DNA of 36,751 bases from Lachnospiraceae bacterium (GTDB lineage Bacteria; Bacillota; Clostridia; Lachnospirales; Lachnospiraceae): positions 1 through 36,751 of the forward strand of contig JAAVAA010000097.1 of NCBI GenBank assembly GCA_014804285.1, written 5' to 3'. This document shows, in pieces, positions 1 through 36,751 of this stretch. Position 1 is the stretch's first letter. Each line of letters starts with the position of its first letter. A program made the position numbers and the translations under genes. The notes beneath the pieces are model-generated. The model ran no database searches. It was not told where the DNA came from and saw only the letters and a list, made by a program, of their open reading frames with translations.

Positions 1-216
1 TCTTAAGGAGCCCTTTAAAAAGCGTCAGCACTTAGTGAGGTTTTTTTTTTTTTTTTGCTGTTACGCTTTTTATAGAACGAGAGTGTGGCGACGTAGAATT
101 TGATTTCTATCCGGGTTTTATATTGATCTCTGTATCCCAGCTAAACGCTAACTTAGTGACGTTGTCTTAAGGCACAAGCATGAAGATTTTTTCCTTAAAA
201 AATTATTCAGCAGATA

Positions 217-245
217 TTGACAAATAATTAACAATATGCTATTAT
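217..245 (+). promoter_or_regulatory. Sigma70/SigA-type promoter for the riboswitch-hflKC transcript
   Basis: TTGACA (217-222), 17-nt spacer, TATTAT (240-245); predicted start about 252, just before riboswitch P1. Confidence 0.7.
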
Positions 246-253
246 CATCTCAA

Positions 254-362
254 CAGATAAAAGGGAGTAGCTTATATCCCATAAGAAGGATATACTTGAA
301 ACGTCAGGACGATGGAAACATCCGTTTCGAGTCAGGTGGAACTGTAGCAAGACTTTTATCGC
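254..362 (+). promoter_or_regulatory. yybP-ykoY family (Mn2+-sensing) riboswitch aptamer
   Basis: P1 GATAAAAG (256-263) pairs with CTTTTATC (353-360); conserved GGGAGTAGC and GTAGCAAGAC elements; internal stems TATATCC/GGATATA, GAAACG/CGTTTC and GATG-GAAA-CATC preceded by CGTCA, matching the recalled yybP-ykoY architecture. Confidence 0.88.
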
Positions 363-394
363 AGCGTAAATGCCGCGATAAAGGTCTTTTTTTA
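348..394 (+). terminator. Intrinsic terminator (expression platform) mutually exclusive with riboswitch P1
   Basis: AGACTTTTATCGC ... GCGATAAAGGTCT followed by a T7 run; the 5' arm overlaps the 3' strand of P1. Confidence 0.85.
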
Positions 395-439
395 AACCTT
401 GTAAACGGTATTTACAGGAAAACAAAAGGAGGGCATGTT

Positions 440-1519
440 ATGTTAGGAAAGAAAAAAAGCAATGTTTATCAACAGAAGGAGCCGGGGCAGGTTGGTGCGA
501 AATTGGGGAAAACGGCAGGCATCATTGTAGGTATATTTGCGGTGGTTTATCTGCTGGCAGGAAGTGTATATTCCCTGAAGGAAAATGAATATGCGGTAGT
601 CAGTACCTTTGGGGTACCGTCGATTGTGGAGGAGTCGGGCATTCACTTGAAGATTCCTTATATACAAAGACTTCATAAGGTCCCCAAGACCATTAATGGT
701 TTCCCTATCGGATATCGGACAAACAGCGACGAATCGGTGGATGCGGAGTCCTTTATGATTACAAGAGATTACAATTTTGTGAATGTGGACTTTTATGTGG
801 AGTACCGGGTAACGGATCCTGTCAAATACCTGTATTCATCGGAGAGCCCGATTGATGTTTTGAAGATGCTTACCCAGAGCTATATCAGGGACACCATTGG
901 TCTGTATGACGTGGACAGCGTGATCACTACCGGAAAGAACGAGATACAGGCATCGATCAAGGAAAAGATTATCGGACGTTTGGAGAAGGAAGATATTGGT
1001 ATCCAGCTTGTGAACATCACGATACAGGATGCGGAGCCGCCTACTCAGGAAGTGATCAATGCTTTTAAGAATGTGGAGAATGCAAAGCAGGGAAAGGAAA
1101 CTTCCATTAATAAGGCAAATCAAAAGAGGAATGAGGATATTCCTGCTGCCAGAGCATTAGCCGATGAAACGGTTAAGACTGCGCAGGCGCAGGCCGAGGA
1201 GCGTGTGAATGAAGCGAAAGGACAGGTTGCAAGGTTAAATGAGCTTTATGCTGAGTATCAAAAGTATCCGCTGATTACCAAGCAGAGAATGTTTTATGAG
1301 ACTATGGAAGAGATTTTGCCGGATATGAAGGTAATTATTGAAAAAAGTGATGGAAGCACTCAGACCATGCTGCCCTTGGAGTCCTTTACGGGGGGTTCAG
1401 ACAATGCCGTAACTTCAAACAATTCGACAGGTGCAGGACTTTGGAGTACGACAGGAACGGATAGCAGGCAGAATACAGTAGATTCCGAACAGGAAGCTGC
1501 TTCGGAAGATGAAAATTAA
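440..1519 (+). CDS. hflK: SPFH/band-7 protein, FtsH modulator HflK
   Basis: N-terminal TM then band-7 domain (ENEYAVVSTFGVPSIVEESGIHLKIPYIQ..), Ala/Glu-rich coiled coil, paired with hflC. Start moved to 440 (MLGKKKSN, preceded by AGGAGGG) because the longer ORF from 236 translates the riboswitch. Confidence 0.88.
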   Translation: MLGKKKSNVYQQKEPGQVGAKLGKTAGIIVGIFAVVYLLAGSVYSLKENEYAVVSTFGVPSIVEESGIHLKIPYIQRLHKVPKTINGFPIGYRTNSDESVDAESFMITRDYNFVNVDFYVEYRVTDPVKYLYSSESPIDVLKMLTQSYIRDTIGLYDVDSVITTGKNEIQASIKEKIIGRLEKEDIGIQLVNITIQDAEPPTQEVINAFKNVENAKQGKETSINKANQKRNEDIPAARALADETVKTAQAQAEERVNEAKGQVARLNELYAEYQKYPLITKQRMFYETMEEILPDMKVIIEKSDGSTQTMLPLESFTGGSDNAVTSNNSTGAGLWSTTGTDSRQNTVDSEQEAASEDEN

Positions 1520-1543
1520 CGGAGGAAAGGAAGGTTAGGAATT

Positions 1544-2410
1544 ATGAAGAAAAAATCTTTTATGGTAACAATAATCATGGTGTTTTTCCTTGCATTTATT
1601 TTGCTCAATGCGGGATTGGTAGTTACTTATCCTAATGAATATACAGTGATCAAGCAGTTTGGAAGGATAGAAAGTATCAGGAGTCAGCCGGGAGTAAGCG
1701 TGAAGATACCTTTTATCCAGACGGCGGAGAAGATTGAAAAGGAAGTGCTGTTGTACGATCTTGCAGTAAGCGACGTTATGACGAAAGACAAAAAATCAAT
1801 GATTGCCGACTGCTTTGTGCTTTGGAGGATCGATGATCCTTACAAGTATACCCAGACCTTAAGCGCCCAAAAGAGTAATGCGGAATTCCGTATTGATACC
1901 ATCGTATATAATAGTCTGAAAAATGTGATCAGCAGCTTAAGCCAGGAGGAAGTGATCAGCGGTCGTGACGGGGAACTTGCCCAGGCGATAGAGGATAATA
2001 TCGGGGATACTTTAAGCCAGTATGGTATTACCCTGCTGGCAGTGGAGACCAAGTCTCTGGATCTGCCGGACGAAAACAAAAATGCAGTTTATGAGCGTAT
2101 GATCTCTGAACGGAACAACATAGCGGCAACCTATCAGGCGGAAGGACAGGAGGAAGCAAAGGAGATTTCCAATAATACCAATGCGGAGATCATTGTCATG
2201 CAGTCGGAAGCAGATGCCCAGGCGGAGGAGATTATTGCAAAAGGAGAGGCAGAGTACATGCGTATTTTAAGCGATGCTTATAATGATCCGGAAAAGGCAG
2301 ACTTTTACCTGTTCTTAAGATCTCTGGATGCGGCAAAGAAGACTATGACCGGAAACAATAAGACGTTGATCATTGATGAGACTTCGCCCATCGCGCAGAT
2401 CTTTTACTAA
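1544..2410 (+). CDS. hflC: SPFH/band-7 protein, FtsH modulator HflC
   Basis: N-terminal TM, NEYTVIKQFGRIESIRSQPGVSVKIPFIQ, coiled coil, C-terminal FYLFLRSLDAAKKTM typical of HflC. Confidence 0.9.
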   Translation: MKKKSFMVTIIMVFFLAFILLNAGLVVTYPNEYTVIKQFGRIESIRSQPGVSVKIPFIQTAEKIEKEVLLYDLAVSDVMTKDKKSMIADCFVLWRIDDPYKYTQTLSAQKSNAEFRIDTIVYNSLKNVISSLSQEEVISGRDGELAQAIEDNIGDTLSQYGITLLAVETKSLDLPDENKNAVYERMISERNNIAATYQAEGQEEAKEISNNTNAEIIVMQSEADAQAEEIIAKGEAEYMRILSDAYNDPEKADFYLFLRSLDAAKKTMTGNNKTLIIDETSPIAQIFY

Positions 2411-2443
2411 GATGTTATTTTTGCAAATATGGAAGGGAATAGA

Positions 2444-2472
2444 TTGCAAAAAAAGGGGGGCTATGATATAAT
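2444..2472 (+). promoter_or_regulatory. Promoter of butyrate operon
   Basis: TTGCAA (2444-2449), 17-nt spacer, TATAAT (2467-2472), upstream of thl. Confidence 0.75.
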
Positions 2473-2560
2473 TAAAGCCATGGCAATGATAAAAAATTAA
2501 CAATCGTTGCGGGACAAAATATAATAAAAATAAGTTTTCAATCGAACGGAGGAATGAACA

Positions 2561-3745
2561 ATGGCAAAGAAAGTAGTTTTAGCCGGTGCATGCCGTACTG
2601 CAATCGGTACCATGGGCGGCTCACTCAGCACAACACCTGCCGCTGAGCTTGGTGCAATTGTTATCAAGGAGGCTTTAAACAGAGCAGGAGTTGCTCCCGA
2701 AGCAGTAGATCAGGTATACATGGGATGCGTTATCCAGGCCGGTCTTGGACAGAACGTAGCACGTCAGGCATCCATCAAAGCGGGATTACCGATTGAAGTA
2801 CCTGCAGTTACCATGAACGTAGTCTGCGGTTCCGGTCTTAACTGTGTAAACCAGGCAGCGCAGATGATTATGGCAGGGGATGCTGATATCGTTGTAGCAG
2901 GCGGTATGGAAAATATGTCCATGGCTCCCTACGCAGTTCCTCAGGGACGTTACGGATACAGAATGAACAATGGTGTTTTAGTAGATACCATGATCAAGGA
3001 TGCTCTCTGGGATGCATTCAATGATTACCACATGATTACTACAGCAGACAATATCTGCAGGGAATGGGGTCTTACCAGAGAAGAGCTGGACGAGTTCGCA
3101 TTAAAGAGCCAGCAGAAAGCAGAAGCAGCTCAGAAGTCCGGCGCATTTGATGCAGAGATCGTACCGGTTATGGTTAAGAAGAAAAAAGAAATGGTTGAGT
3201 TTAAGGTGGATGAAGGTCCTCGTGCAGGTTCTACTATTGAAGGTCTTGCAAAGCTTCGTCCTATTAATCCCGACGGATTTGTTACCGCAGGAAATGCATC
3301 CGGCATCAATGACGGTGCAGCGGCAATCGTAGTGATGAGCGAAGAGAAGGCGAAAGAACTGGGCGTTAAGCCTATGGCAACCTTTGTGGCTGGAGCGCTT
3401 GCAGGCGTACGTCCTGAGGTTATGGGTATCGGTCCTGTTGCATCTACCAAGAAGGTTCTTGCTAAGACAGGTATGAAGATTGAAGACTTTGATATCATAG
3501 AGGCAAACGAAGCATTTGCAGCACAGTCCGTAGCAGTCGGCAAGGATCTTGGAATTGATGTTGATAAGCAGCTCAATCCTAACGGCGGCGCTATTGCACT
3601 TGGACACCCTGTAGGAGCTTCCGGATGCCGAATCCTTGTAACCCTGCTTCATGAGATGCAGGCAAAGGGAGCTAAGACAGGTCTTGCTACCCTGTGTATC
3701 GGTGGCGGCATGGGCTGCTCCACGATCGTTAAAATTGAGGATTAG
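2561..3745 (+). CDS. thlA: Acetyl-CoA acetyltransferase (thiolase)
   Basis: Thiolase motifs [35 protein letters not shown] and CIGGGMG; first gene of a thl-crt-hbd-bcd-etfBA cluster. Confidence 0.97.
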
Positions 3746-3752
3746 TTAACAG

Positions 3753-3820
3753 ATAGTGAACGACATGATGTCGTTCACTATAACATGATAAGCAGGCTTA
3801 AATTTTTAGGTCTGCTTATC
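3753..3820 (+). promoter_or_regulatory. Two consecutive intergenic hairpins between thl and crt
   Basis: ATAGTGAACGACAT-g-ATGTCGTTCACTAT (3753-3781) and GATAAGCAGGC...GTCTGCTTATC (3787-3820); no trailing U-run. Confidence 0.7.
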
Positions 3821-3876
3821 CGAATGTCTGGGAATAGTTAACGAGCGCCGGGAAGTGGCGCAGAAAAGAGGTTAAA

Positions 3877-4662
3877 ATGGAATTTATCGTATACGAGCAG
3901 AAAGGTACATACGGCATTATCACCATCAGCCGTGAAAAGGCGCTGAATGCATTGAACTCACAGGTTCTTGAAGAACTGGACAAAACACTGGATGAGGTAA
4001 ATCTTGACGAAGTAAGATGTCTGATCTTAACAGGCGCAGGGCAGAAGTCTTTTGTAGCCGGCGCAGATATCGGCGAGATGAGCACACTGACCAAAGCAGA
4101 AGGCGAAGCTTTTGGAAAGAAGGGAAATGATGTGTTCCGCAAGCTGGAAACTTTCCCCATTCCCGTTATTGCAGCAATCAATGGATTTGCATTAGGCGGC
4201 GGCTGTGAGATTTCCATGAGTTGTGATATCCGTATCTGTTCCGATAACGCGGTATTTGGACAGCCGGAGGTTGGTCTTGGAATTACTCCCGGCTTTGGCG
4301 GCACACAGAGACTGGCACGTCTTGTAGGTGCAGGCATGGCAAAGCAGATGATTTACACAGCTAGAAATATCAAGGCTGACGAGGCATTCAGGATTGGTCT
4401 TGTAAACGCTGTATATACTCAGGAAGAGTTGATGCCTGCAGCAGAAAAGATGGCGGCTGGTATTGCAAAGAACGCTCCTATTGCTGTAAGGAACTGCAAG
4501 AAGGCAATCAATGAAGGACTGGATGTTGATATGGATCAGGCAATTGTGATTGAAGAGAAGCTTTTTGGCGATTGCTTTGAGACAGAAGATCAGAAATACG
4601 GCATGGCATTTTTCCTTGACAAAAATAAAGAAAAAGTAAAAGAGCCTTTTAAGAACTGCTAG
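3877..4662 (+). CDS. crt: 3-hydroxybutyryl-CoA dehydratase (crotonase)
   Basis: Enoyl-CoA hydratase signatures SFVAGADIGEM and INGFALGGGCEISMSCDIRI; operon context. Confidence 0.96.
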   Translation: MEFIVYEQKGTYGIITISREKALNALNSQVLEELDKTLDEVNLDEVRCLILTGAGQKSFVAGADIGEMSTLTKAEGEAFGKKGNDVFRKLETFPIPVIAAINGFALGGGCEISMSCDIRICSDNAVFGQPEVGLGITPGFGGTQRLARLVGAGMAKQMIYTARNIKADEAFRIGLVNAVYTQEELMPAAEKMAAGIAKNAPIAVRNCKKAINEGLDVDMDQAIVIEEKLFGDCFETEDQKYGMAFFLDKNKEKVKEPFKNC

Positions 4663-4673
4663 TTGATTTTACT

Positions 4674-4702
4674 ACTGCCAAAAGGCATCATCATTTGGCA
4701 GT
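4674..4702 (+). promoter_or_regulatory. Intra-operon hairpin crt-hbd
   Basis: ACTGCCAAA ... TTTGGCAGT 9-bp perfect stem. Confidence 0.6.
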
Positions 4703-4737
4703 GAAAAATACAAACAAAAATAATAGGAGGAATGAAA

Positions 4738-5580
4738 ATGAAAGTAGGTATTATTGGTGCTGGTACCATGGGTGCCGGAATCGCACAGGCTTTTGCAATG
4801 ACAGATGGTTATGAAGTTTGTCTCTGCGATATCAAGATGGAGTTCGCTGAGGGCGGAAAAGCAAGAATTCAGAAGAACATGAACTTCCTGGTAAGCAAGG
4901 AGAAAATCACACAGGAAAAAGCAGACGAGATCATGGCTAAGATTACCTGTGGTTTAAAGGATATTTGTACAGACTGTGACCTGATCGTGGAGGTTGCTCC
5001 TGAGAACATGAAGATTAAGAAGGATACCTTTAAGGAGCTTATGGATATTGTTAAGCCTGACTGCATGTTCGCATCCAACACTTCTTCTCTTTCTATCACA
5101 GAGATCGGTGCCGGCCTTGACAGACCTATGATCGGTATGCATTTCTTCAATCCGGCAGACAGAATGAAGCTGGTAGAAGTAATTGCAGGTGAGAATACAC
5201 CGGATGATATGGTAGAAAAAATCAAAGCAATCGCAACAGAGATCGGCAAGACACCTGTACAGGTTAAGGAAGCTCCCGGCTTTGTTGTAAATAGAATTCT
5301 GATCCCGATGATCAACGAAGCAATCGGTATCTATGCTGATGGTATTGCAAGCGTAGCTGATATTGATGAAGCTATGAAGCTTGGTGCAAGCCATCCCATG
5401 GGACCTCTGGCTCTTGGTGATCTGGTTGGTCTGGATATCGTGCTTGCTATCATGGAAGTGCTTCAGAGCGAGACAGGCGATCCCAAGTATCGTCCTCATC
5501 CCCTTCTTCGCAAGATGGTCCGCGCAGGCAAGCTTGGTAAGAAGACTGGCGTAGGTTTCTATGATTATTCAAAGAAATAA
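4738..5580 (+). CDS. hbd: 3-hydroxybutyryl-CoA dehydrogenase
   Basis: Rossmann [14 protein letters not shown] and [15 protein letters not shown]; start 4738 (or 4732). Confidence 0.96.
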
Positions 5581-5627
5581 TTGTTTGTAGTAAATAATAT
5601 AGCATGACAAATGGAGGAAGTAATATC

Positions 5628-6782
5628 ATGGATTTTATGTTAACCAAACAACATGAAATGGCTAGAACTCTTTTTAAAGAGTTCGCAGAAAAAGAAGTAA
5701 AGCCTCTGGCACAGGAAGTCGATGAGACTGAAGTTTTCCCCAGAGGAACTGTTGAAAAGATGGCAAAAGCCGGTTTTCTTGGAATTCCTGTTCCCAAGGA
5801 GTACGGCGGACAGGGATGCGATCCTTTAACCTACGCTATGTGTGTTGAGGAGCTTTCCAAGGTTTGCGGTACCACAGGCGTTATCGTTTCTGCACATACA
5901 TCACTTTGCTGTGACCCGATCATGACATATGGAACCGAAGAGCAGAAGCAGAAATACTTAGTACCTCTTGCAAAGGGCGAGAAGCTGGGCGCATTTGGTC
6001 TTACCGAGCCCGGTGCTGGTACAGACGCACAGGGACAGCAGACTAAGGCTGTTCTGGATGGAGATGAGTGGGTACTTAACGGATCCAAGATCTTTATCAC
6101 AAACGGTAAGGAAGCTGATGTTTATGTTATTTTCGCAGTTACAAGTGTTGTAACGGATGCAAAGGGCAGAAGCAAAAAGATGATCTCCGCATTTATCGTT
6201 GAGAAGGGAACACCCGGCTTTACCTTTGGTACAAAGGAAAAGAAAATGGGTATCCGCGGCTCATCTACTTATGAGCTGATCTTTACAGACTGCCGTATCC
6301 CGAAAGAGAACCTTTTGGGACAGGAAGGCAAGGGCTTTGGTATCGCTATGCATACTCTTGACGGCGGACGTATCGGTATCGCTGCACAGGCTCTCGGTAT
6401 TGCAGAAGGCGCTTTAGACAGAACTGTTGAGTACGTAAAAGAGAGAAAGCAGTTCGGAAGAGCCATCGGCGCATTCCAGAATACACAGTTCCAGCTTGCA
6501 GATATGGCAACCAAGGTTCAGGCTGCTCAGCTTATGGTATACCGCGCAGCAATGGCTAAGGCTACCCAGAAGGTTTACTCCGTAGAAGCAGCAATGGCTA
6601 AGCTGTACGCAGCAGAGGTTGCTATGGAAGTAACAACCAAGGCAGTTCAGCTCCATGGCGGATATGGCTACATCAGAGAGTACGACGTAGAGCGTATGAT
6701 GAGAGATGCCAAGATCACCGAGATCTACGAAGGAACATCCGAGGTTCAGAGGATGGTCATCTCCGGTGCATTGCTTAAGTAA
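5628..6782 (+). CDS. bcd: Butyryl-CoA dehydrogenase (acyl-CoA dehydrogenase)
   Basis: Acyl-CoA dehydrogenase signatures GAFGLTEPGAGTDA and QLHGGYGYIREYDVERMMRDAKITEIYEGTSEVQRMVI; GGAGG upstream of ATG 5628. Confidence 0.96.
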   Translation: MDFMLTKQHEMARTLFKEFAEKEVKPLAQEVDETEVFPRGTVEKMAKAGFLGIPVPKEYGGQGCDPLTYAMCVEELSKVCGTTGVIVSAHTSLCCDPIMTYGTEEQKQKYLVPLAKGEKLGAFGLTEPGAGTDAQGQQTKAVLDGDEWVLNGSKIFITNGKEADVYVIFAVTSVVTDAKGRSKKMISAFIVEKGTPGFTFGTKEKKMGIRGSSTYELIFTDCRIPKENLLGQEGKGFGIAMHTLDGGRIGIAAQALGIAEGALDRTVEYVKERKQFGRAIGAFQNTQFQLADMATKVQAAQLMVYRAAMAKATQKVYSVEAAMAKLYAAEVAMEVTTKAVQLHGGYGYIREYDVERMMRDAKITEIYEGTSEVQRMVISGALLK

Positions 6783-6834
6783 TGCAAATCCGGTAACAGA
6801 AAATTAACAGATAATAAATAAGGAGAGAAATACA

Positions 6835-7617
6835 ATGAAAGTTGTTGTTTGTGTTAAACAGGTACCTGATACCAAGGGCGGCGTTAAGTTTAATCCCGAT
6901 GGTACTCTTGACAGAGGTGCAATGCTTACGATCATGAATCCTGATGACAAAGCAGGTCTTGAAGCAGCCCTTAGATTAAAAGATCAGTATGGAGCAGAAG
7001 TTACCGTAGTTACCATGGGTCTTCCTAAAGCAGAAGAAGTTCTGCGTGAGGCTATGGCTATGGGAGCTGACAAGGGAATCCTTGTTACAGACAGAGTACT
7101 GGGCGGAGCAGATACATGGGCAACCTCCCAGACACTGGCAGGCGCTATCCGTAATCTGGAATATGACCTGATCATTACAGGACGTCAGGCAATCGATGGT
7201 GATACCGCACAGGTTGGACCTCAGATTTCCGAGCATCTTGGAATACCGGTAATTTCTTATGCACAGAATATCAAGATTGATGGCGACAGCGTAATCGTTG
7301 AGCGTCAGTATGATGACAGATATCACGTATTAAAGGCTAAAATGCCCTGTCTGATCACAGCGCTTGCTGAGTTAAATGAGCCTCGTTATATGACTCCCGG
7401 CGGAATTTTCGATGCATACAATGCAGAGATCACAGTATGGGGAAGGGCTAATCTGGTTGATGTAGAAGACTCTAACTTAGGACTTAAGGGTTCACCTACC
7501 CAGATCGCAAAGGCTTCCGATAAGGTAAGAAAGGGTGCAGGCGAGAAGGTTACTCTTGATCCCGCTGAATCCGTTGATTACATTATCGATAAGTTAAAAG
7601 TAAAACACGTCATCTAA
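6835..7617 (+). CDS. etfB: Electron transfer flavoprotein subunit beta
   Basis: MKVVVCVKQVPDT..., DLIITGRQAIDGDTAQVGP. Confidence 0.96.
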   Translation: MKVVVCVKQVPDTKGGVKFNPDGTLDRGAMLTIMNPDDKAGLEAALRLKDQYGAEVTVVTMGLPKAEEVLREAMAMGADKGILVTDRVLGGADTWATSQTLAGAIRNLEYDLIITGRQAIDGDTAQVGPQISEHLGIPVISYAQNIKIDGDSVIVERQYDDRYHVLKAKMPCLITALAELNEPRYMTPGGIFDAYNAEITVWGRANLVDVEDSNLGLKGSPTQIAKASDKVRKGAGEKVTLDPAESVDYIIDKLKVKHVI

Positions 7618-7641
7618 TAAAGATATTAATGGAGGTTCAAA

Positions 7642-8685
7642 ATGAATATTCAAGATTATAAGGGCGTATTTGTCTTCGCTCAGCAGGTTGATAATGAGCT
7701 TAGCGGAATTGCTTTGGAATTAGTCGGAAAAGGCAAAGACCTCGCTAAGGATTTAGGAACAGAAGTAACAGCAGTACTGGTTGGTTCAGGCGTTGGCGCT
7801 CTGACAGATACACTTGGAGAATACGGTGCTGATAAGGTTATCGTAGTAGATGACCCCGAATTAAAGGAATATAGAACAGAGCCTTATGCACATGCACTTT
7901 CATCTGTTATTAATGAGTTCAAGCCTGAGATTTTCCTGGTAGGAGCTACTGCAATTGGACGTGATTTAGGTCCCAGAGTATCCGCAAGAATTCATACAGG
8001 ACTTACAGCAGACTGTACACAGCTTGATATCGGTGATTTCCCGATCAACCCGGTTCCGGGCAAAGAGCAGCTTCATAATCAGCTCCTCATGACCCGTCCG
8101 GCTTTCGGCGGAAATACTATCGCAACCATTGCATGTCCGGAGTTCCGTCCTCAGATGGCAACTGTACGTCCCGGTGTTATGCAGAAAGCACCTAAGGAAG
8201 CTGGCAGAAAAGCAGAGGTTATTAATTACAATCCCGGCTTTACACCCAATGATAAGTATGTAGAAATCTTAGAGGTTGTTAAGGCTGTTTCAGACGTAGC
8301 TGATATTATGGATGCAAAGATTCTGGTATCCGGCGGACGTGGCGTAGGAAGCCCGGAGAACTTTAAGATTCTGGAAGATCTGGCAGAGGTACTTGGCGGT
8401 ACCGTAAGCTGCTCCCGTGCAGTTGTAGATGCAGGCTGGAAGCCCAAAGATCTGCAGGTAGGACAGACAGGTAAGACGGTACGTCCTAATGTATACTTTG
8501 CAATCGGTATCTCCGGTGCAATCCAGCATGTAGCAGGTATGGAAGAAGCTGATATCATCATTGCAATCAATAAGGATGAGACAGCGCCTATCTTTGAAGT
8601 AGCTGATTACGGACTTGTTGGCGATTTGAACAAGATCGTTCCTGCACTTACAGAGAAGCTGAAAGTTGAATTAGCTGAGAAATAA
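7642..8685 (+). CDS. etfA: Electron transfer flavoprotein subunit alpha
   Basis: VSGGRGVGSPENFKILEDLAEVLGG, GQTGKTVRPNVYFAIGISGAIQHVAGM. Confidence 0.96.
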   Translation: MNIQDYKGVFVFAQQVDNELSGIALELVGKGKDLAKDLGTEVTAVLVGSGVGALTDTLGEYGADKVIVVDDPELKEYRTEPYAHALSSVINEFKPEIFLVGATAIGRDLGPRVSARIHTGLTADCTQLDIGDFPINPVPGKEQLHNQLLMTRPAFGGNTIATIACPEFRPQMATVRPGVMQKAPKEAGRKAEVINYNPGFTPNDKYVEILEVVKAVSDVADIMDAKILVSGGRGVGSPENFKILEDLAEVLGGTVSCSRAVVDAGWKPKDLQVGQTGKTVRPNVYFAIGISGAIQHVAGMEEADIIIAINKDETAPIFEVADYGLVGDLNKIVPALTEKLKVELAEK

Positions 8686-8694
8686 GAGAAGCGT

Positions 8695-8728
8695 CAGCAT
8701 TAGCATCAGCATGAGCATCAGCATTAGC
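8695..8728. repeat. Short tandem repeat, about 5.7 units of NAGCAT
   Basis: cagcat-tagcat-cagcat-gagcat-cagcat-tagc read directly, between the etfA stop and its terminator. Confidence 0.85.
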
Positions 8729-8748
8729 TGGTAAATAAGACGAAATGG

Positions 8749-8779
8749 AACCGGCAGAAGGAGACTTCTGCCGGTTTTG
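8749..8779 (+). terminator. Rho-independent terminator of butyrate operon
   Basis: AACCGGCAGAAG-gaga-CTTCTGCCGGTT followed by TT; 12-bp perfect stem. Confidence 0.9.
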
Positions 8780-8908
8780 TAATGGATTTTTCTAAAGATA
8801 TTGATGATGCCAATAATGCATTGTGCTATACTTCTTATAAGGTATATGTATATAATCAATGAAATGGGCAGTATTTTGATAATGGGAAAGATGGGGAGGT
8901 GGATATTT

Positions 8909-9925
8909 ATGGAAAGACAGGATATAAGTAGTGAGCAGGGGGAAGTTGTCATTTATCAGACAGATGATGGTGACACTAAAATTGACGTTCGCTTTGTAGA
9001 TGAAACTGTGTGGCTGACACAGCAACAAATGGCTGAATTATTTCAGTCTTCTCGCACGAATATTGTTGAGCATATTCAGCATATTTACGAAGAGGACGAA
9101 CTAGATGAGAAATCAACATGTCGGAATTTCCGACAGGTTCGAATGGAGGGAAATCGACAAGTAGCACGAGAGATACCGCACTATAATCTTGATATGATTA
9201 TTTCTCTCGGATATCGAGTGAAGTCGAAAATTGCTACTAATTTCCGCAGGTGGGCTACAGAACGTCTGAAGGAATATATGATAAAAGGCTTCACGATGGA
9301 TGATGAGCGTTTAAAGAACCTTGGCGGTGGCAATTATTGGAAAGAGCTGTTAGACCGTATCAGGGATATCCGCTCATCAGAGAAGGTAATGTATCGCCAA
9401 GTACTTGATTTGTATGCTACAAGCGTAGATTATAATCCGAAAAGCGCAGAATCTGTTGCATTTTTCAAAATGGTTCAAAATAAATTGCATTACGCGGCAC
9501 ATGGTCACACTGTGGCAGAGATTATATTTGAGCGTGCAGACGCTGAAAAAACATTTATGGGACTCACAAGCTTCTCGGGAGATTTTCCAACGGCAAAAGA
9601 TATAGGCATTGCAAAAAATTATTTATCAGAAGAAGAATTGAAAATATTAAATGGTATTGTTTCCGGATATTTTGACTTTGCGGAAGTGCAAGCTATGCGG
9701 CACAATCCTATGTATATGAGTGATTACGTTGAACATCTGGATAGTGTTTTGAAGACTATCGGAGGGAAGCTGTTGACAGATGCAGGTAGGGTGAGTCATG
9801 TTCAAGCTATAGAAAAGGCGAAACGGGAATACCAGAAGTATACAATACAAAACCTTTCTCCGGTGGAAGAAGAATATCTACGGACTATAAAGGAAATCGA
9901 CAAAAAAGCAAAAGAAAACAAATGA
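8909..9925 (+). CDS. RhuM family protein
   Basis: YQTDDGDTKIDVRFVDETVWLTQQQMAELFQSSRTNIVEHIQHIYEEDELDEKSTCRNFRQV ... IISLGYRVKSKIATNFRRWATERLKEYMIKGFTMDDERLK; start at 8909 with a GGGGAGGTGG RBS. Confidence 0.85.
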   Translation: MERQDISSEQGEVVIYQTDDGDTKIDVRFVDETVWLTQQQMAELFQSSRTNIVEHIQHIYEEDELDEKSTCRNFRQVRMEGNRQVAREIPHYNLDMIISLGYRVKSKIATNFRRWATERLKEYMIKGFTMDDERLKNLGGGNYWKELLDRIRDIRSSEKVMYRQVLDLYATSVDYNPKSAESVAFFKMVQNKLHYAAHGHTVAEIIFERADAEKTFMGLTSFSGDFPTAKDIGIAKNYLSEEELKILNGIVSGYFDFAEVQAMRHNPMYMSDYVEHLDSVLKTIGGKLLTDAGRVSHVQAIEKAKREYQKYTIQNLSPVEEEYLRTIKEIDKKAKENK

Positions 9926-9968
9926 TGCAGCAGCGATGATTTGAAAAAATGGATGTAGCAGCAAAATA

Positions 9969-10010
9969 ATGGAGCTATGCGACGTGAAAACGTGCGCAGC
10001 TCCATTTTTA
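9969..10010. terminator. Terminator, probably bidirectional, between convergent genes
   Basis: ATGGAGCTatGCGACGTgaaaACGTGCGCAGCTCCAT followed by TTTT, with A-rich sequence on the other flank. Confidence 0.8.
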
Positions 10011-10031
10011 CAATGCCATGCAAAGGCAATT

Positions 10032-10820
10032 TTAATCCTTTTTCCGTTTCAGTAAAAGAAGCAATATAGTCGTTACCGCTACAGTTAAGAGTACCAAGAA
10101 AATTGTCAAAGGAATGATCCATGGTTTTGATTTCGGTACAATACGTGGTGCATCTACTGATGTGTTCGCCGTTTTTGGAGTCTCAACGACAGGCGCTCCG
10201 TTTGGGTAGAGCAGATCCAAATCTGCATTTGGTGCGTTTAGGCAGATCCAGACATTTTTGAACCCGTACCAGTAACCGACCCTTCCCCAGCTATTTTCAT
10301 TTTCATCTACATAAACATTGTCATAAGAGGGCGGAGTATCATTAAATTTCAGGGAATCATATTCTGTGGAACCGGGATATCTCCACAGGAAGATATCCTG
10401 TCCTTGATAGTCTTCACTCAGTTCTCCGGATTGTTCAGTAATTTGTGCGCTATGTTCTTCGCGGAAGGAAATGCTGTCATAGATAACTTCCATGTAATCC
10501 ATAGGCACCCAGCCCACAGTATCCTGGTAATCGTCATAGATACCCCATAGGATACCCGATTCATCCCGATAGGTAAAATGGATATATGCTTTATGGCCGT
10601 TTTCCCATACAGCTACCACTTCCGGCAGTTCAGGGCTTTTGTATAGAATAACTTTCCCGTCCGGGCCGTTTGCCGTAAAAGATCGTCCCATGTATTCACA
10701 TTCATCAGCATGGGCCTCATAAAAAGGATCAAAGGGTTCCCAGATCACATCAGCCTTCACTGGAATAGAAAGCAGCATATAACAGATCAGCGCAGTAAAC
10801 ACATAAAATATTTTTTTCAT
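10032..10820 (-). CDS. Secreted/membrane-anchored protein with signal peptide, SH3-like segment and C-terminal TM
   Basis: MKKIFYVFTALICYMLLSIPVKADV signal peptide; C-terminal PWIIPLTIFLVLLTVAVTTILLLLLKRKKD anchor; start 10820 after GGAGGTTATTT. Confidence 0.7.
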   Translation of the reverse strand: MKKIFYVFTALICYMLLSIPVKADVIWEPFDPFYEAHADECEYMGRSFTANGPDGKVILYKSPELPEVVAVWENGHKAYIHFTYRDESGILWGIYDDYQDTVGWVPMDYMEVIYDSISFREEHSAQITEQSGELSEDYQGQDIFLWRYPGSTEYDSLKFNDTPPSYDNVYVDENENSWGRVGYWYGFKNVWICLNAPNADLDLLYPNGAPVVETPKTANTSVDAPRIVPKSKPWIIPLTIFLVLLTVAVTTILLLLLKRKKD

Positions 10821-10834
10821 AAATAACCTCCATT

Positions 10835-10893
10835 TGACCACACCTGCAAGTTTGTGGTCACACAAACTTGCAAGTGAAAGATTTATCTTTCAC
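10835..10893 (-). promoter_or_regulatory. Overlapping alternative hairpins in the intergenic leader
   Basis: TGCAAGTTTGTG-gtca-CACAAACTTGCA (10845-10872) competes with TGACCACA...TGTGGTCA (10835-10860); plus GTGAAAGAT-tt-ATCTTTCAC (10874-10893). Confidence 0.65.
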
Positions 10894-11303
10894 TCTTTCC
10901 TCTTTATCCGCATGAGGATCGACAAAAGAAAATTCAATCGATTCATGCATAACATTCCAAGCAGCCAAGAACACATATTGGATATGATGGCTAAACGTAT
11001 AGGCCGCAATGGCCGATCATCCTGCCAGCCCGGGGACTTTGCAAAGCGACAGTAAATAAATGCTTCTGTCAGGATCACCATCAATTCCACAAGAAGCTGT
11101 ATAGGCGCTGAGAATAACGGCGGCAGATAGATCCTTCCCAGCCAGCAGATCAGTACGGCAGGCGGATTGGTAAGCAGGTTTACCAGAATCACTAAAAGCA
11201 GCATATGACGCTTACGCCACCGGAACAAAAGTGCCACAACTATTTCAATTAACACAGTCAGCATGAAAGAGACTGCAAACATCCTGATCAAATAAATTTC
11301 CAT
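10890..11303 (-). CDS. Small polytopic membrane protein, unknown function
   Basis: Multiple hydrophobic segments (MFAVSFMLTVLIEIVVALLF, MLLLVILVNLLTNPPAVLICWLG, LLVELMVILTEAFIYC). Confidence 0.6.
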   Translation of the reverse strand: MEIYLIRMFAVSFMLTVLIEIVVALLFRWRKRHMLLLVILVNLLTNPPAVLICWLGRIYLPPLFSAPIQLLVELMVILTEAFIYCRFAKSPGWQDDRPLRPIRLAIISNMCSWLLGMLCMNRLNFLLSILMRIKRKE

Positions 11304-11400
11304 TTGCTGTGTCCTCCTGAATCATCCGCATCGGGGGTATGTATATTGTGAGTCAGACGCTGGGGAAATATAGTAAATGACAAAAAATATTTGCCATTTA

Positions 11401-12447
11401 CTATAACTTTTGGCGCATGATTGTCAACAGAAGGAGAGAAATCACACTGCCCGCGCATCCCACGAGATTTCCACCGGTTTGAGGAAGCAGTCCGAAGTAT
11501 CCGGGCAGAAAACCCAAAAACAAGGCAAATGTCAGAAATCCAAAGGCAAAACCCGGCATCTTTGGCAGACAGCATGCCAGCCAATATAGAGTGATCGGCA
11601 TGGTCATATTAAACAAGAACAGTGCAGCCAGCCCGGCAGGCATCAGGTCGGAAAAGAGATAGCAGCATGCCGCAAGCCCCAGGGAAATGGTAACAGTTCT
11701 TTGGAATCCATAGCGTGCAGATGCGAAGCCTCCTGCTATTTTGCCGGTCACAATGCTAAGGACAGCGAGCAATCCGGCTAAGGCTCCTGATTTCCAAGGA
11801 AAGGCCGTTGCCATACCGAGGCAGGAGCGGAGAATGACTACCGTCATACAACAGAAGATGGAGACCGTGGTTCCGAAGGAAAAAGCATTCTTCCTGTTTT
11901 GCCCATCTGAATCTATATCATATTTTTTCAGTATCGTGTGAATCGGCGGATTAAGCCGCTGGTGCATACAGACCCATATGACGATAAGAACTGACAAAAC
12001 GCCTGCCCCAAGAAGTGCTTCTTTCCACATACCGCCTTTGGCAAGCAAAGTGCCAAGGTAGAGCCCCAAAGCACCCGGAGCTACAAAAATTCCCAATTTT
12101 TTGCCCTGCCGATTTTCAAATCTGTCTTCCAAAATGGTTTCTACCCCTCCGCCTGCATGGAATAGAGCGTTTCCAATCCCAAGAATAGCCGGATGGGTGA
12201 AGACACCAGCAAAGGTGATGATGATTCCCAGCATAGCGGACAGGAAAGAAAAGTTAATCTTTGCAAGTCTATCCTTTTCAATCAGGAAATCCAGAATTAC
12301 CCCCAAGGGCATTTGCAGAGCAAAAGCACAAAAATTATAGATCAATATAAGAAAATATCCGTTTTCCCGGGGAATAAATTTCCCAAACATTGCCAGCGCA
12401 CATATGCCGTCTACCAGGAAGTGGGAGAAGGAATAAATGATAGTCAT
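11401..12447 (-). CDS. MFS-like multi-pass membrane transporter, function unknown
   Basis: About 10 hydrophobic segments; FSHFLVDGICALAMFGKF start resembles a small MFS-like family; start 12447 or 12462. Confidence 0.6.
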   Translation of the reverse strand: MTIIYSFSHFLVDGICALAMFGKFIPRENGYFLILIYNFCAFALQMPLGVILDFLIEKDRLAKINFSFLSAMLGIIITFAGVFTHPAILGIGNALFHAGGGVETILEDRFENRQGKKLGIFVAPGALGLYLGTLLAKGGMWKEALLGAGVLSVLIVIWVCMHQRLNPPIHTILKKYDIDSDGQNRKNAFSFGTTVSIFCCMTVVILRSCLGMATAFPWKSGALAGLLAVLSIVTGKIAGGFASARYGFQRTVTISLGLAACCYLFSDLMPAGLAALFLFNMTMPITLYWLACCLPKMPGFAFGFLTFALFLGFLPGYFGLLPQTGGNLVGCAGSVISLLLLTIMRQKL

Positions 12448-12689
12448 GGTTGTTCCCTTCAAAGCTTGGTTATGATGGACTTTCTCTTATCATATATCAT
12501 AATGCTAAAAGGGTCAACAACACCAATTGCTTGTATAGGGAGTGTTGACTTGTGAGGTGCTGGTTTGATTTTGTTGTGTTTTTATTCCGTTAAATTATTT
12601 GTGGATTTTTGAATAGATATATATATGATGACATGATACAATATAGTTGTTGGACATTTTGACGAAGTGAGATTTTATAAGGAACAGCT

Positions 12690-13217
12690 ATGATGGATAA
12701 GAAAGTAGAAATTATAAAGGACGCTGATGGTAAAAGTATTGTAGTCATCAATGATCTGCGCTTCAAGGGAAGGCGGAGTGTGGATTGGAACATTGTTGGG
12801 AATTGTCTAAAAGAATATATTGGGGAGTATGCTGAGATTACGGAAACATCAGATGTTGTATACATAGGTACGGATTTTCCAGACGAGTTTGCACATTCCA
12901 AAGATACAAAGGAGTTAAGGGGTGCAAACATGTATGCAAAAGCAAATTCTTCAAGCATAGTAAGAGAGATGATTGAAATTGCCACGAATAAAACTTTTGC
13001 AGAGAATTATGCACAAAAACATAACATAGATGCAAAATTTGGCTGGTACAGGTATGATACACGTTTTGCAATACCTGTTTATGATGATGCAGGCGAACTG
13101 ATAAGGTATAATGTTTTTAAGGCAAGAATACTGGTGCGTCATGCGCAGGATAGGAAATTGTATCTGTATGATATTTTAAGGACAAAAAAAGAAACGAGCA
13201 AGCCGCTTGAGCAATAG
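12690..13217 (+). CDS. Stand-alone PBECR-type (Barnase-EndoU-ColicinE5/D-RelE-like) nuclease-domain protein
   Basis: YIGTDFPDEFAHSKDTKELRG..AKANSSSIVREMIEIATNKTF.ENYAQKHNIDAKFGWYRYDTRFAIPVYDDAGELIRYNVFKARILVRHAQDRKLYLYDILRTKKETSKPLE resembles, from memory, the terminal domain of large polyvalent proteins of mobile elements. Confidence 0.5.
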   Translation: MMDKKVEIIKDADGKSIVVINDLRFKGRRSVDWNIVGNCLKEYIGEYAEITETSDVVYIGTDFPDEFAHSKDTKELRGANMYAKANSSSIVREMIEIATNKTFAENYAQKHNIDAKFGWYRYDTRFAIPVYDDAGELIRYNVFKARILVRHAQDRKLYLYDILRTKKETSKPLEQ

Positions 13218-13342
13218 CTGTACGGTCGAAAAACTCATTTCTTTATAGTCCACATTTTAAAGGTATACGGTGGTTTTGTCAAGTGTAAAAATATTGATTC
13301 GGCAATTATACTTACTGCGATGAATTGCAAAATATATCTAAC

Positions 13343-14497
13343 CTATTGTTGTAATACAACCCACTCAACCCCGAAAATACTCTGTCGTCTACAGAGGGTG
13401 ATGGAATCATTTTCGGCAACGGAAGAGGATAGTTCCCCGGAAACAACAAAGGATTGCGATATGCCCTGAACCTCCACCACCAGATGATGCTCATCTCCAA
13501 AACGTTCAAAACCTAAAACTCTGACAGTTTCACATCTTCCCTGCTCAAAAGTAGTAACTACATTGATAACAGGCGAGGACAGAAGGGAGAGAAACATCAC
13601 AGCGAGTAGTATAGACAGAAATTTCCCGATATGCTCTTTGCGCTTCCGGATCAGAAGTGTCAACAGATAGCAACCGGCCAAAACAAGAGTATAAATAATA
13701 AAAAATGCAATATAGTCTATATTGAGGGTCTTCCCAAACTTAAACAAAAAAAGCAGATCAATCAGGCAGAGGAAGAAGGGGAAAGAAATCTGATAGGAAT
13801 CTGTCCTCTCTGATGTCATTTTGGGATAAAGGAAAAGATACATTCCATAGCAGAAATGAGGTATCAAAATAAGGCATGTCAGCTTCAGGTTTTGGGGCAT
13901 AAGAAATGACAGAAGAAAAAGTGCCGCAAGAACAAAGTAGATGATACGGCAGACCTTTTTCTCCCTTATAATAGTCTCCTCATCCCAATGAGTTAAAATG
14001 TATTCTTTTTCTTCTTGTATGCGTGCCGGCTTCCTTTCGGATAGCCGCTCCGCCAGGCGGGACTTTTTGGCAGGAATTCCCAGAGACTCAAGATAGGACA
14101 GTGCAGGGACACTTTCCAGCATATTAAGTTCAAATACTGCCAGTCTCTTACCGGTATGAGATTTTAATTTTACGGAGGTTTGTATATCCAAAGTAATCTG
14201 TTTAATATCACTGTAATGGAAGGTGCGGGTTCTGCCAATGGCAGGTGTGTAAGAAAGCATGCCGCCATCAATCACCAGTTTTCGTCTGAAATAGGAGAGA
14301 ATCAGGTAAAAGCAGCAAAAACACAGGAGACCGAAGCTGAGTGTAAAAATGGCAGCCATTCCAAGGAGTTCCAAGAAATTTAGTGAATAATATATAGAAT
14401 AGATGATACAGCCAATATAAAAGGGAGTGAAAAATATAGAACCCAAAATTCCGATGAGAAGAGGAAGCTTTGGCTCCCGAACTATGTAGTTATCCAT
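13343..14497 (-). CDS. Membrane protein of uncharacterised family (paralog A)
   Basis: N-terminal TMs, FHYSDIKQITLDIQTSVKLKSHTGKRLAVFELNMLESVPALSYLESLGIP, further TMs, C-terminal LCRRQSIFGVEWVVLQQ; similar to the ORF at 16201. Confidence 0.6.
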   Translation of the reverse strand: MDNYIVREPKLPLLIGILGSIFFTPFYIGCIIYSIYYSLNFLELLGMAAIFTLSFGLLCFCCFYLILSYFRRKLVIDGGMLSYTPAIGRTRTFHYSDIKQITLDIQTSVKLKSHTGKRLAVFELNMLESVPALSYLESLGIPAKKSRLAERLSERKPARIQEEKEYILTHWDEETIIREKKVCRIIYFVLAALFLLSFLMPQNLKLTCLILIPHFCYGMYLFLYPKMTSERTDSYQISFPFFLCLIDLLFLFKFGKTLNIDYIAFFIIYTLVLAGCYLLTLLIRKRKEHIGKFLSILLAVMFLSLLSSPVINVVTTFEQGRCETVRVLGFERFGDEHHLVVEVQGISQSFVVSGELSSSVAENDSITLCRRQSIFGVEWVVLQQ

Positions 14498-14704
14498 GTT
14501 AAGATCCTTTCTGTAAGTGCATCATGCAGGCAAAACCTGCTATTTCCCATCTGCATATATTTCATTGTTAAAAGCGGCTATATGTTTCCACATAGCCACT
14601 TGTTAAGTAATTCCATTCGAGTTACTAATGCTTTTAGTAGTCCGCTTTGCGGTAAGACGTACTACCAATAGAATACCATACTGTTGAAAGGAGTCAACTA
14701 AATC

Positions 14705-15499
14705 CTACAGATACTTCTCGCGAATAAGCTGGGCGATTGTTTCCCGATCCAGAAAGGGAATGATGGGGGTGATTGCTTTGAGGCCGTTTCGTTCGCACTC
14801 CTTCTGAGCAATGGTTTGTTTGGTATCCTGCGGCAGGAATGGCATAAAATCCTCCACTTCCTCCACTCCTTCTTTCTCATAAATTTTCAGTGCCAGCCTG
14901 CTTATCGCATCCCGGGCAAGAAAGGGCAGTAAATTCTCTATAGCTCCATACTCTCCGGCTTCCGCCCACCTGTCTGCAATCTGCTCCAGCACCTGACGGC
15001 TGACAAAGGGGGCAATGTTATCCAAATTTTCCCGTTCTGTGGAATCAGCGTATTTCAGTGCCAGTTCATTCACCAAATCTTTGCCGATAAAGGGCAGAAT
15101 ATCCTCAATATCATCAAGGCTGGGAAGGGGCTTATCCTGAGTCAGCTTTGCAAATCCTTCGTCCATTTGATCCGGCAGAAGCAGCGGTGCCACGTTCGTC
15201 AGTTCTTCCATGGTCACCGGGTTCGTTTCCATATATTGCTCCAGATCTCCTTTCGCGGCACTGCGCAGCAGCCCGGAAGCATCTCCCAAAAGGTCGTCCG
15301 TAGTCACATTAAAAATTTGTGCCAGTTCCGGCAGTTTGCTAATATCCGGCATGGTGTTGCCTCTCTCCCAGTTGGAGACGGCTTGAAAGCTGATTCCCAG
15401 CTTGTCCGCTAGTTCCATCTGAGTCATATTCTGCTTTTTGCGCAATTCCGATATTCTCCTGCCGGTCTGGTTCATGTTGAACGTAAATTTTTGTTCCAT
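14705..15499 (-). CDS. XRE-family transcriptional regulator with C-terminal ~28-31-aa PFL helical repeats
   Basis: HTH RRISELRKKQNMTQMELADKLGISFQAVSNWERGNTMPDISKLPELAQIFNV, then repeats ILPFIGKDLVNELALKY / IAPFVSRQVLEQIADRW / LLPFLARDAISRLALKI / FMPFLPQDTKQTIAQK / IIPFLDRETIAQLIREK; start 15499 (MEQKFTFN) with GGGAGG RBS. Confidence 0.85.
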   Translation of the reverse strand: MEQKFTFNMNQTGRRISELRKKQNMTQMELADKLGISFQAVSNWERGNTMPDISKLPELAQIFNVTTDDLLGDASGLLRSAAKGDLEQYMETNPVTMEELTNVAPLLLPDQMDEGFAKLTQDKPLPSLDDIEDILPFIGKDLVNELALKYADSTERENLDNIAPFVSRQVLEQIADRWAEAGEYGAIENLLPFLARDAISRLALKIYEKEGVEEVEDFMPFLPQDTKQTIAQKECERNGLKAITPIIPFLDRETIAQLIREKYL

Positions 15500-15786
15500 T
15501 TTTACCTCCCGCCCGCGAAAGCGGGCATTTTCCATTTTATTTTTGGTTGCTTTTGTCTCAGGCCTGTAGCATTATTTAACCACACTCCGTTCAAAATAAC
15601 TATCAATTTTTCCTTGAATCGGACAAGAATAAGCTTTTGGGGGAATTCAAGCAGTAATTGAAACGAACATAATTTCATGTCAGATTATTTGCGGAATGTT
15701 AAGATCCTTTGCATAAGTTCTAAAGATATTTGATTGCTTTGCAAATATCAAATGGCTTATACTATCCGTAAAGGAGGCTTTGTAAA

Positions 15787-16212
15787 ATGGAATTAGGAAA
15801 AAACATTCATAGCTTAAGAAAAGCAAAAGGCTTTTCCCAGGAAATATTGGCGGAAAAAGTGAAGGTCACGAGGCAGACTATTTCAAATTGGGAGTTGGGA
15901 GAAACTTCACCTAATCCGGAACAGCTAATACTTTTGTCCGGTGCATTAGGTAAAAGCATAGATGAATTAGTGGGTAATGAAATTATGAACGAATTGAAAG
16001 AAGGAAGCAAAGATAGTGCAAAGGCGATAAAAGAAATATATATTGGTTTTGCACTTCTTTGCGGAACAATAGCCGGGGTATGGTCTTTTTCGGCAAACAG
16101 GTTTCGGTATTCTGAAATGATGCTGATTGCGGGAGCGGGCATGCTTATGGGAGTATGTTTGGCTGTAATATGCCATAATATATTGAAATACTTAAAGAGC
16201 TCATTTATGTAA
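15787..16212 (+). CDS. XRE-family regulator with C-terminal transmembrane helices
   Basis: IHSLRKAKGFSQEILAEKVKVTRQTISNWELGETSPNPEQLILLSGALGKSIDELV, then IYIGFALLCGTIAGVWSF and MMLIAGAGMLMGVCLAVICHNIL. Confidence 0.85.
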   Translation: MELGKNIHSLRKAKGFSQEILAEKVKVTRQTISNWELGETSPNPEQLILLSGALGKSIDELVGNEIMNELKEGSKDSAKAIKEIYIGFALLCGTIAGVWSFSANRFRYSEMMLIAGAGMLMGVCLAVICHNILKYLKSSFM

Positions 16213-17299
16213 AATTTGAAACTCGACACCAAAGATACTTTTTCTGCTGCATACTTTTATAACATCTCCCACATCAGTGGATTCATACAGTGACTTGGAC
16301 ACACTCATATTCTGCTCATCACTATGCCAGGTAAACTGAAAATAATAGTTTGTGCCGGATTTGGGGGCACTGCTGTCGTGCTTTTTGGTAACAATGACAA
16401 TATCATGCTTCGGACTGTCAAAGGCGGTAATGTAATTAATGGCATGGCACATATCCATGGAGAGCAGAAAGAAAATACAGGCTGCCAACAATAATTTTAG
16501 AGGATGTTCCTTTATCCTTTTTATACAGAGCATAATAAGGTACGGAATCAGTAATATGATTGTAGTTGCAAGAGAAAAAGTCATCCAAGTACGCATAGGC
16601 ATGTTGATTCTATCAATAAAGTTAAGAAGAATGAAAAGAGCAATGGCACTGGAAAGCACAGGAAATGGTATATGATACTCGTCGCAGCTTTTGGCATCTG
16701 TCAAGATCATTTTTGGAAATAGCCATAAATACAGACAATAATAAAAAAGAGGGATGGAAAGCAGCGTGAAAAGCATCCATTTTAATGGAAAAATAAATGC
16801 TGCAAAACATAGAACTGTTGTCAAAATTCCAAGGATACGAATAATCTTTCTTTGGCGTGCAATTTCGGAGGGAGACCATTTAAAAAGGTAATCCATGTGA
16901 GGGTTACTTTCTGGAAATCTGCCCGGCTTTAAGAAAAATTTTCTTTGAGGGGAAGGTGTCTTTTGCTTTTCGGTAAAGGGAACTTCTCTTTCTTGCAAAT
17001 AGTAAAGAGCTTCCATACAGCCGTTCATATTTAATTCAAAAGAAGCAAGCCTTTTCCCTTCATGAGAATACAGAATGAACTGTTCCTTCTTCATTACAAT
17101 TTTGTCAATATCATTATAATAAAAAGTTCCCAAGAACTGTAAAACCGCCGAAAACAAAAGAGGAGATAAGGATAGTCGATAGATCATTGTGCCTGATCCC
17201 GGAAAGAACAGCCAAAAAACAGCATATACCAAAAAATGCGGTATCAATAATACTAAGGATTAACAGGAATTTATGTTCATGAACTGTGATAATTTCCAT
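16201..17299 (-). pseudogene. Paralog B of the 13343 membrane protein, probably truncated/frameshifted near its N-terminus
   Basis: Frame 1 (from about 17299: MEIITVHEHKFLLILSIIDTAFFGICCFLAVL...TILISSFVFGGFTVLG) looks like paralog A TM1-TM2. Frame 2 from about 17130 onward (FYYNDIDKIVM...SHEGKRLASFELNMNGCMEALYYLQEREVP...CSRKSIFGVEFQILHK) matches the remainder. The only frame-2 start is TTG 17247. Confidence 0.55.
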
Positions 17300-17467
17300 A
17301 ATATGAATACTCCTGATAGCGAATATGAAAATATTATAAGGCAAAAGCTAATATTTAACAAATTTTTATTGAATCTTAAACTCAACAACCTTTCAGCATA
17401 AGTCTTTATTTTTTCAATAATATGTGAGAAAATAGGAAGGTATGAGGAAAAGGAAGAGGAATCAGCT

Positions 17468-17953
17468 ATGGCGAAGAATAAGGAAATTAAGACCAACGCA
17501 ATGCGCATACTGGAAAGAGAAAAGATTCCTTTCAAGCATTACACCTATGAGTGTGATGAGTTTGTGGATGGATTGCAGATTGCGGACAAGCTTTCGCTTC
17601 CCTATGAGAAGGTATACAAAACGCTGGTGACTCAGGGAAGCAGCAAAAATTATTTTGTGTTTGTCATTCCGGTAGCGGAGGAGCTGGATCTGAAGAAAGC
17701 AGCAAAGAGCGTGGGAGAAAAGTCTGTATCCATGATCCATGTGAAGGATATCAATGGGATCACGGGATATATCCGCGGCGGGTGTACGGCTATCGGGATG
17801 AAAAAGCAGTATGTGACCAGATTGGATCAGTCTGCCAAAGGGAAGGAAGCTATCATTATAAGCGGCGGGCGGATTGGTTCCCAGATTGAACTTGCACCGG
17901 AGGATTTCCTTCGGGCATGCAGGGGAGAATATGGAGATATTATAGTGTCATAG
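17468..17953 (+). CDS. ybaK: YbaK/EbsC-type Cys-tRNA(Pro) deacylase
   Basis: TNAMRILEREKIPFKHYTYECDEFVDGLQIADKLSLPYEKVYKTLVTQGSSKNYFVFVIPVAEELDLKKAAKS...GYIRGGCTAIGMKKQY. Confidence 0.92.
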   Translation: MAKNKEIKTNAMRILEREKIPFKHYTYECDEFVDGLQIADKLSLPYEKVYKTLVTQGSSKNYFVFVIPVAEELDLKKAAKSVGEKSVSMIHVKDINGITGYIRGGCTAIGMKKQYVTRLDQSAKGKEAIIISGGRIGSQIELAPEDFLRACRGEYGDIIVS

Positions 17954-18031
17954 GTTTCTCTTTGTGGACAAAGAGACAAGATAATGGGTGTATAAAATAG
18001 AATATTAATATGACTATAGGAGTCAAAAGGT

Positions 18032-18241
18032 ATGAATAGTATGTCACAAATCAATATGCAGAAGAAACAGGAACGGAAAAGGGAAAAGTTGGAACGCAAG
18101 AAAGAAAAGCTCAGGAGAAAGCGATGGAAACGGATCAATTCTCGAATTGAGCGTGGGATTGTATTTCTGGCAGCGGTAGTATTTGGTGTCAGTGTATTGT
18201 TGGAGATTGATGAGGCGAGGAAGGGGAATCACCATGAGTGA
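18032..18241 (+). CDS. Small basic single-TM protein
   Basis: Lys/Arg-rich N-terminus plus [15 protein letters not shown]; overlaps the mtnA start by 8 nt (ATGAGTGA). Confidence 0.5.
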
Positions 18242-19331
18242 AAAAAGTATTCTGGATTATGAAACCGTAGAATTGGATGATAATGACAATAGTGTCGTAA
18301 TTATTGACCAGACCAAACTTCCCGGGAAGACGGAGCTTATTAAGCTTCATACGGCGCAGGAAATATGGGATGCAATTTATCTGCTGAAGGTACGCGGCGC
18401 ACCGGCAATCGGCGTGGCGGCGGCCTTTGGTATTTATGTGCTGGCTAAAGAGATTGCAGGAGAGATTGGCGGCGACGGCAGGTTTGACCGCTTTTATGAA
18501 GAGTTTCACGAGCAAAAGGATTATTTAAATTCTGCCCGTCCTACAGCAGTCAATCTTTCATGGGCGCTGAACCGGATGGAACAGGTATGTCTCCGTGTGG
18601 GAAAGGAAACAAGCAGTATCCCGGCAGTGCTTAATGCGCTCCATGATGAGGCAGTGGAGATGAAAGAAGAGGATATCCGGGTGTGCCGTTCCATTGGGGA
18701 ATATGGTCTTAGTCTGCTGAAGCCGGGGGATGGGATTCTTACCCATTGTAATGCAGGGCAGCTTGCCACCTGCAAATATGGAACCGCGACAGCGCCTATT
18801 TATCTGGGGCATGAGAAAGGGTATGGATTTCATGTGTTTGCGGATGAGACAAGACCGCTTTTGCAGGGAGCAAGGCTGACAGCCTATGAGCTGCAGTCAG
18901 CGGGGATTGATGTGACATTGATCTGCGACAATATGTCTGCAATGGTGATGAAAAATGGCTGGGTGAATGCCGTGTTTGTAGGATGCGACCGGGTTGCGTC
19001 AAACGGGGATGCAGCGAATAAGATCGGAACTTCGGTGGTTGCCACAGTGGCAAAGCATTACGGGATTCCTTTTTATGTATGTGCGCCAACCTCCACGATT
19101 GATTTACATACGCCAACCGGCAGAGAGATCAATATTGAACAGCGTCCGGCAGAGGAAGTGACGCAGATGTGGTACAAAGAGCGCATGGCGCCGGAAGGGG
19201 TGAAGGTGTTCAATCCTGCCTTTGACGTGACGGATCACGATCTGATTACTGCAATCATTACGGAGCATGGCATTGCAAGAGCGCCATATAAGAAGTCTCT
19301 TGCGGACTTATGTCAAAAGAAATGGAATTAA
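18234..19331 (+). CDS. mtnA: S-methyl-5-thioribose-1-phosphate isomerase (MtnA family)
   Basis: [74 protein letters not shown]; start 18234. Confidence 0.93.
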
Positions 19332-19335
19332 AATA

Positions 19336-20685
19336 ATGAAGAAGAATATGAGGGAAAATAAGATTACGGAGGGCGTGATCTGGAAACAGTTGCTTTTCTT
19401 CTTTTTCCCCTTACTTTTAGGTACATTTTTTCAGCAGCTTTACAACACGGTTGATGCTGTGATCGTAGGGCGTTTCGTGGGAAAGGAAGCATTAGCGGCA
19501 GTGGGCGGAGCTGCTGCGATGATTGTCAATCTGTTTGTGGGATTTTTTATGGGAGTATCAACAGGGGCGACTGTGACGATTTCCCAGTTTTACGGCGGAG
19601 GCGGCAAAAAACAGGTCAGGGAAGCTATTCATACGGCGATTGCCGTATCAATTGCGGCAGGGGCGGTTATTATGGCAATCGGGTTGATCTGGGCGCCGGC
19701 AGCGCTTGAATGGATGAACACACCGATAGAGACCATGGCGGATTCTGTAATCTATATCAGGATTTATTTTTGCGGAATGATCGGAAATCTGATTTACAAT
19801 ATGGGTGCGGGGATTTTGCGGGCTATGGGAGATTCCAGGAGACCGTTGTACTTTTTGATTGCCAGCTGTTTGGTAAATATCGTGCTCGATATCTTCTTTG
19901 TAATTGTCTTAGGGTTAGGAGTGCTGGGAGTAGGGCTTGCAACGATTTTGTCACAGCTTTTCAGCGCGGTACTGGTATGTGTTTCATTAGGACGGCTTGA
20001 AGAGGATATGCGGCTTCGGCTTCGGGAGATCCGTTTTCAAGGCTGGGTGGTCAAGAGAATCATCTCCATTGGCCTTCCGGCAGGGGCGCAGACCCTTACC
20101 TATTCCCTGTCCAATATGATCGTGCAGGCGGATGTGAATTATTTTGGAACGGCTACGGTGGCAGCCTGGACTGCTTATAGCAAGATTGATTCCGTTTTCT
20201 GGATGGTGATCAGCTCTTTTGGGATTGCAGTGACCACCTTTGTGGGTCAAAATTATGGAGCCGGACTCTACAAGCGGGTACGCAGCGGGGTACATCAGTG
20301 TCTGTTTATGACAGTGATTGCAGCGCTTGCTATCAGCGGGGTATTGCTTCCGGCGGGAAAATTTCTTTTGGGCCTGTTTACAAAGGATCAGGAAGTGATT
20401 GTGATCGGAATAGAAATGATGAGGTTTTTAGTTCCTTTTTATATTACATATGTGTGCGTTGAGATTTTTTCGGGCGCATTGCGGGGAATGGGAGATGCTC
20501 TGATTCCCATGTTGCTTAGTTTTGGCGGGATTTGTGTGCTTCGGAGTGGATGGCTCCTGGCGGCGGTGCCTGTATGGAACAATATGAAAACGGTGATGTT
20601 CAGTTATCCCCTTACATGGATCGTGACCTCCGTTTTGTTTGTCATTTATTATCGTATTTATGTTAGGCGCCATAAGATTGCGTAA
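19336..20685 (+). CDS. MATE family efflux transporter
   Basis: LLGTFFQQLYNTVDAVIVGRFVGKEALAAVGGAAAMIVNLFVGFFMGVSTGATVTISQFYGGG; GLPAGAQTLTYSLSNMIVQ; 12 TM-like segments. Confidence 0.93.
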   Translation: MKKNMRENKITEGVIWKQLLFFFFPLLLGTFFQQLYNTVDAVIVGRFVGKEALAAVGGAAAMIVNLFVGFFMGVSTGATVTISQFYGGGGKKQVREAIHTAIAVSIAAGAVIMAIGLIWAPAALEWMNTPIETMADSVIYIRIYFCGMIGNLIYNMGAGILRAMGDSRRPLYFLIASCLVNIVLDIFFVIVLGLGVLGVGLATILSQLFSAVLVCVSLGRLEEDMRLRLREIRFQGWVVKRIISIGLPAGAQTLTYSLSNMIVQADVNYFGTATVAAWTAYSKIDSVFWMVISSFGIAVTTFVGQNYGAGLYKRVRSGVHQCLFMTVIAALAISGVLLPAGKFLLGLFTKDQEVIVIGIEMMRFLVPFYITYVCVEIFSGALRGMGDALIPMLLSFGGICVLRSGWLLAAVPVWNNMKTVMFSYPLTWIVTSVLFVIYYRIYVRRHKIA

Positions 20686-20716
20686 TGAGAAGAAAAGGAA
20701 GATAGGAGAGAATGAC

Positions 20717-21445
20717 ATGTCAGGAAAATCAAAGCAAAAGAAGCAGGAGGCGCAGTCTTTTATGTCAGAAAAGCAGGCGAAGAAAGCTATTTTGGACATT
20801 GGACAGCGGATGTATGTGAGGAATTTTGTTGCGGCAAATGATGGCAACATTTCTGTCCGAACAGGTGAAAATGAAGTCTGGGCTACGCCTACGGGAGTTT
20901 CCAAAGGCTTTATGAAAAAAAAGATGCTTGTGAAGGTGGACTTGGACGGAAAGGTGTTGGAAGGAACCTGCAAGCCTTCTTCAGAATTAAAGATGCATCT
21001 TCGGGCTTATAGGGAAAACCCTGATATCCGGTCAGTCTGCCATGCGCATCCGCCAATCTGTACTTGCTTTGCCATCGCAGGGATTCCGCTGGATACGCCT
21101 GTACTGGCGGAGGCAGTGATCACACTGGGAAACGTGCCGGTAGTGCCATATGCGGAGCTTGGCTCGAAAGAAGTACCGGAGGTGATTGCACCTTATTGCC
21201 ACACCCACAATGGGGTACTGCTGGCAAATCACGGCGCAGTAACCTGGGCGGAGGATGCTTATAGTGCCTATTACCGCCTGGAATCCATGGAGTACTATGC
21301 CAATATTCTGATGCTGACCGAAAAAGTTATCGGAAAGCAAAATAAATTGACGAAGCAGCAGGTGGAAAGTCTTCTGGCTATGCGTGAAAAGTTCGGGATC
21401 ACCAGAGGCGGCGTTCCCCAAATTCCGGACGAGGTGGAGCAATGA
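20717..21445 (+). CDS. Class II aldolase/adducin family protein (candidate methylthioribulose/5-deoxyribulose-1-phosphate aldolase)
   Basis: NFVAANDGNISVRTGENEVWATPTGVSKGFM, SVCHAHPPICTCFAIAG, LANHGAVTWAEDAYSAYYRLESMEYYA; substrate inferred from mtnA linkage. Confidence 0.85.
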   Translation: MSGKSKQKKQEAQSFMSEKQAKKAILDIGQRMYVRNFVAANDGNISVRTGENEVWATPTGVSKGFMKKKMLVKVDLDGKVLEGTCKPSSELKMHLRAYRENPDIRSVCHAHPPICTCFAIAGIPLDTPVLAEAVITLGNVPVVPYAELGSKEVPEVIAPYCHTHNGVLLANHGAVTWAEDAYSAYYRLESMEYYANILMLTEKVIGKQNKLTKQQVESLLAMREKFGITRGGVPQIPDEVEQ

Positions 21446-22101
21446 TAGAGATTTGCAACATTACCAAAAGGTTCGGAAACTTTACCTGTCTAGATCATGT
21501 GAACCTGATCATCCCTGATGTGAGTATATATGGACTGGTGGGGGAAAACGGTGCGGGAAAGAGTACACTTCTTCGATTGATTTCCGGTGTTTACCGCCCG
21601 GATGAGGGAGAAATCAAAATAGACGGAAAAGAAACTTCTCGTGTAGCAGCAAAGAAGGAAATTTTTTATATGCCGGATCGTCAGCATTATGAGAGAAATG
21701 ATACACCGCTGAGCATCGGAAGGTTTTATAGAAATTTTTATCCGGAATTCGCAATGGAAGAGTACCGCTATCTTCTGGAAAACTTCGGCCTTGATGAAAA
21801 TGCGCTTGCGGATTCTTTTTCCAAAGGAATGAAAAAGCAGATGTTTATTGCCGCAGCAATTTGTGCCAATACGAAATACCTTTTGTGCGATGAGGTATTT
21901 GACGGATTAGATCCCCAGATACGAAGGACGGTCAATGAACTTTTAAAAAGCGCGGCGAACGGGCGAAAGATGACAATTCTTATTGTTTCCCATTATATGG
22001 AGGAACTGGACAAGATCTGTACGGAAAAAGGATTTCTACATCGGGGCAGGATCCTGGCGCAGGAGGAATGGAACCGTCTGCTTGCAGGGGAGGAGACATA
22101 A
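21442..22101 (+). CDS. ABC transporter ATP-binding protein
   Basis: Walker A GLVGENGAGKSTLLRLISG, signature-like DSFSKGMKKQMFIAAAI, Walker B YLLCDEVFDGLD; ATGA overlap with aldolase stop. Confidence 0.92.
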   Translation: MIEICNITKRFGNFTCLDHVNLIIPDVSIYGLVGENGAGKSTLLRLISGVYRPDEGEIKIDGKETSRVAAKKEIFYMPDRQHYERNDTPLSIGRFYRNFYPEFAMEEYRYLLENFGLDENALADSFSKGMKKQMFIAAAICANTKYLLCDEVFDGLDPQIRRTVNELLKSAANGRKMTILIVSHYMEELDKICTEKGFLHRGRILAQEEWNRLLAGEET

Positions 22102-22102
22102 G

Positions 22103-24052
22103 ATGGAAGGGTGGAAGAGATTTAGCGGTCTTTTAAAAGAGGACTTAAAAAGCAAGCTCGGTATGATCGTGGCAGTCTGGTATGTGCTTGGAATGTTCTG
22201 CCTGTTGTTTTCCATGAAAATGACCGTACCAACGGGAGAGATGCGGAGTCTTTATGTGGGGGCAGGGAATACCTCCTTTTTTACGGCAACCATTATTATC
22301 GGCGTTATCATGGGGGCGGGAACATTCCGCTTTTTGCATTCGGAATCCAAGACAGATTTGTATTTTGGACTGCCTTTTACAAGAAAGCAGCTATTTGCAG
22401 CAGGGATGATAAACAATTTTCTTATTTTTACATTCCCAATGGTTCTTTGCAGGCTTCTCTTTTTCAGTATTTCTCTTTCTATGGGTTACAGTGAATATGA
22501 GAGCAGTGCCGTTTCTGTATGGGCAGGCTGTGTTGTGCTTGTGCTGGGATTTTTGTTTGTGATGAATCTTTCCTTGTTGGCTTTTTTGCTGGCTCAGAAT
22601 ACCGGTTACAGGATAGGGCTATTGGTTTTGTTCCTGTTTGGACCGGGAACAGGTATCCTGCTCTGGAAAAAGATGTTAAAAGCGCTGGTTCCTTCTTTTT
22701 ACAGATCGGAATTGCTGGAAATGCTAAAGGGGTATTTGTCTCCCCTTGCACTGCTTGGAAATGCTGCGGGAATCCATGAGTATGCAGATGGGGCATACTG
22801 GATAATGGAAAGCCATCTGCCTTATCTTCTCTATCTGGTTGTGGCAGCAGTGATTCTTTCTTTGATAAATCTTGGAGTTTTTGCTATCCGCCCGGCGGAG
22901 CGGAGGAGCGGCATGTTTACCTTCCGCATTGCAGAATATCTGGTAAGATATGGCTGTATGGCGCTTGCCGTCTTATGGTTTGTAAGCGGATTGCAGGTGT
23001 TTTCTTCAGGTGGAAATTCTTCAGTGATTATGGTCATAGGAGTGCTGATCGGGGTACCGGCGGTTCATGGACTTTTAAATATGATAATCGCGTTTGACGC
23101 CAGAAAATTTCTGACCGGCAGATGGCATCTATTGGCGGAGATTTTGGTGATGGCGGTTTTGCTTGGAGGATTCTGCCTGTGGGGGAAAAAGGGAGGAGAA
23201 ATACCTTCCAAGGAGAATGTGAAATCGGCAGCAGTTGTTCTGACGGCGCTTAGGAGCGGTGATGACAGTGACCAGATTTTGAGGAATATGCAGCTTACCG
23301 GAGAGGAACTTTCCGATGCTTATGATTGGCTTTGGACGGTTTCTGGGGAGAAAGCGGAAAGAGAAACTACCTATGAGGTTTTGGCGAAATATGAGATGCA
23401 TAATGGCAAAACCAAGTATTTCAAATATCAGATTCCCTGGTACGCTCTGGATAGTTTTGAAAAGATTTATGACCAGAAGAGCTTTAAAGAGGGGACTTAC
23501 GAAGCTCTTCGGATGGATTCACTTAAGTATGCCGAGGTGCAATGGACGAACGGACTGGAAAGCTATACGCTGGATTTGGATGAAGAGGAGCGCCGGAAGT
23601 TTTTAGAAAGCTACCAACAGGATTTGGAGAAGCTTACCTTTGAGAAAATCTGTCAGCAGACTCCCGTTGGAAAGCTCACCTTTGCTTCTACTAAAAATCA
23701 GGGAGATGTAACCGCATATATTTATCCGGGGTTTCAGAAAGTGCTGACATATATGTCACAATTAGGAATTGATGCCGACAAGAAAGTCAGTGACTATGAA
23801 TTGACGAAAATTGTTGTAGACAGCTATATGTTCACAGATGGATTGCTTTATGATGTGCGATATTTGGAATCCGAAAAGATTGTAACGGATCCTGGCAATA
23901 TGACAGATATGTCACAAACTCTTTTTGTGGAGGAGTTTTGTGTGGATTCTTTTTTACATGCGATGAATCCGGATACGGAGTTTACAGTGTACTACAGGGA
24001 TTCGGCGGGAAGAACAGTGAATAGTGTAAAATGCCTGGCACCGGCAAAGTAA
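22103..24052 (+). CDS. ABC transporter permease with C-terminal soluble domain
   Basis: N-terminal half multi-pass (MIVAVWYVLGMFCLLF...FFTATIIIGVIMGAGTFRF...), C-terminal about 250 aa hydrophilic; follows the ATPase gene; start 22103. Confidence 0.8.
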   Translation: MEGWKRFSGLLKEDLKSKLGMIVAVWYVLGMFCLLFSMKMTVPTGEMRSLYVGAGNTSFFTATIIIGVIMGAGTFRFLHSESKTDLYFGLPFTRKQLFAAGMINNFLIFTFPMVLCRLLFFSISLSMGYSEYESSAVSVWAGCVVLVLGFLFVMNLSLLAFLLAQNTGYRIGLLVLFLFGPGTGILLWKKMLKALVPSFYRSELLEMLKGYLSPLALLGNAAGIHEYADGAYWIMESHLPYLLYLVVAAVILSLINLGVFAIRPAERRSGMFTFRIAEYLVRYGCMALAVLWFVSGLQVFSSGGNSSVIMVIGVLIGVPAVHGLLNMIIAFDARKFLTGRWHLLAEILVMAVLLGGFCLWGKKGGEIPSKENVKSAAVVLTALRSGDDSDQILRNMQLTGEELSDAYDWLWTVSGEKAERETTYEVLAKYEMHNGKTKYFKYQIPWYALDSFEKIYDQKSFKEGTYEALRMDSLKYAEVQWTNGLESYTLDLDEEERRKFLESYQQDLEKLTFEKICQQTPVGKLTFASTKNQGDVTAYIYPGFQKVLTYMSQLGIDADKKVSDYELTKIVVDSYMFTDGLLYDVRYLESEKIVTDPGNMTDMSQTLFVEEFCVDSFLHAMNPDTEFTVYYRDSAGRTVNSVKCLAPAK

Positions 24053-24064
24053 ATTGTGTCAGAG

Positions 24065-24106
24065 AGAAAGTGCCAACAGCTTTTTTGGCTGCCGGCACTT
24101 TCTTGT
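24065..24106 (+). terminator. Hairpin terminator after ABC permease
   Basis: AGAAAGTGCC...GGCACTTTCT; weak U-tract, possibly shared by convergent metG. Confidence 0.55.
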
Positions 24107-24169
24107 AAGCTGATTTGCAATGTATATTCACATTTGTGTATTTACATTTGTGCATTCATATCTGTGGTA

Positions 24170-25792
24170 TTACACTTTTAATTTTGCAGTTTCTTCTTCT
24201 ATCACCTTTTTATCAATTCGCTGAAATAGAATTTCTATTTCAGGAAGCTGATATCCGGAAGGAACAGACTGATGTTCCCACTGATTGGTGATGTTCAGCC
24301 ATCCGCAGATTTTTTTCGAGGAAAAAGGCAGGAACGGATAGAGAAGAATCGCTAAATTAGCGATGATCTGGACACATTGATAAAGAGCGTCTTTACAGTC
24401 ATGCTCGTCAGTACTCCGGGTAATCCATGGCTGTCTGGTATCAAAAAATTTGTTTGCAGAGCGTATGAAGCTAAACAGTTCCTGCAGGGCATCTTTGAAA
24501 GCGCCTTTTTCGATCAGGCGTCCTATTGCCGGGTATAATGCCTCGATTTTGGCATTTAGTTCCGTATTCGGTGAGCCCTCCGGAACGATACCGTCCCAAT
24601 ATTTGTTGATAAAGGATAAAGAACGGTTGATGAAATTTCCATAGGCGCCCAATAATTCGCCGTTGTGGCTGTATACATAGTCGCGCCATGAGAAATCAGA
24701 ATCCTTCTTTTCCGGACCGTTTGCCAGGAAATAGTAGCGGATAGAGTCCGGTTCATAGTGCAGCAGCAGATCCTTTACCCAGATAGCATAGTTTTGACTG
24801 GTGGATATTTTCCTGCCCTCCAGAGTCAGATATTCGCAGGAAACGATTTGATCCGGTAAATGCCAGGACGCGTCATTTCCGATTAAAAGCGCGGGCAGGA
24901 TGATGGTGTGGAAGGGAATGTTGTCTTTTCCATGAATATAATAATGTTTGGAGTCTGAGCCCCAAAGGCTGGCAAAGTCACCGTGGCCGTTATCAGCAGC
25001 AATCTTGCTTGCGGACAAGTAACCCAACACGTTCTCAGCCCAGATATAAATGGTTTTCTTGTCATAGCCTTCTTTCGGCACAGGGATGCCCCAGTCAAGA
25101 TCCCTCGTCAGGGCACGGTCTCTCAATCCCTCATGGATATACTTTTGGGTGAATGCTATGGCATTTTTCCGCCATGCCGGGCGGGTGCTGACAAGTTCTG
25201 TCAGCTCCTTTTCCAGAGCTGAAATTGCTATATACAGGTGCTTGGACGTACGGAAACTGATAGGTCTGCTACATATAGCGCATAGCGGTTCCAGCAAATT
25301 TTCAGGTTCCAGTACGGTTCCGCAGGTATCACACTGATCACCCCGGGTCTCATCTCCGCATTTGGGGCATTTCCCGATTACAAAGCGGTCTGCAAGGAAT
25401 GTGCCGCATTCTTCACAATATGCCTGGGGAACCTCCTTTTCATAAACATAAGGGCTCTCATAAAGCTTTTTGTGAAATTGTGTCACAAATTCTTTGTGCT
25501 CCGGAGAGGAGGTTTTGGTGTATACATCGTAACTGAATCCTAATTTTTGAAAACATTCTTTAAATTCCTCGTGATAATAATCGCTGATTTCCAGAGGCGT
25601 TTTTCCTTCCTTTTTGGCACGGATCGCAACCGGCGTTCCATGGCAGTCGCTGCCGGAGACAAAATATACACGGTCACCCACCGCCCTGTGATATCTTGCT
25701 AATACATCGCCTGGGAGCAATCCCGCAATATGGCCTATATGCAAAGAACCGTTGGCGTATACCCAGGCATTTCCAATTAAAATATTTTTCAT
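24170..25792 (-). CDS. metG: Methionyl-tRNA synthetase, four-CxxC (double zinc-knuckle) type, atypical KISTS loop
   Basis: ANGSLHIGHIAGLLPGDVLARYHR, SGSDCHGTPV, CEECGTFLADRFVIGKCPKC / CDTCGTVLEPENLLEPLCAIC, LEGRKISTSQNYAIWV. Confidence 0.9.
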   Translation of the reverse strand: MKNILIGNAWVYANGSLHIGHIAGLLPGDVLARYHRAVGDRVYFVSGSDCHGTPVAIRAKKEGKTPLEISDYYHEEFKECFQKLGFSYDVYTKTSSPEHKEFVTQFHKKLYESPYVYEKEVPQAYCEECGTFLADRFVIGKCPKCGDETRGDQCDTCGTVLEPENLLEPLCAICSRPISFRTSKHLYIAISALEKELTELVSTRPAWRKNAIAFTQKYIHEGLRDRALTRDLDWGIPVPKEGYDKKTIYIWAENVLGYLSASKIAADNGHGDFASLWGSDSKHYYIHGKDNIPFHTIILPALLIGNDASWHLPDQIVSCEYLTLEGRKISTSQNYAIWVKDLLLHYEPDSIRYYFLANGPEKKDSDFSWRDYVYSHNGELLGAYGNFINRSLSFINKYWDGIVPEGSPNTELNAKIEALYPAIGRLIEKGAFKDALQELFSFIRSANKFFDTRQPWITRSTDEHDCKDALYQCVQIIANLAILLYPFLPFSSKKICGWLNITNQWEHQSVPSGYQLPEIEILFQRIDKKVIEEETAKLKV

Positions 25793-25884
25793 TGTAGTTC
25801 TCCTTTTAGTCAGTAAATTTAGATGTGATCATAAACGTATCCGTAAAATGTATAGATCCGTTTAGTGTGGGGATATCAATTTGG

Positions 25885-26176
25885 TCATTAAAAAAGCCCT
25901 CCTCTCTGAAAATTTCTTTTCAGGGACGAGAGCCTTATGCTTCGTGTTACCACCCTAAATTCACTTAGACCTCACGGTATAAGCCTTATCAACTACGGAT
26001 GAGAAATGATTCATCGATAGTCTATCACTGTAACGGGTGCACCCGTCGTAGCCTTGGCAGATTTGCTTCGGTACGCAGCTCCGGGACCATTTTCGACAGT
26101 TCCTTCTGTGCCTGCTCTCACCAACGCAGACTCTCTGTGACGTATCTAACCATCTACTCTTCCCTTCATTGCCTTT
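25885..26176 (-). promoter_or_regulatory. T-box leader upstream of metG
   Basis: Minus strand: AGGGTGGTAACACG T-box sequence (25944-25957), downstream terminator CTCTCGTCCCTGAAAAGAAATTTTCAGAGAGGAGGGCTTTTTT, Stem I GGTGAGAGCAGGCACAGAAGGAACTGTCGAAAATGGTCCCGGAGC with a candidate ATG specifier. Confidence 0.92.
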
Positions 26177-26182
26177 CGCAGT

Positions 26183-26211
26183 ATTATAGCATGGTTTTTC
26201 TGTATCTGCAA
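26183..26211 (-). promoter_or_regulatory. Promoter of T-box/metG
   Basis: Minus strand TTGCAG (26211-26206), 17 nt, TATAAT (26188-26183). Confidence 0.75.
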
Positions 26212-26283
26212 CAAGTTCAGATACTTTGAAATTATAACAACGAATGCATGATACAAGCTTTTTAGAAAACTTATGTTATATAC

Positions 26284-26334
26284 TTGACAAACAATGTCTA
26301 CAGATGTAAACTCGAATTGTCTACAAAAGTAAAC
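26284..26334 (+). promoter_or_regulatory. BlaI-type promoter with two operator-like repeats
   Basis: TTGACA (26284-26289), 17 nt, TAAACT (26307-26312); TGTCTACAGATGTAAAC (26295-26311) and TGTCTACAAAAGTAAAC (26318-26334), near-palindromic and 23 bp apart. Confidence 0.75.
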
Positions 26335-26378
26335 AATGATTATATTTATCAGTTAAAAGCAGAAATAGGAGGCTTATA

Positions 26379-26750
26379 ATGGAGAAAAAAAATGCGGTTT
26401 CCGATGCGGAACTTGAGATATTGGAAGTGTTGTGGGAAGCGGGCGAAGCTCTAAGTGCAAATGAGATTCGCACCAGGTTGAATGAGAGGAAGGACTGGGA
26501 GCGGACTACAGTGCTTACCCTGATCCGAAGACTGCTGGATAAGGAAATACTTTTACAGGAAAAGAGGGAAGTTTACTATTATTGTCCGGTGCTTAAACGG
26601 GAGGAGTATATCAGGCAGGAGACCAGAAGCTTTGTGGACAAATTTTTCAGTGGAAGTTCCAGGAATCTGGCAGCGGCGTTGGTATCCGATGAACAACTTA
26701 GCAAAGAGGAAATCAATGAACTTCGGGATTTCTTTAACAGAGATATATAA
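26379..26750 (+). CDS. BlaI/MecI/CopY family transcriptional repressor
   Basis: VSDAELEILEVLWEAGEALSANEIRTRLNERKDWERTTVLTLIRRLLDKEILLQEKREVYYYCPVL. Confidence 0.93.
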   Translation: MEKKNAVSDAELEILEVLWEAGEALSANEIRTRLNERKDWERTTVLTLIRRLLDKEILLQEKREVYYYCPVLKREEYIRQETRSFVDKFFSGSSRNLAAALVSDEQLSKEEINELRDFFNRDI

Positions 26751-26766
26751 GCAGGAGGCAGCGAAA

Positions 26767-29025
26767 ATGGGAAATCAGATTTTTTTGACCATAGTATCAC
26801 TTTCTTTATCCGGAGCACTGATTGGAATTCTGATTCTGTGCCTTCGGCCTCTGACCAGAAGACTTTTTTCAAAGAGATGGAATTATTATATCTGGCTGGT
26901 GATGGCGGCACGGCTTTTGATTCCTGTCAGTCTGGGGATTAACTTAATGGGAAGTCTGTTTGCGGCAGGAAATGAATGGAACAGTGCCAGAACAGAAAAT
27001 GCTATTAGGACAGAAAGCGCCATCAGGACAGAAAATGTCATCGGAGAAGAAACTGACCAGGTGACAGCAGATCAGCAATTGAAATATGGAAACTCTGTTA
27101 TTACCGACAGGGAACAGCAGAAAATTTCTACAGAGAAGATTTCTTCAGAAAAGAGTGTACGGAATCCTTTGAACAGGCAGACGGTATTCTCGTATCTTTG
27201 GCTGGTCTGGCTCTTTGGGGCAGTTTTATCAGCTTGCATAAAAGGAAATGATTACAGGAATTTTGCAGCTTATGTGAAAACAGGTCAAAAGGAGATCACG
27301 GAAGGAAAAGTCCGTCAGATTGTAGATGAGTTATCCGGCAGGCTGGGTATAAAAAGGGTACTCAAAGTGTATGAAAGCCCAATGGTTTCCGGACCTATTT
27401 TGATCGGACTTTTACGCCCCTGTATCATTCTTCCGGAAGGAAGCTTGGTGCAGGAGGAGCTGTCGCTGATTCTTCACCATGAGCTGATTCATTATAAGCG
27501 CAAAGATTTGTGGTATAAATGGATATATCAGGCAGTGCTCTGTATTCATTGGTTTAATCCGCTGCTTTACCTGATTGAACGGAAATTAAACACGGATTGT
27601 GAGCTTGCCTGTGATGAAGCGGTTATGGAAATCCTTACAGTGGAAGGCCGGAAAGCATATGGAAACGTGCTGCTAGATGCAGCGGAGCAGAAGCTGAAGT
27701 TTAAGAAAAGTGTTCTTGCTACCACCCTCCTTGAGGATAAGGGGACTCTGAAGGAACGGCTGAACGCAATTCTCCATTATAAAAAAACAAAGGGGATTCT
27801 GGTAGTATTTTCAGTATGCTTTCTTGGCGTGATCGTGGTACTTGCCGGATTTGCGGGCGCTAAAAACAGCAAATCGCACAATGCTCATTCTGCAGCAGGA
27901 ATGTTTATGGCAGGAGATTATATTTCCGCTTGGGATCGTGCATCGTCTGACTATATATCTTTATGGGACACCATTGGTGAAACTGTCGGATCGGTGTGGG
28001 ATAGCCTGGGACAGATGTGGGGAGATTTGGGTGAAGCGCTTTCAGATGCGATGACCATTACGGGAGAACGTTATGAAATAGTCATATCGGATTTTAACAT
28101 TCATGGAGAAGCATGGAAGGTATATGAGGATGACAAGGCGATTGCAGGCGAGGATATCAATGACAGGTGGCGGGCATATGACTATATGGGAAACGGCAAC
28201 GGCATGGATGTGGATTGCAAGGAACTGATATTGAATGGTTCTGACACTTATGAGATCCTCTATGCAAAAGAGGCGTTTACTCAGACACTGGATTTTGAGG
28301 CTGAGCTTGCTGTAGGCAAAATGAAGCTGGTTCATGTTGGAGAGGATGGAAGCGTCACGCTGCTTGCAGAACTGGAAGCGGGAGATTCTTTTAATGCCAG
28401 TGTCAGCATACCGCTGACAGAAGGGAGGAACGCGGTAAAGATCGTAGGGCAGGGAGCCCAAATCAGAAATTTGCATTTCAAGTTTCATGATCAGAACAAT
28501 AAGAATGTGATGAAGCTTTTTGCATCAGATGTTGATGAAGCAGCAGGGCAGATCTGCGATGAATTCAGACAGGGAAATGTAAATATTAAAAAATTCATGG
28601 AGGTATTGCCATACCTGAATCAGGATGATCTAAGTGAATGCGCGAAAATTCTTTTTGACAGCGGCATAGACCTGACCATGGATCAGATTACGGATCTGGT
28701 GATGTATGGAGAAGAGCAGATAGGAAAATATTTGGCAGATGCGGTGGAAAAGGGTACTATGAGAGCGCTTACCGGTGATGAGATTATGGAGCTGGTTTAT
28801 TATATCAGTTCTGCTGACGCTTTAAGACTGGTGGAATGCATGACGGAAACGATGGATTTCGACGCACTGGAGGAACTCTTGTTTTATTTAGATGCGAAAG
28901 ATGGGGAAAAATGTCTGAATATTTACCTGGAGCAGGGGAATGAACTTTCTTATGAGGAGTTTTCAGAGATTTCTTATTATCTGGAAGAAGATGCAGTTAA
29001 GCAGTTGTATGAAAGAAGGAAATAA
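26767..29025 (+). CDS. M56 (BlaR1-like) membrane metallopeptidase with novel C-terminal beta domain and helical repeats
   Basis: HHELIHYKRKDLWYKWIYQAVLCIHWFNPLLYLIERKLNTDCELACDEAVM (HExxH); C-terminal ~30-aa repeats FMEVLPYLNQDDLSECAKIL / ITDLVMYGEEQIGKYLADAV / IMELVYYISSADALRLVECM / LEELLFYLDAKDGEKCLNIYL / FSEISYYLEEDAVKQLY. Confidence 0.88.
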   Translation: MGNQIFLTIVSLSLSGALIGILILCLRPLTRRLFSKRWNYYIWLVMAARLLIPVSLGINLMGSLFAAGNEWNSARTENAIRTESAIRTENVIGEETDQVTADQQLKYGNSVITDREQQKISTEKISSEKSVRNPLNRQTVFSYLWLVWLFGAVLSACIKGNDYRNFAAYVKTGQKEITEGKVRQIVDELSGRLGIKRVLKVYESPMVSGPILIGLLRPCIILPEGSLVQEELSLILHHELIHYKRKDLWYKWIYQAVLCIHWFNPLLYLIERKLNTDCELACDEAVMEILTVEGRKAYGNVLLDAAEQKLKFKKSVLATTLLEDKGTLKERLNAILHYKKTKGILVVFSVCFLGVIVVLAGFAGAKNSKSHNAHSAAGMFMAGDYISAWDRASSDYISLWDTIGETVGSVWDSLGQMWGDLGEALSDAMTITGERYEIVISDFNIHGEAWKVYEDDKAIAGEDINDRWRAYDYMGNGNGMDVDCKELILNGSDTYEILYAKEAFTQTLDFEAELAVGKMKLVHVGEDGSVTLLAELEAGDSFNASVSIPLTEGRNAVKIVGQGAQIRNLHFKFHDQNNKNVMKLFASDVDEAAGQICDEFRQGNVNIKKFMEVLPYLNQDDLSECAKILFDSGIDLTMDQITDLVMYGEEQIGKYLADAVEKGTMRALTGDEIMELVYYISSADALRLVECMTETMDFDALEELLFYLDAKDGEKCLNIYLEQGNELSYEEFSEISYYLEEDAVKQLYERRK

Positions 29026-29047
29026 TTGGCTGATAAGTTGCACCCAC

Positions 29048-29091
29048 GAGCCCTTTGCAGGATTTCATTATATGCAAAGGGCGTGTTTTTT
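29048..29091 (+). terminator. Rho-independent terminator of BlaI-M56 operon
   Basis: GCCCTTTGCA...TGCAAAGGGC then GTGTTTTTT. Confidence 0.85.
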
Positions 29092-29175
29092 CTGTTCCTT
29101 TTGGATATATCCCATTGTGAAGGTCATAGTCTTGGCGCATCCGCAAAAGTTCATCATTTGCCCCAATACCTGTAC

Positions 29176-29616
29176 TCATTCATCATATGCCCGTAACATT
29201 TTATCAACATTGGCAAGATCCCTTATCTCATCTGCTCTGTTGTACGTATAATTCTCCGGTACTGTGTCAAAAAATTCAATTCGATCCATCTCGCTCTCTG
29301 GAAGTTCCCCAAGAGAAAAGACTTCTGCATAGAAGACTCTTCCGTTATTTCGCCCTTTTCCGTTTTCCCATATAAACTCATAATCCCAGAGAGGAAGAAT
29401 CCGGCAGTCCTTGATGCCTGTCTCCTCATACAATTCCCGTTTTGCCGCTTGCAGGGGCGTTTCTCCTTGCTCAACATGTCCGCCGGGATGTTCATAGCTC
29501 TCCCGGCGCTTATGCCAGCAGTAAACCCATTTGCCCTGATATTTGGTGAAAATTACCACAAATTCAATATTTTCCAGCCTGCCTGCCGGAAATTCCGTCA
29601 TCGACATCCTTCTCAA
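29176..29616 (-). CDS. NUDIX hydrolase
   Basis: Perfect Nudix box GHVEQGETPLQAAKRELYEETGI. Confidence 0.92.
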   Translation of the reverse strand: MRRMSMTEFPAGRLENIEFVVIFTKYQGKWVYCWHKRRESYEHPGGHVEQGETPLQAAKRELYEETGIKDCRILPLWDYEFIWENGKGRNNGRVFYAEVFSLGELPESEMDRIEFFDTVPENYTYNRADEIRDLANVDKMLRAYDE

Positions 29617-29824
29617 TCTCCCTATAATTTATATGCTAAGCATCCTATTTTGCGTAAACATTGTACCATATTTTTCAATGGCTGCACAAGATTTATTGAC
29701 CTTTGAGATCCCCATTTTTCAAGCAAAACTTAATGGAAGTGTGTATGTGTATGTGGTAAAATAATTGCAATAAATAATTGGAAATTTGAGGAGATAAGAG
29801 CGAAGCGGAGGGAGAAATTATCAT

Positions 29825-30340
29825 ATGAGGATAAGACCGTATATAGAGAACAGGGATTATGAATATATAGAAAAGTGGATTGACGATGAAAGAATTCATG
29901 CCCTATGGTGTGCCAATCTTATTCCGTTTCCTGTTACAAAAGAAAATCTTCATGCTCTTTTAGAAAAAAATGCGATAGAATGGACAGACAGTGCATATGT
30001 AGCAACAGAAACCGATGGAAAAATCATTGGTTTTTTCTGCTATTCTATTAATGTAGATGACAATACGGGATTTCTTAAATTTGTTATAGTTGACCGCAAT
30101 AAACGGGGAATAGGATACGGCAAAGAAATGCTGAAATTGGCTTTACAGTATGCTTTTGAAATAACGGGAGTGAAAACAGTCCAGTTAAATGTGTTTAATG
30201 AAAATGTTACGGCAAAGCACTGTTACGAAAAAGTTGGTTTTGTTGAGGAAAGTATAACAAAGAGTGTATTCCCATATAAAAATGAATTATGGAGCAGATG
30301 TCATATGGTAATTACACAGGGAATTAATAAGAAAATGTAA
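29825..30340 (+). CDS. GNAT family N-acetyltransferase
   Basis: FLKFVIVDRNKRGIGYGKEMLKLALQYAFE...VQLNVFNENVTAKHCYEKVGFVEES. Confidence 0.92.
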   Translation: MRIRPYIENRDYEYIEKWIDDERIHALWCANLIPFPVTKENLHALLEKNAIEWTDSAYVATETDGKIIGFFCYSINVDDNTGFLKFVIVDRNKRGIGYGKEMLKLALQYAFEITGVKTVQLNVFNENVTAKHCYEKVGFVEESITKSVFPYKNELWSRCHMVITQGINKKM

Positions 30341-30371
30341 AATAGTTTATCAAAAAATTATAAATATTTTA

Positions 30372-30401
30372 TTGACGAGACATTTGTACGTTTGTTACAA
30401 T
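30372..30401 (+). promoter_or_regulatory. Promoter upstream of Rpn-like gene
   Basis: TTGACG (30372-30377), 18 nt, TACAAT (30396-30401); leaves an approximately 185-nt leader. Confidence 0.6.
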
Positions 30402-30409
30402 AAACTAAA

Positions 30410-30571
30410 GCATAGAAATTCTAACGGAAATTCGTTCTATTATCTGACTTTCTAACAGCACTATAAGATAGTGCGTCATCTGATTTAGAATCCTTGCTTT
30501 ATTACCAATTTAAAACTAAAAGGGCAGGGAACAGATGAAATCCTTTCTTATAAGAATGGTATGTTCCTTAC
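30410..30571 (+). promoter_or_regulatory. Structured 5' leader / candidate regulatory RNA
   Basis: ATTCTAA (30418-30424) pairs with TTAGAAT (30485-30491), enclosing AACG/CGTT and TGAC...GCACTAT-aag-ATAGTGC-GTCA (30445-30478); second hairpin GGAACA...TTCTTATAAGAA...TGTTCC (30528-30567). Confidence 0.5.
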
Positions 30572-30592
30572 CGTTCAATGAAAGGAGGACGA

Positions 30593-31546
30593 ATGGGAAA
30601 GAATGAAGAAAAGAAGGACACAGTAGAAAAGGAGTTTGTTTCTTTCCCTGATATTACAGCGGATGTAATCAATGTGCTGCTGTATGAGGGGAAAAAGATA
30701 GCAGATGCTAAAAAGTTGTTGGCGGGACCGACAGAAACCATCTACCAGGGAGGAGAAAAACTCCGAAGCCAATATGAAGATCTTTGTAAATATGAGCTGG
30801 TGAATGGGAAGATCAAGGTTATGTACCTAATTGCCAACCAGAGCAGAACCGATGGGAAAATGCTGCTTAGGAAGGCCGGATATACAGGCGGTGTTTATCG
30901 GGAACAGTATGAAAATAAAACGCAGAACATTTTTCCTGTTGTTGAGTTTGTACTTTATTGGGGAAATCACAGATGGAAGAGCAGTCGTGATCTTCGAAGG
31001 CTGTTTCGGAAACGGAAGATTTCCGATGATACATGGAAATATATTGACGAGTTAAAGCTTCATGTATTTGAGATGAGGTATCTGCCGGAGGAAACAAGGA
31101 AACTATTCCAGAGCGATATGAGGATCGTAGTGGATTTCCTCGCAGAAGGAGATGGTTATCGCTCTGACAGGAAAATTGTACATAAAGCGGCATTGATCAA
31201 AATGCTCAAGGTGCTTTCCGGGGAAATGGATACGGAAAATGTAGAAAAATGGCTGGAAGAACAGGAAATCAGGGAGGAGGACGAGGTTACAGTGTGTGAA
31301 TTATTTGACCAATATGAGAGAAGAGGAAGGGCAGAAGGAAGAGCCGAAGGAATTAAAGAGGGCGAGAGAAGAGGTATGGAAAAAGGAATGGAAAGAGGTA
31401 TAGAAAAAGGTATAGAAAAAGGCGAAAATCGTTTTGCTATGCTGTTGCAAATGCTCATGGACGGCGGTAGAAATGATGACTTGCGGAGAGCCATTTCAGA
31501 CCGGAGTTACAGGGAGCAGTTGTATATGGAAGTTAAATTGTCTTAA
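30593..31546 (+). CDS. Rpn-family recombination-promoting nuclease / PD-(D/E)XK transposase-like protein
   Basis: IFPVVEFVLYWGNHRW, VFEMRYLPEETRKLFQSDMRIVVDFLAE, and the charged GRAEGRAEGIKEGERRGMEKGMERGIEKGIEKGENR tract typical of this family; AAAGGAGG RBS. Confidence 0.75.
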   Translation: MGKNEEKKDTVEKEFVSFPDITADVINVLLYEGKKIADAKKLLAGPTETIYQGGEKLRSQYEDLCKYELVNGKIKVMYLIANQSRTDGKMLLRKAGYTGGVYREQYENKTQNIFPVVEFVLYWGNHRWKSSRDLRRLFRKRKISDDTWKYIDELKLHVFEMRYLPEETRKLFQSDMRIVVDFLAEGDGYRSDRKIVHKAALIKMLKVLSGEMDTENVEKWLEEQEIREEDEVTVCELFDQYERRGRAEGRAEGIKEGERRGMEKGMERGIEKGIEKGENRFAMLLQMLMDGGRNDDLRRAISDRSYREQLYMEVKLS

Positions 31547-31591
31547 AGTGAGAGGGTGATGCACGGCTCCTAAGTGAGTGAGGAATATAAG

Positions 31592-31624
31592 TGGCAGGGA
31601 CTGCTTAGGTCTCTGCCTTTTCTG
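31592..31624 (+). terminator. Terminator-like hairpin after Rpn-like gene
   Basis: GGCAGGGACTGCTTAGGTCTCTGCCTTTT. Confidence 0.7.
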
Positions 31625-31640
31625 CAAAGGTAAGGGATAA

Positions 31641-32158
31641 TTGATGTTAAATAAAAAGCTTCTTGGAAATAAAGAAAACTTTGCTATTGAATATGAGATA
31701 GAAAGTACTTATAAACAATTTATGTATGGAAAAATATGTTATTGGATACAGGAAAAGCAAATTGGAAATTATGATGACGGAGAGACTTTAAGCGATGTTC
31801 TTTTATTTATTCCATCTATAGTAAGAGATAATGAAAATAGGAAACATGAAGGATTTTTTGAACTGGAGATGGATAAAGTGATATATTTATTATCAGGAGC
31901 AGCTTTTCTGGATGGGAATATAGAGATAGAGAAAAAGCTAATGAAGAACAATGGGCAAGGTTTAATATTTCTATTCCTGTTGATACATTTAATAATACCT
32001 ATATATTTCTTATTGATTCGAATGAAAAATCGCGAGTTATTTTCAAGGATAATAAAGGGGAATACCATCAATCATTTATGGATAAAGGGTATATAGACAA
32101 AATTTTTTACCAGTTTTATCAGGAATTAAGTTCTTTATATGAAGAAATGTGTTGTTAA
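31641..32158 (+). pseudogene. Imm42-like immunity protein gene, frameshifted at an A5 tract (31932-31936)
   Basis: N-terminus KENFAIEYEIESTYKQFMYGKICYWIQEKQIGNYDDGETLSDVL; adding one A gives ...IEIEKKANEEQWARFNISIPVDTFNNTYIFLIDSNEKSRVIFKDNKGEYHQSFMDKGYIDKIFYQFYQELSSLYEEMCC* ending 32158, versus a hydrophobic nonsense tail in the annotated frame. Confidence 0.65.
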
Positions 32159-32250
32159 ATAATAATTAAGCCATTCATGTGCTGAAACAGGTGTCAGTAT
32201 AGCCATTAAAGATGTATATAAATATCTTGTGAATTAGGGGTGATTAAAAA

Positions 32251-32848
32251 GTGATAAACGATAAGGAGATTAATGACTTTCAAGAAAAAAGTGGCTTTAA
32301 AATACCACGACATTTTCAAAATTTTTTAAAACAAAATAACGGTTATAGTTTTAATGGTGGAGTTATATTGTATTCGTTGGATGAGTTGGAGGAAATGAAT
32401 GAAAGTTTGCAGGTTCAAATGTATCAGCCTGATTATATGGCGATAGGCGATGATGGGGGTGGGCTAATTTTTTTGATGGAACAGGAAATAGATGCAGATG
32501 AGATTTTCGTAGTTGATATTTCAGATTATGAATTGGAAACTGCATTTTGCAAGATTAATGGATTTGAAGACTGGTTTAGCGGAGGTTGTTTAATTCCTCA
32601 AAAAGTTGATAACAGTAATACAGAATCAGATAAGAATGGAAATATATATTTGGTAAAGTTGCCTTCTAACGGAATAAAAGATTTGGTGAAAATGAAGCAA
32701 ATATTTGGAATGGATATTGCTATGTCAGAATTATTGAAAATGTCAAAAACATTACCATGCAAATTAATGTCAAATATAAAATATGCAAAAGTTAAAAAAA
32801 TTAATACAAGAATTTGGAGAATCTGATATATTTGAATTTCGGGATTAG
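32251..32848 (+). CDS. SMI1/KNR4 (SUKH) family protein with C-terminal extension; apparent frameshift at an A7 tract (32794-32800)
   Basis: FQEKSGFKIPRHFQNFLKQNNGYSFNGGVILYSLDELEEMNE...YMAIGDDGGGLIFLM; removing one A changes the tail KKINTRIWRI* to KKLIQEFGESDIFEFRD* ending 32848. Confidence 0.8.
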
Positions 32849-32984
32849 ATAAAGTTCTGATGGGATGAACATTACGGCTATTAATAAACTGTATGACAAA
32901 TTAATTTTTTATAAGTGCTAATGTTCAGGAAAGCTTTATTGTATATTAAGAACAAAATCAGTTTATTTATTGAGAGGATAAAAT

Positions 32985-33425
32985 ATGGACAAGTGTAGTT
33001 TTCAAAATAAGGTTAAAAAGATTGCAGAAAAGGAACCAATATTATTTGCTTTAGAGTCAGACAGTAAAGCAGATAGCGAAATGATTGAAGACGTTGAAAG
33101 TTATTATGGTATAAAATTACCTGATGCATATAAGGATTTTGTAAACCAGTATGGTGGAGGATATTTTGGCTATATCGTAGTGTATTCTTGCGATAGTAAT
33201 GGTATGTTTTATATCAAGGATAATGTATTAAAAGAATGGGTTTTCGAAAAAGGTTTCTTACCAGTTGTTGATTTCGAAACGGGAGATTTACTTGGCTTTC
33301 AAGTAAAGGAAGGCGTATGTCAGAGCACAGTTACTGAGTATTTGCACGAAGAAAATGAATTACATGAAATGAATATGGATTTTTATGAGATTTTGCTAAA
33401 ATATGGTTTGAAATTTAGTGAATAA
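32985..33425 (+). CDS. SMI1/KNR4 (SUKH) family immunity-type protein
   Basis: IEDVESYYGIKLPDAYKDFVNQYGGGYFGYIVVYS...GFLPVVDFETGDLLGFQV. Confidence 0.82.
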   Translation: MDKCSFQNKVKKIAEKEPILFALESDSKADSEMIEDVESYYGIKLPDAYKDFVNQYGGGYFGYIVVYSCDSNGMFYIKDNVLKEWVFEKGFLPVVDFETGDLLGFQVKEGVCQSTVTEYLHEENELHEMNMDFYEILLKYGLKFSE

Positions 33426-33439
33426 AATTTATTAGCATT

Positions 33440-33823
33440 TTGCACACGTCTTTGAAAGATAATCAAAAGGTCAGATTTGTAACTATTAATATCAAATTAA
33501 ATAAGAAAGTACAAGAAACTATGGATAAAGTAGATATATTAATTGATTTATTATTAGGAGACGAGGGATTTCTTATAAAGTTAAGACTTGGACAAGGCTT
33601 TGATAATAGTAAGTTTGAAAAAATAAAAGTTGTTTTGAAGGAATTGGCATTAGAATGGGAAAAGGAGAGTGCTATTCCCAAAAAAGCGTGTGATATATTT
33701 GTCGATTTTTCTCTAGCAATAGAAGGTACACTAAATTTATATGATGAGTCCACGCGCTATATCATAATGAAAGCAGAAGATGACATTATGGATTTAATAA
33801 GAGCTTGTGTTTGTAATTATTAA
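33440..33823 (+). CDS. Small uncharacterised protein, possible immunity protein
   Basis: ORF in an array of immunity-type genes; MDKVDILIDLLLGDEGFLIKLRLGQGFDNSKFEKIKVVLKELALEWEKE; exact start uncertain. Confidence 0.5.
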   Translation: MHTSLKDNQKVRFVTINIKLNKKVQETMDKVDILIDLLLGDEGFLIKLRLGQGFDNSKFEKIKVVLKELALEWEKESAIPKKACDIFVDFSLAIEGTLNLYDESTRYIIMKAEDDIMDLIRACVCNY

Positions 33824-33916
33824 AGAAAATGAGAAATTTTGTATTTCCTAACTTAACTTTTTGTTTTCACAGATTATGATGTAACCACACAGGCTGATAC
33901 AGAAAAGAGGTACTTT

Positions 33917-35032
33917 ATGAAAACTTTTTCTTATTTTTTGTTTGAGAATTTTGACGCGGATTTGGAGTCGGAAAATCCCGACAATCCACGCCGGATCATA
34001 AGTGCCCAGGCAGATGCTATTCTGGCTCGAGTAGCCGAATTTTCTCCGCTGGCCTGCTCAGTTACTCAGCTGCGGGATGAATTTGGCACAGAGGCAGTGA
34101 GACGATTGATTACCGCTGGAGTTTTTCGCGAGCAGGAAGGACAGATTGCTTATGATACGCCCATCTTTTTGGAAGAGGACGTGCCTGTCTTGAAAGCTTT
34201 TTCCGCTACTGCTGCGGCTCCGCTGGCGGGTAGACTGTGGAACCTCCGTAATAAACTGTGGGACACTGTCGGAGGAATCAACAACGGTTTTAGCCCACAG
34301 GTTAATTTATACCATATCCTTTGCGGCATGGTCTTCGATGGATTTTTCTTCGATTACCTGGGCAAAAGAGGAGTAGTCGCCACTTCTCGGCGTCATCCAT
34401 CGGGACTGGACTATCTTTCTGTTATCTATGAGGATTGCCCGGAACTGACGCAGTTTTCTAACGGTTTGCTATGCTCTTACAACCGGTTGACAGATGGGAA
34501 GATTGCTCTGGAATCCTTCGGTGACGCAAACGGCGACCGCTTTGACCTTTACCGTTGTTTCCGTCTGCGGGAAACTGGGCGCATGCCGGAACGATTTAAA
34601 CAGGCTTGGGAACTGCTGGATAAACTGCCGAAAGGCAAGGAGCGGAACCTGCTTCTGGATAGCGCTCGTTCCCTTTTGCAAGGTAATGAGTGTTCGGAAG
34701 AGTGCCGTGCTATTCTTGAATTGTTCGGATATGTAAAGGACGGAGATATATGCGTCCCAGTATTCAATCAGACGGATGAGCCGATTATTACTGATTTGGC
34801 AGAATTGATTAAGGAAAACCTTTATGATGCAGTGGTGCATACCCTGCAAAAGATACAGACGAACTTAGAGATCACCGCCGCGAGGCATGGCGTTCCAGCC
34901 AGCGAGATTGCAAATGAATTATATCATATTCTTTTTGGCGCTATCAACGAAGAACTTGTAAAGCGAGGGCTTACGGCTGCTCCGCCATACAAGCCGGGGG
35001 AAGGCCGATATCTACAATGCATCGAATGGTGA
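33917..35032 (+). CDS. Uncharacterised 371-aa protein
   Basis: Single long ORF with less AT-rich codon usage than its neighbours; no motif confidently recognised. Confidence 0.6.
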   Translation: MKTFSYFLFENFDADLESENPDNPRRIISAQADAILARVAEFSPLACSVTQLRDEFGTEAVRRLITAGVFREQEGQIAYDTPIFLEEDVPVLKAFSATAAAPLAGRLWNLRNKLWDTVGGINNGFSPQVNLYHILCGMVFDGFFFDYLGKRGVVATSRRHPSGLDYLSVIYEDCPELTQFSNGLLCSYNRLTDGKIALESFGDANGDRFDLYRCFRLRETGRMPERFKQAWELLDKLPKGKERNLLLDSARSLLQGNECSEECRAILELFGYVKDGDICVPVFNQTDEPIITDLAELIKENLYDAVVHTLQKIQTNLEITAARHGVPASEIANELYHILFGAINEELVKRGLTAAPPYKPGEGRYLQCIEW

Positions 35033-35256
35033 GATTGGGTTCCATTGATGCAGAAGATATGCAAGCTAAGGTGCTGCATACGGAAGTTTATTGTTGAACC
35101 AGAAGGAGAAGAAGTGATAGCATTAGAAAATAATAAACAATTTAGTAATAAGTTTTACGGTACTAGAAATACACGAAAGTGGTATGATGATGATAAAAAT
35201 GGGGTAAGGCATGGCTTAGGGGGCGTGGATATCCACAATAACAGGAGGTAGGAATA

Positions 35257-35733
35257 TTGTCATTTAATTATTTAATTTCAATGAAAAAATCCAGAAAAAA
35301 ACCGCAAGAGGGAGATGTATTTGTATTACAACCTATTAAGGATGTGTTTTATTATGGAAAGGTTATTCAAACAAATCTTAAAAGTGTAGATTCTTTTATT
35401 AATGGGATGACACTGATATATATATATAAGTATTGTTCTAATAATAAGGTAATACCAAATGATTTGGAAAATGAGGAACTTTTAATTGCGCCGGTAATTG
35501 TCAATCATCAACCATGGTGGAAAGGATATTTTGAAACTATAGGTAATGTCGGTGTGTCTGAGAATGATAGAAATATAGACTTTGCCTTTTGGGATATATT
35601 AAGAAAAAAATATGTTGACATTAATGGGCAAATAATATTGTTAAATAGTGAGCCTAAATACCGAAGTATTCATGGATTGGGAAGTTATGGGGTTGTAGGA
35701 AAAGATGTACAAAAGGCACTTGGACGGGGGTAG
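35257..35733 (+). CDS. Imm26-like immunity protein
   Basis: KKPQEGDVFVLQPIKDVFYYGKVIQTNLK...LLIAPVIVNHQPWWKGYFETIGN; TTG start after AGGAGG. Confidence 0.65.
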   Translation: MSFNYLISMKKSRKKPQEGDVFVLQPIKDVFYYGKVIQTNLKSVDSFINGMTLIYIYKYCSNNKVIPNDLENEELLIAPVIVNHQPWWKGYFETIGNVGVSENDRNIDFAFWDILRKKYVDINGQIILLNSEPKYRSIHGLGSYGVVGKDVQKALGRG

Positions 35734-35807
35734 CAAGCTGAAACGCCTGAAAGAATACACAGGCGTTATTCTGACGGTATTGCTGGATATGATCGCGGAG
35801 GTAAATT

Positions 35808-36287
35808 ATGAGACAGACAAATTTGCAATTCCATGCAAGAAGAAATGAAATTATAAATTTTATTGGAAAGATTGTTAATGAAAATAATTTAAAGGCATTT
35901 GGGATAACACTATTTCCAGAATATGAAGCGAAAGAAATATTTCTTTCTGATAAGGAGATGTATGAATATTATAATGAAATTGTTGTATGTAAAAGCTGGA
36001 TAGAAATTAGCAACAAAGAACAATATAACGAATATTTAAATGAGAAAAGAGGCGATTTGATTATCTACTTAGGAAAAGACGATGAAACAGAGTTGGATGA
36101 ATCTAGTATGGGAGCTCTTTCAAACGATAATATTGATGTTTTTTGGAAAAAAGTGATAACTCAGTTTAAAAAGGAATTATTGAAAGGGGCTTATGTCGTA
36201 TCTCCCAATGGGTGTGGTAGATATTATCCTAATCATTGGTATACCAAAGGGGCAAAAGATGCTTACGAAAAGGGCATAATTATTTAG
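35808..36287 (+). CDS. Uncharacterised protein, possible immunity protein
   Basis: ORF with AT-rich composition in the array; C-terminus NGCGRYYPNHWYTKGAKDAYEKGIII; GGAGG RBS. Confidence 0.55.
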   Translation: MRQTNLQFHARRNEIINFIGKIVNENNLKAFGITLFPEYEAKEIFLSDKEMYEYYNEIVVCKSWIEISNKEQYNEYLNEKRGDLIIYLGKDDETELDESSMGALSNDNIDVFWKKVITQFKKELLKGAYVVSPNGCGRYYPNHWYTKGAKDAYEKGIII

Positions 36288-36402
36288 CAGGGACCAGGAT
36301 GGAATCGATATCTATTAGAAAAGCAGATGGATGAAAATATTTCAATGTAGACTAAAAATTTGTAGGAGGATGCTAAGGATATAGATATGTAATCAGGACG
36401 GT

Positions 36403-36573
36403 TCAATTGTCCCGATTTTTATGAGATACGGGGTATCCGTTTCCTTGAAGATCAGTGGTAATATCGTTGAGACGCTGCTTTTCGGAGCGATTTTTCTTCT
36501 CATTGATAATACCGCTTTCCCAAGCTCCTTTTGGGGCAGTGCGGATGCGCTTGTTTTTATCAGTTGCCTTCAT
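36403..36573 (-). CDS. Small 56-aa ORF, unknown
   Basis: Minus strand after CCAGGAGGTCATA: MKATDKNKRIRTAPKGAWESGIINEKKNRSEKQRLNDITTDLQGNGYPVSHKNRDN*; absent from the supplied ORF track, whose shortest entries are 60 aa. Confidence 0.4.
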   Translation of the reverse strand: MKATDKNKRIRTAPKGAWESGIINEKKNRSEKQRLNDITTDLQGNGYPVSHKNRDN

Positions 36574-36751
36574 TATGACCTCCTGGATTTTGATAGAATT
36601 AGTATAACCAAAAAATGGAGAAATATAAGGATACTTGCAAACAATGAGATAACAGAGGAATTAAGTAAGCACTCTGATAAGTTTGGCGATTGGCAGTGTG
36701 CTTATAGCGGATACAAAACGGAGGAGAATAATTTTTAATGGATGATATAAA

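Follow-up and report, generated by a model that had tools for sequence, protein, structure and literature searches.

A probable P4-reduced riboswitch of the yybP-ykoY class in the leader of hflK-hflC from a Lachnospiraceae bacterium

An hflK-hflC gene pair in a Lachnospiraceae bacterium is preceded by a structured leader, which raises the question of whether these genes are controlled by a metal-sensing riboswitch of the yybP-ykoY (Mn2+) class. The window, the whole stretch of DNA analysed here, comprises 36,751 nucleotides and makes up an entire contig of a draft genome of 3.49 Mb. We consider the leader to be a transcriptional ON riboswitch of this class, in a P4-reduced form that the Rfam model RF00080 does not recognise, with a probability of roughly 0.8. 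Homology and folding point to Mn2+ as the likely ligand and to the likely direction of switching, and from these we infer a physiological role that may include a link to membrane proteolysis.

Architecture and conservation of the leader

The features of the locus are as follows.

217..245, + strand: sigma-70-type promoter TTGACA-17-TATTAT, 11 of 12 matches, start site expected at about 252
254..362, + strand: yybP-ykoY-type aptamer (model R1, 78.7 bits, E 2.3e-18, with the window itself in the R1 seed; fold; covariation)
256..263, + strand: 5' strand of the P1.1 switch helix, pairing with 353-360 (fold and covariation)
263..271, + strand: conserved GGGAGTAGC, L1 plus the P1.2 5' strand (G270, C271) (sequence; P1.2 covaries C-G/T-A)
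273..294, + strand: P2 hairpin, 273-279 with 288-294 (fold and covariation)
295..331, + strand: P3 arm, with P3.1 295-302/324-331, P3.2 311-314/319-322 and a single C323 opposite L3
303..310, + strand: L3 GTCAGGAC, in which A306 is the counterpart of the Mn2+-contacting A41 (L. lactis) and A48 (X. oryzae)
333..344, + strand: rudimentary P4, CAG/CTG, 3 bp (fold; absent in most relatives)
347..360, + strand: conserved GCAAGAC (347-353) and P1.1 3' strand (353-360), also in the terminator 5' arm
349..393, + strand: intrinsic terminator, stem 349-362/375-388, T7 run 387-393
428..433, + strand: ribosome-binding site GGAGGG, 6 nt 5' of the ATG at 440 (sequence)
440..1519, + strand: hflK (TIGR01933, 209.9 bits, cut-off 159.4)
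1544..2410, + strand: hflC (TIGR01932, 153.2 bits, cut-off 134.4)

HflK and HflC both score above the NCBIfam equivalog cut-offs, their genes form an adjacent pair, and a near relative of HflK is found in Acetatifactor (Lachnospiraceae). The initial annotation had placed a promoter, an aptamer and a terminator directly upstream of this pair, with the 3' strand of P1 as the 5' arm of the terminator, and this layout holds: promoter, aptamer and terminator follow one another in 217-393, hflK-hflC lie directly downstream, and the terminator stem contains 353-360. The -10 element of the promoter is preceded by TG and its score is the joint best within 1..3000; in other hflK leaders a TTGACA -35 and a -10 element likewise adjoin the 5' side of the aptamer. 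The fold of 250-395 has a z of -4.56 and outperforms all of 200 shuffles. On the 3' side of hflKC, the genes at 2561-8685 (+) resemble, when read by eye, a thl-crt-hbd-bcd-etfBA butyrate cluster, and two promoter-like sites (2444-2472 and 2497-2525) point to a separate unit. The window also holds an ordinary T-box leader at 25919-26178 (-; 102.6 bits, above the gathering score), and the gene downstream of it (24170-25792, -) reads as methionyl-tRNA synthetase.

The leader contains the features of the yybP-ykoY class, L1 (GGGAGUAGC) and the GCAAGAC strand, which form P1.1, L1 and P1.2. Its likeness to the Mn2+ riboswitches of L. lactis and X. oryzae (RF00080) extends to an L3 of 8 nt with an invariant A, to the overlap of P1.1 with an intrinsic terminator and to a regulon of cation exporters. 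L3 reads UCAGGAC in the window compared with UCAAUUC in L. lactis and ACAUACU in X. oryzae (PMC6754395), and the contacting adenosine is kept. Unlike the RF00080 type, the window has a P4 of only 3 bp, which most relatives lack, gives no RF00080 match and has hflKC as its target. The aptamers that have been crystallised form four-way junctions (PMC6754395), whereas 55 of 74 family copies have at most 11 nt between P3.1 and P1.2, which is too short for a real P4.

Covariation supports the fold. Among 26 related leaders, 84% of the cells in P1.1, P1.2, P2, P3.1 and P3.2 are paired, and the covariation score is 0.592, where shuffles reach 0.211 and slid registers no more than 0.184. These leaders were chosen partly by P3.2 pairing, and the 100% pairing of P3.2 is thus not independent evidence; the other helices, except for the innermost pair of P3.1, played no part in the choice. 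For the hflK leaders alone (n=14), in an alignment fitted to the structure, the score is 0.548 versus 0.205, and P1.1 is paired in 81-91% of the two sets. Across 158 aptamers P1.2 alternates between C-G (120) and T-A (32). In 137 aptamers a single unpaired nucleotide faces L3, and it is C in 128 of them. The two-legged fold of P1-P2 and P3, with covarying helices, is that of the yybP-ykoY class. A first six-sequence MAFFT alignment (A1), in which P2 and P3 were misplaced, was set aside.

The reading frame is open from 236 to 1519 and RF00080 is silent, as might be expected if the leader were a coding N-terminal extension of HflK or resembled the class by chance. The probability of either is negligible, given that the base changes are compensatory, that the leader is common to many unrelated genes and that a ribosome-binding site stands ahead of the ATG at 440. 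The extension from 236 is ruled out by covariation, both in the 26 leaders and in the hflK leaders alone. Chance resemblance is ruled out by covariation in the 26 leaders together with a pattern search, in which the exact three-part core pattern occurred 42 times, in 38 of the 397 family genomes, and its reversed control had no match in the same set.

Class membership and the Rfam model

The initial annotation had called the aptamer near-canonical and had named the lack of a significant RF00080 hit as a ground for abandoning it. A cmsearch run with RF00080 gave no match: neither in the window at the gathering cut-off (45 bits), nor in 180-460 with the threshold relaxed to E<=10, nor at E<=0.001 across the whole 3.49-Mb draft genome; high-E-value matches of other families in 180-460 (JPX, PVT1 and others) are noise. 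By the Rfam yardstick, then, the wording was wrong, and the aptamer is a divergent, P4-reduced form. The silence of RF00080 does not refute class membership, because this model fails on the compact branch as a whole and not on the window alone. Over 150 family genomes, one per genus, it gives three weak matches, all preceding mntP-type genes and none above the cut-off, whereas R1, a covariance model built from the 26 related leaders with the window in its seed, matches 94. RF00080 was also rejected as the deciding test because one streptococcal P-type-ATPase leader that belongs to the class (S. uberis) gets only 23.7 bits from it, below the cut-off of 45.

The comparative evidence upholds the assignment to the yybP-ykoY class, as R1 recognises the window and accepted members alike, all of the latter outside its seed. 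A UPF0016 leader (L105) scores 84.1 bits with RF00080 and 35.3 bits with R1; three mntP leaders (L032-L034) reach 34-36 bits with R1 and 21-28 bits, below the cut-off, with RF00080; an Acinetobacter TerC-type leader scores 28.2 bits and two streptococcal P-type-ATPase leaders 53 and 49 bits with R1. Recognition is thus reciprocal for L105, L032-L034, L081, L083 and L104. The mntP leaders, which come from the same bacterial family, have the same helices as the window, with an L3 of the X. oryzae type (AACATACT) as against GTCANNAC. The reduced P4 may be the cause of the RF00080 miss, as RF00080 assigns the P4 region a long stretch of positions. In this family, a dominant one among gut bacteria, the standard Rfam model passes over most riboswitches of the Mn type.

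Predicted switching mechanism

Folding of the growing transcript with one energy model gave P1.1 a probability of 0.998 at nt 362 and the terminator a probability of 0.998 at nt 385; in that model, forcing P1.1 costs 10.9 kcal/mol relative to the free fold. Termination is therefore the default in this folding, and a ligand would have to hold P1.1 while the polymerase passes. Transcription would start at about 252, and the aptamer would be complete, with P1.1 (256-263/353-360) formed, by about nt 362. At high concentration, Mn2+ is predicted to bind between L1 (GGGAGUA) and L3 (GUCAGGAC) via A306, to dock the two legs and to keep P1.1 closed, which would deny the terminator its 5' arm and allow hflKC to be transcribed. 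At low Mn2+ the more stable terminator would displace P1.1 and transcription would stop at 387-393. The same mechanism has been measured in L. lactis (PMC11087558) and in X. oryzae (PMC6754395), with Mn2+ acting through an invariant adenosine, the counterpart of A306. The ON-switch logic of the initial annotation, in which the ligand stabilises P1 and blocks termination, is supported by the comparative evidence, with its direction taken from homology and folding.

A terminator that is the default fold would also suit a plain attenuator, or a source of terminated small RNA without metal sensing, and Rfam files the streptococcal relative as the small RNA SSRC10, which was detected by Northern blot (PMC3675131). 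Such a role is very improbable for the hflK leader, for an attenuator needs neither the conserved L1/L3 core nor the two-legged fold, and SSRC10 itself precedes a putative calcium transporter gene, as a riboswitch leader would. The streptococcal P-type-ATPase leader (mgtA type; RF02617 SSRC10) shares the core and the terminator layout with the window and differs in preceding a Mn/Ca ATPase gene and in being listed as a small RNA in Rfam. The SSRC10 model scores the relatives L046 and L035 at 43 and 35 bits, and it matches aptamer plus terminator before P-type ATPase genes (L104, L083, L046). The mgtA leader of S. pneumoniae has been published as a Mn/Ca-sensing yybP-ykoY riboswitch (PMC11434433). 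SSRC10 is probably a Mn-riboswitch leader.

Targets, probable ligand and a possible link to membrane quality control

The leader with aptamer and terminator also fronts hflK in other genera. It lies directly upstream of 7 of the 50 true hflK genes in the 150 family genomes, where about 0.02 would be expected by chance according to our own estimate from ~150 copies among ~450,000 genes; the survey of relatives proposed at the outset thus found further cases. Most sampled hflK genes are without this leader, and R1 found no match in the sampled hflK loci taken as leaderless; none of the hflK loci sampled from other families within the order has one either. The leader-bearing genes fall in several separate HflK clades, and the HflK tree needs 8 gains or losses of the leader, of which branches with good support force at least 6. 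Hence hflK is a recurrent minority target. A literature search found no paper joining yybP-ykoY and HflK; the gene lists of Dambach 2015, Price 2015 and Martin 2019 lay outside its scope and may name HflK or flotillin.

The known Mn2+ regulon includes TerC, P-type ATPases and MntP. GTDB representatives carry at least 119 loci of the leader, including relatives of Bacillus, Streptococcus, Acinetobacter and Geobacter. When the downstream genes of the family and GTDB matches listed were clustered by BLAST, P-type ATPases (26), SPFH proteins (22) and Na+/Ca2+ exchangers (21) were found; further clusters among the matches listed were TerC types (15 and 9, named by eye), OadB (14), CitMHS-type permeases (9), UPF0016 (7, named by eye), Na/Pi transporters (7) and HtpX (3), and flotillin genes are also among the targets. 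A sample of 72 copies, mostly the best-scoring R1 family matches plus the three mntP leaders from the RF00080 search, comprised 33 P-type ATPases, 14 Na+/Ca2+ exchangers, 6 OadB, 4 MntP, 3 hflK and smaller groups. Most of the sampled relatives thus serve cation export, through P-type ATPases, Na+/Ca2+ exchangers and MntP. A terminator lies just 3' of the aptamer in 68 of these 72 copies, and the 3' strand of P1.1 is nearly always common to both. The genome of the window has a second, weaker copy (locus L197, G000:C50:71621-71719, -; R1 27.2 bits) before a Na+/Ca2+ exchanger gene. Its L3 is of the other type, AACAATCC, and a terminator overlaps the aptamer. The aptamer pattern was also seen before htpX membrane protease genes (L089, L163, L173) in Geobacter-like and other genomes, and before OadB-type Na+ pump subunits, Na/Pi transporters, CitMHS permeases, CNNM transporters and AI-2E-family and YccF-type operons (L040-L042, L063, L066, L043 and others, for this whole set).

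This range of targets bears on the ligand. The same RNA class with the same P1.1/terminator switch might respond to Ca2+ or to several divalent ions rather than to Mn2+ alone: the regulon is rich in Ca2+-type ATPases and Na+/Ca2+ exchangers and includes Na+-linked transporters, a Mn/Ca-sensing role has been described for the streptococcal relative (PMC11434433), and, relative to L. lactis, L3 has two substitutions and the U44 position carries another base. We regard this as unlikely, as the adenosine whose N7 selects Mn2+ is retained in the mntP leaders and in all copies found by the pattern, which itself required it, and the motif is common to MntP, TerC and UPF0016 genes. With Mn2+ as the ligand, HflKC, the cage of the FtsH protease (PMC12005517), would rise together with the cation exporters under metal overload.

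A link of this kind has a precedent in B. subtilis, where FtsH, HtpX, FloT and FloA co-purify with TerC proteins, which include one controlled by a Mn riboswitch (meeY), and FtsH is essential when the TerC proteins are absent (PMC10550928). That association likewise ties a Mn-riboswitch-controlled gene to FtsH-type quality control; it consists of co-purification and genetics, whereas here the riboswitch itself precedes hflKC and, elsewhere, flotillin or htpX genes. Metal export and membrane quality control may form one system, and a riboswitch before hflKC, flotillin and htpX would fit this hypothesis. On balance we lean towards the view that, in Lachnospiraceae and related Clostridia, metal export is switched mainly by a compact branch of the Mn2+ riboswitch that mostly lacks P4 and escapes RF00080, and that this branch also places HflKC, flotillin and, in Geobacter-like bacteria, HtpX in the exporter regulon, as a regulatory counterpart of the B. 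subtilis association. The principle of the riboswitch itself is known; what is new, within the literature searched, is the RF00080-invisible, P4-reduced form and hflKC as its target. To our knowledge the inducing signals of the FtsH-HflKC complex are poorly known. If the proposal is true, overload of Mn2+, or of a divalent metal, would be directly tied to this membrane proteolysis complex, and it would become possible to test the notion, drawn from work on B. subtilis TerC, that membrane quality control belongs with metal export in one system.
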